DNA of 64,000 bases from contig JAIELP010000004.1 of assembly GCA_019752925.1 (NCBI GenBank), positions 1-64,000 of the forward strand, read 5' to 3'. This DNA is from a bacterium. Its GTDB lineage: Bacteria > Bdellovibrionota > Bdellovibrionia > Bdellovibrionales > Bdellovibrionaceae. Below, piece by piece: positions 1-64,000 of the stretch. Position 1 is the first letter of the stretch. Each line of letters begins with the position of its first letter. A program made the position numbers and the translations under genes. The notes under the pieces are model-generated. The model was not told the origin of the DNA and searched no databases. It worked only from the letters and a program-made list of their open reading frames with translations.

Positions 1-1
1 A

Positions 2-2125
2 CCATCGCAACCAACAAACGGTGGTAAGTATTTAAGAACTGATGGAACAAATTCTACATGGCAGAACATTGTATCAACAGATGTGACAACAGCGCTTGGT
101 TATATACCTGCAAGTTCCACTGGTGTAGTAACAAGCGTTACAGCTGCAGGAACAGCAAATAATCCAATAGTAATTGGTGGAACAGCATCTGCACCAACAA
201 TTGATATCCCAAGAGCTACCACAGCAGTAAATGGTTATTTAAGTTCAACTGATTGGACAACGTTTAATAACAAGATAAGTTCCGGAGCAGCAGCTTCTGG
301 AGATTTAACGGGAACGTATCCGAATCCGACATTAGCAGCTGTAGGAACAGCGGGAACGTATGCAGTAGTAACAACAGACTCAAAAGGTCGTGTAACATCA
401 GGAACAGCAAGTTTAGATTTAACAACAAGAGTAAGTGGGATGTTGCCAGTAGCTAACGGTGGTACAGGTGCAGCAACATTTACAGCGGGTAATTTATTAG
501 TAGGAAATGGCACAAGTGCATTTAACAGTTTAGCTCCGGGAGCAAACGGAAATATATTATATGTATCAGGTGGCGCATGGACAAGCAGCACTCCAACAGC
601 TGCTGGCTTAATGAATAATACATTAAATAGCGGTCAAATATTTGTTGGTAATGGGTCTAACGTAGCAACAGCAAGAACTTTATCGGGCGATGCAACTATG
701 AACTTGTCTGGTGATTTAACACTGTCCTCTGTGGGCACAGCAGGTACCTATGCGTTGGTTACAACAGACTCAAAAGGTCGTGTAACATCAGGAACAGCAA
801 GTTTAGATTTAACAACAAGAGTAAGTGGTGCATTACCAATTGCTAACGGTGGTACAGGCGCGACAACAGTAACCGGAGCCCTTAACAACTTATTATCAGC
901 ACAAGCTGCAAATAGTTTATTGCAGTCAAATGGTACAGTAACCTCGTGGTTATCATTTAATCCATTGGCATCAAATAACACTATAGTACAACGTGATGGT
1001 TCAGGAGTTGTAAATGCAAATGGCTTAGGTTTAACAAATACTGGTACAATTACGATCAGCGCACCAGCAGCTGCTTCAACTCATTCATTAGTTTTACCGG
1101 GATCAATCGGTTCAAATGGCCAAGCTTTAACAATAGCCAACTCAGGTACTGGTCAATTGCAATGGTCAACAACTTTAACTGGCGCAACTACATTCAGTGG
1201 TGATGTAACAGGTACAAGTTCTACAATGACCTTAGCAAATACAGGTGTAACAGCTGCATCATATGGATCAGCCAATGGAGTGCCAACATTTACGGTGGAT
1301 GCAAAAGGTCGTTTAACAGCTGCAAGTGAGGTATCATTAGATATCACGAACGGTACAACAGGTACATTAGGTGTAGCACGCGGTGGTACAGGGGCCACAA
1401 CATTAACATCTAATGGTGTATTGTTAGGTAACGGTACAGGTGCAGTAGCAGTTACGGCTGCCGGCGCAGCTAATTCAGTATTAAGAGTACCAGCAGGCGG
1501 TGGAGCCCCTGTATTTAGCAATCTTGTATCTACGGATATTTCGACGGCATTAGGTACTCAGTCAGCAAATTTAGTTTATGCTGGTCCTGCGAGTGGTGCT
1601 GCAGCTTCTCCGGGTTTCCGTGCTTTAACTTCGGCCGACGTAAGTGCCGCTGCATTTAGACCGGGCGGTAATGCATTTGGTTCTACTGCAATATTAGGTA
1701 CGACGGATTCTAACCCATTATTGATCAGAACAAATGGTTCTACTCGTATATCTATGGATACTTCGGGTGGTGTTCAGTTTAATGGTCAAGGCTGGTCGCA
1801 AGCTTCAACAACGTGTTCTGGTGCCACATGTACGTGGGATGCTAATACAAGTAACGTAATGGTGTACGCTGCTGGTACTACGGTAAACCCTGCAATCAGC
1901 ACAAGTAACTTCAAAGCCGGTGGTGCTTATATGTTAGTTGTAACTCACTCGGGTGCAGGTACAGGAGCTATCTCGTTAGGCTGTAATAATACAGCTGGTT
2001 CAGGTACGAACTTCTCGTATGTTCCTGCCAACGGAACTCGTGTGAATGGTACTAAGGGTAAAACAGTGTACACAATTATGTTTGACGGTACAGATTGCTT
2101 GATCACTTGGATTACTGGCTTCTAA
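2..2125 (+). CDS. Repeat-rich fibre/adhesin protein, 5'-truncated by window edge
   Basis: The reading frame is open from base 2; the first possible start inside the window (GTG at 83) is probably internal, because in-frame translation upstream continues the same Thr/Gly-rich style (KYLRTDGTNSTWQNI). The body consists of beta-rich repeats built on GDLTGTYPNPTL, TTDSKGRVTSG, PVANGGTGA and LLVGNGT, as in phage tail fibres and bacterial trimeric fibres. The last ~130 residues differ: a Cys-containing globular tip (STTCSGATCTWD, LGCNNTAG, DGTDCLITW) with no visible peptidase S74 chaperone. This layout resembles the trimeric fibre adhesins with variable tips reported in Bdellovibrio; the family assignment and prey-surface role are inference. 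A strong terminator follows at once, so this is the last gene of its transcript. The N-terminal export signal lies outside the window. Confidence 0.8.
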   Translation, partial: PSQPTNGGKYLRTDGTNSTWQNIVSTDVTTALGYIPASSTGVVTSVTAAGTANNPIVIGGTASAPTIDIPRATTAVNGYLSSTDWTTFNNKISSGAAASGDLTGTYPNPTLAAVGTAGTYAVVTTDSKGRVTSGTASLDLTTRVSGMLPVANGGTGAATFTAGNLLVGNGTSAFNSLAPGANGNILYVSGGAWTSSTPTAAGLMNNTLNSGQIFVGNGSNVATARTLSGDATMNLSGDLTLSSVGTAGTYALVTTDSKGRVTSGTASLDLTTRVSGALPIANGGTGATTVTGALNNLLSAQAANSLLQSNGTVTSWLSFNPLASNNTIVQRDGSGVVNANGLGLTNTGTITISAPAAASTHSLVLPGSIGSNGQALTIANSGTGQLQWSTTLTGATTFSGDVTGTSSTMTLANTGVTAASYGSANGVPTFTVDAKGRLTAASEVSLDITNGTTGTLGVARGGTGATTLTSNGVLLGNGTGAVAVTAAGAANSVLRVPAGGGAPVFSNLVSTDISTALGTQSANLVYAGPASGAAASPGFRALTSADVSAAAFRPGGNAFGSTAILGTTDSNPLLIRTNGSTRISMDTSGGVQFNGQGWSQASTTCSGATCTWDANTSNVMVYAAGTTVNPAISTSNFKAGGAYMLVVTHSGAGTGAISLGCNNTAGSGTNFSYVPANGTRVNGTKGKTVYTIMFDGTDCLITWITGF
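371..438 (+). repeat. 68-bp exact direct repeat, copy 1
   Basis: This copy is identical base for base to 761-828, a spacing of 390 bp or 130 codons in the same frame. It encodes the TTDSKGRVTSGTASLDL segment of the fibre repeat. Flanking repeat units are similar but not identical, so this stretch was probably duplicated or gene-converted recently. A diverged third protein-level unit (FTVDAKGRLTAASEVSLDI) lies at about 1290-1350. Confidence 0.95.
761..828 (+). repeat. 68-bp exact direct repeat, copy 2
   Basis: Second copy of the 68-bp sequence at 371-438. The bases immediately outside both copies differ, so the match ends sharply at each side. Confidence 0.95.
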
Positions 2126-2148
2126 AATTATATTTTTCAGTTAAATAA

Positions 2149-2180
2149 AAAACGGCGCTCAAATGGCGCCGTTTTCTATT
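2149..2180 (+). terminator. Rho-independent terminator after fibre gene
   Basis: A 10-bp perfect stem (2149-2158 with 2166-2175, GC-rich core CGGCGC) has a 7-base loop and runs into a T-rich tract. It sits 23 bases after the fibre stop codon. Confidence 0.9.
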
Positions 2181-2192
2181 TAATTTTTCGTA

Positions 2193-2239
2193 CAAATTAA
2201 TTTAAATTTTTCTCAAATTAATTCGTGGAATTTTTCCAC
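2193..2239. promoter_or_regulatory. Direct and inverted repeats upstream of the RCC1 gene
   Basis: CAAATTAATT occurs twice, at 2193-2202 and 2214-2223, 21 bases apart (two helical turns). It is followed by a 6-bp inverted repeat GTGGAA-ttt-TTCCAC at 2225-2239. The position, about 120-165 bases before the next start, would suit regulator binding, but no factor can be named. Confidence 0.3.
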
Positions 2240-2356
2240 TAAAATCTATCAGCGCGCTTCAAATTGAATCAACAAAAATTTGATTAAAGTTTTAAACTTA
2301 TTTAACCGAAACTTTTACGTCGGCCATTAGTTGCACGTTAACTGAAAGGAACTACC

Positions 2357-5300
2357 GTGAAAAATAACCTCACAAGTTTTGTTTTGCTATTGCTGTGTGT
2401 ATTTAACGTTGAAGCTCATAATAACAATAGCAATAAAAAACCAGTTATTGATGCCTATATTTCCATTTTAGATGCTCAGCATTTAACTTCAGTACGTGTA
2501 AACATAGAAAAATCTGACGACCCTGATGGTAAGATAACAAAAACTGAAATTAATTTTGGTGATGGTTTTGTAAGTTCAAAAGATGATGTTATTCATCAGT
2601 ATGCTGCTGATGGCGTATATACGATTACAATTAAAGCCTGGGACAATAGAAATGCTGTATCAGTTGTTACTAAAAACATTGATGTAGCATCAAACTTAAT
2701 ATTAAGCGATGGCGCATCTATTTACGGACCTATTGGTATTAAGGATAATAAAACTTATTCTTTTAATGCGAGTGCATCGCAACTACAGAAGAAGTTTAAA
2801 CTAATTCTGACCCAGCAGCCTGAAAATAGATACTCGATGTATTTAAACAAATTTTTAAATTGGTGCTATAAATTTTTAGGCCATAACCACAATGATAAAT
2901 TTGAAGCCAATGTTGAGCTTAACGGCATTGAGATATTTGCAAAAAATGAAATTTCAAAAAATACTTTAAAAGCTGAAAAATTTGTTAACCTAAAAAACTC
3001 TAATAAAATTAAAGCTGATTTTGATCATGAGCATGGCAATAAATTTAAAGTTGAGATTAAAGAAGTAATTTCTTTAAAAGATGAAGTAGCGCCTGTAATT
3101 ACAATAAATGTTCAATCGGGATCGGAAGTAAACACCGATCATATTCCAGTTAGTATTTCAGATATTTCCGGACAGGTAACCACGGATGTGTGGAAAGTAA
3201 TGCCTCTAGCTCAAAATGGACCTCCAGTAAGTGCGGGCACTGTAAATCAGCATATTCTCACAACAACCGCCTCTAGCTTCAATATTCCTTTAACTGAAGG
3301 ACTAAATAGCTTTATTTTAAGATCTCAGGATATTTTTGGTAATGTAAGTAATTACTATTATATCAACAATATACTTTATGATGGAACTGCGCCGGAAATT
3401 TTAAGCTTAACTCCGCAGTTAGCAGGAACTTTTTATTTTTACGAAATTCCACCGGTTCAGGTTACATTGCCTATAACTAAGTTTTTTGACATTGTTGCAT
3501 CTGAAAGAATTGCATCGCTTGAATTAATTTCGGGCGCCAGCAACTTAAACTTAGTTTTTACAGATGTGGCTAGAACAAAAGTCAGTGGCAGATTTACGAT
3601 TAATCAGGCTGGAATTAGTGTTGTTCAATTCAAAATTAAAGATTATGTGGGAAATGAGCGAGTTTATACTTATTCAATAAATAATATTATAGTAACTGAA
3701 CCAATTCAGGTGTCTTTACAGCCAGCACCGAATCAAACCTATTATACAAATCAGCACTTTTTCAATATTTCATACCAAATGCAGGCTAATTACCCGGTGT
3801 ATAGTAAAGCTTTTGTTAATACTCACCTGCAAGCTACCACTGATGGAGCAAATGCAAGTATATCAGTGCCGCTGACTCAAGAGGGCGTAAATAATATTGA
3901 TATGCATTTCTTGTATAGTTTTGAACCTAGATTTGCGGCAGCAACTGGGGCATGGACTATTATTAAAGATAGTGTAGCGCCTAGTTTGAGTAGCTCTGCT
4001 CCGGATAACAATACTACTGTTTATACAAATCATTTGCCGCTAACTATTCCGGTTAGTTTACAGTTTAGTGAAAATTTAACTAACATAAGCGTTAACGGAG
4101 TTTCTTCGCCTACTTTTACTAACAGCTATTCAACAAATCATTTTGTTTCATCAGCTGGAACAAGTACTTTAGAAATTTTAGCCTCAGATCGTGCTGGTAA
4201 TATTGGTCAGCTGAGTCATCAAATAAATGTTCAATTTTCAGATGCTAGTTTAGTTTTAAAATTAAGCGAAAGCTCGACTGATATATTAACAAATAAAATT
4301 AGCATTCCTTTATCTGGAACTGCTTCAGAAAAGCTTCGCTCAATAAAAATGAATAATCAGCTTATAAGTATTGCAGGCGATGGTAAATCATTTGATGCAG
4401 TATTTGAAGCGCCTGCTGACGGGCTTTATCATATTGTTTTTGAGGGCACTGATATATATGGAAACTTAGCAACAACCGATACTTATATAAGAGTGCTAAG
4501 TGGTATGCCTGATGGAATTGAGAATTATAAAGGACCAGATGGAACTTATACCAATGGTCAATATGAAATAGATGCAGGTCAACTATTTGGTAGCGGACCG
4601 GGCGGCGATATTTGTAATGCACTAGACTCCTTTTTTGGAGGCACAAGTGATATTGAGTTGGAAGATGTAAGTAGTGTGCTAGGGCATTTACCTAAAGATT
4701 ACCAAAAGAAAATTCCTAAAGTTCCAAGTTTAGAAAATTTTTATAAAAAACATATTGATCGTGACCCAGCCAACATAGTGAAGGCGGGCTATCTGATGAT
4801 GTGTCATGGTTTTGAATTATTTGCAAGTGGTGATTGTCAAAAAAACCGTGAACTATTTAAAAAAGTTATGCGTAAGTATCCTGAGCCATTTATTATCAGA
4901 AAACTTCCTGTACCTGCTATCGTTCAAGATTTTTTAATAAAGCGTTACAATATTTGTAGTGGACTCGACACTTCAGGATTAGGCTGCAAAGATTTGTCTA
5001 TATTTGTTCCGTTTTTGGCCGACTTAGCTTTGCCCGGAATAGGCCAAATGATTAACTCTGACATGGCTGAATTTGTAACTGATACTTTTTTATGTAAAGA
5101 ACTTTGCGATCAGCCACAGTATGCAAGTACTCCTCTTTGCCAAGAGTTCGAGTTACCAAAAATTCCTAACATTCCAAACTTTGGAGCGCCTAGATTTAGT
5201 TTTCCTAGTGGTGGATCGGGTGGAAGCTGGGGGCGCGGTGGCAGTTGGCCAGGTGGCGGCGGGGGTAGTTGTGGAGGCTGGTTCCAGCCGAGATGCCCTG

Positions 5301-8035
5301 GTAATGGTGATAGTGGTGGTGGAGCTGGTGGAATTGGTATAGATTATATTTGTTCGGCTGTGCCGAGTTTGTGGTTGTGTCACCCAGATAATCCAAGCAA
5401 TACCGGAACAATTACAATTACTCCTATCAATGAGTGTAATCTTAGCTGGACAATAAACGACATTGTAAGCGCCAACCCTTCAATGAGTTTACCAATGGCA
5501 TTTACAAATTATGTATCAAGCTGCTTACCAAGCGGATTGCCGTTTATTCCGGATAACAAAAAGCCAATTTTAACTGTGACAGCTCCTGTTCAAAATCAGG
5601 TTGCAACTGAAAATACGGTTCGAGTTATAGGCTATGTGGATGATGTTACTTCGCAAGTTAAAATTAACGGTGAAGTAGTAAATACATTGCGTGGTCCGAA
5701 TGGGTTGCATTTTGATGTAGATGTTTTAGTGCCTACCAACTTAAAGATTTTAGTTGAAGCTTCGGATGCGAGTGGGAATTTGGCTGAGCCAATTGAAGTT
5801 ACTTTACAGAACAATACTGCAAATTTAGGTGCTGTTTCTAAAATTAGTATTGGTGAAAGTCACGCATGTGTACTCATTCAAAACAAGATTAAATGCTGGG
5901 GCGGAAACCAAGGTGGACAGTTGGGTAATGGTGGAGCCCTTAGTACAAATACACCAACAAATGTTGTGAGCTTACCAAATGGTGAAATTACAAGTTTTTC
6001 GGCAGGTCGATTTGCAACGTGTGCTGTAGTAGATGAAGCTGTTTATTGTTGGGGTAGTGGATTGCCAGGAGTTCCGCGTACTAACTCTGCCATGTTACGC
6101 TCAGGTCTTGAAACTGGTGTTAAAGCAGTTTCTGTCGGAAATACGATGGCTTGTGCATTAATGTTAGACGGAGTTGTAAAGTGTTGGAATGGCCCACAAC
6201 CTTATATAATCGCGGGATTAGAGGGTGATGAAGTTGATCAATTAGCAGTTGCCGAGGGGGTTGCTTGCGTTAGTTCTAAAAACGTTGGTGGCGTAAAATG
6301 TTGGGGATCATTTACACCAACTAGAGTAGTTGGATCTTCTCCTGTACAAATACCTGGGATAGATGAAAAAATATTAAGTTTAAGTGTCGGCTTTAGATTT
6401 ATGTGCGCAGTGACTGTAAATAACAAATTAAAATGCTGGGGACAGCAAGAAGACGGCTCATTTTCATTAATTGCGCAAGAAATGTTTAGTTTTAACTCAA
6501 TCAAAAAAGTATCAACTTCAATGGCTTCTAGAAATGTATGTATTCAAGAACAGTCCGGATTGAAGTGTTGGGGGCCAGGAGAGTTGGGGCAGCTTGGTGA
6601 CGGATTAAATGCGAATAGTTTAGAGCCTGTTGATGTGGTCTCATTGAATGGATATATTGATGACTTCGACGTAGGTGCAGGATTTTCATGTGCTTTGATT
6701 AGAGGAGAAGTTTATTGTTGGGGTCTGAACTACCAAGATAAACAAAAAATTGAATTTAAGCCTATTATAACAGTAACTTCACCTGTGCAAAATCAACAAG
6801 TTTCAGGGAGTATACAGGTTACTGGTTACGTAGATAATGTCAATGCAGCTGTTAAAGTAAATGGTCAGCAAGTTATTACAACACCAAGTGCACAAGGGGC
6901 GTATTTTAGCGTCAACATAGTTCCGCCATTAGATTTAAAAGTTAAAGTAGAAGCTGTAGATGAATTTGGAGTAAGTGCAGACATTATTGAAATCAATTTA
7001 ACTAATGTTGCCATTTCAATTAATAATTCATTAATCGACTTACATAACTTTGGATTAGTGATAATTGAAGGAGACGTGTATACGTGGGAAAATGATGCAA
7101 CAACATTATCTCGAGTAAGTGGTATTCAAAACGCGACTGCTGTTACAGTTGGTAAAAAACACACTTTCTTCTGTGCCATATCTGACAAGAAAGTTTATTG
7201 CTGGGGTCAAAACAATAGTGCACAAATAGGTATTCCAACTTCACAAGCGGATTTTGTTGCCAATCCTACATTTGTTGATCTCGGTGGTGATGTTGAGCAG
7301 GTAAAAGCTGGCTACGGTCATGTTTGCGCACTCTTATCTAATAAGACTGTTAAATGTTGGGGTGGAGGTTTTGGTTACGGTTTGGGAAATGGTAGTATTG
7401 GAAGTTCATCTCCTTCTCCTGTAACTGTTCTTAATCTGGACAATACGGTTACTAGTATTGGCTCATATGGTAATTCGAGCTGTGCATCACTTGCTTCGGG
7501 AGTCGTAAAATGTTGGGGAGCTAATTATAGTGGACAACTTGGTGATGGTACAACAATAGATCGTGCAGCGCCTGTAGCAGTTCAAGGTATTAATGTACTT
7601 GGTGTTGTAACCAATATTTCAGGAATCGAAGACGAGCGAGGCAGTTTAGGTGGTGCATGCGCTCAAAGTAATGATCAAATTAAATGCTGGGGAAGCTTTG
7701 ATATCAATGGGGATGGTACTTTAAATAGTGCAAATCCACCGATTTACCCACTGAATTTACTGCAGCCATTAGTTGGCAATTCTTTTGTTGCTGGCGCCGG
7801 AAATAAATGTGTAATTGATGCCACAGGTATAAAATGTTGGGGAGAGGACAGTAGAATTTTTGGCCCATCACAGTCTTCGATTGTAACTGTGCCAACTTCT
7901 GTTAGTTATGTAAACGCTTCAAATATTAAAGCTATAGCGCTTAAACGAAGTCTTTGCTATTTAACTAATAGCAACGATGTTTACTGTGCTGGCCACAATT
8001 ACAGTAACGGCGTGCCAATTAAATTAAATAGATAG
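2357..8035 (+). CDS. Giant secreted PKD/Ig/RCC1 twin beta-propeller protein
   Basis: 1,892 residues, GTG start with AAGGA eight bases upstream. Order seen: signal peptide (1-20, ends VEA); PKD-like domain (~27-110); several Ig/cadherin-like modules with DRAGN- or DIFGN-type motifs (~245-715); a Cys-containing, partly helical region (~718-945); a Gly/Ser-rich linker (~948-995); an Ig module starting KPILTVTAPVQNQ (~1070-1152); an RCC1 propeller (~1157-1462); a second Ig module starting KPIITVTSPVQNQ (~1467-1552); a second RCC1 propeller to the C terminus. Blades carry KCWG or YCWG paired with a Cys 6-9 residues earlier, suggesting one disulfide hairpin per blade, which fits an oxidising extracellular location. 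RCC1 folds usually bind proteins; a surface recognition or adhesion role is inference. No sortase, autotransporter or anchoring domain is visible. Confidence 0.85.
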   Translation: MKNNLTSFVLLLLCVFNVEAHNNNSNKKPVIDAYISILDAQHLTSVRVNIEKSDDPDGKITKTEINFGDGFVSSKDDVIHQYAADGVYTITIKAWDNRNAVSVVTKNIDVASNLILSDGASIYGPIGIKDNKTYSFNASASQLQKKFKLILTQQPENRYSMYLNKFLNWCYKFLGHNHNDKFEANVELNGIEIFAKNEISKNTLKAEKFVNLKNSNKIKADFDHEHGNKFKVEIKEVISLKDEVAPVITINVQSGSEVNTDHIPVSISDISGQVTTDVWKVMPLAQNGPPVSAGTVNQHILTTTASSFNIPLTEGLNSFILRSQDIFGNVSNYYYINNILYDGTAPEILSLTPQLAGTFYFYEIPPVQVTLPITKFFDIVASERIASLELISGASNLNLVFTDVARTKVSGRFTINQAGISVVQFKIKDYVGNERVYTYSINNIIVTEPIQVSLQPAPNQTYYTNQHFFNISYQMQANYPVYSKAFVNTHLQATTDGANASISVPLTQEGVNNIDMHFLYSFEPRFAAATGAWTIIKDSVAPSLSSSAPDNNTTVYTNHLPLTIPVSLQFSENLTNISVNGVSSPTFTNSYSTNHFVSSAGTSTLEILASDRAGNIGQLSHQINVQFSDASLVLKLSESSTDILTNKISIPLSGTASEKLRSIKMNNQLISIAGDGKSFDAVFEAPADGLYHIVFEGTDIYGNLATTDTYIRVLSGMPDGIENYKGPDGTYTNGQYEIDAGQLFGSGPGGDICNALDSFFGGTSDIELEDVSSVLGHLPKDYQKKIPKVPSLENFYKKHIDRDPANIVKAGYLMMCHGFELFASGDCQKNRELFKKVMRKYPEPFIIRKLPVPAIVQDFLIKRYNICSGLDTSGLGCKDLSIFVPFLADLALPGIGQMINSDMAEFVTDTFLCKELCDQPQYASTPLCQEFELPKIPNIPNFGAPRFSFPSGGSGGSWGRGGSWPGGGGGSCGGWFQPRCPGNGDSGGGAGGIGIDYICSAVPSLWLCHPDNPSNTGTITITPINECNLSWTINDIVSANPSMSLPMAFTNYVSSCLPSGLPFIPDNKKPILTVTAPVQNQVATENTVRVIGYVDDVTSQVKINGEVVNTLRGPNGLHFDVDVLVPTNLKILVEASDASGNLAEPIEVTLQNNTANLGAVSKISIGESHACVLIQNKIKCWGGNQGGQLGNGGALSTNTPTNVVSLPNGEITSFSAGRFATCAVVDEAVYCWGSGLPGVPRTNSAMLRSGLETGVKAVSVGNTMACALMLDGVVKCWNGPQPYIIAGLEGDEVDQLAVAEGVACVSSKNVGGVKCWGSFTPTRVVGSSPVQIPGIDEKILSLSVGFRFMCAVTVNNKLKCWGQQEDGSFSLIAQEMFSFNSIKKVSTSMASRNVCIQEQSGLKCWGPGELGQLGDGLNANSLEPVDVVSLNGYIDDFDVGAGFSCALIRGEVYCWGLNYQDKQKIEFKPIITVTSPVQNQQVSGSIQVTGYVDNVNAAVKVNGQQVITTPSAQGAYFSVNIVPPLDLKVKVEAVDEFGVSADIIEINLTNVAISINNSLIDLHNFGLVIIEGDVYTWENDATTLSRVSGIQNATAVTVGKKHTFFCAISDKKVYCWGQNNSAQIGIPTSQADFVANPTFVDLGGDVEQVKAGYGHVCALLSNKTVKCWGGGFGYGLGNGSIGSSSPSPVTVLNLDNTVTSIGSYGNSSCASLASGVVKCWGANYSGQLGDGTTIDRAAPVAVQGINVLGVVTNISGIEDERGSLGGACAQSNDQIKCWGSFDINGDGTLNSANPPIYPLNLLQPLVGNSFVAGAGNKCVIDATGIKCWGEDSRIFGPSQSSIVTVPTSVSYVNASNIKAIALKRSLCYLTNSNDVYCAGHNYSNGVPIKLNR

Positions 8036-8224
8036 GCTGGGGCTAAAGTTTCTGTTTTAAAAACCACTGGTACAGACGGAATTAAAGACTTTTTCATTCA
8101 AATTATTAACTAGACTAGGCCTCCCAAAGTCTTAATATGGTCCGTTTTATCGGTGGATTTTAGATAAATCTGATGAAGTCTTTTATACTATAGAAGTGTT
8201 ATTTTTCATTCTTGCGGAGGCTAT

Positions 8225-9286
8225 GTGCTGCAAAGACTTTTAGTTATTACCGGAGTGCTTTTATTTTTAGGTAGCTGTATCAGCAGCTATGTACGTTTGC
8301 CGAGTTCTGCAAAGCAAGTTTATGGTAACGGCGACATCCAGCAATCATTACTTTTACTCGCGCAAAATAATATTTTAGTAAATATCCCTGAAGCTACGAC
8401 CCGTGAATTTGAAAAATCAGAAATCGATCAAAAATGCCGCTCAATTAAAGAACCTTTGTGGTCTGAAAAACTTTCAGTTTATTTAAATGAATTCCGCAAG
8501 CGTCCGGAACTTTTAAGCCGCTTTCACGTTATTGAAATGAAGCGTGCAGATACAGCTGATGTAAGAGTTCAAAAAGATTTAGATGGAGCAGTTACGCTTT
8601 CGATCAATTTTGTTAAACTTGAAAACTACGGTAAAGTTTCTTTTCAGACTAAATTACCATGTAATGGTTCTATAGCTGAATATTTAGGGCGCGAACTGGT
8701 TAAAACTAACTATGATTTTCCGGGTATAGAGAAATTTGTATTAACTCTGCAGAATCTACCTGAAAAGAAAGATCTTCCGCGTTTTCAGTTTTCAAACAAT
8801 TTCTTAAGTTACTTAGCTGAGCGCGGAGCCATGTTTAAGTTTTCGCACGAGATGTCTTTTGAAAAAACAGCTCAGGGAAAATATGTAATGGCTGAGTTAT
8901 TGAATAAGCTTTCAGAAGAAGTAAAACAACCGTTTCATCAACATCTTAATTACTGGTTTAAACAAATTAATGAGCAAAGTACGCAAGCGCATTTAATTCA
9001 GATGTTTGCGGCTCTGCCTGACCGTGAAATTAAAGCCGGCGTAAGAGTAGATGCTAAAAATGAAAACTCATCGGTAAAAGCTGCGGGTGAAGCGGATTTA
9101 ACTTATTTGTATATTACTTATAATGTAGAAAACGATCAGATTAATTCTGCAAACTTACAACAACTTGAAAAATGTTTACAGAATTTCACTGAAGATATGA
9201 GCGGAATTAAATTAAGAAAACCTGCGGCTACAGAAAAAGCCAGCTATCTACGGCCGGGTTATTCGTGTAATGTTTCAAAGCTATAA
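8225..9286 (+). CDS. Predicted outer-membrane lipoprotein, unknown function
   Basis: 353 residues. The GTG start at 8225 is set by GGAGG at 8216-8220; an ATG at 8223 is in another frame that stops within seven codons. The N terminus is a type II signal peptide with lipobox LGSC (Cys about residue 18). The mature part is soluble and charged, with no family I recognise. Its stop codon overlaps the convergent gene at 9281-10054: the two coding sequences share six bases. The only internal Cys residues visible are in QKCRS, LPCNG, EKCLQ and the C-terminal YSCNV, which may pair. Confidence 0.75.
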   Translation: MLQRLLVITGVLLFLGSCISSYVRLPSSAKQVYGNGDIQQSLLLLAQNNILVNIPEATTREFEKSEIDQKCRSIKEPLWSEKLSVYLNEFRKRPELLSRFHVIEMKRADTADVRVQKDLDGAVTLSINFVKLENYGKVSFQTKLPCNGSIAEYLGRELVKTNYDFPGIEKFVLTLQNLPEKKDLPRFQFSNNFLSYLAERGAMFKFSHEMSFEKTAQGKYVMAELLNKLSEEVKQPFHQHLNYWFKQINEQSTQAHLIQMFAALPDREIKAGVRVDAKNENSSVKAAGEADLTYLYITYNVENDQINSANLQQLEKCLQNFTEDMSGIKLRKPAATEKASYLRPGYSCNVSKL

Positions 9287-10054
9287 GTTAGTGCCGGTCC
9301 CTGTTATAGACCAACCCTGCTGCAGAGTCCAGCTGATGCCGCCGTTATTGCTAGAAAATAGATATGAAGTGTTAGCGGTAATTCCTGGGCCAGGGCCTGC
9401 GGCCACGTTAGCTCCTGGTGTTGTAGACGTATTGTCGACGTAGTAAGATGCAGTGTTTGCTACACCAAACGCGCCCGTGGCTCTGTTGTGAGTTCCAAAC
9501 ACTACTACGGCGTACTGATTGCCAAAACCATCCGGCCTATAAAAAGTAAATTCATAAACAATATTGGGAGATCCTGGGGTTCCGCTAGTTGCAGCGGTGC
9601 CTTCGTAGCGAATTCGGAAGTAATTAGTTCCAGAAATAAAATAAACACGTTGGTAGGAGTTATCATTGGCTCCAAGCATAAATTTATTTAAAGCTGGGTT
9701 TGAGCCACTTATCACTGGTTGACTGCACGGTGGCCCGCAAACATTTGATCCAGTATCGCGTGTAATAAATGTGTTAGAGCCTACAAACCAAGAGCGGCTC
9801 GAGATTGAGTTTATGGCAAAGTTAAAAGGTAGCGTAACTCCTATATTTGCGTCATCTGCGCTGGTGCTTATAATTTGAGTCATTCCTGCAATGCCTTGTA
9901 GGGTTGCTACAGTGGGCGATGGGGTTGGGCAGTAAGAGGCTTTACAAGGCGTTAAGTCCTGCCAAAATGAGTTGGGTATAAATATTTGAGAATGCGCAGC
10001 TTCGAATATAAACTGTATAACAATTATATAAGAAAAATTTTTAAATATACCCAT
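9281..10054 (-). CDS. Secreted beta-rich protein, unknown function
   Basis: 257 residues starting MGIFKNFSY with a signal-like hydrophobic stretch ending AAHSQ. The mature part is rich in Gly, Ser, Thr, Asn and aromatics, as in extracellular beta-sandwich or fibre-tip proteins (VTLPFNFAINSIS, YFRIRYEG, YEFTFYRPDG, YAVVVFGTHN). Four Cys fall in two close pairs: PCKASYC near residues 37-42 and VCGPPC near 105-110. Its style resembles the globular tip of fibre proteins such as the one at the left edge, but there is no fibre repeat. Only a weak ribosome site (AGAG) precedes the ATG. Confidence 0.65.
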   Translation of the reverse strand: MGIFKNFSYIIVIQFIFEAAHSQIFIPNSFWQDLTPCKASYCPTPSPTVATLQGIAGMTQIISTSADDANIGVTLPFNFAINSISSRSWFVGSNTFITRDTGSNVCGPPCSQPVISGSNPALNKFMLGANDNSYQRVYFISGTNYFRIRYEGTAATSGTPGSPNIVYEFTFYRPDGFGNQYAVVVFGTHNRATGAFGVANTASYYVDNTSTTPGANVAAGPGPGITANTSYLFSSNNGGISWTLQQGWSITGTGTNL

Positions 10055-10118
10055 ATCTCTAAGTATACAAGAAGTTAGGCTTTAAATCATCAAATACAAT
10101 ATTATTTGGTAAACATAA

Positions 10119-11696
10119 TTAGTCATCAGCTAAAGAAATATTTTTAGGCGCTTCCAGAGCTTGGATGACGTCTTTTAATTTAAACAGCATCACTAATCCC
10201 GGAACGGCCATAACGGTGGAGAAAATAAAGAAATTAGGCCATCCCAGTGAAACAGTTAAAATACCTGCTAATGGACCTACCCAAACGCGTCCAACTGCTG
10301 AGAAAGCTGAAAGAAGCGCATATTGAGTAGCTGTAAATTTTTGGTTACATAGTGCCATTAAGAAGGCCACGAAAGCTGCTGTTCCCATTCCGCCGGTGAT
10401 ATTTTCTAATCCCACTGCAAAAAGTAAAAGCCAGTCCACAGTAGATGCTTCTTTTAGTGAAACAATTAAAATATCAAAGGCAGGTAAAGTAAATCCGCCC
10501 CAGTAACCTTTTCCTAATACAGCCACCATCCAAAAACCTAAATTAGAAAGCAACTGTAAAATACCGAATGTAAAAAGTGAGCGGTAAAGTCCTAAACGCA
10601 TCATCAGAACACCGCCGAAGATAGCTCCGAAAATTGTTAACCACATACCGATGACTTTGTTAACCACGCCGATTTCAGCTTGAGCATAGCCCACACCTTT
10701 TAATAAAAAAGGAGTTAATAGCGAGCCGGCAAATGCATCACCTAATTTGTAAAGAATGATGAGTGCTAAAAAGCTTGCCGCGCCTTTCATACTGAAATAA
10801 TTGGCTAATGAAACATTTAAAGTTTCAAACTTAGCTTTTTTACTCGCCCACCATGCCAGTGGAACGGTAAATCCTATTCCAAGTAATAACGAAACCATGT
10901 CGGTCCATTTTTTTAAAGCAGGATCTGCAGTTCCGCCCTCAAGAGGTGGGAAAAATCCCGACAAGATACTTTCAGAAAACGGCTGTGCTAAGCGATTGGT
11001 AAATTGATAGCCCACAAATACTGCGGCAACTAAAGCTGCAAAACCTATAAGATCATTTTTAGCATTAGTTGTAGGAGCTACATTTTCTTTTGGGACTGAA
11101 GGTAAAAATAAAAGTGTAATAGCAGCGCAGGTAACCATAATGCCTGCCATCACTTTATAAATAAACGGCCAGCTCCAGCCATTGCCGGTTACAGCGTCAG
11201 CCCAAACAAATGCAATACCGCCTGAAACTATCATGGCTAAGCGGTAGCCAAATACACTCAGTGATGAGCCCATGCCTCTTTCGCTAGGTAATAAAATATC
11301 GGTGCGGTAAGCATCAATAACAATATCTTGAGAAGCTGATAAAAATGCAATTAAGGTTGCAATCAGAGCTAAGCTTTGAGTTTGCGTGCTAGGGCTGAAT
11401 TCAGAAATCAGCATTAAAGCCGCCGCTATTGATAGCTGCGTAACGACCAGCCATCCGCGACGTCTGCCGAAGAAAGGAATTTCAAATCTGTCCATGAGCG
11501 GAGCCCATAAAAACTTAAATGTATAAGGTAAGCCCACTAAGCTAAAAAAACCTATTGTAGCCATATCGATATTATCTAGTGTAAGCCAAGCCTGTAGCGA
11601 TTGTCCGGTTAAGGCCAAAGGCAAACCGCTGGCAAAACCTAAAATCAAAATAATAATCAATCTCCATGTGCTCGAATTTTTGACTGAATTAAACAT
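10119..11696 (-). CDS. ampG: AmpG-like muropeptide/sugar MFS permease
   Basis: 525 residues, all-membrane, about 14 helices predicted by eye. The N-terminal segment (GFASGLPLALTGQSLQAWL, LPYTFKFLWAPLMDRF, RRRGW, SASQDIVIDAYRTDIL) follows the AmpG pattern closely. AmpG proteins import GlcNAc-anhydroMurNAc peptides from the periplasm for cell-wall recycling. Its ATG overlaps the last eight bases of the upstream deaminase-fold gene, so translation is probably coupled. In a predator it could also take up wall fragments from prey (inference). Substrate cannot be read from sequence. Confidence 0.85.
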   Translation of the reverse strand: MFNSVKNSSTWRLIIILILGFASGLPLALTGQSLQAWLTLDNIDMATIGFFSLVGLPYTFKFLWAPLMDRFEIPFFGRRRGWLVVTQLSIAAALMLISEFSPSTQTQSLALIATLIAFLSASQDIVIDAYRTDILLPSERGMGSSLSVFGYRLAMIVSGGIAFVWADAVTGNGWSWPFIYKVMAGIMVTCAAITLLFLPSVPKENVAPTTNAKNDLIGFAALVAAVFVGYQFTNRLAQPFSESILSGFFPPLEGGTADPALKKWTDMVSLLLGIGFTVPLAWWASKKAKFETLNVSLANYFSMKGAASFLALIILYKLGDAFAGSLLTPFLLKGVGYAQAEIGVVNKVIGMWLTIFGAIFGGVLMMRLGLYRSLFTFGILQLLSNLGFWMVAVLGKGYWGGFTLPAFDILIVSLKEASTVDWLLLFAVGLENITGGMGTAAFVAFLMALCNQKFTATQYALLSAFSAVGRVWVGPLAGILTVSLGWPNFFIFSTVMAVPGLVMLFKLKDVIQALEAPKNISLADD

Positions 11697-13344
11697 GACT
11701 GTTTACATCCTTTCGCATTTTCCAAAGAAACTGGCTGATATACGGACGGCGGGTTTCGCCTGTAGTTACCATCAGAAGCTTGGTAATTTTTAAATTAGTT
11801 GGATCTGTTAAAAGCAAAATAAGCATTTCCTGAATGTAGTTGGTGTTAAGAGTGATGTAATTGTCGGTACCTACTCCTAAATTTACATTTTTCTTTTCCC
11901 ACCAAGAGAATGGATGGTCTTTATAATCTTTAAACTTACCCGTAAGTTTATTATTTGAAGAAGGAAGGGTAATCAGAGAAACACCTTTTTGAATCAGGCG
12001 GTTTAAAACGTCATGCTGGTATTGTTCTACATCGCGGGCAGTGTGGAACTTGGCTTTTAAAAATTGAGTGCGGTCAGTTTCAGTTAGAATTTCGCCCGAT
12101 AAAAGTTTTTGCAGAATTGGGCGGTAGTTGCCCCAGTTTAAATCCATCAACTCTTTATAGTCTGTTGTATTGGTTTCAACAGCTTTTCCCGAAAGATTAT
12201 TTAAAATAATTCTTTGATAAAGCTGATGGAAATACAAATTCGGATTAATACCTAAGCTGATCCCGTGTTCAAGCGCATCGATGTGCCAGATGTTCATCGC
12301 ATTATCCACGGCTTGGATGCCGCGCTTTAAAGTATGCCAGGTTTCCCCATGATGGGATTTAATTTTAAAACCGCGGTATTGTAATTTTCTGAATCCGTGC
12401 TGAAGCTCGATGAAATGCTCTTTGCGGTACATTTCTTTTTCGTCGCCTACGGTGTCGACTTCGTGAAGATGGGCACCGAGTTCGGGGTGTTTGTCGATTA
12501 AAGCCAGAATTTCATCAATCTGGTACATGAAGTGCTCTTTGCGGGTAGCAAACTTACCTTCATCAAAATAGTTGATCTCTTTGCGGAACGAAGGCGAAAG
12601 CGTAAATTGAAAATTTTTATGTTCAGACTGAAACTTTTTAAAGCCTTCGTAAAGACCCATGACCACATCTTCAGAGGTCACCTGATCAAGTCCGGGAATT
12701 TTATCGTCAGATTTAGAGGTCGCTCTGTTCATCATAAACTTTAAACGTATCGAGCCCACATTGTGTTTGTGGTAAAGTTCGGTTGCCATATGGTAGGCGG
12801 CTTCAGCATGGGCTTCTTTAGAAATAAAGATCAAGCTGGCTAAGAATAATATGCGTAAGTATGTGGAAAAGCCCTCATCTTCTTTAAGGCGAATGAGTTT
12901 ATCCACATCTTCAGCTGATGTAATTGGCCAAGCGGCTTCGCCATAGACGTTTTTGATTTTTTTCTCGTAGATAGCTTTATTAGGCCCTTCAATCATCGGT
13001 TGAAGCTTACTCCAGATAAATTCAGCACTTAACGAGCCTGATAAATGAATGTGTTCTTCTTTATATTTCAAAGGGAAGCGTCTGAAGAACTCTTCCAGCA
13101 CCATATTGAAATTGTGGTTCTTCAGAGTTTGGATATCAACTTTGTTAACCATGAATTCATTCAGTAGTTCGCGGTACTCTGAAACCCATTGGTAAGCTTC
13201 AGCATTTTTTCCTTTGAGTGACGAAGAGAGCATTAAATCAAGAGTGTCAACCAGAGAAATACCGTTAGTTTCAGAGACAATTTCAACAAATTCTTTAACC
13301 AGAAGTTTATGAGTAAGCGAGATAATCATGGCGTATTTATACAT
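11689..13344 (-). CDS. Adenosine/AMP-deaminase-superfamily metal hydrolase
   Basis: 551 residues. Deaminase landmarks appear in order: HIH (H98, H100), LHEVDT (~293-298), HHGE (H331 metal ligand, E334 catalytic), EHG (H360), TLPSSN (~459-464) and GTDN (D494 metal ligand). The second acidic residue of the usual DD pair is Asn495. The length exceeds bacterial adenosine deaminases (~340) and resembles larger ADGF or AMP-deaminase-like members. The normal reaction is hydrolytic deamination of an adenine nucleoside or nucleotide; with N495 the substrate may differ. The start is uncertain: AGAGG touches the ATG at 13344 and lies 15 bases from another ATG at 13329. It is translationally coupled to the AmpG-like gene. 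Confidence 0.8.
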   Translation of the reverse strand: MYKYAMIISLTHKLLVKEFVEIVSETNGISLVDTLDLMLSSSLKGKNAEAYQWVSEYRELLNEFMVNKVDIQTLKNHNFNMVLEEFFRRFPLKYKEEHIHLSGSLSAEFIWSKLQPMIEGPNKAIYEKKIKNVYGEAAWPITSAEDVDKLIRLKEDEGFSTYLRILFLASLIFISKEAHAEAAYHMATELYHKHNVGSIRLKFMMNRATSKSDDKIPGLDQVTSEDVVMGLYEGFKKFQSEHKNFQFTLSPSFRKEINYFDEGKFATRKEHFMYQIDEILALIDKHPELGAHLHEVDTVGDEKEMYRKEHFIELQHGFRKLQYRGFKIKSHHGETWHTLKRGIQAVDNAMNIWHIDALEHGISLGINPNLYFHQLYQRIILNNLSGKAVETNTTDYKELMDLNWGNYRPILQKLLSGEILTETDRTQFLKAKFHTARDVEQYQHDVLNRLIQKGVSLITLPSSNNKLTGKFKDYKDHPFSWWEKKNVNLGVGTDNYITLNTNYIQEMLILLLTDPTNLKITKLLMVTTGETRRPYISQFLWKMRKDVNSHV

Positions 13345-13473
13345 CCTCTTCAGTTGTTTACTTAACGCTATCGTTAGTTGTTGATCTTGTACACGAAATT
13401 ATCAGTTAAAATTTAGTTTTTTTTACAGTGATTTTGCTATACGCTATTTCTATAGTTTTCAATGAGGTTATAG

Positions 13474-14259
13474 ATGTCAGTTTATGAAATTTTCTTTCTA
13501 ACTATGGGTTTCACCGTTGTGGCCATGTATTGGGTACGGATACGGTCCGTAAAGTTAGAAAATTTCGGTATTGTAGACGCTGCGTGGTCTGCAGGTTTTT
13601 TACTTCAGGCTATTTTGTTTTTTTATTTCGGCGAAGGTTGGTTTTGGCGGAAGCTCTTATTTTTATTAATGGTGGGTTCATGGAGTTTCAGGTTGGCTTA
13701 TTATTTAGGGCGCCGGATTTATTCCCATCATCCAAAAGAAGACACACGTTATGAACAATTGCGAAAAGAATATGGTGCTGATTATAAAAAAAGATTTTTA
13801 TATTTTTTTGAAATGCAGGCTGTGAGTATTTCAATTTTGACCTTGCCGTTTATTTTTGTTTTTAAAAATCCAGTCAACGAAATCGGAATTTTTGAATATA
13901 TAGGCTTGTTTGCATTTGTGATCTCTCTCTTAGGTGAAAGTCTTGCTGATTTACAAATGAACACATTCAAATCCAATCCTGTTAACAAGGGAAAAGTTTG
14001 CAATGTCGGTCTTTGGAGATATTCAAGGCATCCCAATTATTTTTTTGAGTCTTGCATCTGGTTCAGTTTCTTTATTTTCATGCTGGGAACACCAAATTTG
14101 ATATGGTCCATATATTCCCCGTTGATTATTTTGGTTTTATTGTTGAAAGTTACAGGTGTACCACCTTCTGAAGCCCAATCTCTTAAAACCCGAGGTGAGG
14201 CCTATAAAGAATACCAGCGAAAAACCTCTGTCTTTGTTCCGTGGTTTACGAAAGAGTAA
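13474..14259 (+). CDS. DUF1295 / steroid-reductase-like membrane protein
   Basis: 261 residues, about six to seven hydrophobic helices. The C-terminal signature GLWRYSRHPNYFFE (~190-203) followed by GEAYKEYQRKTSVFVPW is typical of DUF1295 and the related 5-alpha-reductase / isoprenylcysteine methyltransferase fold, which uses a reduced nicotinamide or SAM cofactor on membrane lipids. The exact reaction is unknown. The start is supported by GAGG six bases upstream. The stop is four bases before the TetR start, so the two likely form an operon. Confidence 0.85.
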   Translation: MSVYEIFFLTMGFTVVAMYWVRIRSVKLENFGIVDAAWSAGFLLQAILFFYFGEGWFWRKLLFLLMVGSWSFRLAYYLGRRIYSHHPKEDTRYEQLRKEYGADYKKRFLYFFEMQAVSISILTLPFIFVFKNPVNEIGIFEYIGLFAFVISLLGESLADLQMNTFKSNPVNKGKVCNVGLWRYSRHPNYFFESCIWFSFFIFMLGTPNLIWSIYSPLIILVLLLKVTGVPPSEAQSLKTRGEAYKEYQRKTSVFVPWFTKE

Positions 14260-14263
14260 AAAA

Positions 14264-14911
14264 ATGAGCAAAAGCAAAGTTAAAACTGCTAAATCTGTTA
14301 AAAGTCCGCGTAAGCCTAAAAAGGCCCGTGATTACAACAATGATAAGCGTTCTGAAAAATCAAACCTCAATCGTCAAAAAATTATCGAGCTTTATGTAAA
14401 TTTACTGGTAGAGGCTAACGGGCAGGATGTTCCGCTGCAAATGCTGGCAAAAAAATCCAAAACTTCTATGCGTACCTTATTCCGCTTTTTCGGAGACAAA
14501 GAGTCTCTGAATAACGAAATTGATAATTATCTTGGACAGTATTTGAGCTCTGTTTCCGATAATCTGAATAAAATGAAATTTGAAGAATACTCTGAGTATT
14601 CGTTCAAAGTTTTTGATCAGTACGAAAAACTTTTTAAAGCTTATCTGTATACCAACTTCGGTCAAAAATCGCGTTTGTTGTTCAGAAAAAAATTCAATGA
14701 TTTGCTTGTGCAAAAAGTTTCTCACGAGATTGGAATAAATCCAAACCCGGAAGAATTAATGAAAATTTATTTTGTGGTTAGTTTGGTTAATGCCAATATA
14801 TGGAAAGACATTAAAGACAGCTTTGAAGTGAGCGGAACTGATATTTCTGCGACGATTCGTTGGGCAACAGAAACTCTTTTAAGCAATATTAAATCTCAAA
14901 AAGCTCCATAA
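14264..14911 (+). CDS. TetR-family transcriptional regulator
   Basis: 215 residues. The frame is open further upstream into the previous gene, but the ATG at 14264 has AAAGAG just before it and gives a sensible product. A basic Lys/Arg/Ser tail (residues 1-37) is followed by a TetR helix-turn-helix (RQKIIELYVNLL ... LAKKSKTSMRTLFRFFGDKESL, ~38-85) and a ligand-binding domain lacking obvious identity. TetR proteins usually repress their own operon; here the DUF1295 gene is the likely target. The lysine-rich leader may add nonspecific DNA contacts. Confidence 0.8.
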   Translation: MSKSKVKTAKSVKSPRKPKKARDYNNDKRSEKSNLNRQKIIELYVNLLVEANGQDVPLQMLAKKSKTSMRTLFRFFGDKESLNNEIDNYLGQYLSSVSDNLNKMKFEEYSEYSFKVFDQYEKLFKAYLYTNFGQKSRLLFRKKFNDLLVQKVSHEIGINPNPEELMKIYFVVSLVNANIWKDIKDSFEVSGTDISATIRWATETLLSNIKSQKAP

Positions 14912-14940
14912 TTAATTCCAAAAAATAACTTTAAGCAGCT

Positions 14941-15396
14941 TTAGTCAGTAAACCACTTGTACATAATTTTGTGTGGTCCAGCCAAAGGAATATCAAAAAC
15001 ATTCTCAAAGCTGGTGTAACCTAATTTTTTATAAAAGCCTTCGGCACTGGTGCGGCCGTTAAACCAGAGCAAATCACAATTTCTTTTTTTAAGCTCGGCT
15101 TCGGCGGCTTCAATCACCATGCGACCCAATCCATGTTTCTGAAATTCGGTATCGGTGGCCATACCTCTTAATCTGTAAGCTAGCGCTGCTTGCGGAAATT
15201 CTTTATGAGCTTCCTGAACAAAAGTTCCATTGCAAACAATTTTGTTATCCGAATTAACAATTCCAATGTGAAAGCTATTGACGGAGTGATCACCGGCATA
15301 AATACAATTTTCAATAGGCTGGCCTGGTCTTAAAATACGGTGACGTAAATCAACACACTCATTTCCGGAAATAAATTTTACTTTTAATTGAGGCAT
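14941..15396 (-). CDS. GNAT-family N-acetyltransferase
   Basis: 151 residues. The acetyl-CoA-binding motif A is clear: RLRGMATDTEFQKHGLGRMV (~80-99, with QKHGLG as the pyrophosphate loop). Motif B is represented by LLWFNGRTSAEGFYKKLGY (~117-135). Single-domain cytosolic enzyme; the acceptor is unknown. It is convergent with the TetR gene 29 bases away, with no clear terminator hairpin between them. No ribosome-binding site is visible before the ATG. Confidence 0.85.
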   Translation of the reverse strand: MPQLKVKFISGNECVDLRHRILRPGQPIENCIYAGDHSVNSFHIGIVNSDNKIVCNGTFVQEAHKEFPQAALAYRLRGMATDTEFQKHGLGRMVIEAAEAELKKRNCDLLWFNGRTSAEGFYKKLGYTSFENVFDIPLAGPHKIMYKWFTD

Positions 15397-15416
15397 CAGG
15401 AGATACTAACATCAGA

Positions 15417-15974
15417 CTAGTTAGTTTTGAATCTTAAATAATCTTTCCACACACTCGGGGATTTGTCTTCGCGGTCGCCACCGAGGTTAAATTCAACCAC
15501 CGGCAGCCAAGTGGGCGCTTTCGGCGGGCGGAGTAAAGGCATTTTTGCTTTTTCCGGAGTGCGGTTAGCTTTTGTTTGGTTGCAACATCTGCAAGCCGTA
15601 ACAATATTGGTCCACGTTTTCGGTCCGCCCTGTGAAGCCGGTAAAACGTGATCAATGGTTAATTCTTTATAAGTAAATTTAACGGCGCAGTACTGACAGG
15701 TGTAGTTGTCGCGTATGTAAACATTTTCACGACAAAAACGAACACCGTCTAATTTCTTGGGACGCACGTATGATTTTAATTTTAAAACGCTTGGGAGTTT
15801 AAACTGATCTGATACAGATCTTGCGAAAGCTGAGTGATACTCGATTATGTCTACTTTTTCTTGAAACCACATCAGGAGTGCTTTTTGCCACGAAATAATG
15901 CGTAGAGGTTCGTAACTGGCGTTTAAGACCAAGGCTTTTAAACTGGTTGTGAGGGCGTCGCTTGCACTCATCAT
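15417..15974 (-). CDS. HNH endonuclease-domain protein
   Basis: 185 residues from ATG 15974 (MMSASDAL); the frame extends to a GTG at 15995 with equally poor ribosome sites. The C-terminal half holds the HNH fold: CQYC, then TIDHVLPASQGG, then TNIVTACRCCNQTKANRTP. The four Cys form the zinc knuckle, and DH provides the catalytic His. The N-terminal half (ALVLNASYEPLRIISWQKAL) matches a widespread stand-alone chromosomal HNH family whose role is not known. No phage or intein neighbours are seen. Confidence 0.85.
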   Translation of the reverse strand: MMSASDALTTSLKALVLNASYEPLRIISWQKALLMWFQEKVDIIEYHSAFARSVSDQFKLPSVLKLKSYVRPKKLDGVRFCRENVYIRDNYTCQYCAVKFTYKELTIDHVLPASQGGPKTWTNIVTACRCCNQTKANRTPEKAKMPLLRPPKAPTWLPVVEFNLGGDREDKSPSVWKDYLRFKTN

Positions 15975-16020
15975 ATATATAATTGTACGTCTCACATTGA
16001 TAGGTTTTCAAGAGCTTATA

Positions 16021-16090
16021 ACTTATACTTGCTATAAGTGAATTAAATGCTTTTTAGGACTAAAGTCTCAGTTTAATACTAGACCTTAGT
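16021..16090. promoter_or_regulatory. Two inverted repeats in a divergent intergenic region
   Basis: A perfect 7-bp inverted repeat (ACTTATA-cttgc-TATAAGT, 16021-16039) and an imperfect 10-bp one (ACTAAAGTCT at 16059-16068, AGACCTTAGT at 16081-16090, one mismatch) lie between the divergent HNH and lipoprotein genes. They could be operators or a leader hairpin; no regulator can be named. Confidence 0.25.
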
Positions 16091-16163
16091 TTGATTTAAA
16101 TCTTTTTTCCCTCAACGTAACTTTTTATTGTGCCGATCGTTATATATACAACAAGGAGTTTTC

Positions 16164-17042
16164 ATGAAGTTAAAAATTTGTTTTTTAGTATTTGCTTTAG
16201 TTGGATTTGGTTGTAAAAAAAGCGAAACCGCATCAGCTGTAGATATTCAGGAAACGGCACAACAAGTTGGTGATGTGATGGCATCGGTTGATGAATCAGG
16301 TGGAAGCTCGGGTTCCATTGCCAATTTAAATCAATCCATTCAAAAAACTTTTGATCGCCATGCTCCAAACGAAATTAACGAAAGTATGATTGCAAATATA
16401 ATTTTACCAAAGGCTCAGGCGGCAAGCTGTTCAGGATCAGGTTTTGCGGCATGTAATGGTTCATTTCAGATTATCAGAACATTTGGCGGTTGTACTGTAG
16501 GCTCAGCTGTATTCAGTGGTGATGTAACATTTCAGTGGAGTGGTGCTGCGTGTGCATTGTCAAATGGTCAAAATGTAACTCGCTCGCCAAACTTTACGGT
16601 CACAGGCAGAAGAGGCGCTACTCTTGCTGTAACTAAAACCGGTACATTCGGTCAAAGAATCAATCGTATCAGCGCCGGCAACTTTACTTTTGAAAATGAC
16701 GGCATCAATCGTAAGTTCACATTACCAAATTCACAAATTTTATTTAATCAAACAACTACCGTAACTTCAGCTATTACAATTACAGGTGCATCGCGCTCAA
16801 GTCGTGTGATGTCGGGTGGTAACTTGCGTGTTACCAATAATATTTCAAACGTAACTTGTGACTATGTGCCTACGGCGGTAACGTGGAATACTACGAGTTG
16901 CAATTGCCCGGTCAGTGGCAGTTGGGCGGGTAGTTGTTCCGACGGAAAAAGCACCTCGATCAGCCTAACAGGATGTGGAACGGCCACATACACCGAAGGT
17001 AGCGATACAGAAAGTATTACTTTTGATCGCTGTGGTACATAA
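16164..17042 (+). CDS. Cys-rich predicted lipoprotein, unknown function
   Basis: 292 residues from the ATG at 16164, which has AAGGAG seven bases upstream; an in-frame start at 16128 lacks this. The lipobox is VGFGC (Cys 17), followed by KKSETA. The mature domain is Ser/Thr/Gly-rich beta structure with more than ten Cys (CSGSGFAAC, GGCTVG, ACALS, NVTCDY, SCNCPVSG, GSCSDG, GCGTA, DRCGT), implying several disulfides in the periplasm or on the cell surface. The C-terminal CNCPVSGSWAGSCSDG resembles secreted cystine-knot-like repeats. No family is recognised. Confidence 0.75.
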   Translation: MKLKICFLVFALVGFGCKKSETASAVDIQETAQQVGDVMASVDESGGSSGSIANLNQSIQKTFDRHAPNEINESMIANIILPKAQAASCSGSGFAACNGSFQIIRTFGGCTVGSAVFSGDVTFQWSGAACALSNGQNVTRSPNFTVTGRRGATLAVTKTGTFGQRINRISAGNFTFENDGINRKFTLPNSQILFNQTTTVTSAITITGASRSSRVMSGGNLRVTNNISNVTCDYVPTAVTWNTTSCNCPVSGSWAGSCSDGKSTSISLTGCGTATYTEGSDTESITFDRCGT

Positions 17043-17065
17043 AACTCAACTACATTCTTAAAAAC

Positions 17066-17105
17066 AAAAAAGCCACTTAGTTAAGTGGCTTTTTTGTTTT
17101 TTTGT
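17066..17105. terminator. Bidirectional terminator between convergent lipoprotein genes
   Basis: A 14-bp perfect inverted repeat (17066-17079 with 17082-17095; core AGCCACTTA) is flanked by an A-run on the left and a T-run on the right, so it can terminate both the + strand lipoprotein and the - strand lipoprotein. Confidence 0.9.
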
Positions 17106-17123
17106 ATAATTGAAATGATCAAA

Positions 17124-17894
17124 TTATTTTTGAGATTTTGTTATAGTCTCTGTGCAAGTTGTATCATCGACAAGAAGTTCATGCACAGAGCCATCTTTGT
17201 GGTTAGTAACGACTGGCTGTTTTAATTTTGTTACACTTGTTGTAACGCCAGCTTCGGTTTTGTAATTTGTGATGTAGTTACCTTCGCCACTTTCTTCAAA
17301 GTTTACAGTTTTGCCATTTGAAGTGTAAGAGTAATCGGTCAAATAAGTAACAGCGCCGTCGTCAAAAACAGTCATCTGAGTTTGGCTATCGACTATTCGC
17401 GTATCTGATTTAGGTTTGTCTTTTCCTACGTAAAACTTATAACCATTGCGACCAGTTTGAGTGTATTTTCTTGTTTGATATACCTTAAAGTTTTTGCTGT
17501 CGATCTCTTGTGTTTTTGAAGTTCTTGTTCCTTTATAAGTGTAATCTGTTTTAAAAACAGGTTCAATTTTATCATCAATTTTTTCCGTGTATTCAGATGT
17601 AAATTCGCCTGTAACATTGTAGTAATTAACGCCATCTTTTTTCTCTACAAATTCTGATATGCTGATTGACTTATAATTTGTATCAGAAATTGTATTCTTA
17701 ACTTTTCCGTCTTTATCTGTTTCTTTTACTACTTCTTTAGTCACGCATACATTAGTTCCAGTTGTAACATTTGTAGCTACCGGAGTTGGTTTATCCTGCT
17801 TAGGTTTAGCCGCATCATCAGCTGCTCTGTCAGCAGCTTTTTGACAACCTGCTAAAACTAATAAAGAAATTAATGCAATCGAATAGATTTTCAT
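17124..17894 (-). CDS. Predicted lipoprotein, unknown function
   Basis: 256 residues with a good AGGAG site six bases before the ATG. The signal peptide ends in lipobox LAGC (Cys 16). A low-complexity Lys/Asp/Ala/Pro linker (~20-45) precedes a Lys/Thr/Tyr-rich domain made of short beta-hairpin-like units (TSEYTEKIDDK, TDYTYKGTRTSK, VTYLTDYSYTSNG). Such repeating strands resemble an MORN-like or beta-barrel outer-layer protein, but no known family is identified. Confidence 0.75.
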   Translation of the reverse strand: MKIYSIALISLLVLAGCQKAADRAADDAAKPKQDKPTPVATNVTTGTNVCVTKEVVKETDKDGKVKNTISDTNYKSISISEFVEKKDGVNYYNVTGEFTSEYTEKIDDKIEPVFKTDYTYKGTRTSKTQEIDSKNFKVYQTRKYTQTGRNGYKFYVGKDKPKSDTRIVDSQTQMTVFDDGAVTYLTDYSYTSNGKTVNFEESGEGNYITNYKTEAGVTTSVTKLKQPVVTNHKDGSVHELLVDDTTCTETITKSQK

Positions 17895-17995
17895 ACGTAC
17901 TCCTGTAAGTTATTTATATCGGAGCGGAAGTTATCACTTGTGACAAAATTAAGCGAATTTATATTTAAACTGAGAAAACATTTCATACTTTTCAG

Positions 17996-18016
17996 TTGTT
18001 AATAAGCCTTTAACAA
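17996..18016. promoter_or_regulatory. 7-bp inverted repeat upstream of slyD
   Basis: TTGTTAA at 17996-18002 and TTAACAA at 18010-18016 are separated by seven bases, about 50 bases before the SlyD start. A possible operator; the evidence is only the symmetry and position. Confidence 0.25.
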
Positions 18017-18062
18017 GATAGACCTATTTCCCATATCAAACCTAATAGGTAAAGGATGCTTT

Positions 18063-18539
18063 ATGAGTACTAGAGTTATTGCTTTTAATTACGTTTTAAA
18101 AAATTCACATGGCGATTTACTGGATGCATCTGAGCCAAATCAGCCCATGCCTTTTCTTGAGGGCAAACAGCAGATTATTCCGGCTTTAGAGGCGGTTATT
18201 TCAAAAATGAACGAAGGTGATAAGCAAAAAGTAACTCTGGCTGCAAAAGACGCTTATGGTGAATTTCGCCAAGATATGATTATGGAAGTTCCTAAAGAAG
18301 AGCTGGCTCATATCAAACTTGATATCGGCGCTCATTTACAGCTTCAGTTAGACCAACAGGTTAAAATTGTTAAAGTAAGTAAAATTGGCGACACTCACGT
18401 AACTTTAGATGGCAACCATCCTTTAGCTGGCGTGGATTTGGTGTTCGACATTGAAGTTATGCTTATTAGACAGGCTACAGCAGAAGAATTACAGCATGGA
18501 CATGCTCATGGTTTACATGGTCATGCACACCACCACTAA
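18063..18539 (+). CDS. slyD: SlyD-type FKBP peptidyl-prolyl isomerase
   Basis: 158 residues, AAAGGA upstream. The FKBP core (VIAFNYVLKNSHGDLLDAS at the start, ending VDLVFDIEVMLI) is interrupted by an insert-in-flap domain (~70-120; AKDAYGEFRQDMIMEVPKEE), as in SlyD. The C-terminal tail HGHAHGLHGHAHHH holds eight His for Ni/Zn binding. SlyD catalyses cis-trans prolyl isomerisation, acts as a chaperone, and supplies nickel to hydrogenase in enterobacteria; no hydrogenase genes are in this window. Cytosolic. Confidence 0.92.
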   Translation: MSTRVIAFNYVLKNSHGDLLDASEPNQPMPFLEGKQQIIPALEAVISKMNEGDKQKVTLAAKDAYGEFRQDMIMEVPKEELAHIKLDIGAHLQLQLDQQVKIVKVSKIGDTHVTLDGNHPLAGVDLVFDIEVMLIRQATAEELQHGHAHGLHGHAHHH

Positions 18540-18716
18540 AGCCCTTTTGCGACCCGCCAAGCTCTTGATCTTTGGCTAGCTTTATCATAGAAATCTTGTC
18601 TGATGCTTAGGCTCATTTTAGCCTATAAGTCAGATCCCGTCTTTGTGTAAGTCAGTGCGTTTATGTCTTTCTTGCTCCCGGGGTTATTAACTAAATAAAG
18701 CCTTCGGAGGAACGAA

Positions 18717-19127
18717 ATGGCAAAAAAATTATACGTAGGGAATTTAGCATTCTCAGTAACTGATGACGAATTAATGCAAGCATTCGCAGCTTTCGGTAAC
18801 ATCGCTTCTGCGCGCGTTGTTATGGATCGCATGACTGGTCGTAGCAAAGGTTTCGGCTTCGTAGAGATCGAAGACGACGCACAGGCTGATGAAGCAGTGA
18901 ACAAAATGAATGGTCAAACTATCGGTGGTCGTCCAGTACGTGTTTCTGAAGCTAAACCTCAAGAAGATCGCCCACGTGGCCCACGTCGTGAAGGCGGTGG
19001 TGGTTTCGGCGGTGGCGGCGGACGCGGCGGACCTCGTCGTGAAGGCGGTGGCTTCGGTGGTGGCGGACGCGGCGGTGGCGGCGGACGTGATGGCGGTGGT
19101 TACGGTGGCGGCGGAAATCGCTACTAG
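18717..19127 (+). CDS. RRM RNA-binding protein with RGG tail
   Basis: 136 residues; GGAGG eight bases before the ATG. One RRM domain (1-78) with RNP2 LYVGNL (5-10) and RNP1 KGFGFVEI (44-51), then a Gly/Arg-rich tail (~85-136) of RRGG and GGGFGGGG units. Bacterial members are small glycine-rich RNA-binding proteins, often cold-induced, thought to bind single-stranded RNA. The ~175-base leader after slyD contains no gene and may be a regulated 5' UTR. The codons are richer in GC than the neighbours because of the Gly tail. Confidence 0.92.
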   Translation: MAKKLYVGNLAFSVTDDELMQAFAAFGNIASARVVMDRMTGRSKGFGFVEIEDDAQADEAVNKMNGQTIGGRPVRVSEAKPQEDRPRGPRREGGGGFGGGGGRGGPRREGGGFGGGGRGGGGGRDGGGYGGGGNRY

Positions 19128-19182
19128 TTGTCTGACTGTTTACTCGATTTAAATTAAATTTCTTATTTAAGAAAAATCTATT

Positions 19183-19218
19183 AAGATCCTAAGTCTATGC
19201 TTAGGATCTTTTTTTTTA
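19183..19218 (+). terminator. Strong terminator that overlaps the next gene's start
   Basis: A perfect 11-bp stem (19183-19193 with 19200-19210, AAGATCCTAAG / CTTAGGATCTT) has a 6-base loop and is followed by a run of T. It lies 55 bases after the RRM stop. The ATG of the tesA-like gene at 19197 lies in the loop, and the T-run encodes the Phe residues of its signal peptide. Confidence 0.85.
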
Positions 19219-19799
19219 TACCGAGTTTTATTCTATTAATGAGTTCCCAGTCTTTCGCAAAAAAACTTATTTTTTTAGGAGACTCACTCACCGAAGGCTA
19301 TGGCGTGCCTCAAGAGGCAGCTTTTCCGCAGCTTATCGAACAAAAATTCAAACAGGATAAATCAGAATGGATTATTAGTGCTTCAGGCTCTAGTGGTTCT
19401 ACCAGTGCTTCTACATTGAGCCGTTTAAAATGGATTTCAAAAGACAAGCCTGATGTGGTTTTTGTTTTGATGGGTAGTAATGACGGTCTTCGCGGCTTGA
19501 AGGTTGAAGAAACTGAAAAAAATTTGTCTCAGGCTCTGGAGTGGGCTTCTGAACAAAAAATAAAAATTATTTTGGGTCAGTTGCATGTTCCACCTAATTA
19601 CGGAAAAGACTACGGAAAAAGATTTACCGAAATTTTTCCACGCTTAGCAAAAAAATATAAAGTTAAGCTGGGACCATTTTTATTAAATGATGTGGCGGGA
19701 AAGCCTAAGCTCAATCAGGCTGACGGAATTCACCCCAACGAAAAGGGTCATGCGATTATTGCTAACAATATTTATAAGTATCTTAAGAAAGAGCTCTAG
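19197..19799 (+). CDS. tesA: TesA-like SGNH esterase/lysophospholipase, exported
   Basis: 200 residues. SGNH blocks: GDSLTEGYG (S30), SGSSGST (~63-69, the Gly block), GSNDGLRG (N95), DGIHPNEKGH (D176, H179). The first 21 residues (MLRIFFFIPSF ... SFA) form a signal peptide, placing the enzyme in the periplasm as for E. coli TesA, a thioesterase / arylesterase / lysophospholipase. This start lies in the terminator loop and has no clear ribosome site; an ATG at 19239 would remove the signal peptide. Two bases separate it from ybbA, so it heads an operon with the transporter it accompanies in other Proteobacteria. Confidence 0.88.
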   Translation: MLRIFFFIPSFILLMSSQSFAKKLIFLGDSLTEGYGVPQEAAFPQLIEQKFKQDKSEWIISASGSSGSTSASTLSRLKWISKDKPDVVFVLMGSNDGLRGLKVEETEKNLSQALEWASEQKIKIILGQLHVPPNYGKDYGKRFTEIFPRLAKKYKVKLGPFLLNDVAGKPKLNQADGIHPNEKGHAIIANNIYKYLKKEL

Positions 19800-19801
19800 T
19801 T

Positions 19802-20461
19802 ATGGGACTAAAAATTTCTAATTTAAAAAAGACATACGCACAAGGCAGTGAAAAGCTCACTATTTTAAATCAGCTCAATTTAGAAGTGAACACTTCCGAA
19901 GTTGTGGCAGTTGTAGGGGCGTCAGGCAGTGGTAAATCAACTTTTTTGAGTTTGGTTGCAGGTCTTGATTATTTTGATGAAGGCGACATTGCTATTAATA
20001 ATCAATCTATTAAGAATTTAAAACGCGAACATATCACTAAATTCCGTGCTGAAAATATCGGGTTTGTGTTTCAGCAGTTTCATTTAATTTCGCATTTAAC
20101 TGCTTTTGAAAATATAACGTTACCATTAGAAATTTTAGGCCGTCCGTACGCAGACGAAGAAATCTTGAAGGCGCTTGAAAATGTAGGACTCGCTCACAGA
20201 GCTAAGCATAAGCCCACAGAAATGAGCGGTGGTGAATGTCAGCGTTTGGCTTTAGCACGGGGTTTAATTACTAAACCTAGTCTGCTGTTGGCCGATGAGC
20301 CATCAGGAAATCTCGACAGCGAAACCGGCGTTAAAGTTATGAATTTATTTTTTGAACAGGTGCGTGCCACTAAAACAACAACTGTTTTAGTTACTCACGA
20401 TATGGAGCTGGCAAAAAAATGCGATCGCATTTTTGTTTTAAAAAACGGAAGTTTTAACTAG
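19802..20461 (+). CDS. ybbA: YbbA/LolD-family ABC ATPase
   Basis: 219 residues. Walker A GASGSGKST (39-47), Q-loop FVFQQFH, signature MSGGECQRLALARG, Walker B LLLADEP, and switch His in LVTHDM. The sequence belongs to the LolD/MacB/FtsE type of ATPases that drive MacB-like permeases. The order tesA-ybbA-ybbP identifies it as YbbA, though here all three genes are co-directional, whereas tesA is divergent in E. coli. The proposed role is to energise extraction of lipids or hydrophobic compounds from the inner membrane for TesA. Confidence 0.9.
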   Translation: MGLKISNLKKTYAQGSEKLTILNQLNLEVNTSEVVAVVGASGSGKSTFLSLVAGLDYFDEGDIAINNQSIKNLKREHITKFRAENIGFVFQQFHLISHLTAFENITLPLEILGRPYADEEILKALENVGLAHRAKHKPTEMSGGECQRLALARGLITKPSLLLADEPSGNLDSETGVKVMNLFFEQVRATKTTTVLVTHDMELAKKCDRIFVLKNGSFN

Positions 20462-20469
20462 AGCATAAA

Positions 20470-22989
20470 ATGAAAATAAAAGACCTGTTTAAACTCTCTA
20501 TACTGGAATTAACTCGCTACAAAAGTATTTCGTTATTTTTGATACTTAATTTAACCTTAGGTTTAATAGGTTTTTTCTTATTGCAGATTTTTCAGCAAAG
20601 TTTAGTACTTCAGTCGGCCGAAAGAGCACAAATTGTTTTAGGTGGTGATATTTCAATTAGCGCGCGACGCAGTTTTACTCCCGAAGAAGTTAAACAGTGG
20701 GAAGCTGAGCTAAAAATTGAAAAGTTCTCTAAATTTTACAGTATGTTCTCAATGCTTCGCACCGCTAACGATTCTAAATTAGTAAGTGTAGGGGTGTTTG
20801 ACGATAATTTTCCATTATATGGCAAGTTTAAACTTTCAGATGTTAGTTTCACCAACGATCAGCCACGTGTGTGGATAGATCCTGAAATTTTAGATATTTT
20901 GTCTTTAAAAAACGGCGATATGGTTGAAATAGGAGATCAGAAATTCTTGTATTCAGGCATAATTGAAGAAGATCCAACTCGCTTATTTAGAGGGGCTGCC
21001 TTTGCGCCTCGCGTTTTGATTCATCAAAAATATCTGGGTGTAGCTGGTTTAATGAAAGAGGGCAGTACCTTTACTGAGTACTGGAATTATAAATTAAATC
21101 CTCAATCCAATGTGGAGCTGAACAAAACTAAAATTGAAACTCTGGTAACAGATCCGGTTGTACGTGTTCAGTCAACCAAAGATAAAGCCGAAGATTCTAA
21201 CCGTATTTTAAAATACTTTGCTGATTACTTGGGACTCGTGGCGCTGGTAGCGCTGGGCCTTTGTTTTTTATGCAGCAGTTATTTGTTGCAATGGACTTTT
21301 TTAACCAAAAAGAAAACCATCGCCATTTATAAAACGCTCGGCTTAAGCGATAAAAAAATAATTTCTATTTACCTGATTCAAAATTTAATTATTTCAGTAC
21401 TGGCCTGTTTTTTAAGTGTGGTGTTAGTACAGAGCTTGCTTCCAATCGTGCAAAATCTGATCATCAATAGATTTAATTTGCCTTTGCAGCTCGTATTTGG
21501 CTTTAAAGCTTTCAGTGTTACTTCGATGATAGCGATATTTGGCCCTATTCTAATTGTGGTTCCGCAAATCATGCAAATTATTGATCTACGTCCTCTTATG
21601 CTGTTTCAAAACGTAGATACAAAAGTTAAGAAAAACATCTGGTATTATATTTGGTTGGTAGTTTCGGTAAGCTTGTTCTGGGCTTTAGCAGTTTGGCAGA
21701 GCCATTCCTATCAGGTGGCCAGTATTTTTACTGGAGCTTTAGTGGCCTTGATTATATTCTTCCAATTGATTAACAGAGCAATTTTAGTTGTGTTGGAACG
21801 ATTCAGTTCTAACTTTAATTGGCTGTTAAAATACTCGGTAAAAGGCTTAACCCGCAAGCCGGCATCAACAGGTTTGGTGTTTACGACAATGTGCTTATCA
21901 ACTCTGGTGCTCAGCCTATTACCACACGTTAAAACCTCTATTATCAGTGAGGTGCGTCCTGAAAATGCTTCATTGATGCCGCGTTTATTTTTATTTGATA
22001 TTCAGCCTGATCAGGTTAACGGAATTAAAACAGCCTCAAAGGAAATTTTAAAAAGCGAACTTGAGTTAAGTCCGATGGTGCGCTCGAGGATTTTAAAAAT
22101 TAACGATAAAAACTACGAACGTGCGGCAACTAATGACAACATGACCCGCGAAGCCGATCAAGAAGCCCGTTCACGGAACCGCGGTATAAATATCACATAT
22201 CGTAATTATCTGCAGAACTCTGAAAATATCATTGAAGGAAATTTTGAGCCTGTACACACTGATAGCGAAAGCTTGCCACAGGTTTCTCTCGAAAAGCGTT
22301 ATGCCCAACGTATGAATATTAATGTGGGCGATAAAATGACCTTTGATGTTCAAGGTGTGGAGTTGCAGGCGCAGGTTTCTTCGCTACGTCAAGTGCGTTG
22401 GACCAGCTTTCAGCCTAATTTCTTTATTTTATTTCCAGTCGGCGTTTTAGAAGAAGCACCTCAGATTTTTTTAACCTCTGTTTACAGTGATGATCTTAAA
22501 GCTACAAAAAAATTTCAGAATCGCGTATCCAACGAATTTAAAAACGTTTCTATTATCGACGTAAGCCGCACTATAGAAACTTCGCTTAAGTATGTAGATC
22601 AGATGTCGGTGGGTCTGCAATTTATGGCTTGGTTGGCGGTGCTTGTGGGTCTATTTGTGTTTGTAGTTTTGCTTAATACGCAAATCAAAGAGCGTCTGCA
22701 GGAGATGAATTTACTGCAAATTTTAGGTGCACCAAGTGAAAGTGTTTTTAAAATTGTACTAACCCAGTTTGCAATTTTAATTACCGCTTCAATCTGTTTT
22801 GGCGTTCTATTGGGACTTGCGATGGCGTGGGTTTTAATTACATTCTTCTTTGATATTAAAACCGTTTACGATCTGAATTATTTATTAATTTTAGGGTCTG
22901 TGTTGTTGCCGGTTTGTGGCTTGGCTCTTTATGTGGGGCTAGAGCCATTAAAAAAACTCAACCCAATGGATTTAATACGTCAGCAATAA
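20470..22989 (+). CDS. ybbP: YbbP-like FtsX/MacB-family ABC permease
   Basis: 839 residues, close to E. coli YbbP (~804). Layout seen: a first helix (~18-40), a large periplasmic domain (~45-245), three core helices (~255-375), further helices (~390-440), a second periplasmic domain (~490-710), and three closing helices ending in LNPMDLIRQQ. This duplicated FtsX core is the YbbP type. It starts eight bases after ybbA. With YbbA and TesA it would form a mechanotransmission-type complex acting at the inner membrane. Confidence 0.9.
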   Translation: MKIKDLFKLSILELTRYKSISLFLILNLTLGLIGFFLLQIFQQSLVLQSAERAQIVLGGDISISARRSFTPEEVKQWEAELKIEKFSKFYSMFSMLRTANDSKLVSVGVFDDNFPLYGKFKLSDVSFTNDQPRVWIDPEILDILSLKNGDMVEIGDQKFLYSGIIEEDPTRLFRGAAFAPRVLIHQKYLGVAGLMKEGSTFTEYWNYKLNPQSNVELNKTKIETLVTDPVVRVQSTKDKAEDSNRILKYFADYLGLVALVALGLCFLCSSYLLQWTFLTKKKTIAIYKTLGLSDKKIISIYLIQNLIISVLACFLSVVLVQSLLPIVQNLIINRFNLPLQLVFGFKAFSVTSMIAIFGPILIVVPQIMQIIDLRPLMLFQNVDTKVKKNIWYYIWLVVSVSLFWALAVWQSHSYQVASIFTGALVALIIFFQLINRAILVVLERFSSNFNWLLKYSVKGLTRKPASTGLVFTTMCLSTLVLSLLPHVKTSIISEVRPENASLMPRLFLFDIQPDQVNGIKTASKEILKSELELSPMVRSRILKINDKNYERAATNDNMTREADQEARSRNRGINITYRNYLQNSENIIEGNFEPVHTDSESLPQVSLEKRYAQRMNINVGDKMTFDVQGVELQAQVSSLRQVRWTSFQPNFFILFPVGVLEEAPQIFLTSVYSDDLKATKKFQNRVSNEFKNVSIIDVSRTIETSLKYVDQMSVGLQFMAWLAVLVGLFVFVVLLNTQIKERLQEMNLLQILGAPSESVFKIVLTQFAILITASICFGVLLGLAMAWVLITFFFDIKTVYDLNYLLILGSVLLPVCGLALYVGLEPLKKLNPMDLIRQQ

Positions 22990-22990
22990 A

Positions 22991-23683
22991 TTACACCTGT
23001 TTGCTGACTTTATCTAACTCCTGTTGAAAGTAATTTCTCATGCTAGGGCTTTTTTCAAGTTCTAAACATTTACTAAATGCTCTTTGTGCCAATTGAAGGT
23101 TATTCATTTTTTGGTAGATCATCCCCAAACAACCCCATGCGCGTATGTTGCCAGGAGCCAGCTTTAAGCAGCTTTCAAGATAGTAAATCGCCATTGTGGG
23201 CTGTGATTCCTGCCAGAACAAATGACTGCCTAAAATAAAAAGAGCATGAACGTTATGTGGTACTCTTCTTAGTAAAGTTTTGAGCTGCATTTCTCCAGTG
23301 TCGTGAATTCCTTTTTTAAGATTGCCTTTGACTTGCATCAGTTCGATGTAATCCAGAACTTCCTGATTTTTTGGATCAATTAAATGCGCCTCAGCCAATA
23401 GGCCATTTACTTGCGATGTAGGAGCTTCGATATCAATAAGAATTTTTACGTAAGTCAGTAAAAAATTAATATCTTTTTTATACTTTTCTTCTGAGGTGTA
23501 CATTTTTCGGGCCACAACCAGTGCCATTTCTGTGCTACCTGATTCACAAAGTTCCAATAGTGAAGACGTTTGTTGGGCATTTTTAGATTGCTCAGTCGTC
23601 ATAACAGTTTTACAGAAAGGGCAAACGCCAACATAGGGACCGCTCAGAGCACCACAACCTGGACAGGCAATATCAAAACTCAT
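22991..23683 (-). CDS. Zinc-ribbon plus TPR protein
   Basis: 230 residues. An N-terminal zinc ribbon (CPGCG at ~8-12, CPFCK at ~21-25) is followed by helical repeats; the clearest TPR units are near 145-215 (HALFILGSHLFWQ, AIYYLESCLKLAPGN, AWGCLGMIYQKM, AQRAFSKCLELE). Its ATG directly follows the TAA of the SPFH gene (TAAATG), so expression is coupled and the two proteins may interact. Cytosolic; it probably acts as a scaffold. One base separates it from the convergent ybbP stop. Confidence 0.8.
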   Translation of the reverse strand: MSFDIACPGCGALSGPYVGVCPFCKTVMTTEQSKNAQQTSSLLELCESGSTEMALVVARKMYTSEEKYKKDINFLLTYVKILIDIEAPTSQVNGLLAEAHLIDPKNQEVLDYIELMQVKGNLKKGIHDTGEMQLKTLLRRVPHNVHALFILGSHLFWQESQPTMAIYYLESCLKLAPGNIRAWGCLGMIYQKMNNLQLAQRAFSKCLELEKSPSMRNYFQQELDKVSKQV

Positions 23684-24646
23684 TTAAACCTTCTTCCCGC
23701 ATGAAGAGCAGAATCGGGCGTTCGCTAAAACTCCTGAACCACAGTTAGAGCAAAATTGTGACGAATGCGAAACATCAATAGCGGCTTTTTCTTTTTCGTG
23801 ATAGTCGGCACCCATAATGCCTTTGCCTAACATCAGACCCATCATCATATGCATTGGGTTATTGGCGTCGGCTTCGGAGCCGCTTTGTCCAAGACTATTG
23901 GCCGCTTTATAAAGAAGATATTCTTTTTGCGATCCGATGATCTGAATGGCATTTTTAGCTTCCATTGCTTCTAAAATTTCTTTTGAGGGTAATGCTGAAA
24001 GCAATTGAATTTTAGAAATAGAAACGCCGTAAGAAGCGATTTCATTTTTAACCAGTTGTTCAAGCTTTTGCGAAATCTGATTATAAGACTGAGAAAGATT
24101 TTCAAGGCTCGAAACTTCTGATAAAGCCTGAGGAAGTAATTCAATGATTTGACCTTGTATAGTTTCTTCAAGTTCAGTGATACTGAAGGAAGAACGACTT
24201 CCCATAAGCTCTGTAAAAAACTGTGTAGGTTCATCTATGCAGATATTAAAGTTTCCGAAACTGCGAATTGGAATTGTGGCATTTAAGCCATTGATTTTAA
24301 CAAGCACAGGCTGCGGGGTTCCCCAGCGACGCGCAATAAACTGTTGTTTTGAAACAAAAATAAGCTCGCAACGTAAAGGGTTTTTAAAACCAAATTGCCA
24401 GTTAGCCAAACTTGTTAATAAGGGTAAGTTGTCAGTCTGAATAGTGTGGGTGCCTGAATGTAAAACATCGGCCACTTGGCCTTTATAAATAAATATTGCG
24501 GTTTGGCTGGGTTTAACCACCACAACAGTGCCTGTATACAAATCGACAGTGCCGCTGGCTGGAACCTTGGCAGCAAGTAAAGTTCCGGAAAGATCCTCAA
24601 ACTCATATATACCTTTAAAAAAAGCAGATTGATTTGTGTCTGACAT
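23684..24646 (-). CDS. SPFH/band-7 domain protein with C-terminal zinc ribbon
   Basis: 320 residues. The central part (~45-240) matches SPFH proteins of the YdjI / virion-core-like class, and a C-terminal zinc ribbon CSNCG ... CSSCG lies at ~297-316. No transmembrane helix is visible, so membrane association would be peripheral, as for B. subtilis YdjI, which helps recruit PspA-type proteins. A Met-rich stretch (NPMHMMMGLMLGKG, ~263-276) precedes the zinc ribbon. First gene of a two-gene operon with the zinc-ribbon/TPR gene. Confidence 0.85.
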   Translation of the reverse strand: MSDTNQSAFFKGIYEFEDLSGTLLAAKVPASGTVDLYTGTVVVVKPSQTAIFIYKGQVADVLHSGTHTIQTDNLPLLTSLANWQFGFKNPLRCELIFVSKQQFIARRWGTPQPVLVKINGLNATIPIRSFGNFNICIDEPTQFFTELMGSRSSFSITELEETIQGQIIELLPQALSEVSSLENLSQSYNQISQKLEQLVKNEIASYGVSISKIQLLSALPSKEILEAMEAKNAIQIIGSQKEYLLYKAANSLGQSGSEADANNPMHMMMGLMLGKGIMGADYHEKEKAAIDVSHSSQFCSNCGSGVLANARFCSSCGKKV

Positions 24647-24748
24647 GGTTTCTCCTGACGTAGTCCTTATCGGAAGAAACTGAAATTAGTTAACCCTCAT
24701 AAGGTACAGAGCTGGACATAAGCTCAGAGATTGTCTAAGTTAGGCCTT

Positions 24749-25765
24749 ATGTTAAGCCTTGAGCAGCAAATTGTTAAAGCTACGCGTTTATTACAGCAAA
24801 ACGAGGTGGTTGCCATGCCGACCGAAACCGTTTATGGCTTGGCTGCGCGTATTGATTCTGAAGAGGCTGTAAAGAAGATTTTTTCAGTTAAACAGAGACC
24901 TTTTTTTGATCCACTTATTGTGCATGTGGCTTCTCTTGATCAGGCTCAATCCTGTGCGAGTGAGTGGAATGATTTAACACAAAGTTTAGCGCAAAAATTC
25001 TGGCCGGGTCCCTTAACTCTAGTTTTGCCTAAATCCGAAAAAATTTCAGATTTAATTACTTCTGGATTAACCAGTGTTGGCCTTCGATGGCCTCAACATC
25101 CAGTTGCACTGCAGTTAATAAATTCTGTCGGTATTCCTTTAGCTGCGCCGAGTGCAAATAAATTCGGAAAAACCAGTCCGACGAAGGCTCAACATGTTCG
25201 TGAAGAATTCGGCGATTCAGTTTTTGTAGTTGAAGGTGATTCAAGCCAGATCGGAATTGAATCCACAGTTCTTTCTGTTAAAAAACAAGAAGGTATTTAC
25301 CAATTGGCAATTCTGCGTAAAGGTGCAGTGCTAAAGTCGCAGATCGATAGCTTTTTAAAATCAACGGGCTTTGCTTATAAGTGGCTCGAAATTATCGATA
25401 AAAAAGAATCACCGGGCCATATGAAACATCATTATATGCCGAGTATTCCTTTTGTAATATGCCGTAATCCGCATATGAAACTTTCAGAGCTTAGTGCAGA
25501 ACTCAATAAGAAGCTTATCGAGCTGCCCGATGAGGTTGAAGGTGTTAAAATAGTTAAACCTAAGTCTGAAATTAAAAAAATTGAATTTCTTAAACTATCA
25601 ACCGATCCCGTACAAGCTGCGCGCGAGCTTTATTCACAATTAAGAGCCGCAAGTTTGAGAAAGCCCGATGCCCTTTGTTTTATTCAAACTCCCCAGTTAA
25701 ATGGCGAAATGTGGGACAGTATCTTTGATAGGCTTTACAAAGCGGCCTCTTTGATTTTAGACTAG
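24749..25765 (+). CDS. tsaC: Sua5/YrdC threonylcarbamoyl-AMP synthase
   Basis: 338 residues from the ATG at 24749 (TTAGG just upstream); the frame reaches a TTG at 24731. The YrdC domain is complete: MPTETVYGLAA, KQRPFFDPLIVHV, FWPGPLTLVL, GLRWPQHPVA, PLAAPSANKFGKTSPT and GIESTVLS. A linker SPGHMKHHYMP then leads to a C-terminal Sua5 domain, so this is the long Sua5 type rather than short TsaC. It makes threonylcarbamoyl-AMP from Thr, bicarbonate and ATP for tRNA t6A37. Four bases separate it from the acyltransferase gene. Confidence 0.93.
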   Translation: MLSLEQQIVKATRLLQQNEVVAMPTETVYGLAARIDSEEAVKKIFSVKQRPFFDPLIVHVASLDQAQSCASEWNDLTQSLAQKFWPGPLTLVLPKSEKISDLITSGLTSVGLRWPQHPVALQLINSVGIPLAAPSANKFGKTSPTKAQHVREEFGDSVFVVEGDSSQIGIESTVLSVKKQEGIYQLAILRKGAVLKSQIDSFLKSTGFAYKWLEIIDKKESPGHMKHHYMPSIPFVICRNPHMKLSELSAELNKKLIELPDEVEGVKIVKPKSEIKKIEFLKLSTDPVQAARELYSQLRAASLRKPDALCFIQTPQLNGEMWDSIFDRLYKAASLILD

Positions 25766-25769
25766 ATGC

Positions 25770-26615
25770 ATGTATTCAATATATTCTAATATTCGTGCCG
25801 CTCTCAGATTTTTAATGTTTATTGCCGTTATCTTGCTTTACTTTGTGTTGGCAATATTCAAATACATAAGTACTTCTGATCCTATTGAGCGCCGTAAAAA
25901 ATTAACTAAAAACGGCAGTTTTGTAGCCAACTTAATCATGAAAGCTTTCAATATTGAGCTGATCTGCAAAGAAAACATTCCTGAAGAGGAAGCTTCGTTG
26001 ATATTAGGTAATCACGTTGGTTTTATCGATATCGTTTGTTTGGTTTCTTTGAGAAACGGCGTATTCATTACATCGCTTGAAATGAAAAACACGCCGGTTC
26101 TGGGGCAAATAGCCGATTTAGGCGGTTGTGCTTATGTGAATCGTCAAAATCGTTTAGGTATTCAGGATGAACTTAAAGGAATGGTTGATGTGCTGAAGCA
26201 AGGTTTCCGGGTTGTGCTTTACCCAGAGTCTGTTGCTTCAAATGGTGAGCAGGTGCTTCCATTTAAAAAAACGTTAATTATGTCGGCGGGTCTCGCGGGC
26301 AAACCAATACGTCCATTTGTATTTAACTTTCGTAAAGTTAACGGTCAGCCGGTTAAATACGAAGATCGTGACTCTGTTTGTTGGTATGGCGATCAAACAT
26401 TTTTACCTGCTATCTGGAGATCGCTAAAGCTCGATTCAGTCACTTGTGAAATAGAATTTTTGCCATTAATATTTCCAAAACCAGATGAGGATCGCACTCA
26501 GCTATCACTTAGATTGCACGCTATAGTGAATGACAAATATGTTCCATTTACTCCAGACATGAATATACAAGTGAACACTTCGCCAACAAATAACAATCCG
26601 GTGTCGGCGTACTAA
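25770..26615 (+). CDS. PlsC-like 1-acylglycerol-3-phosphate acyltransferase
   Basis: 281 residues with one N-terminal membrane helix (~15-35). Acyltransferase motifs: NHVGFID (HX4D, ~84-90), a GCAYVNRQ segment, and YPESVASNGEQVLPFKK (~150-166). PlsC-like enzymes transfer an acyl chain to lyso-lipids at the inner membrane; lyso-ornithine-lipid acyltransferases (OlsA) belong to the same family. Because an OlsB-like gene lies ~11 kb away, an OlsA role is possible but unproven. Confidence 0.85.
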   Translation: MYSIYSNIRAALRFLMFIAVILLYFVLAIFKYISTSDPIERRKKLTKNGSFVANLIMKAFNIELICKENIPEEEASLILGNHVGFIDIVCLVSLRNGVFITSLEMKNTPVLGQIADLGGCAYVNRQNRLGIQDELKGMVDVLKQGFRVVLYPESVASNGEQVLPFKKTLIMSAGLAGKPIRPFVFNFRKVNGQPVKYEDRDSVCWYGDQTFLPAIWRSLKLDSVTCEIEFLPLIFPKPDEDRTQLSLRLHAIVNDKYVPFTPDMNIQVNTSPTNNNPVSAY

Positions 26616-26714
26616 AAGCCATACAGTTTTATTAATTTTTTTTTAATGTATTGTGGTTACTGCAATGCAAAAAATTATTTGAACTAAACATCACTTAATT
26701 TGTAAGGTAGCCTC

Positions 26715-26720
26715 TATAAT
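26715..26720 (+). promoter_or_regulatory. -10-like TATAAT upstream of permease-fusion gene
   Basis: A perfect TATAAT lies 42 bases before the start codon; the -35 region at the right spacing is poor. The gene's ribosome site AAGGTGGAG at 26751-26759 is strong. Confidence 0.4.
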
Positions 26721-26761
26721 TACTGTTAAATGAGTTTTTAAAATTAAAACAAGGTGGAGCT

Positions 26762-29700
26762 ATGTTAAAAAGGTATCTATCAGATAAGCGTATACTTCTT
26801 TCGATATTAACTATTGGAGGTTTGTTGGCCTACTTCTGGATTGAGTCGCGCTATCCACAACTTAACATGAAGCAATCCATGGGCGATCGTAATGTTGTGT
26901 TGGGATTATCATTTGATATCTGGGTACCGGTTGAAGATGGTGCTCCACTTTGGAAAAGAATTATAACAAGTACTTTAAATTGGTCTTACACCAATCGTAA
27001 AGGTATGACTTTCGGTGTTTTGCTTGCGGCCGGAATTTTAACTTTATTATCAAGATTAAATATACGTGCACCAAAGTCACCATGGTTGAACGCCTTACTT
27101 GGTATGGGAATCGGTGCTCCGCTTGGTGTTTGTGCCAACTGCGCTACGCCAATTGGGCAGGGATTTTACGATGCTGGTTTTAAAAAAGAATCCTCATTGG
27201 CCTTGGTTCTCAGTTCTCCAACATTGAACATAGTTGTATTATCAATTCCATTTACGACATTCCCTTATTATATGTCGTCGCTTAAGCTCGGTTTTACATT
27301 ATTTTTGATTTTAGTTTTAATGCCATTACTTGCTAAGTATTTCTTAAACGAAAATGCAGCCAATGTGGTTGAGCAACCAAAGGCCGAAGTTCAAATAGTT
27401 ATTGAAAGCTGGTTTTCAGCTATAAAAGGCTTTGTTGTTACATTATTAAAAAATCTTTGGTTTGTAATCGTAAGAACAGTGCCTTTAATGATTCTCGCGG
27501 GTCTCTTAGGAAGCGCTTTAATTGAGATTATTCCGTTTCAGTATTTAGATAAATTGCAGTTTTCATTTCTGTCGGTTTTGGCGGTGAGCTTTCTTGGTAC
27601 ATTTTTTCCGGTACCAGTTGCCTTTGATGTTGTAGTGGCAGGAATGCTTTTGGATTCAGGTTTACCAACTTGGATGGCAGCAACTCTGCTATTTACTTTA
27701 GGTATTTTCAGTGTGTATCCCTTGATGCAATTTGCTAAAACAATTTCTAAAAAATTTGCTGCATCTATATTTGTAACTGTGGTCATTCTAGGTATGGCTA
27801 TGGGATATATAGTTCAGATAGTGGAAAAAAATATTGCGCAGTCGACTATTACGATGTTGGATGGCGGATTTTTGTCGAGCTCCGATAAGCAGACTTTTTT
27901 AACTGATAGTAATAAAATAATTAAAGATCACTGTGAGCAATTAGTTAAGTTATCTTTACCTGGTTTCGATACAGCAGCTTGTTCGGATAAACTAAATGTT
28001 AAAGTTGCAGAACTGTTTACTAAAGACTTCTGTAATTCAGTAAGTAACCCCGATGAAAAGAAAAACTGTCTTTCAAATCAAGAAATAGAAGAAAATAAAG
28101 ATATTAAAAAATGTCTTACTAACCCAAACCCAGCAGACTGTCAGAAAAGAGTTATATACCACAATAGTATTGAACAGATTTTCGTTAAAGAGCCTATTTG
28201 CGATACTGGTGGTAATGCAAAATTAGTACCTCTATGTGAGACAGCACGCGATTTTTTTGTTACAGTTAAAAGCCAAACTGTCGATAAATGTTATAGATTG
28301 CCTGCAGAATTGCAAAAACCTTGTATACTTAAAGTTGTTGAGTTGCAGCTAGATACAGCTAAAGCAGAAAAAATATGCAGTCAGTTTGGAACCGACTTTA
28401 AAGACGAATGTTTCCTTGCGATAGTATCTGGCTATAAAGAAAAATTCAACAATGTCGCTTATTGCAAAAAAGCCGGTGATATCAAAACCATAGAGAAGTG
28501 TCAGGATATTTTGATTAAAAAACAAATTTCTAGAATGGAAAGTATTGAAGATTGCGGCATCTTCAAAGTAGCGAGTGTTAACGGTTTGTGTAAGCAACTG
28601 TATCTCGAAGCTAAGGCTATTAAAGACATACGTCTAAATTATGCAAATCTGGCACTAAATTCAACAGAGGATGTTCTCAGTTTTTCACCATTAAACGAAA
28701 AATTTGAATTCGATATGCGTAATTATGATTTGAAGCCTGAAAAACTTGAAGAACATGCGTTTTACAGCGATCCAAGCTCTAAAGTTAGCGTAACATATGT
28801 AGAACATAACAAACGTCAACTAGCTGGAGACGGTGAGAAAACATTTAAAAGGCATTTGGGTTCTGATTTCGGCATTGGCCGATTTTCAGCGGCAAGTAGC
28901 TTTGTTAACAGTGGAAGCGGACAGGCTCTAGGTTCAGCCGACATTAACGGAGACCATTACCCTGATTTAGTTACAACAATGGGTGGTTTTTTGACGGTTT
29001 ATAAAAATCTCGGCGGCAGTAAGTTTGTTGAGCTGCCTATATTTACAAATCCAAATGAGAAAATAAAAAGACGCATGAAGTGCTCCCAGGTGGGCTTTGT
29101 TGATATTAACAACGATACCTACCCGGATATTTTTTGTTCTACAGAAAAAAATGTTTTATTTTTCATAAACGATAAAAAAGAATTTAAATTTTCTAGAATT
29201 CGTCCTCTAGATAAAAATTTATTGGAGCAAAAGCCGCGCGCCATAACATTCGGTGATTTAGACCGCAATGGAAAGTTGGATGCGTATTTGGGATACTTCA
29301 CGCATTTATCAGGTCCTTACTATGAAAAGGCCAATGAAAATATGCTTTACATGCAATATGAAGACGGCAAGTTTACTCGAGTAGCTCCACCTCTGGATAA
29401 TATGGGTCCAACTATCAGTGTGTTGTTCTCTGATGTAAACAACGATGGTTGGCTAGATCTTTTTTCTGCTAATGATTTTGATATTCCGGATAACATATAT
29501 TTCGGAGGCGAAAAACAATTACTTACACCGGTTACCAAACAAATGGGTATTATACCGGCGGTACCGCTAGCTAACATGAGTTATGATACCGGCGACATTA
29601 ATAACGATCTTTTACTGGATGTCTTTACAACTGAAATTACGTTCAAGCCGGATCAGGAGCACCAACAGTACTGTCAACTTCTTGAAGACAGACAATACCG

Positions 29701-30580
29701 TGAAGTCTGTGAAGAAAACGTAATAGCTTATAAAGCAGCTAAGAGCGTAAATATAAATATGTGTAAGGATATCAAATCTAAGTTAGTTCAAAAAGAATGT
29801 GTTATTGAGGTTCTAATCCGGTTTGCAACAATTACTAAAAACGACACTATTTGCAATAAACTAATTGGTTATGAACCTCGCTGTAAGCTTATGGCTAACC
29901 GTAATAACAACATATACCCTAAGCGCGGCGATGAAATTGATCAGAAATTCCTGCAGAACGTACTTTTGCTAAATTCAGCCGATGGCAAATTTAAGGATTT
30001 AACACAGCAGTACGGTGTTAAATCAAGTTATTGGAGCTGGAGCGGTAAATTTGCAGATTTAGATAATGATACTTGGCAAGATATTTACGTGGCCAATGGC
30101 GATGATCTCTTTTCAGAAATTCATTCCAACACATTCTTCAAAAATGTGAATGGCGAAAAATTTGTCGCATCAGAAGGACCAGATGGGTTGACTGAATATC
30201 TGCATGTGCGCGGATATACATATCTAGACTATGATTTGGATGGAGATATGGACATTATGCTAATACCATTCTTGTCGCCGATGATTGTTTTTGAAAATGT
30301 TAATACAAAAAACAACTCAATCACTTTTGAGCTAAGCGATCACGAAGGCAACCGCGGTGCTGTAGGATCAAAAGTTATTATTCGTTATGGCAATGGCAAG
30401 CATCAGGTTCGCGAAGTTAAAGTAGGTGGAGGCGCATTGGCATTTGACAGTAACGTGATCCATTTCGGACTGAAAGATTTCGAGCATGTGGATTCAGTTG
30501 AAATCATAGGTACTAAAGGTAATAAGGTTGTTATTAATAAAAAATTCCCTGCTAATAAGCAGTATATCGTTTCTTTCTAG
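26762..30580 (+). CDS. Permease fused to FG-GAP propeller and UnbV/ASPIC domain
   Basis: 1,272 residues. Residues 1-355 are a polytopic permease of the DUF318/ArsP type: GIGAPLGVCANCATPIGQG (~118-136), SSPTLNIVVL, then a second half with FLGTFFPVPVAFDVVVAGM. A soluble Cys-pair helical region follows (~380-640; CLTNPNPADC, CYRLPAELQKPC, CSQFGTDFKDEC). Residues ~690-1185 carry seven FG-GAP/VCBS calcium loops (DINGDHYPDL, DINNDTYPDI, DLDRNGKLDA, DVNNDGWLDL, DINNDLLLDV, DLDNDTWQDI, DYDLDGDMDI), with a second Cys-pair insert at ~966-1045. The C terminus (~1190-1268; GAVGSKVIIRYG, IHFGLKDFEHVDSVEI) is a UnbV/ASPIC domain. The fused soluble part would be periplasmic if the last helix exits outward. 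Substrate unknown. Confidence 0.85.
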   Translation: MLKRYLSDKRILLSILTIGGLLAYFWIESRYPQLNMKQSMGDRNVVLGLSFDIWVPVEDGAPLWKRIITSTLNWSYTNRKGMTFGVLLAAGILTLLSRLNIRAPKSPWLNALLGMGIGAPLGVCANCATPIGQGFYDAGFKKESSLALVLSSPTLNIVVLSIPFTTFPYYMSSLKLGFTLFLILVLMPLLAKYFLNENAANVVEQPKAEVQIVIESWFSAIKGFVVTLLKNLWFVIVRTVPLMILAGLLGSALIEIIPFQYLDKLQFSFLSVLAVSFLGTFFPVPVAFDVVVAGMLLDSGLPTWMAATLLFTLGIFSVYPLMQFAKTISKKFAASIFVTVVILGMAMGYIVQIVEKNIAQSTITMLDGGFLSSSDKQTFLTDSNKIIKDHCEQLVKLSLPGFDTAACSDKLNVKVAELFTKDFCNSVSNPDEKKNCLSNQEIEENKDIKKCLTNPNPADCQKRVIYHNSIEQIFVKEPICDTGGNAKLVPLCETARDFFVTVKSQTVDKCYRLPAELQKPCILKVVELQLDTAKAEKICSQFGTDFKDECFLAIVSGYKEKFNNVAYCKKAGDIKTIEKCQDILIKKQISRMESIEDCGIFKVASVNGLCKQLYLEAKAIKDIRLNYANLALNSTEDVLSFSPLNEKFEFDMRNYDLKPEKLEEHAFYSDPSSKVSVTYVEHNKRQLAGDGEKTFKRHLGSDFGIGRFSAASSFVNSGSGQALGSADINGDHYPDLVTTMGGFLTVYKNLGGSKFVELPIFTNPNEKIKRRMKCSQVGFVDINNDTYPDIFCSTEKNVLFFINDKKEFKFSRIRPLDKNLLEQKPRAITFGDLDRNGKLDAYLGYFTHLSGPYYEKANENMLYMQYEDGKFTRVAPPLDNMGPTISVLFSDVNNDGWLDLFSANDFDIPDNIYFGGEKQLLTPVTKQMGIIPAVPLANMSYDTGDINNDLLLDVFTTEITFKPDQEHQQYCQLLEDRQYREVCEENVIAYKAAKSVNINMCKDIKSKLVQKECVIEVLIRFATITKNDTICNKLIGYEPRCKLMANRNNNIYPKRGDEIDQKFLQNVLLLNSADGKFKDLTQQYGVKSSYWSWSGKFADLDNDTWQDIYVANGDDLFSEIHSNTFFKNVNGEKFVASEGPDGLTEYLHVRGYTYLDYDLDGDMDIMLIPFLSPMIVFENVNTKNNSITFELSDHEGNRGAVGSKVIIRYGNGKHQVREVKVGGGALAFDSNVIHFGLKDFEHVDSVEIIGTKGNKVVINKKFPANKQYIVSF

Positions 30581-30591
30581 CGATTTACTGC

Positions 30592-31923
30592 TTAGTTACA
30601 GCTGAGTATCCGCGAATTTGTAGTAGTTATGATTTTATCGTCGTAATTTAAATCAATATTTCGCATCCAGATAGCAAAGGGAATATTACGTAATTCATTA
30701 GGGCGTGGGTTATTGCTGATCCGGCCCTTAATATTTTCACAGAGCATTTGTGCAGTTTCCAACTCAGATTTTCCGGTTCTGATGTGCACTCTAACCAATA
30801 AACTGATCTGAGCGGCTCCTATCAGTGCTCCTCGTTGCAAAATCTGAGTGGGTATCATGGTGCCATCTTCCTTACCTAGATAGTATTGCTTGGTGTAATC
30901 TAGAGGGCGCGAGTACATTTTAAACTCATTAAATGGAAATACTAGGCTTGTGGTTGCGAAAGTTTGGTCCGAAGCACTGGATGGTGCCACCCAGGATATC
31001 AGCAGTATCAAAGCAGCCACTGCCGCTGAGTACTTACGTTCTTTAATTAGTGATTCGCCGGTTTGCTGTGGTTTGGTTAAAGTTAAAATCAGCAGAAAAG
31101 TAATGACGGTCCACCAAACTATATTCATAACAAGGACTATGCCGAGATGAACTATTAGCAGTATCAACATTCCGGTGCGCGCATATTTTTTTGATAAAAT
31201 TAAAAAAATGGCGGCCATTTCAAAAATAATAATACTAAATAAGGCTAAAGTACTAAAATAGGTAGGCTGTGAGAAAAAATCCACGATCCAGTCAGGTAAG
31301 CTGACGAAACCTAAACCAGTTTCATAGCGAAAACGGCTTACGTGCATTAAGAGCCCCGTATTCCACTGATTAGCCCAGAATTCTGTCGGTACTGTTAGTT
31401 TTGAAATAGCAGCTGATGCATAGGTAATACCTATAGCGCTGGCCGTGCAAAGCCAGCTTAACCAGGTTGCGTCTGCTTTATTGTTTTTAAAAAATAGCGG
31501 GGCAATGCAAGTAGCAGCCCAGTAACCGGTTAGAGCATATGTTAAAATATCAAAAGCTGGTATTCTTCCATTGGCGGCATAGCCTGTTATATGCGCGGAA
31601 ACAAGAAGTAAAGTAGAGCCGATTTTAACATACTTTTCTGTAGTAAATAAATAAGCCGCAACTCCGGTAAACAGTAGAAATAATAATTTAGAGGCATCGC
31701 CAGTTAATAAGTTTAAATTAAAACGAAAATAATTGCTGGGCTCAAGCCCGGCGCGGTATCCACTGAGGTCAACGGCCAAAAACATAAAAAGACGGGGCGG
31801 GAGCCATCTCATCCAGGTAAAGTTTAAAAACAGCAGGACGGATAAAAAGTAAAAGAGCGAAAAATAAACTTTTAAGATCTTATTTTTATTGGCGTCTGTG
31901 AGGCTTATTATGGATTTAAACAC
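30592..31923 (-). CDS. HTTM-like polytopic membrane protein
   Basis: 443 residues with about ten hydrophobic segments. Features such as FTWMRWLPP near the N terminus, an internal Lys/Trp-rich segment (AISKLTVPTEFW), and a C-terminal soluble domain after the last helix (FPFNEFKMYS, DYTKQYYLGKEDG) recall HTTM proteins, which share their fold with vitamin-K-dependent carboxylase. Activity is unknown. It is convergent with the permease fusion, 11 bases from its stop, and the pairing may be functional. Confidence 0.6.
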   Translation of the reverse strand: MFKSIISLTDANKNKILKVYFSLFYFLSVLLFLNFTWMRWLPPRLFMFLAVDLSGYRAGLEPSNYFRFNLNLLTGDASKLLFLLFTGVAAYLFTTEKYVKIGSTLLLVSAHITGYAANGRIPAFDILTYALTGYWAATCIAPLFFKNNKADATWLSWLCTASAIGITYASAAISKLTVPTEFWANQWNTGLLMHVSRFRYETGLGFVSLPDWIVDFFSQPTYFSTLALFSIIIFEMAAIFLILSKKYARTGMLILLIVHLGIVLVMNIVWWTVITFLLILTLTKPQQTGESLIKERKYSAAVAALILLISWVAPSSASDQTFATTSLVFPFNEFKMYSRPLDYTKQYYLGKEDGTMIPTQILQRGALIGAAQISLLVRVHIRTGKSELETAQMLCENIKGRISNNPRPNELRNIPFAIWMRNIDLNYDDKIITTTNSRILSCN

Positions 31924-32061
31924 TGTTGCCTTTCGATTAAGGTGTCATTTTTTTTTACACTCGAGGAGTTTTTACGTCAAATCTATTTAAGTAGAGCTGG
32001 TCTATTACATTATTATCTTCAATACATTATAACATTTAAAAAGTTTTAATGAGGAGTCATC

Positions 32062-32577
32062 ATGTTCAATAAGTTGGTTTTATTAGTTGTATTGCTGGGT
32101 TCAACCATTAGCTTTGCCGAAACCTCTGCGGTGGTTTTACAGAACGGTTCAGTTGCGCGTTGTTCTGAGGGCGGCGATGCCAATAGTCGTGCTTATAGAC
32201 TAAAAGTTATATCGGCTGACAGTGCTAAGATTATTCTACAATTAGATACATTACTTTGTATTAAAGATAACGACAAAGTTTTGCTAGTGTCGTTTCCGCT
32301 GTCTCATAAATTAGTTTTCCACAACAATAAAGACATTATTACGTATGAAATGAGTAAAGCATCTATTCAAGTTACAAACTCAGAAGGTACGCAGGAGCTA
32401 GCGCGCGTTGCAATCAATCCAAATGTTGCTTCTCAGACATTAGTAATCAAAACGCCAAATATGGATTTGAAAACTTTGGATCTGACTATTCAATCTTTAT
32501 TGCAAATCAAAATTAATGATAAATTATCGGATCAAGGTATGGTTTTTGGCGGTAACTACCGTATTATTAAACAATAA
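32062..32577 (+). CDS. Small secreted protein, unknown function
   Basis: 171 residues; GAGGAG lies six bases before the ATG. Signal peptide ends SFA (about residue 19). The mature protein is beta-rich with two Cys (ARCSEGG and LLCIKD) that could form a disulfide. No known family recognised. The ~138-base stretch upstream holds its promoter region; no convincing -35/-10 pair is seen. Confidence 0.7.
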   Translation: MFNKLVLLVVLLGSTISFAETSAVVLQNGSVARCSEGGDANSRAYRLKVISADSAKIILQLDTLLCIKDNDKVLLVSFPLSHKLVFHNNKDIITYEMSKASIQVTNSEGTQELARVAINPNVASQTLVIKTPNMDLKTLDLTIQSLLQIKINDKLSDQGMVFGGNYRIIKQ

Positions 32578-32580
32578 CTA

Positions 32581-32617
32581 AAAACATCAGAGGAGTTTTG
32601 CTTTCAGAACTCCTCTG
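32581..32617 (-). terminator. Terminator overlapping the pabC stop codon
   Basis: A 10-bp perfect stem (32588-32597 with 32608-32617, CAGAGGAGTT) is followed on the minus strand by TGTTTTTAG. It includes the last codons and the TGA of the PabC-like gene, so translating ribosomes would cover it; it also lies between the convergent genes. Confidence 0.65.
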
Positions 32618-33249
32618 ACCGAGTTAGCAACATACAGATCATATTTTTCTATTTCATCAAAATTTAAATTCTTTTCTTCTAGTTTTACGATTCCGTATTC
32701 AGGCAGTGCGATTTCTTTATGGCTTAATGCATATCTGCGGTAAGTGCCGTTGAGGCAGCCGGAACTCAACATGGGCGTATAGACTGTATTAAGCTCATGG
32801 TTGTAACAGAAAATATTAAAGCGACAGGTCTCTACGATCTGCTGGCTAGGATTAACTAACAGTAGATCGTCGGCATCTTGCTGTTTTTTAAGATTAAGTT
32901 CTTCCCAGTATGTACGGTTCTCCCACTTAAACTCAAATGCGTCCTTAGGGTGCTGTTCTAAATTAAACAGTTGCAAACGTATTGTGGTATTAAGCGGTTT
33001 TACAGGTTGTATTGCGGCAGAATACTTAACCGGCAACGAGTCCGAAAAAACTAAACGCAGGCACTCTTTGGCGCTAATGCGCTCGCTAAAGAGCTGTTCT
33101 ATTTCCGCATAAATGGCTGCGATACTGGATTTGTCTACCGGAAGGTTTAAAAAACGGTAGGCTTCGAAGGTACGGTCTATGTGGTAAGTGCAGAGATAAA
33201 TGCCGTAGTCTTTAAATACCAAAGTATCGAGAATGCGCTCTTTGAACAT
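32587..33249 (-). CDS. pabC: Aminodeoxychorismate lyase (class IV aminotransferase fold)
   Basis: 220 residues, shorter than E. coli PabC (~270), as in lyase halves of PabB-PabC fusions. PLP-fold landmarks: FKWENRTYWEEL with probable PLP-binding K108, IVETCRFNIF with E140, and SSGCLNGTYRRYAL for the phosphate site. It converts aminodeoxychorismate to p-aminobenzoate and pyruvate for folate synthesis. Third gene of pabA-pabB-pabC, eight bases after pabB. A class IV aminotransferase of other specificity is possible but unlikely in this context. Confidence 0.85.
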   Translation of the reverse strand: MFKERILDTLVFKDYGIYLCTYHIDRTFEAYRFLNLPVDKSSIAAIYAEIEQLFSERISAKECLRLVFSDSLPVKYSAAIQPVKPLNTTIRLQLFNLEQHPKDAFEFKWENRTYWEELNLKKQQDADDLLLVNPSQQIVETCRFNIFCYNHELNTVYTPMLSSGCLNGTYRRYALSHKEIALPEYGIVKLEEKNLNFDEIEKYDLYVANSVRGVLKAKLL

Positions 33250-33257
33250 GACGACCT

Positions 33258-34349
33258 CTATTTGGTGTTTTTCAGGCTCAACGAACCGGCTTTAAGTAAA
33301 AACTCATCCCACTCTTTATGCGCATCGGAATCATAAACAATTCCACAGCCGGCATGATAATAAAGTTGGTTTTTGTATTTTATAAATGAGCGTATGCAGA
33401 TATTTAAACTGAAATTGTTGTCTTTCCACCAGCCAATTGTGCCGGTGTAAGCTTGACGTTTATAGACTTCAAGTTCTGCTATTACATGTAGGCTTTCGGC
33501 TTTAGGGCAACCTGATATTGAGCCGCCAGGCAATGTGCTTTGTAAAATTTCAGGAAGAGTTTTGTCAGTTTCAATTTCAATTTCAGAATAAGTATGCTCA
33601 ATATAGCCCAATTTCATAAGCTCACGATGGGCTGTGACTTTAGCAGAGCTTTCTTTTTCAACATGATTTAAATCATTTCGGAGTAAATCTACGATCATCG
33701 AAAGCTCTGCATCTTCTTTTGGATTGTCGATGAGCTTTTTGCCGGCATCCGTAGTTGGAGCAATGCTGCCTTTAATCGGTTGAGTTTTTAACTTTTTATT
33801 TTGTTTTTTTAAAAATAATTCTGGTGAAAAGCTGATCAGATCATATTCTGTAAGTGGCAGTAATGCTTTATACTGGCCGCTGAATTTTTCAAAAAAATTT
33901 TTAAATATTTTTTCACCGGTGTAAATACTATCGCTCACCATAGGCGCAGTTAGGTTAACTTGATAGAGTCGTCCGTTAGCTATATCTGTTTTTATTTTTT
34001 CTACTTTTTTTATAAAATCTTGCTCTGTTTCCAGAGTATTAAACTGTAGATTTAAGGTGGTAATAGTACTTGGTATTTTGGCTACTAAACTCTTAGCAGG
34101 CAACACTTCGTGCTGATTAAGCACAAATACGGCGGCTTTAGCTGCCGGGTAAAGTTCTTTTTTGTCTTTGAATAAATCCTGATGACTGTATTCAAAATTA
34201 ATTTGTACGACTTTTAGTTCTTTTTTAAAATTATTTTCGATAGAGCTTAAAAAATCATGAACGCTTTCATCGGGTTTACAGCTGTGTAAAACGTAATTGT
34301 CGCTATAGATATATTGATCTTCCTGGTAAAAACAAATAAGTGGTTTCAC
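33258..34349 (-). CDS. pabB: Aminodeoxychorismate synthase component I
   Basis: 363 residues from the GTG at 34349, which overlaps the pabA stop as GTGA, a typical coupled start; the frame reaches a TTG at 34361. The chorismate-binding domain is clear: RLYQVNLTAP, SFSPELFLK, the PabB-specific PIKGS with Lys193, LSMIVDLLRNDL, LPGGSISGCPKAES and AGCGIVYDSD. The Lys in PIKGS distinguishes PabB from anthranilate synthase TrpE. With PabA it makes 4-amino-4-deoxychorismate from chorismate and glutamine. Confidence 0.92.
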   Translation of the reverse strand: MKPLICFYQEDQYIYSDNYVLHSCKPDESVHDFLSSIENNFKKELKVVQINFEYSHQDLFKDKKELYPAAKAAVFVLNQHEVLPAKSLVAKIPSTITTLNLQFNTLETEQDFIKKVEKIKTDIANGRLYQVNLTAPMVSDSIYTGEKIFKNFFEKFSGQYKALLPLTEYDLISFSPELFLKKQNKKLKTQPIKGSIAPTTDAGKKLIDNPKEDAELSMIVDLLRNDLNHVEKESSAKVTAHRELMKLGYIEHTYSEIEIETDKTLPEILQSTLPGGSISGCPKAESLHVIAELEVYKRQAYTGTIGWWKDNNFSLNICIRSFIKYKNQLYYHAGCGIVYDSDAHKEWDEFLLKAGSLSLKNTK

Positions 34350-34903
34350 GTGCGCAGCCAATCATTTAAAATTTTCAGATGCGTTTCTGGCTGAGCTGTT
34401 AAAAAAGATTCCGGATGAAACTGTACGCCCATCCATCTTTTCTGTTTGTGCCGCAACCACATTGGAATTTTGTCGTCGGCCGAAGTGGCAAGAGTTTCAA
34501 ATTGGTCTGAATCGTATTTGCTGCAGTACAAAGAATGGTAGCGGGCCACAAAACTATTATCTAAAATTTTATATTCCGGTGCATTCACAATTAATTTTGA
34601 TTTTTTACCGTGAAGTGCTGGTGCGTAGGGCGAAACTGTTCCTTGCGCAGCATGAACTAATATCTGCATTCCAAGACATACTCCGTAAACTGCACTGCGC
34701 GGAGAAAGACTTTGGATAAACTCCACCACGTGCGGATAATCCTGTGGGGATTTGGGGCCGGGCGACAATACCACCAGATGCGCATGAAGATTTTTTTGTA
34801 GATCACGGTGATTGATAACTTCTATTTCTTCACAAATTGGTTTGAGCCAATCCTGCAAATTATAGGTAAAAGAATCATCGTGATCTATCAGTAGTGCTTT
34901 CAT
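34346..34903 (-). CDS. pabA: Aminodeoxychorismate synthase glutaminase component
   Basis: 185 residues from ATG 34903 (an in-frame TTG lies four codons upstream). Class I glutamine amidotransferase: LLIDHDDSFTYNL at the start, SPGPKSP, GVCLGMQIL with nucleophile C76, and QFHPESF with the catalytic His and Glu. It supplies ammonia to PabB; bifunctional PabA/TrpG use is possible since no trp genes are nearby. Head of the pab operon. Confidence 0.9.
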   Translation of the reverse strand: MKALLIDHDDSFTYNLQDWLKPICEEIEVINHRDLQKNLHAHLVVLSPGPKSPQDYPHVVEFIQSLSPRSAVYGVCLGMQILVHAAQGTVSPYAPALHGKKSKLIVNAPEYKILDNSFVARYHSLYCSKYDSDQFETLATSADDKIPMWLRHKQKRWMGVQFHPESFLTAQPETHLKILNDWLRT

Positions 34904-34972
34904 TAGAGTGTTCAAATTAACATGCTATTTTTTCTAAAGGGAGAGGCGATGTGTATATTTGAACTAACGTCT

Positions 34973-35092
34973 TTAGCTGAGGGCAACCACATAGCTAACC
35001 AGTAGCTGCACGAACCATATAAATACGTTTAACTTATCGAAATAATTACGCTTTCTAGAAACAAATCCTTTTGAACTGATAACTGACTTCAT
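34973..35092 (-). CDS. 39-residue predicted small membrane protein
   Basis: The ATG at 35090-35092 is preceded by AGAGGGG with five-base spacing, one of the best ribosome sites in the window. The peptide has a basic N-terminal half (MKSVISSKGFVSRKRNYFDK), then a hydrophobic span (NVFIWFVQLLVSYVVALS) ending at TAA. It occupies an otherwise empty 311-base gap between pabA and the PHP gene, just downstream of a 12-bp inverted repeat. The single-span layout fits a small inner-membrane peptide; the function is unknown. It may also act as a leader ORF for the pab operon. Confidence 0.5.
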   Translation of the reverse strand: MKSVISSKGFVSRKRNYFDKLNVFIWFVQLLVSYVVALS

Positions 35093-35115
35093 GCAAACCC
35101 CTCTGCGATGCTAAT

Positions 35116-35157
35116 TAATTTACATATGACTTATATATGTATATAATATGTAAATTA
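35116..35157. promoter_or_regulatory. 12-bp perfect inverted repeat, possible operator
   Basis: TAATTTACATAT (35116-35127) and ATATGTAAATTA (35146-35157) are perfectly complementary across 18 bases. The region is almost pure AT and lies 24 bases upstream of the small membrane-peptide ORF, where its promoter should be. It has no T-run or GC core, so it is more likely a protein-binding site than a terminator. Confidence 0.45.
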
Positions 35158-35214
35158 TGTAAAATCAATCCACTTTAAAAAAGAATTTTTAAAACTGGAT
35201 AAAAGGCGAATGTT

Positions 35215-35901
35215 TTAAACCCATATTGGTTCTATGCGTTTTGAGCGTATGGAATCAAGAATATTTTCTAAATTAAGATCTTCCAAAAACAGTTGGGATT
35301 TCCAGGATTCAAATTTATTGGGGTTGTGGAAGTCGCTGGAAGAAATATAGGCTAAGCCCGATTCATAAACTTCTTTTGAAAACTTAGATGCTGTCGCGCA
35401 TTCCCAGGCATCAAACAAATTTTTAAGTTGGTCGCGCTTGTCCCACAAATAAGTTGTTTTAAATTCGTAGGATTCTTCCCATAATGGATGTGCGGCAATC
35501 GAAAAATATTTTGAGTTGTCTTTTAAAAGTTGTTCAACACTTTTATTTGGATCAATAAAATCATCAACACCTAAAAATACGATGTGAGCTCCGCGCTGTT
35601 TAGACCACGAGTTTAATGTCACCTCTACGCCTGGTATTAAAAGCATATTATATTTTTGTTTGGCGCGAACAGCTTCTTTTTTTATAGTTTCCAGATATTC
35701 TGGCATATTTTTCAGGGAAAGACTTAAATTCAACTTATGAGTAACAAAACCTGTTAATGTCTGTGAGTCAGCCAGATGGTCTGTTATTGCAATGGCGCTA
35801 AACCCTTTTTCCCCATACAAATCCACAATGTCCGGAATACTTAATTTACCGTCACTGAAATTAGAGTGGATGTGTAAATCTATTAGATGGCGCTTGTTCA
35901 T
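35215..35901 (-). CDS. PHP-domain metal phosphoesterase
   Basis: 228 residues. PHP metal-ligand motifs appear in order: DLHIHSNFSDGK (~8-19), AITDHL (~38-43), IPGVEV (~89-94), IAAHP (~135-139), SSSDFH (~188-193). The family (YciV-like 3',5'-nucleoside bisphosphate or 5'-3' exonuclease enzymes, and histidinol phosphatases) hydrolyses phosphoesters with two or three metals. Which substrate is used cannot be decided. Stand-alone gene divergent from arginase. Confidence 0.85.
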   Translation of the reverse strand: MNKRHLIDLHIHSNFSDGKLSIPDIVDLYGEKGFSAIAITDHLADSQTLTGFVTHKLNLSLSLKNMPEYLETIKKEAVRAKQKYNMLLIPGVEVTLNSWSKQRGAHIVFLGVDDFIDPNKSVEQLLKDNSKYFSIAAHPLWEESYEFKTTYLWDKRDQLKNLFDAWECATASKFSKEVYESGLAYISSSDFHNPNKFESWKSQLFLEDLNLENILDSIRSKRIEPIWV

Positions 35902-36027
35902 AATTTAAATGCATTATGAATAAGATTTTGTAAACAAACACATCAAGATTAGGTCAAGAGGTGCCTATGCTTATCTTAACAGAATCATGACTTAGTATTT
36001 TACCATATTAATGTTCTACTTAACTTA

Positions 36028-36939
36028 ATGATAAAGAATTTATTTTCATTTATCGAAGCTCCTGTGTATCAAGGGCAGAAACATTTCGGTGCTTCTCTTG
36101 GCCCGTCGTTTATACGCCAATGTTTAATTGATCAGAATTATAATTTTAAAACCCATTCAGTGGTAGCAAGTCAGTGTAAGGTGTCGCCTTCATTTGAAAT
36201 TTACGAAGAGCTCAGTTACATAGTCGAACGTGAAGTTCGTCGTAAACAACCGGTATTTATTGCCGGAGGTGATCACTCCCTATCAATTGGCTCAGTACAG
36301 GGGGTTTTAAGAGCGGAGCCTGATGTAAAAGTTTTGTGGATAGATGCTCACGGCGATATCAACACAAAAATATCTTCTTTGACAGGCTCTATTCACGGAA
36401 TGCCGCTGGCCTACTTGATCGGTGAGGAAATTTTAAATGAAGAATGGTTCAGCGAATATCTTAAGCCAGAAAATTTAATCTATTTCGGTGTGCGTGATTT
36501 AGATAAAGCTGAAAAGTTATTTTTAGATAAAAAGAAAATTACTCACTACAGCTCCGATGACATACGTAAAGATCTAACACGGGTTATATATGAAATATGT
36601 GATCAATTTAAAAACAGTAAAATACATTTAAGTGCAGATGCAGATGCTTTTGATCCACTACTCGCACCTGCGACAGGAGTGCCTGTTGCAAACGGATTGT
36701 GTTACCAACAAGCAAGACAGCTGCTCAATGCTTTAGTCAAAAGTAGTGATATTATCAGTTACGAGTATGTGGAATTAAATCCGCAGTTATTCACAGCTAC
36801 ACAGGATGTATTCAGAGCAGCCCAGATAGGGATAGATTTATTTTCAGAAGTATTAAGACAACAAAAGGAGTCAGTTTATGGTAGCTATGATCGATTCAGT
36901 TATCCAGCAAAGTCAGATTTATTACACCAGAATTTCTAA
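36028..36939 (+). CDS. rocF: Arginase (ureohydrolase family)
   Basis: 303 residues, close to normal arginase length. Dimanganese ligands: GGDHS (H83), DAHGD (D106, H108, D110), SADADAFDP (D204, D206). The SIHGMPLAYL segment (121-130) after TKISSLTG is characteristic of arginases rather than agmatinases. It splits arginine into ornithine and urea in the cytosol. The last 62 bases overlap the next gene, whose ribosome site lies inside this coding region; that neighbour uses ornithine, which supports the assignment. Confidence 0.88.
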   Translation: MIKNLFSFIEAPVYQGQKHFGASLGPSFIRQCLIDQNYNFKTHSVVASQCKVSPSFEIYEELSYIVEREVRRKQPVFIAGGDHSLSIGSVQGVLRAEPDVKVLWIDAHGDINTKISSLTGSIHGMPLAYLIGEEILNEEWFSEYLKPENLIYFGVRDLDKAEKLFLDKKKITHYSSDDIRKDLTRVIYEICDQFKNSKIHLSADADAFDPLLAPATGVPVANGLCYQQARQLLNALVKSSDIISYEYVELNPQLFTATQDVFRAAQIGIDLFSEVLRQQKESVYGSYDRFSYPAKSDLLHQNF

Positions 36940-37711
36940 ATGGAAAAATAAAGTTGATTTTAAAATTCAGGCTGGCCCTTATGTTTTGCAAATGGCTCAA
37001 AGTAAAGAACAGGTATTACAGTGCTTTAAGCTTCGTTACGAAGTATTTTGCAAAGAGATGGCAGGCAGCACTAAGAAAAAAGGCCTAGACTACGATAAAT
37101 ACGATAACTTCTGTGACCATTTAATAATATTACATGAGCCGACTCAAAAAATTATCGGTACTTACCGCATGAACTTCTCTGAAACATCAGATATTTTTTA
37201 TACCGAGTCAGAATTTGAAATCACCAATTGGATAGCTGATCAAGCTAACCCATTTATTGAATTAGGCCGTGCTTGCATTCAGTCCGAGCACCGGCGTGGA
37301 ATAGTTATTTCTTTGTTGTGGAGAGGTATAGCTGAATATATGAAAATGATGGGAGCTGAAACTCTAGTCGGCTGTTCCAGTGTTAAAGTAACTGATGCGC
37401 GTTCTGCGGCGTTAGTATTTAAATACTTTGAAATGAATAATGCTTTGAGCTCTGAAATTTTTAATTCCCGTGAAAAATATCAGATGAAAGACTTGCTATT
37501 TTGGCTCATGGTGTTTGCAAAAGGTCTTTCTGAAAGTCAGATAGAAGAAGCTGAAGAAAAAATCCCTTCACTTTTAAAATCTTATATTAAAGCGGGCGCT
37601 AAGGTGGCCAGCTATCCGGCCTATGACCGCGACTTCAGATGTATTGATTTTGTAACCATTCTTAAGCGCTCTGAAATGGATCAAAAGCTCGTAAAAAAAT
37701 TCGGTGCTTAG
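36878..37711 (+). CDS. olsB: OlsB-like ornithine N-acyltransferase (GNAT-type)
   Basis: 277 residues. The ATG is preceded by AAGGAG within the arginase gene. Family landmarks: QCFKLRYEVFCKEM (~48-61), KIIGTYRMNFSE, FIELGRACIQSEHRRGIVISLLWRGIAEYM (~128-157), ETLVGCSSVK. These match the OlsB / hemolysin-like acyltransferase family, which moves a 3-hydroxyacyl group from ACP onto ornithine, the first step of ornithine-lipid synthesis. Lysine or other amine lipids are an alternative. It overlaps the convergent hydrolase gene by four bases at the stop codons. Confidence 0.82.
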   Translation: MVAMIDSVIQQSQIYYTRISKWKNKVDFKIQAGPYVLQMAQSKEQVLQCFKLRYEVFCKEMAGSTKKKGLDYDKYDNFCDHLIILHEPTQKIIGTYRMNFSETSDIFYTESEFEITNWIADQANPFIELGRACIQSEHRRGIVISLLWRGIAEYMKMMGAETLVGCSSVKVTDARSAALVFKYFEMNNALSSEIFNSREKYQMKDLLFWLMVFAKGLSESQIEEAEEKIPSLLKSYIKAGAKVASYPAYDRDFRCIDFVTILKRSEMDQKLVKKFGA

Positions 37712-38460
37712 ATGTGCTTCCTGATTTGATCAATAACCCATGGGGCGTCGTCTAAAGGGAGATCATGTCCGGCGTGAGAGTTATATTCTATCGGGCAAGC
37801 CCAGGTTTCGGCTATAGCTTTACTACAATGGTAACTTACTAAACGATCTTTTTGAGAGGTCAGAATCAGGTTTTTACTTTTTGGAACATTATTAAAATCT
37901 ACTTGAGATGTCAGTTTTAATTGTTGAATAAAATTATTAAGACTGACCGGATGACTATTCTGAAATTCAGAGTAATCTTTTACAAGTGGTAGCCAGTTTT
38001 CAGTTCTGTTCGATGTAGCACTTAAAATAAATTTTTCTATTGCAGACGGATTAAAAATAGCTAAGTTTTTAAGAATTCCTGCGTATTGGGTCGGATTTAA
38101 CCTTTTGTAAAAAGGGCTAAGTGATGAACTCGAGTTGATCAGAACTAAATGACTTACTTCACTTGGGTAAAGCTGAGCCCATTTGGTCGCCAGCATGCCG
38201 CCTAAAGAAATTCCAATAATGCCGAAATTTTTAAAATCGGAAGGCAATTGCTTTTTTAAATCTATCAAGGCTTGTTCGATATTTTCCGGAGTAAGTTGGT
38301 CTGCCAAGTAGCCATTTCCTGCAAGCTCAACGCACTCGACAGATTTTAAATTTAAATCTTTTTTTAATTTCTCCGGAAAGTTTCCCCAATGATACTTACT
38401 GCGTATTAGTCCGCGTATAAGCACCCAGTTTTCGGTTTGTTGCTTAGTAGCGGATGTCAT
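37708..38460 (-). CDS. BioH-like alpha/beta hydrolase
   Basis: 250 residues. The triad is visible: GISLGG (S85), SQKDRLV (D205), AGHDLPLDD (H232). The length and the helical lid (~115-185) fit BioH / carboxylesterase-type hydrolases; BioH frees pimeloyl-ACP methyl ester for biotin synthesis. No other bio gene is nearby, so biotin function is only possible. The start overlaps the upstream peptidase gene by 17 bases. Confidence 0.78.
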   Translation of the reverse strand: MTSATKQQTENWVLIRGLIRSKYHWGNFPEKLKKDLNLKSVECVELAGNGYLADQLTPENIEQALIDLKKQLPSDFKNFGIIGISLGGMLATKWAQLYPSEVSHLVLINSSSSLSPFYKRLNPTQYAGILKNLAIFNPSAIEKFILSATSNRTENWLPLVKDYSEFQNSHPVSLNNFIQQLKLTSQVDFNNVPKSKNLILTSQKDRLVSYHCSKAIAETWACPIEYNSHAGHDLPLDDAPWVIDQIRKHI

Positions 38461-39436
38461 AATACTGCTCCAGAGCTTTTTGTTTTACAATATCCGTGCG
38501 GGCAATTTCAGGGTTAGTCCAAACATGATTAGATACCAGACTATGCAAAACAAAATCAAAAAACGGACGGTGGCGGCGCATGGTACGGTTCTGGCGGTGT
38601 TCTTTAATCGGATTGAATAGGCCGGTTTTAGAAAATAGTTGAAGTGGATTTTTTTTAACCCAGATCCATGAACCCATTTCAAGTGTAAGTGGGAGGTAAA
38701 TTTGATTTTCTTTTTTTAAATTTAAGTAACAATAGTCCCAGAGATCACCGTGAGTTAAATAGTTTTTACTTTGTGCTTCGATTTTATAAATATGGTAAGG
38801 ATGGCTTTTTTTATAAAGCTCAAAAAATAAATACAGTTCATTGATCTGTGTAAATGTTTTTTTACTGTTCGCAAAAGGAAACCACAGCTGATCTTTAAAG
38901 CCAAAACCAGAATGCACATCTAGCGAAATCAGGCAGTTAGATTTACTCAATATATCTTTAACTGTATCAATAACAAAAGTTGTTTCAGTTTGGATGGAGT
39001 GGCCCCTGAACCAAGGCAGTTTGTTACTATAGTGGTGCCCACCCAATAAAAAAGGTGCAGGATCAGTGGCTTCTATATCTGCATTACGCATTAAATCTAC
39101 ACCGTTTCCATTAGAGCGTGTTGATTCAAAATAACCAACCGGATTAACCAGAGGAATAAAAACAATTTGAATTTTAGAGAGCATCTCTTTTAGAGTTTGA
39201 TCCCAGGCCAAGCGCTGTTGAAAGCTATTAAGCAGCGACAAGGTTAATTGAGCGCCAATACGCTCAAGACCATGAACACCGCCGGTAATTAACAATGTGG
39301 GGGCCTGTGGATTTCCGTAATGAATTGAAACCAAAGGATACTTTTGGTTTTTATAAGTAATTTGATGTGGAATTTTGATTTCGGCGAAATCTTTGTAGGA
39401 CGGATAGTTCTGAATGAAGCTTTCTAAATTATACAC
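38444..39436 (-). CDS. M14-like zinc carboxypeptidase
   Basis: 330 residues from a GTG at 39436; the frame continues upstream to a TTG at 39496 through a perfect palindrome, so the longer start is less likely. Zinc and catalytic motifs of the M14 fold: GGVHGLE (H55, E58), NPVGYFESTRSN with VDLMRN, SLDVHSGFG (H175), and LTLEMGSW (E253). Such enzymes cleave C-terminal amino acids or remove peptides from cell wall, and this class lacks a signal peptide here, suggesting a cytosolic role. Coupled to the downstream hydrolase by a 17-base overlap. Confidence 0.78.
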   Translation of the reverse strand: MYNLESFIQNYPSYKDFAEIKIPHQITYKNQKYPLVSIHYGNPQAPTLLITGGVHGLERIGAQLTLSLLNSFQQRLAWDQTLKEMLSKIQIVFIPLVNPVGYFESTRSNGNGVDLMRNADIEATDPAPFLLGGHHYSNKLPWFRGHSIQTETTFVIDTVKDILSKSNCLISLDVHSGFGFKDQLWFPFANSKKTFTQINELYLFFELYKKSHPYHIYKIEAQSKNYLTHGDLWDYCYLNLKKENQIYLPLTLEMGSWIWVKKNPLQLFSKTGLFNPIKEHRQNRTMRRHRPFFDFVLHSLVSNHVWTNPEIARTDIVKQKALEQYYDIRY

Positions 39437-39462
39437 ACAAATAAGATAACAGAGTTTAAGCA

Positions 39463-39489
39463 GGAGTTTAACTTTTAAAGTTAAACTCC
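39463..39489. repeat. 27-base perfect palindrome
   Basis: GGAGTTTAACTTT (39463-39475) and AAAGTTAAACTCC (39477-39489) are perfectly complementary around one base. It lies just after the stop of the small secreted gene at 39504 and would form a stable hairpin, but there is no T-run, so classic termination is not supported. It may protect or stop the upstream transcript. Confidence 0.6.
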
Positions 39490-39503
39490 GACTCAAGTTT
39501 GAA

Positions 39504-39821
39504 TTATTCTAATACTAAAGTGCCCCAGGCTTTTTTCACTATAACACCAGAGAATTCATCACCTGGGTTATATGTGCAGTCGTGTCCATTTGAAAGTCCA
39601 ACTTCAATACCTTCAGTTAAAACTTCGTTTAAGTCTAAAGGACAAACGCGGCTTTCATTATAAAGCTTAATAGTTTCAGGTGTTACTGTAACAGTACAAC
39701 CCATCATCATATCGCGGCTTTTAATATCTTTAACGGTTGCGATGATTTGCGCCTCACCTAAGCAGTTGGCGTTAGCTGAAGACATAGCAGCTAAAGTTAA
39801 AATAGTTAAAAATGTTTTCAT
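39504..39821 (-). CDS. Small secreted protein, unknown function
   Basis: 105 residues from the ATG at 39821, which has AAGGAG eight bases upstream; the longer open frame overlaps the next gene and lacks a signal. Signal peptide ends ANA. The short mature part has four Cys (NCLGE, GCTVT, VCPLD, DCTYN), probably two disulfides, and a C-terminal beta segment (SGVIVKKAWGTLVLE). No family recognised. First of four co-oriented small exported proteins (39504-41470). Confidence 0.7.
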   Translation of the reverse strand: MKTFLTILTLAAMSSANANCLGEAQIIATVKDIKSRDMMMGCTVTVTPETIKLYNESRVCPLDLNEVLTEGIEVGLSNGHDCTYNPGDEFSGVIVKKAWGTLVLE

Positions 39822-39846
39822 AATAGGAACTCCTTGGTCTTTTAAG

Positions 39847-40197
39847 TTATTGGCAAACAACTTTAGTAACGTGGTAAACGCCCCAGTTTTGAGTACTGTG
39901 GTCGTAATTATCTGAATAAGATGAGTATACAGTAACTGGATATTCATCAAACTGATACTGATCTACGCCTTGGCGTACCATGATTTCAGTTACGTAATTA
40001 AAATCGATAATGCCTTGGTCAACTTTGATCGGAGATTCCAGACTTGAGAGCTGGATAATAACACCATTAACACCACAATTTCCAATGATGGCTTTTTCGA
40101 TAGCTTCTTGATGGCGCAAATCATAGGCTGAAAATTTTATGGCTGCAGATGAGATTTGAGACAATAACAACAAGAATACAACAGAAAGTGTTTTCAT
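39847..40197 (-). CDS. Small secreted protein, paralogue of 41114-41470
   Basis: 116 residues; AAGGAT before the ATG. Signal peptide ends SSAA. The mature part shares an ordered set of motifs with the protein at 41114-41470: RHQ-x2-I, CG, VDxGI, YVT, FDxY, TVxSxY, YDH, WGxY and a Cys near the end. The two Cys may pair. Function unknown; cofactor motifs are absent. Confidence 0.75.
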   Translation of the reverse strand: MKTLSVVFLLLLSQISSAAIKFSAYDLRHQEAIEKAIIGNCGVNGVIIQLSSLESPIKVDQGIIDFNYVTEIMVRQGVDQYQFDEYPVTVYSSYSDNYDHSTQNWGVYHVTKVVCQ

Positions 40198-40331
40198 TTT
40201 TAATCCTTTTGTTTGATTTCGAAAATATGTATAACAGAAATTGGGCAGAAGAGTGTTAGACTTAGGTTAATTTTTAATGTTTCTGTAAAATTAACAAGCT
40301 GAAACAAATTTCGTAACTCTCTTAAGGGTGA

Positions 40332-40877
40332 TTAATCCCGTATAGTTAAACCTTGAAATGGTTCTAAAACCTGCATGAGTTCGTTAAATCCTAAATAAGA
40401 TTCGTAACTTACAGTTTTGCCGGATTCAATATGGAGGCGGTTAACTTTAAGGCTAACTTCAACCTGAGCTGCGTAGGCTATTTCACACACAGATAGGCTG
40501 TTATCACGTATCACTAACATTGACTGGTCTACTGCATTTGTAGCTGTATAGGCTTGGTTTTCAACAACATTACTTGTGTAGGTTTTAACACCGCAGTAAT
40601 CGATGTTAACTAAGGTCATTTTGTACTCAGTGTTCACAACAGGAATCGGCATAGCTTTGCAAGAAATCATGCCTGGGCGTTGTGGGCAGATGTCGTTATA
40701 AATGCGTAATGTAGCTTTTTCGCCTTTAAATGTGAAGTTGATCAGGGTTCTGAAGTTGAAGAGTTCTTTATCTAAGTTTGACTGAACCAGCTCAAATTGG
40801 CTTGATGGAAATGGGCGCGCGGCCTGAGCTTTGTAAGTTAAAGTTAATAACGATAATAAAACGATTACGAATTTCAT
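40332..40877 (-). CDS. Secreted protein, unknown function
   Basis: 181 residues; AGAGGA before the ATG. Signal peptide ends AQA, giving a mature start near ARPFPSS. Four Cys (DICPQ, SCKAM, DYCGV, SVCEI) and alternating polar strands suggest a disulfide-stabilised beta domain. It lies between the two paralogous genes and shares their orientation, but not their sequence motifs. Confidence 0.7.
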   Translation of the reverse strand: MKFVIVLLSLLTLTYKAQAARPFPSSQFELVQSNLDKELFNFRTLINFTFKGEKATLRIYNDICPQRPGMISCKAMPIPVVNTEYKMTLVNIDYCGVKTYTSNVVENQAYTATNAVDQSMLVIRDNSLSVCEIAYAAQVEVSLKVNRLHIESGKTVSYESYLGFNELMQVLEPFQGLTIRD

Positions 40878-41052
40878 AAATTCCTCTTTGTTATTTAAAC
40901 AATGGCTATGAAATATTGAAGATCAGCCCCTAAAGCCACCTCAAAACTGACTTTTTTAGTAAACTGGGTAGAATTTATCCCATCAGTTCCAAAGCGGAAT
41001 CGGCTATATTGCTTATAAAAAATAGTGGTTTCGTTTTGGATCCTGCGAGGGC

Positions 41053-41078
41053 AAAAAAAAAGCCCGCTGGGTGCGGGC
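41053..41078 (-). terminator. Rho-independent terminator after 41114-41470
   Basis: On the minus strand GCCCGC-accca-GCGGGC (41078 down to 41062) is followed by nine T. It lies 36 bases after the stop codon. It overlaps a 72-codon open frame, which is therefore unlikely to be a gene. Confidence 0.92.
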
Positions 41079-41113
41079 CTAAGAGTGCAAATTGTGTTTA
41101 AAAACAGAAGCAA

Positions 41114-41470
41114 TTATTTCATTACGCAAGTAACTGAAGTAGCAAAATATGCACCCCAGTCTTGAGCATTGTGGTCGTACATATCAGCATATTCAGATAA
41201 TACTGTGATTTCATACTGATCAAAAATGTTTTGATCCATACGTTGTGAGCCAGATAATACCGTTACGTATTTGATATCTTGAATTCCGTTATCCACGTTT
41301 ACGATTTCCTCAGTTTGTGCAACCTGAGTTAAGTCACGCATGTAGCCGCATTGTTGTTCGATAGCAGCAGTTATTACAGCTTGGTGGCGAGGATTGTTTT
41401 GTGAGTTGCTGATTTGTGCGAACACAGTTTGAGAAGCCAATAAAGAAACGATAACCAATAGATTTTTCAT
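41114..41470 (-). CDS. Small secreted protein, paralogue of 39847-40197
   Basis: 118 residues; AAGGAG before the ATG. Signal peptide ends VFA. The mature motif order (RHQ, QQCG, VDNGI, KYVTV, FDQYEITV, YDHNAQDWGAY, VTCVMK) parallels the protein at 39847-40197, so the two arose by local duplication. It has its own strong terminator, so it is expressed separately from the copy 0.9 kb away. Confidence 0.75.
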   Translation of the reverse strand: MKNLLVIVSLLASQTVFAQISNSQNNPRHQAVITAAIEQQCGYMRDLTQVAQTEEIVNVDNGIQDIKYVTVLSGSQRMDQNIFDQYEITVLSEYADMYDHNAQDWGAYFATSVTCVMK

Positions 41471-41561
41471 AAATATCTCCTTTGATAGTTATTTGAGAGC
41501 CCACTAACTACCATAGAAAATATTTAATTTGTGTTAATATTACGTTAAGAATGCACTAGAG

Positions 41562-42965
41562 CTACATATCTAGTTCGGGCTCGTTGGATTTGAGGCCTTT
41601 TTTCTTCATTTTTTCCACCAAAGTGGTGCGGTTTAAGCGAAGCAAAAGGGCCGCCTGGTTTTTATTCCAGCCGGTTTTTTCAAGAGCCTTTAAAATCAGT
41701 GCATTTTCAAATTGATCTACAGCTGAGTTAAAATCTAAACCTGACTCCGGAATATCTACAGATCCGGTTTCTGCAAAACTAGCAGCAGTTGATCTGTACT
41801 TGGGAGGGAGATCACTTACTTCAACAGAGCCAGCACCTTTTAAAATACTTAATCTTTCAATTAAGTTTTCAAGTTCGCGGATATTACCCGGCCAAGAGTA
41901 ATTCATTAAGCATTTAAGTGAGTCTTGTGAAAAACCAGTAAGAGCTTTAGTTTTATTTTTATTGAACAAGTTCATAAAGTGATTCAATAAAATAGGGATA
42001 TCTGTTTTTCTTTCACGTAATGCCGGGATTTGAATAGGAATTACGTTTAAACGGTAATAAAGATCTTCTCTGAATCTTCCGTCTTTTACGGCTTTTTCGA
42101 GATCAACGTTGGTGGCTGTAATTACACGAACATTAACTTGAACGGATTTTGTAGATCCTACCGGTTCGAAAACTCTTTCTTGCAACGCTCTTAAGATTTT
42201 AACTTGCATGCTTGGATCTAAATCGCCGATTTCATCTAAAAATAATGTACCTTCGTCAGCCATTTCAAAACGACCGATTCGGTTTGAGATCGCACCAGTG
42301 AAGGCGCCTTTTACGTGACCGAACAATTCACTCTCTAATAATTCACCAGGGATTGCACCGCAGTTAATTGCGACAAATGGGCCTTTTGCTCTATCAGAGT
42401 TATAATGAATAGCGCGTGCGATAAGTTCTTTACCTGTGCCGGATTCGCCCATCACTAAAACGGTTGAATCTGAATTTGCAACTCTTTCAACTAATGAAAG
42501 GCAGCTTTTGATGCCTTCACTTTCGCCGATGATCTGGTTAAATTGATAACGTGTACCTAATTCACTTCGAAGCTGTTTGTTTTCTTGTTCAAGAGTTTTA
42601 TGAGCTAAGGCTTTATCTAATAAGCTCATCAATTCTTCTACATTGAAAGGTTTTGTTAAAAAGTGATAAGCACCTTTTTGCGTTGCTTGCACTGCTGTAT
42701 CAATAGATGCAAAACCCGTTAAAACGATGACTTGAGTGTTCGGTGAGATACCTTTAATTTCCGAAATTAAGTCCAAACCATTTCCATCCGGCAAATTCAT
42801 GTCGATGATGGCGATATCAAAAGGTTTGTCGGGAGTCATAAAGCTACGGGCTTCATCCAATCTTTGGGCGGTCACTACTTGGTAGCCTTTTCTATCTAAT
42901 AATCTAAATAGGGCTGTTCTCAGTGTTGACTCATCGTCCAAAATCAATACTCGTGTAGGCTTCAT
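41562..42965 (-). CDS. NtrC-family sigma-54 response regulator
   Basis: 467 residues from ATG 42965, preceded by GGAAGGAAGG; the open frame begins further upstream. Receiver domain with acidic pair D10/D11, phosphoacceptor D55 (IIDMNLPDG), T83 and K105 (LTKPF). AAA+ domain with Walker A GESGTGKE, GAFTGA loop for sigma-54 contact, and LDEIGDL Walker B. C-terminal Fis-type helix-turn-helix (NKNQAALLLRLNRTTLVEKMK). It activates sigma-54 promoters. The partner is probably the adjacent kinase, 125 bases upstream of this start. Confidence 0.93.
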   Translation of the reverse strand: MKPTRVLILDDESTLRTALFRLLDRKGYQVVTAQRLDEARSFMTPDKPFDIAIIDMNLPDGNGLDLISEIKGISPNTQVIVLTGFASIDTAVQATQKGAYHFLTKPFNVEELMSLLDKALAHKTLEQENKQLRSELGTRYQFNQIIGESEGIKSCLSLVERVANSDSTVLVMGESGTGKELIARAIHYNSDRAKGPFVAINCGAIPGELLESELFGHVKGAFTGAISNRIGRFEMADEGTLFLDEIGDLDPSMQVKILRALQERVFEPVGSTKSVQVNVRVITATNVDLEKAVKDGRFREDLYYRLNVIPIQIPALRERKTDIPILLNHFMNLFNKNKTKALTGFSQDSLKCLMNYSWPGNIRELENLIERLSILKGAGSVEVSDLPPKYRSTAASFAETGSVDIPESGLDFNSAVDQFENALILKALEKTGWNKNQAALLLRLNRTTLVEKMKKKGLKSNEPELDM

Positions 42966-43090
42966 GAACCTTCCTTCCATGGTAAGTTCTAATACATTTG
43001 ATCTAGAACTAGAGTAATCCAATTTTTGACGGAGGTGTCAAAAAATCTGCATGATATAGACGATTTCAGGACGTACGTAGGTTAAAAAAT

Positions 43091-44911
43091 TTAGTTAAAT
43101 GTGTTCAGTGGCAATTTAATTAAAAGCTGCAGCCACATTGGCTGAGGCTCGGATATAACAAGTTGAAATCCTTGATCTAAAATACTTTTTTCTAAGGTTA
43201 TAAGGCTCAAATCATTGGAATTAAGCCTCAGATCATGCGGACCTAGGTTGGATGAAAAGCTCAAATAGGAGTTAATTTGGTCTTGGGAAATTTTGACCTC
43301 GACCAAGCCACTAAAGTTGGATTTGTTTTGTTTTTTAATCCGCAATTTGTGCAGGAAAAACTGGAATACAAGGTGAATAGTATTGCGGAAGTGCAAAATT
43401 GAAATGTCATGCATAATTGTATGAGCCGGTGGTTGGAACGAAACAATTAAATGCTCTTTCTTTAATTGCATTTGCAGTAAATCCAGATTTTTCTGAAGCA
43501 CATCATTAATATCCAGATTTTCAAGTTTAATTGGCGCTTCTTTGCGCGAGAAAAAAAGTAAATCTTCAATGTGCTTTTTCATACGGTTGGCAGCATCAGT
43601 TAAAAACTGAATGTCAGAAATAAACGGATGCTGGGCCGGAAGTTCCATTTTCATAATCTGCAAGTAAGAAAGTATTCCGCCAAGAGGGTTATTTAATTCA
43701 TGTGCAATAGAGCTTGATATAAGTCCCAACTCAGACAGGCGTGCTGTTTGCTGAAATTTACTTTCAAGGGCTTTTTGCTCAGAGATATCTTCGTAAAAAT
43801 GAATCCAGTAATTGCGGTCGCTATCAATAGAGTTATTAAACTTATTAGACTGTACTCTGTAAGTTTTTACATCTTGCTGAACTTCAAAGTGGGAGCCTAG
43901 TTGGCAACCTGTGCAGGGCTTGCTGCGGTTAAATAGCATTTGATAGCACTTAACATGATCTTGCTCTTCAGTTGCTTTTTGCTCAGCTGCCAGATTAGCC
44001 TGAAAAACTTCATAGTTATTATCAATAATAATAATCGGATGTGGAGAGGAATGAAATGCCAGATCAAACAGACGTTCATTCTGTTGAAGTGATAGCAAAT
44101 TATTATAGCGGTTTAAATTAATTTGCAGGGCTTCGGTCAATTTGCTGAAATAATTTAAATCGGGTTTTTTAAATGCGCGTCGGTCGCCTTTAAAAAAGAA
44201 AACATCAAAATCATGGTTGTTAATCATGATGCGACTAATATGCAGTGTGGATTCTAACTGATTACGTAAATCAATTTCAAAACGGGCGCTGTCTTTTGCC
44301 GGAATAATTCGGAGCCAGGTGATTAAATTAAAACCGACAAGTAAATCGTTTAAAACGCTTTCAGCTTCGCCTAAATTTTTAACTTCGGTCGTAGCAAAAA
44401 GCGATTTGCGCAAAATTTCAACGCGGTTGTTGATTTCAAATATTTGCTTACGGCTTTCTATCAGGTTGCGCGACTTTTCGTGAAGTTTGTTTTCAAGCTC
44501 ATGACGTAAAATTTCATATTGCTGATTGAGCTCAGTAGAAAGGCTCAGGTAAGTTTCATCCTGTTCCTGTTGGTTCAGAATGCCCCATTGTTCGTATAAA
44601 AAATCCGGGGTAATTTGCTCGGGCTCCATGTAAAAATCACAGTTAAGTGATGCTAGTTTGTGAGTGCTTATATGATTTTGGTGATCAAACACAAAAGCAA
44701 TTTTTAAAAAATCTTTACCTTTTTTTGAAGAAATAAGCTGCAGGTCTTCTTCCGATAAATTATTGGAATTATCAAAAATTAAAATATCAATATCGTGGGG
44801 CTGAGAGCGGATGTCGTTAATGTTCAGCATAAGAGGTTCTTGCGCCGCCAATTGAGCCTTAACTTCAGGTCGCTGACTGAGTAGGGCTACTTTGGATTTT
44901 ATAACAGACAT
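43091..44911 (-). CDS. Histidine-kinase-like sensor with degenerate ATPase domain
   Basis: 606 residues, no membrane helix. N-terminal pseudo-receiver-like region (~1-105), coiled coil (~125-175), GAF-like region (~180-275), PAS domain (~280-380) with Cys322/333/336 (KCYQ ... CTGC), then a normal dimerisation box SSSIAHELNNPLGG with H404. The following domain (~490-606) aligns by position with HATPase_c but lacks the N-box Asn (FFLHKL instead of LLLNAI), the DxGxG box and the GxGLGL box. It may not bind ATP. It overlaps the HAD gene by 13 bases and precedes the regulator gene. Confidence 0.82.
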   Translation of the reverse strand: MSVIKSKVALLSQRPEVKAQLAAQEPLMLNINDIRSQPHDIDILIFDNSNNLSEEDLQLISSKKGKDFLKIAFVFDHQNHISTHKLASLNCDFYMEPEQITPDFLYEQWGILNQQEQDETYLSLSTELNQQYEILRHELENKLHEKSRNLIESRKQIFEINNRVEILRKSLFATTEVKNLGEAESVLNDLLVGFNLITWLRIIPAKDSARFEIDLRNQLESTLHISRIMINNHDFDVFFFKGDRRAFKKPDLNYFSKLTEALQINLNRYNNLLSLQQNERLFDLAFHSSPHPIIIIDNNYEVFQANLAAEQKATEEQDHVKCYQMLFNRSKPCTGCQLGSHFEVQQDVKTYRVQSNKFNNSIDSDRNYWIHFYEDISEQKALESKFQQTARLSELGLISSSIAHELNNPLGGILSYLQIMKMELPAQHPFISDIQFLTDAANRMKKHIEDLLFFSRKEAPIKLENLDINDVLQKNLDLLQMQLKKEHLIVSFQPPAHTIMHDISILHFRNTIHLVFQFFLHKLRIKKQNKSNFSGLVEVKISQDQINSYLSFSSNLGPHDLRLNSNDLSLITLEKSILDQGFQLVISEPQPMWLQLLIKLPLNTFN

Positions 44912-45573
44912 GTTGGAATTAACTCTTTGTGATGTTTTATGTGATATTGAGGCCTACGAGGAAGTTTATTAATATCTCCGCGGTCTTCGCCGAACTCAAA
45001 ATAGCAGGCTGTGGCATCTATAGAAAGTGCATCCGCCATTTCGGATGAAATTGAATTTCCAATACACAGAAGTTGTGAGGGCTCAATTTGTTCTCTTTGG
45101 ATAATTTCAATAAAAGAATCTTTTTTACGTTTTTTAAGTAAACTGTTTACAACAAATATTTTTTTAAAATCCTGAGTTATACCCAATGATGCAGCTTTTT
45201 GTAGCTGAGCTGCTTCGGAACCCGCTGTAACTAAATAAAGCTGGTATTTGGATTTTAAATAATCCAGATTTTCACGGGCCCCTTCCATTAGCGGAAGTTT
45301 TTCTGGAATTGTCGGGTCATAAAATAATTTTATGACCTCAGGTAAAATCTCAAGAGTTTTTTCATTTCCGTACTGGTGGGCTAAAATTTCAAAAACTTCG
45401 CGGTGTGAAATGCTTTTAATCAATTCAATTCGACGTTGTTCACACTGTTCCAGATCAAGCTGTAAGCCATTCTTAATTAGGTACGTAAAAGCATCTTCTG
45501 TGGCCTTTGGGGCTAAAATCCCTGACGTGTCTAAAAGAGTATCGTCCAAATCAATCGCAATTGCTTTTATCAT
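44899..45573 (-). CDS. HAD-superfamily phosphatase
   Basis: 224 residues. Motif I DLDDTLLDTSG (D8/D10), motif II VTAGSE, motif III with Lys in KKRKKDSF, motif IV CIGNSISSEMADAL where the usual GDS is GNS. A helical cap (~15-85) makes it a subclass I enzyme of the phosphoglycolate-phosphatase-like type. The substrate is unknown. It shares an overlapping operon with the sensor, and might modulate phosphorylation in that system, though this is only suggested by position. Confidence 0.82.
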   Translation of the reverse strand: MIKAIAIDLDDTLLDTSGILAPKATEDAFTYLIKNGLQLDLEQCEQRRIELIKSISHREVFEILAHQYGNEKTLEILPEVIKLFYDPTIPEKLPLMEGARENLDYLKSKYQLYLVTAGSEAAQLQKAASLGITQDFKKIFVVNSLLKKRKKDSFIEIIQREQIEPSQLLCIGNSISSEMADALSIDATACYFEFGEDRGDINKLPRRPQYHIKHHKELIPTCLL

Positions 45574-45664
45574 CTCTTTTTAGTGTGCCGCTAAAGTCAC
45601 TATTTTGCCAGAATTAAAAAGAAAGTAACTGACGAATAGCATTGTTGTTGTTTACTATTACGGC

Positions 45665-47038
45665 ATGGAATTTACAGCAATTATATTAGCCGGTGGCCAG
45701 GGTACTCGTATGAAGAGCCCTTTGCCAAAAGTATTACACCCAGTAGCTGGGCAACCTATGATTTCACGAGTGGTTCAAACCTGTCGACAGGCAGGCGTAA
45801 CTGAAATCCGTGTAGTCGTGGGGCATGGCCAGAGTTTAGTAAAAACAGTTTTAGAACCTTTAAATGTTCAAGCCTATGTTCAGGAAAAGCAGTTAGGAAC
45901 AGCGGACGCAGTTAAATCTGCAAATTTAGACTCAATAAATTCTGATGTCATTATCATGAACGGCGATCATCCTTTAATAACGGATCAGGATCTTAAAAAT
46001 TTTATTTCTGATTTTAAAGAGCAACAGTTAGATGTGGCCGTAGTTACAGTTGAGCTTGATGAGCCGGGCGCGTTCGGTCGCATTGTGCGAAACAATAATC
46101 AATTGGTTTCTATTGTTGAGGCCAAAGATGCTTCAATGGAAACACTTAAGATTAAAGAAGTTAATACAGGCATTTACGTTGCTAAAGCGAACGTCCTTCA
46201 AAAATATATTCCACGTATTCAGAACAATAATTCTAAAAAAGAATTTTATTTAACAGATCTGATAGATCTGGCTTTAACAGATAATTTAAAAGTTCAGGCC
46301 TTGCTGAGCAACAATACCGATGTAGCTCATGGCGTGAATAATCAGTTAGAGTTAGCTGAGGCCACTAAAAAAGTATTTTTAACCAAAAATAAACAGCTAA
46401 TGGAAAATGGCGTAATTTTTATCGATGCCCATACAGCTTATGTTGAAGAAACAGTAATTATTGGCGCCGGAAGTGTTATTTACCCTAATACATTTGTACG
46501 TGGTAAAACGGCTATAGGTGCATTTACTGTAATTGAGCCCAATTGTTTTATTTCAGACTCAATTATCGGTGAGAGCGTTCACTTAAAAGCTGGTAGCTAT
46601 ATTGAGCAAACTATAATTAAAAACAAAGCCAGCGTAGGGCCCTATGCGCGTTTACGTCCTGAAACCACCATTGGCGAGTCGGCCCATGTCGGTAACTTTG
46701 TGGAAATGAAAAAAGTTAACTTTGGCAATAAATCTAAAGCTGGACATCTAACTTATTTAGGCGATGCCGATGTAGGTGAAGATGTGAATATTGGTTGTGG
46801 AACGATTACTTGTAATTACGCTGCCGATAAGAAAAAATATAAAACTGTAATTGGTGATCGCGTGTTTGTCGGGAGCGATTCGCAATTAGTAGCCCCAGTT
46901 AGAGTGGGCCATGATGCATTAATCGCATCCGGTACAACAGTAACCAAAGATGTGCCTGAAGGAGCATTAGCTCTGGCCCGTTCGCCACAGGTCAACAAAG
47001 AAGGTTACGCTAAAAAATTTAAAAAATCGGAGTCATAA
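45665..47038 (+). CDS. glmU: Bifunctional GlcNAc-1-P uridyltransferase/acetyltransferase
   Basis: 457 residues, normal GlmU length. Uridyltransferase domain: LAGGQGTRMKSPLPKVLHPVAG, then QLGTADAV. C-terminal left-handed beta-helix of hexapeptide repeats with the acetyltransferase segment RPETTIGESAHVGNFVEMKK, ending in a Lys/Ser-rich tail. It makes UDP-GlcNAc for peptidoglycan and lipid A. The stop is followed after one base by the glmS ATG. Confidence 0.95.
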   Translation: MEFTAIILAGGQGTRMKSPLPKVLHPVAGQPMISRVVQTCRQAGVTEIRVVVGHGQSLVKTVLEPLNVQAYVQEKQLGTADAVKSANLDSINSDVIIMNGDHPLITDQDLKNFISDFKEQQLDVAVVTVELDEPGAFGRIVRNNNQLVSIVEAKDASMETLKIKEVNTGIYVAKANVLQKYIPRIQNNNSKKEFYLTDLIDLALTDNLKVQALLSNNTDVAHGVNNQLELAEATKKVFLTKNKQLMENGVIFIDAHTAYVEETVIIGAGSVIYPNTFVRGKTAIGAFTVIEPNCFISDSIIGESVHLKAGSYIEQTIIKNKASVGPYARLRPETTIGESAHVGNFVEMKKVNFGNKSKAGHLTYLGDADVGEDVNIGCGTITCNYAADKKKYKTVIGDRVFVGSDSQLVAPVRVGHDALIASGTTVTKDVPEGALALARSPQVNKEGYAKKFKKSES

Positions 47039-47039
47039 A

Positions 47040-48884
47040 ATGTGCGGAATAGTTGGTTACTTAGGTCCTCAGGATCCTAAAAAAATTATTATCGAAGGTC
47101 TTAAAAAATTAGAATATCGTGGTTATGACAGCGCTGGTGTTGCAGTACTTCATGATGGCAAAACTAAAAGAATACGCGCTGAAGGTAAGCTTAAAAATCT
47201 CGAAGACAAGTTGGTAAATGAAAATTTTAACGGACACTTGGGTATAGGTCACACGCGTTGGGCCACGCATGGCCCAGCCGTAGAAAAAAACGCCCATCCC
47301 CATCAAGTTGGCGAAATCAGCATTGTTCACAATGGAATTATTGAAAACTATCTGGAAATTAAAAAAGAATTATTAGCTCGTGGTGCAAACATTACTTCTG
47401 ATACAGATTCGGAATTAGTGGCGCATTTAATCAATGAAGAAATTCAAGTGAGTAAAAATTTGCTTTTGGCAGTTCAAAAAACTTTAAGTAAGTTGATTGG
47501 CGCTTTTTCTGTTGTTGTTATGTGGGAAAAATCTCCCAATGAGATGGTCGCTTTTAAAGATGGTCCGCCGTTAATTGTTGGAGTTAATGAAAAAACTAAA
47601 GAATTTTTTGTTGTGAGCGATGTTCAGGCGGCTCTTCAATACACTAAAAACTTCGTGTATCTTGAAGATCGTGAAGTTGTGCATATTTCAAATAATGAAG
47701 TGAAATATTACTCAGCCTTAGGAGCTCCTCTTAAAAAACAAGTTGTTACTATTGACTGGAAACCCGAGCAAATCGAAAAAATGGGCTTTAAGCACTATAT
47801 GCTTAAAGAAATTTATGAGCAGCCGCGCGCAGTGGCTGCTGCTATTAAACCGCATATTAATATTGAAACCAATGAAGTGTCGCTTCAGAATGTGGGTTTT
47901 TCTGAGCCCACAGATGTGGTGTTTAAAAAAATTGAACACATTATTTTTATTGCCTGCGGAACCAGTTATTATGCGGCGAATGTGGCTCAGTATTTGGTAG
48001 AGCAAATCAGCGGTTTATCGGTTCAAATTGATATCGCCAGTGAGTTCCGTTACAGAAAACCTATTATTCCTAAAAACACATTGGTTATCACAATTTCACA
48101 AAGTGGTGAAACAGCTGATACGTTAGCCGCTATCCGCCTAGCAAAAGAAAAAGGTGCGCTCACATTAAGTATTACAAATGTACAGCGTTCTTCGATTGAC
48201 CGTGAAGCTCACGGACATTTGTATATGAACTCAGGAGTAGAGGTAGGCGTTGCCAGTACTAAAGCTTTTACGAGCACTCTTGCGCTGGTTAATTTATTAG
48301 CCTTACAAATTGCCAAAGTTCGTGGAGTATTAAACAAAGACCAAGAATACGGTTATGTTAAAAGCTTATTAGCGGTGCCAAGTCAGATTGAAGTTGTTTT
48401 AGCCTATGATAAATACTTTAACGATGCGGCCAAAAAACTAAAAGATTTTAAAGGCTTTTTATATTTGGGTCGCGGAGTGAGTTACCCGATTGCTATGGAA
48501 GGGGCGTTAAAACTTAAAGAACTGGCTTACATGCACGCCGAAGGTTACGCCGCAGGTGAAATGAAGCACGGTCCATTGGCTTTAATTGATGCAAGAATGG
48601 CAATTGTAGTTGTTGCGCCGGACGATGAATTGATTGAAAAAACGATCAGTAATCTACAGGAAGCGAAAGCGCGTGGCGGAAAAATTATTTCAATCGGTAC
48701 GGGAGAGAATGCTGCACTTAAATCAATGAGTGAATATTATCTTTCATTGCCGTCAGCTAATTGGATGGTGAACCCGATCATTTCAGTGGTACCTCTGCAA
48801 TTGATGGCTTATCACTTGGCAGATAACTTGGGTCATGATGTGGATCAACCGCGAAATCTGGCCAAGTCGGTAACTGTCGAATAA
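47040..48884 (+). CDS. glmS: Glucosamine-6-phosphate synthase
   Basis: 614 residues. N-terminal amidotransferase with nucleophile Cys2 (MCGIVGYLG), HTRWATHG, and the two SIS domains (GTSYYAA, TISQSGETADT, STKAFTST, RGVSYPIAMEGALKLKEL), ending DQPRNLAKSVTVE as in the family. It converts fructose-6-P and glutamine to GlcN-6-P, upstream of GlmU. No glmS ribozyme leader is possible here, because the start is one base after glmU. Confidence 0.96.
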   Translation: MCGIVGYLGPQDPKKIIIEGLKKLEYRGYDSAGVAVLHDGKTKRIRAEGKLKNLEDKLVNENFNGHLGIGHTRWATHGPAVEKNAHPHQVGEISIVHNGIIENYLEIKKELLARGANITSDTDSELVAHLINEEIQVSKNLLLAVQKTLSKLIGAFSVVVMWEKSPNEMVAFKDGPPLIVGVNEKTKEFFVVSDVQAALQYTKNFVYLEDREVVHISNNEVKYYSALGAPLKKQVVTIDWKPEQIEKMGFKHYMLKEIYEQPRAVAAAIKPHINIETNEVSLQNVGFSEPTDVVFKKIEHIIFIACGTSYYAANVAQYLVEQISGLSVQIDIASEFRYRKPIIPKNTLVITISQSGETADTLAAIRLAKEKGALTLSITNVQRSSIDREAHGHLYMNSGVEVGVASTKAFTSTLALVNLLALQIAKVRGVLNKDQEYGYVKSLLAVPSQIEVVLAYDKYFNDAAKKLKDFKGFLYLGRGVSYPIAMEGALKLKELAYMHAEGYAAGEMKHGPLALIDARMAIVVVAPDDELIEKTISNLQEAKARGGKIISIGTGENAALKSMSEYYLSLPSANWMVNPIISVVPLQLMAYHLADNLGHDVDQPRNLAKSVTVE

Positions 48885-48965
48885 TTTCTGTCTCAGACTA
48901 GTACACTCAATCACTTTTAATTTAAGATCATAATGCCCTTGCCCGATAAAAAAGGTGGGGGTTCC

Positions 48966-51920
48966 ATGAGAGCTTTGTTTGGCTTTTTGGCCATAATATT
49001 ATTATCAGTTTATGGTTTTACGGCGAGTAAGGGTTTAGAGGATTTAAAAAGCATTGTTCTAAATAAAGTTGATAAATCCGGAACCAAAACAGCCCGCAAT
49101 ATTTACGAATACAAAATTGTAGATGAATCAGGCCGCATTGCACTTGCTAATTTCCGTTTGAGGTTCTTGGGCGAAAATAAAAACTTTAGAGCAGTTAATA
49201 TTTACTCTTTAACAGATAACAAAAAAACAGTTACAGCTGTAAGTGATATCAAATTTTCCGATGTGCAGAACTCCTCTGTAGGTATAACAGATTTAAAAAT
49301 GGCGCTTATTCCTATTCATAATTTAAAAATAGGTAGTGTTGTTCATATTGAATATGACGTAATTAGTCCAGCTATGGCCTATGGACATATGAATGACAGC
49401 TTTGGTTTTCAAAATGATAGGCTGGCTCAAGAAGAGTATCATTACTACGAATCCGAACTGCCTTTGAAGACACTCAAAGAGGTGTCGGACAAGTTCTACA
49501 CAGTTAAAGAATGGCAAAAAGAAAGCAAATATTTTTTGGAAATTAAGCCAACTCCTTTTGCGTACGAGACGGAGGGGAAAAACATCAATGCGGGCTATAT
49601 TACAATTAGCACTTCTCAATCATGGGAGCAGCTAAGTCAGTATTTTAGTTTACAATACAAAAAAGTATGGGATTCAAAACTACCGCCTGAATATCAACAA
49701 ATTGTATCCAACGCTGCAAAATATAAAACGACTTCTGAAAAAATTGAATATGCAGGTCAGGAAATTTCTAAACTGATTGCATACTCGGGGACTTGGACTA
49801 ATCCACAGAACAAGTTGATACCACAGGATTTTGCAAAATTATTGAAAAGTAAAACTGGCGATTGTAAGGATTATTCCGCTTCTTTGGTGGCGGTGCTACG
49901 TGCCCTTAAAATTGAGGCCTATCCGGCTCTGGTTAATAGATCTAATATTTATTCGCCTAAGCTAATTAAAGAGTTCTCAACATTTCCACAGCTGCTGGCT
50001 TTTAATCATGTAATTGTATGGGCAACAGACGAAACTAAAAAAGTTTGGTGGGTTGATCCCACTAATCCTATGGTTTTTGCTGAGAATATTAGTTCGGATA
50101 TTTTAGGAAAGTTTTCTTTGGTTCTTGATGGAGTGTCTAAAGATGTGAAGTTTTTGCCTGAAAGCAATAGCATTGCGAATAATTTGCGTTTGGAATTGTT
50201 ACTGAAAATTAACGATGACAACACGGTTTTTGGTGCAGGAAAGTTAGTTTTAAATGAATCGAGCTATAATTCAATTGGTCAGTTGGAAAGATTAAAAGGT
50301 ATTGATGGGATTAAGCCGGTTATTAACTTATTGCTTGAGCCTACTTTAAAAGTGGATGTTGATGTAGTTAAAAACAAAACGACAAGAATACCAAGCTACA
50401 GTTTCAGCTATGTGTCGCCTAGTTTTATTGTTGAAAAGCTTAAAAGTTATAAGGCTGTTGTGGTGGCTAATGCGGCCTATTTGCCAATTTTAAAAATTCG
50501 CGCTAATGAGGAAAGCAACTTAGGTGAGGTGGGCGAATTTAAATCCGTAACAAAAATTTTAAATGCCAAAGCAGTGGATAGTTATATGTCGGATTGCTAC
50601 GCACGAACGCCTTGGATAGATGCTGAGCGCTTTGTTGAAAATAAAAAAGATCACATACTAGTAACAGATATCGTACGAACTAAGAAAAAGGTTATAACAA
50701 AAGAAGAGGCCTTATCAGAGGCCTTTCAAAGTGATTTGCAGTCATTAAAAAAATGTTATACAGCAAATTCTATATTTCTGATGGTTGATTTGTCTTCACG
50801 TAGTCCGGCACGTGTAGAGCTGGATAAAAAATTAGGTCCTGATGTTTATGAAATGACTGAACAGCAGGCGGATGAATTATACGCTGTTATTTCAGATGAG
50901 GCCGTGCTTGAACGTTATACAAAATTATTGAAATACTACAATATTAAGTTAGCGGAAAAACCTAATGAGATAAAATATCTAGCACGTAAAAGCCAGCTTA
51001 TTTTAGATATAGCCGGAGTGTACACCAGAAATGATATAACTTCTGCATCAATGATAAGTGACTCTTTGGCTGTTAATGAAAAAGCTTTGCAGTTAAATAA
51101 GGGCAAGTATCATAAAGAAATTTATAAAAGCCGCATTTATGCAAACTTAAAACTCAAAAATTTTAAAACAGCTCTGAGCGACTTAAAAACATATGTGGCC
51201 AATGAGCCAGATAAATTTAGTAGTTACGAGATTGCCGTAGACTCATCATATCATCAGAAAAACTATGAGCTGGCCGAACGGCTTTCTAAAGCAGCGCTGA
51301 AGTTAAGTAAAACCTCTGTTGAAAGATCAGAAGCTCAAAAGCGTTTGGCCGTCATTTATTCTAAAACGAAAAAATATAAAGAAGCCATTGCCCTACGTGA
51401 AGAAATCTCTAAAGATGATCCTAAAAATCCGTGGGTTTACTACGATCTGGCGTCGCTTTATATTAAAATTTCTGATTACGACAAGGCTATTGATTATGCA
51501 AAAAAATCTCTAGATATAGCTGATTTGTCACAACCTAAAGAAATGCTTTCGTACCTTTACTACAGTAAGGCAGAGCAGCTTAAAAATGCATCGAAAGTTG
51601 CTACTGATTCATCCAGTCGTTTGCCGGCATCGACATCGTCGACAACAAAGCCTGCTGTGAATTCGTATAATGATGTCGATTATGAAAAATTTCTCATTGA
51701 GTCTTACAAATGGAATAAGAAAAATTTTGATACTGTATACCAACTCAGCATGTACTACCTGAAGTCTCATGTGCAGGACAAAAATAATTTAGCTCACGTG
51801 AGTAAGGCTAAATATTACTCTGGTCTTATGATGGAGATTGATCCTAATAATAAGTTAACACGTGAAGTGTCGGCACTGACGAAAAAAATTAGCACTACTG
51901 AAGCAGCTATTGAAAAATAA
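48966..51920 (+). CDS. DUF3857/transglutaminase-like/TPR exported protein
   Basis: 984 residues from the ATG at 48966 (GGTGGGGG upstream); an in-frame ATG at 48933 lacks a ribosome site. Signal-like segment 1-20, DUF3857 domain (~30-220), transglutaminase-like core with C300 (KTGDCKDYSA), H348 (FNHVIVW) and D364 (WWVDPTNP), and C-terminal TPR repeats (~660-960; AYKEA, AIALREEISKDDPKNPWVYYDLASLY, DYDKAIDYAKKS). Such proteins act in the periplasm, likely as protease or cross-linking enzymes on partners held by the TPR. The triad is intact. Confidence 0.85.
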   Translation: MRALFGFLAIILLSVYGFTASKGLEDLKSIVLNKVDKSGTKTARNIYEYKIVDESGRIALANFRLRFLGENKNFRAVNIYSLTDNKKTVTAVSDIKFSDVQNSSVGITDLKMALIPIHNLKIGSVVHIEYDVISPAMAYGHMNDSFGFQNDRLAQEEYHYYESELPLKTLKEVSDKFYTVKEWQKESKYFLEIKPTPFAYETEGKNINAGYITISTSQSWEQLSQYFSLQYKKVWDSKLPPEYQQIVSNAAKYKTTSEKIEYAGQEISKLIAYSGTWTNPQNKLIPQDFAKLLKSKTGDCKDYSASLVAVLRALKIEAYPALVNRSNIYSPKLIKEFSTFPQLLAFNHVIVWATDETKKVWWVDPTNPMVFAENISSDILGKFSLVLDGVSKDVKFLPESNSIANNLRLELLLKINDDNTVFGAGKLVLNESSYNSIGQLERLKGIDGIKPVINLLLEPTLKVDVDVVKNKTTRIPSYSFSYVSPSFIVEKLKSYKAVVVANAAYLPILKIRANEESNLGEVGEFKSVTKILNAKAVDSYMSDCYARTPWIDAERFVENKKDHILVTDIVRTKKKVITKEEALSEAFQSDLQSLKKCYTANSIFLMVDLSSRSPARVELDKKLGPDVYEMTEQQADELYAVISDEAVLERYTKLLKYYNIKLAEKPNEIKYLARKSQLILDIAGVYTRNDITSASMISDSLAVNEKALQLNKGKYHKEIYKSRIYANLKLKNFKTALSDLKTYVANEPDKFSSYEIAVDSSYHQKNYELAERLSKAALKLSKTSVERSEAQKRLAVIYSKTKKYKEAIALREEISKDDPKNPWVYYDLASLYIKISDYDKAIDYAKKSLDIADLSQPKEMLSYLYYSKAEQLKNASKVATDSSSRLPASTSSTTKPAVNSYNDVDYEKFLIESYKWNKKNFDTVYQLSMYYLKSHVQDKNNLAHVSKAKYYSGLMMEIDPNNKLTREVSALTKKISTTEAAIEK

Positions 51921-51925
51921 GTTTA

Positions 51926-52630
51926 TTAACGATTGTAAGTAAACTGTGCGATGTGCGATTGAACTCTGAAAGCTGTATTCAGTAAATTATAATAACTGAA
52001 TACCTTATTAACAAAATCCACTGTTTCATTACCACGGGCAAAGCCGTGATTTAAAGTTGTGTAGTGTTGTTCTTCTTCTAGCTTAGGTAGAATTTTTTTA
52101 AATTCATTCCAATTGTAAGGATTTTTTTTAAGGCGTACAGCTAAGTGGTGCGCATCTCTTAAATGTCCCCATCCGATATTGTAGGCGGCTAGAGCCAGAA
52201 CCCAGCGTTGGTGTTCAGTCAGCTTCTGAGGGGTTTTGTTATAAAGGTATTTAAGATAGTAAGCTCCGCCACGGATACTTTCAAAAGGATCTTCGCGATC
52301 TTCTACTCCTACATGGGCTGCGGTTTTTGAAGTGAGTTGCATAAGGCCTTTAACGCCAGTATGGCTGACGGCATCTTCATCCCATTTAGATTCTTGATAA
52401 GCCACAGCGGCTAACAGCGTCCATGGAATATCGTATTTGTCTGAATATTTTTTAAAATAACTTTTATATAAGGGGAGGCGGGACTGGGTGTGATCTTGAA
52501 ACTTCTCAAAGGCGTAATCTGATAACTCGTGATCAATGTGAAATTTAAACAGCGGTGCCGACTCTTTTAAGTCTGAAACTGAAGTTGATAAAAGTGCTAG
52601 CAAAAGCATCAATGCCGTAATTTTCTTCAT
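51926..52630 (-). CDS. MltF-like lytic transglycosylase
   Basis: 234 residues with a signal peptide (~1-20). SLT domain: AAVAYQESKWDEDAVSHTGVK (catalytic E80), GLMQLTSKTAAHVGV, LALAAYNIGWGHLRDA. These are the MltF/MltC-type GH23 motifs; MltF's N-terminal substrate-binding domain is missing, so this is a stand-alone SLT enzyme. It cleaves peptidoglycan glycan strands to anhydro-muropeptides, which the AmpG-like permease would import. It ends five bases from the transglutaminase gene. Confidence 0.9.
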   Translation of the reverse strand: MKKITALMLLLALLSTSVSDLKESAPLFKFHIDHELSDYAFEKFQDHTQSRLPLYKSYFKKYSDKYDIPWTLLAAVAYQESKWDEDAVSHTGVKGLMQLTSKTAAHVGVEDREDPFESIRGGAYYLKYLYNKTPQKLTEHQRWVLALAAYNIGWGHLRDAHHLAVRLKKNPYNWNEFKKILPKLEEEQHYTTLNHGFARGNETVDFVNKVFSYYNLLNTAFRVQSHIAQFTYNR

Positions 52631-52809
52631 TGCTGAGCTAGTCTCTAGTACAGAGGCTGTTGGAGAGTCACCCTAAAATGCTTATTTTTTTGCTATATTG
52701 TAATATATAGCTTCTGAACCCGTGTTTTTTTGCATAGCGTGACACTTTATACGCGACAAAAGTCCTGACTATATAGATCATTTTAGTATCTGTTTAAGAG
52801 GGGGAAATC

Positions 52810-53403
52810 ATGAGCGGATGGATTGAAGTGGTAGCGGGATCGATGTACAGCGGTAAAACGGAAGAGCTTATCAGACGTGTGCGCCGTGCTCAGTATGCCA
52901 AATTAAAAACTCAGGTTTTTAAACCTATTATCGACCAACGTTATCATCAAACCAACGTCACTTCTCATAATCAGAATCAAGTTGAAGCCATTCCGTTAGT
53001 AAGTATTCACGATGTTTGGGATCACTTAGCTGATGACACCAAAGTTGTAGCCTTTGATGAAGGTCAGTTTTTCACTATGGATTTAGTGCAAGTTTGCCGT
53101 GATTTAGCAGCGCGCGGACTTCGCGTGATTATTTCTGGATTGGATATGGATTGGAAAGGTATGCCTTTTGAACCAATTCCTACGTTGATGGCCATTGCAG
53201 AAGATGTAACTAAGCATAGAGCGATCTGCACTAAATGCGGTGAGCTGGCTACTTATACGCAAAAAATCGGCGGATCGACGGAAGCTCAAGTGGAAGTGGG
53301 CTCTCAGGACTTTTATGAAGCTCGTTGTAGAGTGCACTTCAAGCCTAAGGTCGAGCAATCGGCGATTACAAGCTCAGCGTATATAGACCAAAGCCTGTCT
53401 TAA
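52810..53403 (+). CDS. tdk: Thymidine kinase (type II)
   Basis: 197 residues; GAGGGGG seven bases upstream. P-loop GSMYSGKT (10-17), catalytic AFDEGQFF (E84), lasso segment SGLDMDWKGMPFEP, and a structural zinc site C140/C143/C173/H176. It phosphorylates thymidine for salvage, a useful route for an organism fed with prey DNA. Upstream is a short AT-rich palindrome (GCTATAT ... ATATAGC near 52690-52710) that may be regulatory. Confidence 0.95.
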   Translation: MSGWIEVVAGSMYSGKTEELIRRVRRAQYAKLKTQVFKPIIDQRYHQTNVTSHNQNQVEAIPLVSIHDVWDHLADDTKVVAFDEGQFFTMDLVQVCRDLAARGLRVIISGLDMDWKGMPFEPIPTLMAIAEDVTKHRAICTKCGELATYTQKIGGSTEAQVEVGSQDFYEARCRVHFKPKVEQSAITSSAYIDQSLS

Positions 53404-53484
53404 AAAAATTAAATATTTTAAATCACCTTTTTTGTCTTATTCTATTTAAGTCTGTTTATCATTACATAAGACAAAGGGGTTCTA

Positions 53485-55950
53485 ATGAACAAAAAGCTAA
53501 TAGCTGTGGTTTCAGCTGCGGCAATTTTCGTAACGTCATGTACATCTTTTCAAGGTATTCGTCAGGTAGCAAGTGAGCCAGATGTAGAGGCAATTGCAGC
53601 TCAAGGCCGTGATTATTATTTCGACGGTGATCAAAGAGCACGTCCATTTGGCGGGCCAGAAATCAGAAAGCTTGCAACAGCACCTGATCTTAAGTTGATC
53701 GATGGTCAACTATTAAAAGACAACGATGCGGCTTTTGATAAAAAGTTGGATATGATTAACAGAGCAAATGAAGAAATCAGAATGGTTTACTTCATTTACG
53801 CAGACGATGATTCTTCATCAGTAATCAATCAGGCGTTAATCGCTAAAGCTCAATCGGGTGTTAAAGTTAAATTATTAGTGGACTTCATCACTAACTATAA
53901 GAACCTTGATTTATTCCAGATGTTAGAAGCTAAAGGCGGCGGAAATATCAAAACTTATTTCTACAACTTCCCGGGCGGTCAAATTGTACAGGACTCTAAC
54001 TACATGACTTTATCATGTCCTGAAGCAGCAAAACCTGATTCAGACACTTGTTATAGAGACAAAATGGCTAAGATGAATGCGATTGATAAAAAATCTCCAA
54101 CAGCATTCTCTAAAATTTTCCTTTCTGGCTTATACGGTAAAAACGCAACAGCTATTAAAGTAGCTATGGGTTACGGTGCACAGATTGATCCTTCTAAGTT
54201 CAAGCAATCAACTGATGGCAAAACTGCTAAACAGTTAGAAGAAGAAAAAGACAACTTAATTGAATTTGCTGAATTGGTTTCTGATGCATTCATTAAAAAC
54301 AGCTTATGGGCTAAAATTAAGCTTTCGATTGCAATGGTTGCTTACGGCGATACTTTAAATCCATTAGTGAATGAAGTAACGGGCCGCTTGCCGATCAGAA
54401 GTATTGAGAAAAACGAAGACCATGGCCAATTATGGGATCACTTATCTGATTACACTCATCATAAATTATTGGCTATTGATGGCGAAGAGTTTATCTTAGG
54501 TGGCCGTAATATCGAAGACTCTTATCATATGCAAGAGCGTGTAGGTTCGTCTGGTAAGTACATTTTTATCGACACAGATTTCTGGGGTAAAACGGCTAAA
54601 GGCGGAACTGCTGCAGTTGAAGCTTCTTATGACACTATCTTAAAAACAACAATGGTTGCTGATATGGTACGTGTTCAAAGAGTAGTACCAAATGACTTCA
54701 TCGCAAATACTAAGCGTGCTAGTGCCGAGGTGCCAAGTGCTTCTGAAATGGCTGTGGGCGCGTGTTTACAAGCTAAATCTGCTGACTTAGGTGCTTGTGT
54801 TCTTTCTTCTTTACCGCAAATGCCGGGTTACAAGAGTGCGGCAGACCGTATTGCGGCTCAAGAAGCTGCAATGGCTCAATCAGTTGCACGCTACCAAACT
54901 AAATACGTAGCTGCTGGTAAAAAACAAAATAACAAATCTTTCGGTCAATTATCAGCTAACGATTTACAAAACGCTGAATTCCATTATTTAGAAAACGTAA
55001 ATTACAGAAAAGGTAATTTAAATCAACGTATCATGGGTTCTAAATTAGGTGCTGAAGCTAAGAATAATAAAAATATTCAAGCGGCTTGGTACGGAGCTCT
55101 TGAGCACACTTGCCGTGTAAGTCGTAAACAAGAACGTAATATGGAAGTTGTTATCCATACAGCTTACTTATTGATGCCTTCTGGAATGGTTCATCGTATT
55201 GCTAAAATGATGAATAATGACTACGGCGATTGTTCTCGCGTAAAAATTATCTTTATTACAAACTCTCCGGAAACTACGGATTTAGGCCCGATCAATTTAT
55301 TAGCCCGTTACCAACTGGGTGCTTTATTTGATCACTATCAGGGTTTAGTTCAGTATGAAAAGAAATCTAACGAAAGCTGGTTAGGTCGAAAACTCTACAA
55401 ACGTTTCTTCCCAACACTTGAATACTACGAGTACAAAGCTACTGGCGGCGCAGGTCAGTCTTTACACACCAAATTATCACTTATTGGTGATGACTTAATC
55501 GTGGGTTCTGCAAATGCTGATATCCGTTCGTATTACATGGATACCAATAATGCCCTTATGATCAGAAATGCTAATGAGCTTAATCAGCAGTACCGCGATT
55601 ATATTAAAGGTTTAATATCTTCAGGTCGTATTGAAAATAGAATGGCTAATTTCGTGGGCAAAACAGCTCAAGAATTACGTGGCGAAAATTCTTATATGCT
55701 AGATGTAAGTGCTAAACGTTGGAAACAAGAAAAGCGTTTAACTCCAGAAAGACGAGAATCCATTCTTAACAATCTAGATAAAGCTGGTGCAAAAATCACT
55801 AACACTACAAAACGTCTGTTAGTATTCAGAGATGAATTTGATTTTAACCGTGGCTTTGGTAGAAGCGAAGGTGGTAATGATAACTACTATATCAATAAAG
55901 AGTTAAACGAGATCGCTAACGATTTCGACGGAACGTTCAAAGTATTCTAA
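53485..55950 (+). CDS. Phospholipase D-family lipoprotein
   Basis: 821 residues. Lipobox VTSC (Cys 19). Two PLD motifs: HHKLLAID (H325, K327, D332) and HTKLSLIGDD (H661, K663), the second with Gly at the usual Asp position and D669 next to it, before GSAN. These catalyse phosphodiester transfer through a phospho-histidine. The two motifs are separated by a long helical insert (~400-560). The lipoprotein anchor would place it at the outer membrane or periplasm; a role in prey lipid breakdown or cardiolipin synthesis is inference. Codons are slightly more regular than the neighbours (AAA/AAC rich), possibly high expression. Confidence 0.85.
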   Translation: MNKKLIAVVSAAAIFVTSCTSFQGIRQVASEPDVEAIAAQGRDYYFDGDQRARPFGGPEIRKLATAPDLKLIDGQLLKDNDAAFDKKLDMINRANEEIRMVYFIYADDDSSSVINQALIAKAQSGVKVKLLVDFITNYKNLDLFQMLEAKGGGNIKTYFYNFPGGQIVQDSNYMTLSCPEAAKPDSDTCYRDKMAKMNAIDKKSPTAFSKIFLSGLYGKNATAIKVAMGYGAQIDPSKFKQSTDGKTAKQLEEEKDNLIEFAELVSDAFIKNSLWAKIKLSIAMVAYGDTLNPLVNEVTGRLPIRSIEKNEDHGQLWDHLSDYTHHKLLAIDGEEFILGGRNIEDSYHMQERVGSSGKYIFIDTDFWGKTAKGGTAAVEASYDTILKTTMVADMVRVQRVVPNDFIANTKRASAEVPSASEMAVGACLQAKSADLGACVLSSLPQMPGYKSAADRIAAQEAAMAQSVARYQTKYVAAGKKQNNKSFGQLSANDLQNAEFHYLENVNYRKGNLNQRIMGSKLGAEAKNNKNIQAAWYGALEHTCRVSRKQERNMEVVIHTAYLLMPSGMVHRIAKMMNNDYGDCSRVKIIFITNSPETTDLGPINLLARYQLGALFDHYQGLVQYEKKSNESWLGRKLYKRFFPTLEYYEYKATGGAGQSLHTKLSLIGDDLIVGSANADIRSYYMDTNNALMIRNANELNQQYRDYIKGLISSGRIENRMANFVGKTAQELRGENSYMLDVSAKRWKQEKRLTPERRESILNNLDKAGAKITNTTKRLLVFRDEFDFNRGFGRSEGGNDNYYINKELNEIANDFDGTFKVF

Positions 55951-55999
55951 TTTAGATCTTACAAAACACAGAGAGGTTGAGTGAAATCGGCCTCTGAAC

Positions 56000-56036
56000 A
56001 AACCCACATAGAAGACTCATGTGGGTTTTGTTTTTT
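56000..56036 (+). terminator. Terminator after phospholipase gene
   Basis: A 10-bp stem (56000-56009 with 56019-56028, AAACCCACAT) is followed by TGTTTTTT. It also separates the convergent PilZ gene, with a weaker T-run in that direction. Confidence 0.85.
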
Positions 56037-56042
56037 AAGTCT

Positions 56043-56732
56043 TTATTGTTTGGTATTGGCGTTAAACATATTAATATCCTGTACTATATGTGAAACCCGC
56101 TCTTTTTGAACATCGGTAATTTCCGCAAACTCTAGGCCCACTATAGAATTCATATTTGGGCGCACCAGAATAAACCGGATAATAGCCATAGTTGAAACTT
56201 CAGCTCTTTTATAAATTTGAAATTTAATTTTTATAATATCATCGCGCTGGTAAGTGGGATGTTGCTGTGTAATCTCAAAGCGTATACCACCCAAAGAAAT
56301 ATCCACGACATTACATTTAATGGGCTCAGGCTTTGTGGAGCTGCCAAGGATAGCTGCGGTTTGGGCCCATTTTTTGGGAATCATAAAGCGAGGTTCTTTA
56401 CGGCGTTTAAGCTGAATAACCTTGGAACCCATATCAAAGTAATAGCGGTTCATGTGGGATTTAATAAATGTTTTAACAAAAAACACTTCAGTTCCTACAT
56501 TGAATTTAATAGAAACTTCTTTATCGGGATCAATTTTAACAACATTTGCTTCAGAAGGTAAAAGAGCGCGTTTATCCAGAAAGTTCTCAATAAAGGTTTT
56601 AATTGGTGTTGGGTGAGAGTCGACTTTAAAAACTAGAGCGGATTTTTCACTATGGGCTGAGCGTAGCGCCGACAGGGAATCACTCTCGTTGAGTTCACTT
56701 AAAAATTCCGTAATTCCTTCTGCTTGCGACAT
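56043..56732 (-). CDS. PilZ-domain protein (c-di-GMP effector)
   Basis: 229 residues. PilZ landmarks: RRKEPRF (~110-116, the RxxxR loop) and DISLGGIRFEI (~144-154, DxSxxG). The N-terminal part (~20-100) has a YcgR-like beta domain. Such proteins bind cyclic di-GMP and control motility or surface traits; Bdellovibrio-type predators use this messenger to switch lifestyles. The gene starts 15 bases downstream of the trmFO stop, on the same strand. Confidence 0.85.
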   Translation of the reverse strand: MSQAEGITEFLSELNESDSLSALRSAHSEKSALVFKVDSHPTPIKTFIENFLDKRALLPSEANVVKIDPDKEVSIKFNVGTEVFFVKTFIKSHMNRYYFDMGSKVIQLKRRKEPRFMIPKKWAQTAAILGSSTKPEPIKCNVVDISLGGIRFEITQQHPTYQRDDIIKIKFQIYKRAEVSTMAIIRFILVRPNMNSIVGLEFAEITDVQKERVSHIVQDINMFNANTKQ

Positions 56733-56746
56733 AGCCGATTATTATA

Positions 56747-58060
56747 TCATCGAATCCAAGAGCGTAAAGCTTCTTGTGCGCGTTGTATCTGTTTTGTCTT
56801 CTTTTCTTTTTTGTCGCGCAGCTCTTCCGGCCATGGGGGAATGAGACCAAAGTTTATATTTGTCGGTTGGAAATTTTCTGCACGGAAAGGGTCGGTAATA
56901 GCTTCTAATAACGAGCCTAAGGCCGTATCGCGTGGCGGTGGAGAAAGAGTGTGATCGCTCAGTTTTTGTTCAATAAAGGTGGCCACAAGAAGTCCTATGC
57001 AGGTCGATTCGAAGTAACCTTCAACTCCGGTGATTTGCCCTGCAAAAAACAACCAAGGATCGTTTTTTGAAGACAAGTCTTTATTCAGTCTCTTAGGTGA
57101 ATTGATGAACATATTGCGATGAATGCTGCCGAGTTTTAAAAATTCGGCGTTTTCTAATCCTGGAATCATTCTAAATACACGCGTTTGCTCGCCATAAGCC
57201 ATACGAGTTTGGAATCCCACAATATTGTACGCCGTACCTTCTTTATTATCCTGACGTAATTGTACTACTGCAAATGGGTAGCGTCCGGTTTTTGGGTCCG
57301 TTAAACCAACCGGTTTCATCGGGCCAAATCTTAATGTTTGAGGTCCGCGCTCTACCATCACTTCAATAGGCATGCAGCCTTCGAAAAATTCAGTTGTTTC
57401 AAAGTGTTTAGGTTCAATTTTACGTGCGTTGGTTACTTCCTGAATAAAATTATTGTACTGTTCTTTGTTCATCGGGCAGTTGTAATAATCGGGAGTGCCT
57501 TTGTCGTAACGATCGGCTTTCCAGGCAATGTCTTTATTGATGGAATCGGCATCAATGATAGGTGCGATGGCATCAAAGAAATAAAGGAACTCGTCGCCGA
57601 AATGTTTTTGCAAATCCTGCGCAAGGGGTTCGTCAGTTAATGGTCCTGTTGCAATAACAGTAGGGCGCTCAACTTGATCCAGAGAAAGCACAGCTTCGCG
57701 CTTAATTGTAATTTTAGGGTGAGCCTCAACCATTTCGGTAATTTTTTTTGCAAATCGCTCGCGATCTATGCCCAAAGCCTGACCTGCAGGCACAGAGGCT
57801 TCTTTAGCCGCTTTTAATATAAATGAATTTAATTGCTCTGCTTCCCATTTAAGTTGGCCAGGAGCCGATACCTCCGACATGCTACCGAAAGAATTAGAGC
57901 AAACAAGTTCAGCAAATTGGTCTGTTTTGTGTGCGGGGGTGGGCTTTGTGCCGCGCATTTCGTAGAGAACGACTTCAAATCCTTTATGAGCCAATTGGAG
58001 AGCACATTCACTTCCCGCAAGACCCGCTCCCACTACTGTAATACGCTTATTATTTTGCAT
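56747..58060 (-). CDS. trmFO: Folate-dependent tRNA m5U54 methyltransferase
   Basis: 437 residues from the ATG at 58060 (an in-frame GTG lies two codons upstream). FAD-binding GAGLAGSECALQLA at the N terminus, then YEMRGTKPTPAHKT, ELVCSNSFGS, SVPAGQALGIDRE, and C-terminal FAGQITGVEGYFEST. It uses methylene-THF and FAD to methylate U54 of tRNA. The folate source is consistent with the pab operon in this window. It is divergent from the DUF721 gene. Confidence 0.95.
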   Translation of the reverse strand: MQNNKRITVVGAGLAGSECALQLAHKGFEVVLYEMRGTKPTPAHKTDQFAELVCSNSFGSMSEVSAPGQLKWEAEQLNSFILKAAKEASVPAGQALGIDRERFAKKITEMVEAHPKITIKREAVLSLDQVERPTVIATGPLTDEPLAQDLQKHFGDEFLYFFDAIAPIIDADSINKDIAWKADRYDKGTPDYYNCPMNKEQYNNFIQEVTNARKIEPKHFETTEFFEGCMPIEVMVERGPQTLRFGPMKPVGLTDPKTGRYPFAVVQLRQDNKEGTAYNIVGFQTRMAYGEQTRVFRMIPGLENAEFLKLGSIHRNMFINSPKRLNKDLSSKNDPWLFFAGQITGVEGYFESTCIGLLVATFIEQKLSDHTLSPPPRDTALGSLLEAITDPFRAENFQPTNINFGLIPPWPEELRDKKEKKTKQIQRAQEALRSWIR

Positions 58061-58118
58061 GGACACTAAGTAGACTTTATTAATGAAAAAATCAAGGCCT
58101 TGTGATAGCTCTATTTAC

Positions 58119-58502
58119 ATGTCTTCAGAGCGTGATTTCAAAACTAAATTTCAGACCGGCGCCGAAGTGCTCCACAAGCTTTTAGAAGATAAGGCGGGGC
58201 CTGTGTCCGACCAATATCTGCGCTGGAAGTTGTGGCTTAACTGGAAAGATGTGGTAGGCCCTACGGTATCGCAAAATGCTGAGCCCATTTCGTATCATCA
58301 AGGTGTACTTTGGTTGTGCGTAAAAAATTCGGTTTGGATGCAGCAGATGAGCTTTATGTTGGAGCCGATTAAGCATTCAGTAAATCAGAAATTTAAAGCG
58401 GGATTTGTTAAAGAAGTGCGTTTAACTTTAGATCGTAAACTAACTCCTCAATCTAACGATGAGGAGTTTAAGAAAAACTTGACGAAATTTATCAAAAAAT
58501 AA
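58119..58502 (+). CDS. DUF721 protein, DciA-like
   Basis: 127 residues from the ATG at 58119 (MSSERD); an ATG at 58083 in the same frame would place it 22 bases from the trmFO start. The DUF721 core is seen in WKDVVGPTVSQNAEPISYHQGVLWLCVKNSVWMQQM and the following helix. DUF721 proteins include DciA, which loads or activates the replicative helicase in bacteria lacking DnaC. The sequence here is short, and no replication genes are adjacent. It ends one base before the convergent secreted gene. Confidence 0.75.
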   Translation: MSSERDFKTKFQTGAEVLHKLLEDKAGPVSDQYLRWKLWLNWKDVVGPTVSQNAEPISYHQGVLWLCVKNSVWMQQMSFMLEPIKHSVNQKFKAGFVKEVRLTLDRKLTPQSNDEEFKKNLTKFIKK

Positions 58503-59048
58503 TTAACAGCCAGAACCTTCCATGATGATCTGATGGATTTTTCCATTTTCAGTATCAAGGATTAATAAAGACGGGAAAGTTACTCCGCATTGAACTGCTC
58601 CAGTAGGTGCAACGCCGAATTTAACAGATTTGATTGATTTTAAAATATTGAAAGCTTTTTTAACTTTTAACATACCATCAGCAAATTTAATTTTATCAGC
58701 ATCAGTTTGTTCGCCATCTTCTAAGGCCTGATCTAAAGCGTTTGTAATATAAGATTGTGCGCCTGAAAGATTTTCTAAGCCCCAGCTCATTGAGTCGGCT
58801 TCCCAGGCATCTCCTGAAGTGCTTTTCCAGCTGGCTTCGAAATCTTCTTCAGATTCAACGATTTGTTCGTTTAATCCGAATTCAAGAAGCATCGCTTTAG
58901 GTGCGCCGGCTTTTACCGTGTAAGTGTTAGAGCCTTCTGCGATTGAAGCCAGAATATCGGCTGCAGTTGCAATACGTTTAGAGATGTTTTGGGCCTGTGA
59001 GAATTGAGATAGTAAAACCATTGAAACGAATATTAATAAGTTTTTCAT
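58503..59048 (-). CDS. Secreted protein, unknown function
   Basis: 181 residues from the ATG at 59048, with AAGGA upstream; the frame extends to 59087 without a good site. Signal peptide ends SQAQ. The mature part is mostly helical and acidic, with two Cys (VQCGV and the last residue GSGC). No known family. The last-codon cysteine could pair with VQCGV. Confidence 0.7.
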   Translation of the reverse strand: MKNLLIFVSMVLLSQFSQAQNISKRIATAADILASIAEGSNTYTVKAGAPKAMLLEFGLNEQIVESEEDFEASWKSTSGDAWEADSMSWGLENLSGAQSYITNALDQALEDGEQTDADKIKFADGMLKVKKAFNILKSIKSVKFGVAPTGAVQCGVTFPSLLILDTENGKIHQIIMEGSGC

Positions 59049-59168
59049 AAAATTCCTTTGTTTGTTGATGCGCTCTTTATAGGGCAAAGGTGCTTAAAAC
59101 AAAAGTGAATTTTGCAACACTTGATATGCTAAAATTGAATTGTAATATTTACTGTCAGATTTTGGTTA

Positions 59169-59912
59169 TTACTCGTCGATTGAAGACTTCAAAATACTCT
59201 TAACCTGTTGGTCTTTTTGGCCTGCGCCCAGTATATTTTTAATTCTTTCATGAATAGAACGGTCGTTGATTAAGGCACCTAAAGTGCCTTCGCCGCGATC
59301 TACTTTGTTCATAATGCTTTCAAGCTTAGCCACCGAACCATTAATTGAAGCTACATTCAGATTGGCTAAGTTTGCGCTGGCCTTTTCCATGTTGTTAACA
59401 ATGTTAGGCAACTTATTTTGTTGCGCTAATGACCCTGTAATTACTTTAAGGTCGTTGAGGATATCAAATAATTTTTCACTTTCATTTCCGCGTTTAGAAA
59501 GTACGGATAAAATATCATTTCCGTAATCAGAAGCAATTTCGTCGCCGTTTGAAATAGTTTCTGTTGAGACCGTTCCTGGGGTGATATAAAGGAATTTGTC
59601 TCCTAATGCACCTTGAGTCCGTATTTCAACACGGCTGTCTTTTTTAATTTTGCTTTTAGCTTCGGCTTCAATACGAGCAGTTACTTTTACTAAATTGCGG
59701 TTAGAGTCAAATTCGATATTTTCAATATTACCCACTTTAACCCCGGCCAATGAAACCACAGCGCCTTTATTTAGGCCCTGAACGGAGTCGAAATAACTAT
59801 TAACTTCTACAACTTCCTGGAACATGGATTTGTTGGAACCCAACATAAAAATGGTAGTTAATAAAACGGCTAAACCTGCTGCTAAGAATACGCCAACTTT
59901 AATTTGTGTCAT
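59169..59912 (-). CDS. mlaD: MlaD-type lipid-binding MCE protein
   Basis: 247 residues with one N-terminal membrane helix and an MCE domain (~35-120; VNSYFDSVQGLNKGAVVSLAGVKVG, ALGDKFLYITPG). The C-terminal part (~150-230) is a long helix with Asn/Leu repeats, ending GTLGALINDRSIHERI. MlaD rings pass phospholipids between the inner and outer membranes. It overlaps mlaF by four bases. It is longer than E. coli MlaD (~183). Confidence 0.92.
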   Translation of the reverse strand: MTQIKVGVFLAAGLAVLLTTIFMLGSNKSMFQEVVEVNSYFDSVQGLNKGAVVSLAGVKVGNIENIEFDSNRNLVKVTARIEAEAKSKIKKDSRVEIRTQGALGDKFLYITPGTVSTETISNGDEIASDYGNDILSVLSKRGNESEKLFDILNDLKVITGSLAQQNKLPNIVNNMEKASANLANLNVASINGSVAKLESIMNKVDRGEGTLGALINDRSIHERIKNILGAGQKDQQVKSILKSSIDE

Positions 59913-60640
59913 AGAATATTTCCCTCGATAAACTGGTGGATTAAGCCGTCGTTTTTGTTCTTCAGCTGCTCAATAGTGCCTTGTTCTTTAATTACTTTAT
60001 CTTTTAAGAAAGCAAATTTATCACATACGGCAAAGGCCGTAGGCATATCGTGTGTAACTAAAATAGACGTTACACCTTTAGTTTTTAAATTTAAAATTAG
60101 TTCCTGAATTTTTTTGGTATTGTATGGATCTAAACCGGCAGTAGGTTCATCATACAAAATAATTTCGGGCTCCAGCATCATGGCGCGGGCTAAGCCCACG
60201 CGCTTTTGCATACCGCCGGATAATTCATTGGGATAAAGTCTTTCTATGCCGCTTAAGCCGAAGTCGGCTAATTGCGCCTGAATTTTTTTCGATATTTCAA
60301 TTTGACTGAGCTGAGTATGTTCTTTTAAAGGGTAAGATAAATTTTGAAATACAGTCATAGAGTCAAACAGCGCGCCGCCTTGAAATGCGTAAGCTACTTT
60401 CTTGCGTAAATGCCTCCAGTTGGCTTCCGTATAACGGGTGATTTCTTCATCGTTAATATGTATGCTGCCTGAATCCGGCTTTTCAAGACCTATGAGGCTT
60501 CTTAAAATAACGGATTTACCGGCGCCGGACCCGCCTACCAAACCCAGACATTCGCCTTTTTTTACATAAAAGCTGACATCCTCGTGTACGAGTTTTGTTC
60601 CGAATGATTTACGAAAGTTTTGAACTTCTATTACAGCCAT
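59909..60640 (-). CDS. mlaF: MlaF-type ABC ATPase
   Basis: 243 residues. Walker A GGSGAGKS (36-43), Q-loop FQGG, signature ELSGGMQKRVGLARAM, Walker B IILYDEPTAGLDP and switch LVTHDM. The MlaF form has the long ELSGGMQKR motif and an Asp/Glu-rich C terminus. It powers phospholipid transport with MlaE and MlaD. It overlaps mlaE by ten bases. Confidence 0.93.
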   Translation of the reverse strand: MAVIEVQNFRKSFGTKLVHEDVSFYVKKGECLGLVGGSGAGKSVILRSLIGLEKPDSGSIHINDEEITRYTEANWRHLRKKVAYAFQGGALFDSMTVFQNLSYPLKEHTQLSQIEISKKIQAQLADFGLSGIERLYPNELSGGMQKRVGLARAMMLEPEIILYDEPTAGLDPYNTKKIQELILNLKTKGVTSILVTHDMPTAFAVCDKFAFLKDKVIKEQGTIEQLKNKNDGLIHQFIEGNIL

Positions 60641-61419
60641 TTTTCAATAATCCAGAATAGTTTAGCTAAGAAAAAGTCGCCTAATAAAATAAGTAAAGAA
60701 GATGTGACCACGGCCTTACGAGTGGCCATTCCCACTTCTTGAGTGCCGTTTTTAACAGTTAAGCCGAAGTAGCATGAAGGCACTGAAATAAATAATGCAA
60801 AAAAGAATGTTTTAGCAAATCCCGACAGATAATCTTTGATGTTGGCTGTATCTAAAATGCGGCGGTAGTAAAATTGAGGATCAAGGCCCAATTCGCTGAC
60901 GCCGATAAGCCATCCACCGGCATTGCCTAGAACGTTAGCCATCGCTACTAATAAAGGAAGAATAATTAAACAGGCCAAAATACGCGGCAGCACTATTTTT
61001 TTAATAGGCGAGGTTCCCAGTGCACGTATCGCATCGATTTGCTGGGTTACAACCATAGAGCCGATTTCGCTGGCCATACCGGCTCCTACTCGGGCCGCGA
61101 GCATTAAACTTGTAAACATGGGACCGATTTCGCGGAAAATAGTTGAAGCCACTAAACGGGGAACATAGGGTTTTCCGCCGAATTTTTCTAGGCCGAAGCC
61201 AAATTGCAGAGCCATCACCATGCCGATTGTAGTTGAAGTCACGAATACCAGCGGAAATGAGCGCACACCAATTTGATAGATTTGTTCAACTAATAAATTC
61301 CAGTAAAAAGGTTTTCTGAAACCTTCGCGTAAACAGTCTCTGATCAAAAGGGTAATGCCGCCTAAAAAGTAAAGCTGCTCTTCGATCCATAAAATCAGGG
61401 GAGAGGTCACTTTATTCAT
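60631..61419 (-). CDS. mlaE: MlaE-type ABC permease
   Basis: 262 residues, five membrane helices, with the MlaE signature segment FGLEKFGGKPYVPRLVAST and MAARVGAGMASEIGSMVVTQQIDAI. The substrate is phospholipid. It starts inside the last four bases of the upstream lipoprotein gene, so the whole operon is translationally coupled. MlaB and MlaC homologues are not seen here. Confidence 0.93.
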   Translation of the reverse strand: MNKVTSPLILWIEEQLYFLGGITLLIRDCLREGFRKPFYWNLLVEQIYQIGVRSFPLVFVTSTTIGMVMALQFGFGLEKFGGKPYVPRLVASTIFREIGPMFTSLMLAARVGAGMASEIGSMVVTQQIDAIRALGTSPIKKIVLPRILACLIILPLLVAMANVLGNAGGWLIGVSELGLDPQFYYRRILDTANIKDYLSGFAKTFFFALFISVPSCYFGLTVKNGTQEVGMATRKAVVTSSLLILLGDFFLAKLFWIIEKWL

Positions 61420-61910
61420 TCAAAGCTAAAACCATTTAAAAATTGATCAAATTGCTTGCGGTCGTTAGTTAAATTATTAAGCTTTCCTGATAGAGAGGCC
61501 ACATAGCCGCAGGATTTTCTTTTAAATGAAATAGACTGAATTTCAATCTCAACTCCATCTAAAACTGCATTTATATTTCGTGCAAAGGCGGGCCGATTTT
61601 GTAAAGTAAGCGTTTCTTCTTTAATAACTTTAATATTGTCGAGAGAGCTTTCGATGATCTGGTGAAGATTGGAAAGTTTACTGTCGGAATCGCTGCAGTT
61701 TGAAATGATTGAAATAACATTGCCGCTTTTGAGATTTTTCCAGGAAGGATAAACGGATGTGTCCATTTTTATAAATGGAGATGTTGGCTCGGTCAGTTTT
61801 ATTTCTTTACTGAATGTCGGCGGTGCATCTTTTAATATCGATGAAACGCAGGATACAAATATAAAAGGTAGAGATACTATAATAAGTGTTGCAACTAGTT
61901 GTTTTTTCAT
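61416..61910 (-). CDS. Operon lipoprotein preceding mlaE
   Basis: 164 residues. Signal peptide with lipobox FVSC (Cys 21). The mature part (PSWKNLKSGNVISIIS, NISKVIKEE-like stretches) has two Cys, NCSDS and KSCGY. The first gene of the Mla operon, overlapping mlaE by four bases. It may be an outer-membrane or periplasmic component replacing MlaA/MlaC, comparable in place to auxiliary lipoproteins such as PqiC; the sequence itself identifies no known family. Confidence 0.75.
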   Translation of the reverse strand: MKKQLVATLIIVSLPFIFVSCVSSILKDAPPTFSKEIKLTEPTSPFIKMDTSVYPSWKNLKSGNVISIISNCSDSDSKLSNLHQIIESSLDNIKVIKEETLTLQNRPAFARNINAVLDGVEIEIQSISFKRKSCGYVASLSGKLNNLTNDRKQFDQFLNGFSFE

Positions 61911-62102
61911 GATGTTCCCTAATTATGTGATGACTTATTGAGTGCGTCGAGTCTAGTTAATCAATAAGCCAGTGTTGAGTTTTTTGTGTCAGAGATTTGG
62001 CTGGACTGAGCCAAAAAAATTGGATTTTTTTTCCTAGCCTAAAATTTAAAGCATCTGGGGAATCAAAAGCCATGGCACCTGAAATGCTTTTTGTTCTATT
62101 TG

Positions 62103-64000
62103 ATGAAAAAATCATTTTTATACATTTTATGTTTTTTGTACTTTGTTAGCTTAAAATCACTAGCCACAGATGTTAAAGGTGCAGTTGCTCTTGAGGGAGA
62201 AACTTTCAATTTTGAATTATCTGGACAAAAGAACTGGGATTACGATTTGAAGCGCATAAAAAGTGGGGGCCAATCTAAAGTCCAGCTTTTTGTAAAATCA
62301 ATCGATCAAAACTTTATTGATAAAATCCGCAATGTGGAAAACCCTTTTGTTAAGTCTATTTCAGTTACTCAGAATGCAATTGATAATAAATGGCTGGTCG
62401 AATTCGTACTTAAAAATGATCAGGTTGAGACTTTTGATTATTTAACAGATCAACCATCTAAACTCATTATTGATTTTTATAAAACTGAAGCTCCAGTGGC
62501 AGAACTTGTGGATACTAAAGTGGCCCCGCCGGTTGCAGTTTTGGCTAAAGATCAAAAAACAGCTCAGGCTTCTAAAAAGAAAACCGGTGACCGCAAGCCA
62601 GCCGATGTGGATTTCTTAAAAATCGAAGAACCGGGTGGAATTGAAACATCTGTATTATCTAAAGCGGGTCTTTATGATGCCGGTGATGCCCAGTTTGCCC
62701 GCTTTAACATGAGAGAATCTGACTATAAAGAAGAGTCAGTTATTAAAAGCCGTAATAATTACTACTTAAGATTTCCAGTATTGGAGTCAGAATTTTCATT
62801 CTGGAAAAAAATGAAGGACAATCCGCCACTCTATGAAGTTTCACCTGAAAAATCAGATGAAAACAAGCAGGCGCGTCTTTTAAAAACCTTGTTTGATAAA
62901 AAACGTTATTTGGTATTTATACAGACTGCAGAATGGTTTAAAAAAAGATATCCTCAGTCAAAATATTCAGAGCTGGTTTCATTTATGTCCGGCGATGCCT
63001 TTATCGAGCTTTGGAAAGCTGAAAAAATTGATTCATTTTATGAGCAAGCGCAAAACGCATACCGTGAAGCACTTGAAAAGTACCCAGAATCCGCTTTAGC
63101 AGAAAGAACTTCATTATTAGCCGGCATGTTAGCTGTGGACAAAAGTGATTACATGTCGGCTATTCGTAAACTGCATTCGCACATAGACAATAAAAAGTTT
63201 GATGCTAAAATTTCAAAAATGTATGCCAAAATTGGTTTGGCTTACAGCTACTCTAAAATAAATAAATTAGATGAAGCTTTAAAACATTTAACTGAAATTG
63301 AAAAAAGCACGCAGGATCAGCTAGTATTAACTGAAGTTGCTGTCCGTAAGGGCGATTTCTTTTTCTTTACTAAAAAATTACCTGAAGCGATTGCTGCTTA
63401 CGACTCAGCTACTAAAAACTTCCCGTTAGTTTCAAAATTATTCCCGAGTGCGTATTTTAATAAAATGGAAGCTCAGTTTTGGAAAGAAAAATTCCAGGAT
63501 TCGCATAAATCGGCTTTGGGTTTTGCCCAGTATTTCCCGGCCCATGAATATGCTCCGTATGCTTTAACTCGCGTTGGTGAGTTGTTGGATATTATGGGTG
63601 CTGAGCAGTCAAAATCAGTAGGTGCTTACCTTGAAACTCACTTTCGTTATGGTGATAGCCCTAAAACAATTGTAGCCCGCTTACATTTATTAAGTACAAA
63701 AATGAAATCGATGAAAGCTGAAGAGTTGGACCAAACTCTTATTAAAATGGATGAATTGGCTCTTAAGAGTGATCTGCAGAACGTAGATCAGTTTAAGGTA
63801 GCGATGATTTCTGATGGTTTCTCAAGACGTAAAGAATACTTAAGGGCTATTGATATTTTATCTAAGTTTTATCAGCAGAATCCGACACGTTCGGATGCTA
63901 AGCAGGTAACTCAAAGGATAGTTAAAAATATTAATGACCAACTTAAATATTTATCAGATCAAGGCCATTACAAAGATTTACTTAAAACTTACCGTCAATA
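62103..64000 (+). CDS. TPR-repeat cell-envelope protein, truncated at window edge
   Basis: Read directly from the sequence; the frame stays open from the ATG at 62103 to the end of the window (632 codons seen). The signal peptide is MKKSFLYILCFLYFVSLKSLA. The next part (~25-125) is a beta-rich domain like AMIN (VQLFVKSIDQNF, WLVEFVLKNDQVETFDYL, SKLIIDFYKTE), then a Lys/Ala-rich linker (~130-165), then many TPR units (for example SFYEQAQNAYREALEKYPES and LPEAIAAYDSATKNFP). AMIN domains bind peptidoglycan or pilus secretins, and TPR proteins serve as scaffolds, so an envelope assembly role is likely. The ribosome site is weak. The 192 bases upstream hold only promoter-like AT-rich sequence. Confidence 0.8.
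   Translation, partial: MKKSFLYILCFLYFVSLKSLATDVKGAVALEGETFNFELSGQKNWDYDLKRIKSGGQSKVQLFVKSIDQNFIDKIRNVENPFVKSISVTQNAIDNKWLVEFVLKNDQVETFDYLTDQPSKLIIDFYKTEAPVAELVDTKVAPPVAVLAKDQKTAQASKKKTGDRKPADVDFLKIEEPGGIETSVLSKAGLYDAGDAQFARFNMRESDYKEESVIKSRNNYYLRFPVLESEFSFWKKMKDNPPLYEVSPEKSDENKQARLLKTLFDKKRYLVFIQTAEWFKKRYPQSKYSELVSFMSGDAFIELWKAEKIDSFYEQAQNAYREALEKYPESALAERTSLLAGMLAVDKSDYMSAIRKLHSHIDNKKFDAKISKMYAKIGLAYSYSKINKLDEALKHLTEIEKSTQDQLVLTEVAVRKGDFFFFTKKLPEAIAAYDSATKNFPLVSKLFPSAYFNKMEAQFWKEKFQDSHKSALGFAQYFPAHEYAPYALTRVGELLDIMGAEQSKSVGAYLETHFRYGDSPKTIVARLHLLSTKMKSMKAEELDQTLIKMDELALKSDLQNVDQFKVAMISDGFSRRKEYLRAIDILSKFYQQNPTRSDAKQVTQRIVKNINDQLKYLSDQGHYKDLLKTYRQ

Follow-up and report, generated by a model that had tools for sequence, protein, structure and literature searches.

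A conserved fusion of an ArsP_1/DUF318-superfamily permease with a CRTAC1-like FG-GAP propeller in Bdellovibrionota and on Rhodobacterales plasmids

DUF318 permeases occur widely, as do CRTAC1/ASPIC proteins, and neither group is well understood. In CRTAC1 proteins of vertebrates and bacteria, an FG-GAP propeller is followed by a UnbV/ASPIC domain. Canonical ArsP/DUF318 permeases stand alone, in contrast to the permease described here, which carries a fused soluble part with this same CRTAC1-like order. Among DUF318 relatives, ArsP is a methylarsenite exporter (PMC6205960), and SO_0444 was assigned to copper/zinc efflux by mutant fitness, being required during Zn or Cu stress (PMC3219624). A literature search returned no paper combining FG-GAP with DUF318, or ArsP with FG-GAP. 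Every domain of the fused protein is already known, and their combination was not found in the literature searched, in agreement with the view of a first-pass annotation of this DNA that the arrangement is not known from described families, even though the proteins sit in public records.

The window, i.e., the whole stretch of 64,000 nucleotides that was analyzed, contains a frame that this annotation had described as a DUF318/ArsP-type permease with a CANC motif near residue 125, joined to a soluble region with seven FG-GAP calcium loops and a terminal UnbV/ASPIC domain. Each of these elements was recovered (Table 1). The 1272 codons begin with ATG, are closely preceded by the ribosome-binding-like sequence GGTGG, and include no internal stop; base composition does not jump across position 27830, where the permease meets the soluble part. 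Pfam found ArsP_1, seven FG-GAP_3 stretches, and UnbV_ASPIC, in this order and all exceeding the curated cut-offs. Three parts had been missed: an extra N-terminal transmembrane (TM) helix, a linker of Cys pairs, and a Cys-pair insert in the propeller. The genome contains no second ArsP_1 gene and one further UnbV_ASPIC protein.

Table 1. Features of the fused gene and of the surrounding stretch (window positions; residues refer to the fused protein)
Feature	Positions	Strand	Basis
Stretch of 6 kb with the fused gene, a 443-aa membrane protein, and a 171-aa exported protein	26616..32586		Missing from five congeners
Complete fused ORF, 1272 aa	26762..30580	+	Single open frame; whole-length homologues
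Extra N-terminal TM helix, residues 11-27, after a Lys/Arg-rich N-terminus	26792..26842	+	Family hydropathy; N-terminal flank net +2.1
Conserved 53-residue extracytoplasmic loop, residues 28-80, S-R-Y-P-x-L-x-x-K motif	26843..27001	+	Alignments
ArsP_1/DUF318 permease domain, residues 82-352	27005..27817	+	Pfam PF03773, E 1.5e-13
CANC, residues 124-127	27131..27142	+	C124, N126, and C127 invariant in fused subfamily
Linker of ~30-aa two-Cys helical-hairpin repeats, residues 391-610, 16 Cys	27932..28591	+	Cys spacing test
FG-GAP beta-propeller, ~residues 691-1186, seven calcium loops	28832..30319	+	Pfam; loop motif; AF2 model; CRTAC1 fold match
Three-hairpin Cys insert in propeller, residues ~966-1049, six Cys	29657..29908	+	Hydropathy; Cys spacing; AF2 model
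UnbV/ASPIC domain, residues 1200-1265	30359..30556	+	Pfam PF07593, E 5.5e-10

Searching the whole protein against 291 genomes of the phylum revealed intact homologues, with the domains in identical order, in G187, G200, G221, and G264, the last of which has two divergent copies. In G194 it revealed both halves of a homologue, each stopping at a contig edge. The permease profile, applied to 369 genomes, gave a bimodal distribution. Ten strong matches (E<=3e-78) in nine genomes all fall within frames 966-1463 aa long, except that of G194, whose 573-aa frame runs off the contig end. The remaining matches (E>=7e-9) are weak, do not belong to this fusion, and are mostly stand-alone ArsP proteins of ~280-480 aa, so that no unfused case of the subfamily was found in the 369 genomes. 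Eight Rhodobacterales plasmid records also carry the fused protein, seven of them intact, under no public annotation other than "FG-GAP-like repeat-containing protein"; in the broken one, from Parasedimentitalea marina (L035 8046-11067), the gene is split into three annotated frames. The same order is thus present in 9 of the 369 phylum genomes (one split) and in eight plasmid records (one broken), and the domains are not relegated to separate proteins in the relatives. The gene occurs in only 1 of the 14 genomes of its genus (G000), as might be expected if misassembly, recombination, or a missed frameshift had united two genes. This origin is vanishingly improbable, and misassembly or a missed frameshift is rejected, because independent assemblies from other families and from Rhodobacterales show these domains in identical order within a single open frame. 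These results confirm that positions 26762-30580 encode a real, conserved permease-plus-propeller protein design.

In a phylogenetic tree, a 100/100 branch parts 16 fused permeases from nine stand-alone ArsP proteins, and the fused permease lineage may therefore have had a single origin. Beyond the phylum and the plasmid collection, a single scan of genome contigs returned only permease-less propellers, and 50,697 phage records gave no match to the fused protein. Phage origin or spread was considered and set aside, since viral-contig scans turned up nothing closer than a distant ArsP and a distant FG-GAP protein. On one contig of the viral collection (L090 2995-4335), an ArsP permease is followed by a His/Cys-rich stretch and, by eye, an apparent heavy-metal-associated (HMA) domain, making this a different ArsP fusion. 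A role as a defence system was likewise dropped, as PADLOC gave no match. In G187, a 139-aa frame with a start like that of the fused protein and a propeller-like end, located ~10 kb upstream of the intact gene (L089 8444-8863, + strand), looks like an internally deleted copy.

The permease half scored 51.1 bits against PF03773 (gathering score 32.3), covering profile positions 20-293 of 294, and the ArsP_1 profile matched 12/12 aligned fused members (E<=0.01). The permease core is common to the fused proteins and to ArsP/DUF318 permeases such as Campylobacter jejuni ArsP, including the first Cys and the Pro of the first-repeat motif. An alignment of the 12 fused members contains 41 invariant columns, G-V-C-x-N-C among them. 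The C-x-C of repeat 1 in canonical ArsP is replaced in the fused subfamily by C-x-N-C, and the repeat-2 Y-I-C-A-S of stand-alone ArsP by F-P-x-P-x-x-F-D, in which the Asp is invariant and Cys is lacking; the canonical combination of C-x-C in repeat 1 with Cys in repeat 2 was thus not found. Stand-alone ArsP proteins also lack the N-terminal TM helix and the 53-residue loop of the fused proteins. Although the SO_0444 copper/zinc efflux (NF033936) and SaoE (NF040736) families are the best curated NCBIfam matches, the fused protein belongs to neither, with 32.3 bits for a cut-off of 300 and 25.7 bits for a cut-off of 325, respectively; NF033936, the best of the two, was seen in 10/12 members, far under its cut-off. 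On these profile and motif grounds, the fused permease is placed inside the ArsP_1/DUF318 superfamily and is not a canonical ArsP. The curated-family libraries searched (Pfam and NCBIfam) hold no family of its own for the C-x-N-C permease subfamily or for the Cys-hairpin stalk.

FG-GAP_3 matched seven stretches of the soluble part (E 8.5e-31), and loops of the D-x-[DN]-x-[DNG]-xxx-D type start at residues 727, 781, 832, 891, 945, 1099, and 1156. Shuffling the soluble part 20,000 times produced at most 4 calcium-type loops versus the 7 observed, and residues 1-700 contain none. Relatives of solved structure could be recognized for the propeller by fold, none of use having come from sequence searches. 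Residues 663-1272, modelled with AF2 (pLDDT 73.7, pTM 0.78), matched CRTAC1 (9etn) with a Foldseek E of 5e-21, and aligned with this murine structure over 445 residues with a VIA Z of 37.1 and an rmsd of 2.7, the next entries scoring 29.4. Both features used to recognize CRTAC1-like/UnbV-ASPIC proteins, namely a calcium-loop propeller that precedes UnbV_ASPIC and the CRTAC1 fold, were therefore found. The propeller differs from that of CRTAC1 in being tethered to a permease and in holding the Cys-hairpin insert. A further comparison is provided by a 780-aa protein from Leptospirales (L031, JABABJ010000169.1), whose propeller is 34-37% identical and contains the same three Cys hairpins. Unlike the fused protein, it has no permease and a single N-terminal TM helix.

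The Cys residues of the linker are mostly 11-12 and 18 residues apart, in alternation, a regularity equaled by 0/100,000 random placements and observed likewise in G187 and G264b. Pfam gave no informative match to the linker; a weak A_deaminase_N match was taken as chance arising from helical, Cys-rich sequence. The Cys pairs define ~8 repeats in the window protein (7 pairs under a strict rule), ~9 in G187, and 12 (strict rule) in G325. Among relatives the number ranges from zero (Roseobacter, G200, G221, and G264a proteins) to 13 (G264b). The two G264 genes, one with 13 hairpins and the other with none, are paralogues placed head to head, 36 bases apart (L042 2331-5456, - strand, and 5493-9854, + strand). 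The propeller insert consists of the same type of repeat, and its Cys pattern is present in every complete fused member, with three pairs in nearly all and two in G264a and G221. In the AF2 model, the insert forms three short-helix/long-helix hairpins; in a model of the permease and linker made from a two-row alignment, the helix pattern of residues 490-620 (block pLDDT ~54-72) fits such hairpins. The two Cys at fixed hairpin positions suggest disulfide staples, and their pairing in both linker and insert points to an oxidizing compartment.

The topology of the permease was deduced from charges, helix count, and homology; the AF2 model of the permease plus linker (pLDDT 39.6, pTM 0.25) was not used for this purpose. 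Among 16 fused proteins, mean charges are +2.1 for the N-terminus, +2.7 for loop2 (after TM2), +1.6 for loop8 (before the last TM), and -1.1 for loop6 (after TM6). By the positive-inside rule, with the N-terminus inside, the region past the last TM is predicted to lie outside. A helix count in which all segments span the membrane is at odds with the loop after CANC (+1.1) and with the near-neutral central loop, making re-entrant segments likely. In L031, the propeller and Cys insert follow one N-terminal TM helix with a basic N-terminal flank, an arrangement that also places the propeller outside. Together, these features support a cytoplasmic N-terminus and a periplasmic linker and propeller, as predicted from sequence. 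The Cys spacing, the charges, and the L031 topology thus support the extracytoplasmic propeller of the first-pass annotation. Its term "extracellular" was too strong and is replaced here by periplasmic, because an inner-membrane protein of a Gram-negative host faces the periplasm. The ligand sensing or docking that it offered as one reading is likewise only a putative role. The fused architecture is well supported, and so is the predicted export of the propeller.

In five congeners, the PlsC gene adjoins the aminodeoxychorismate-lyase/pabB/pabA genes, whereas the two are parted by ~6 kb in the window. The simplest reading is that this stretch was gained by transfer, the alternative being its loss from all other congeners. 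The 443-aa multi-helix membrane protein encoded there (30592-31923, - strand) has zero Pfam matches, a 29% identical copy at G000:C1:75987-77210, and a partial copy in G203. A second, similar difference lies at 22991-24646, where Band-7 and TPR-like genes separate an ABC-transporter gene from Sua5; these genes are absent there in congeners L092-L094, in which the ABC gene is directly beside Sua5.

The neighbourhoods of the fused gene vary from genome to genome in the phylum. Genes linked to copper, haem, or redox chemistry, listed here locus by locus with no background rate for comparison, comprise SCO1/SenC and a separate CRTAC1-like protein directly upstream on the same strand in G194 (L046 2266-4194, - strand), redoxin proteins with Cu2_monooxygenase domains in G187, and two cytochromes c in G200, with a counterpart pair beside the fused gene of G339. 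No metal-related neighbour was found around the gene in the window. On the Roseobacter plasmids, a conserved ~140-aa protein adjoins or lies close to the fused gene in 6/6 intact loci examined; this family (L034 and L036-L040, e.g., L036 7410-7808) has a signal-peptide-like start and a mean column identity of 68%. A tail-fibre-like protein is encoded at five loci, giant DUF7933/Ig proteins at four (one being the broken locus), and sugar/polysaccharide, sulfotransferase, or T2SS genes are near in some. Neither the window nor the other loci of its phylum had any of these partners close to the fused gene, and no single partner gene is conserved across the phylum loci and Roseobacter.

For the function of the fused protein, we tentatively favor, at a likelihood falling a little short of probable, a model in which a permease of the inner membrane transports a thiol-binding metal or metalloid and a stalked periplasmic propeller docks a partner. 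The ArsP_1/DUF318-superfamily permease would have a periplasmic adaptor permanently attached. By analogy with the named DUF318 relatives, the C-x-N-C site would handle a cargo that binds thiols (copper, zinc, or a trivalent metalloid), moved probably from the cytoplasm to the periplasm. The stalk would hold the propeller off the membrane, and the propeller would dock a periplasmic or outer-surface partner (a metallo- or haem protein, or a glycan), so that transport would be tied to delivery or recognition there. One group may use a metalloprotein as this partner and the other a surface polymer. We infer the cargo, its direction, and the partner from these comparisons. A thiophilic metal is favored by NF033936 as the best NCBIfam match and by some of the copper, haem, or redox neighbours; the Roseobacter neighbours, which are surface-fibre, polysaccharide, and sulfotransferase genes and not metal genes, argue against it. 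The cargo may also differ, since the Cys pattern (C-x-N-C without a repeat-2 Cys) is unlike that of canonical ArsP.

These same Roseobacter partners, including the T2SS or polysaccharide genes of some loci, and the existence of a permease-less CRTAC1-like propeller in L031 would fit a protein whose business end is the propeller, acting as the inner-membrane part of a cassette for assembly or secretion of surface fibres or polysaccharides, with the permease either delivering an ion or small molecule that assembly requires or contributing a redox/thiol role. We regard this as unlikely; the absence of such partners from the window and the other phylum loci counts against it. The loss of the repeat-2 Cys motif, together with the substitution of one TM helix for the permease in L031, would instead be compatible with a membrane-tethered CRTAC1-like binding protein, in which the permease is a non-transporting multi-helix anchor or sensor. 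This is distinctly doubtful given that the permease is no less conserved than the propeller, with mean column identities of 54% and 44%, respectively (the propeller alignment including L031), and retains its 41 invariant columns, C-x-N-C included. For the close pair G200 and G339, dN/dS was 0.054 for the permease, 0.162 for the linker, and 0.061 for the propeller. Both halves are thus under strong purifying selection in this one pair, and constraint on both counts against a decayed anchor.

The metal or metalloid permease with a docked partner, extended further, would amount to a new transporter class spread horizontally among Gram-negatives, in which the propeller sits on an extendable disulfide-stapled stalk and partner binding gates or directs transport; we hold this broader proposal to be somewhat unlikely. 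If the propeller does direct transport, the protein would couple its permease with a periplasmic partner in an unusual manner. The stalk, with its variable number of disulfide-type hairpins matched here by no informative Pfam family, is a further feature of the design. A natural, conserved fusion is a strong clue that the functions of DUF318 and CRTAC1/ASPIC proteins can be linked, and it makes both functions testable in one gene.
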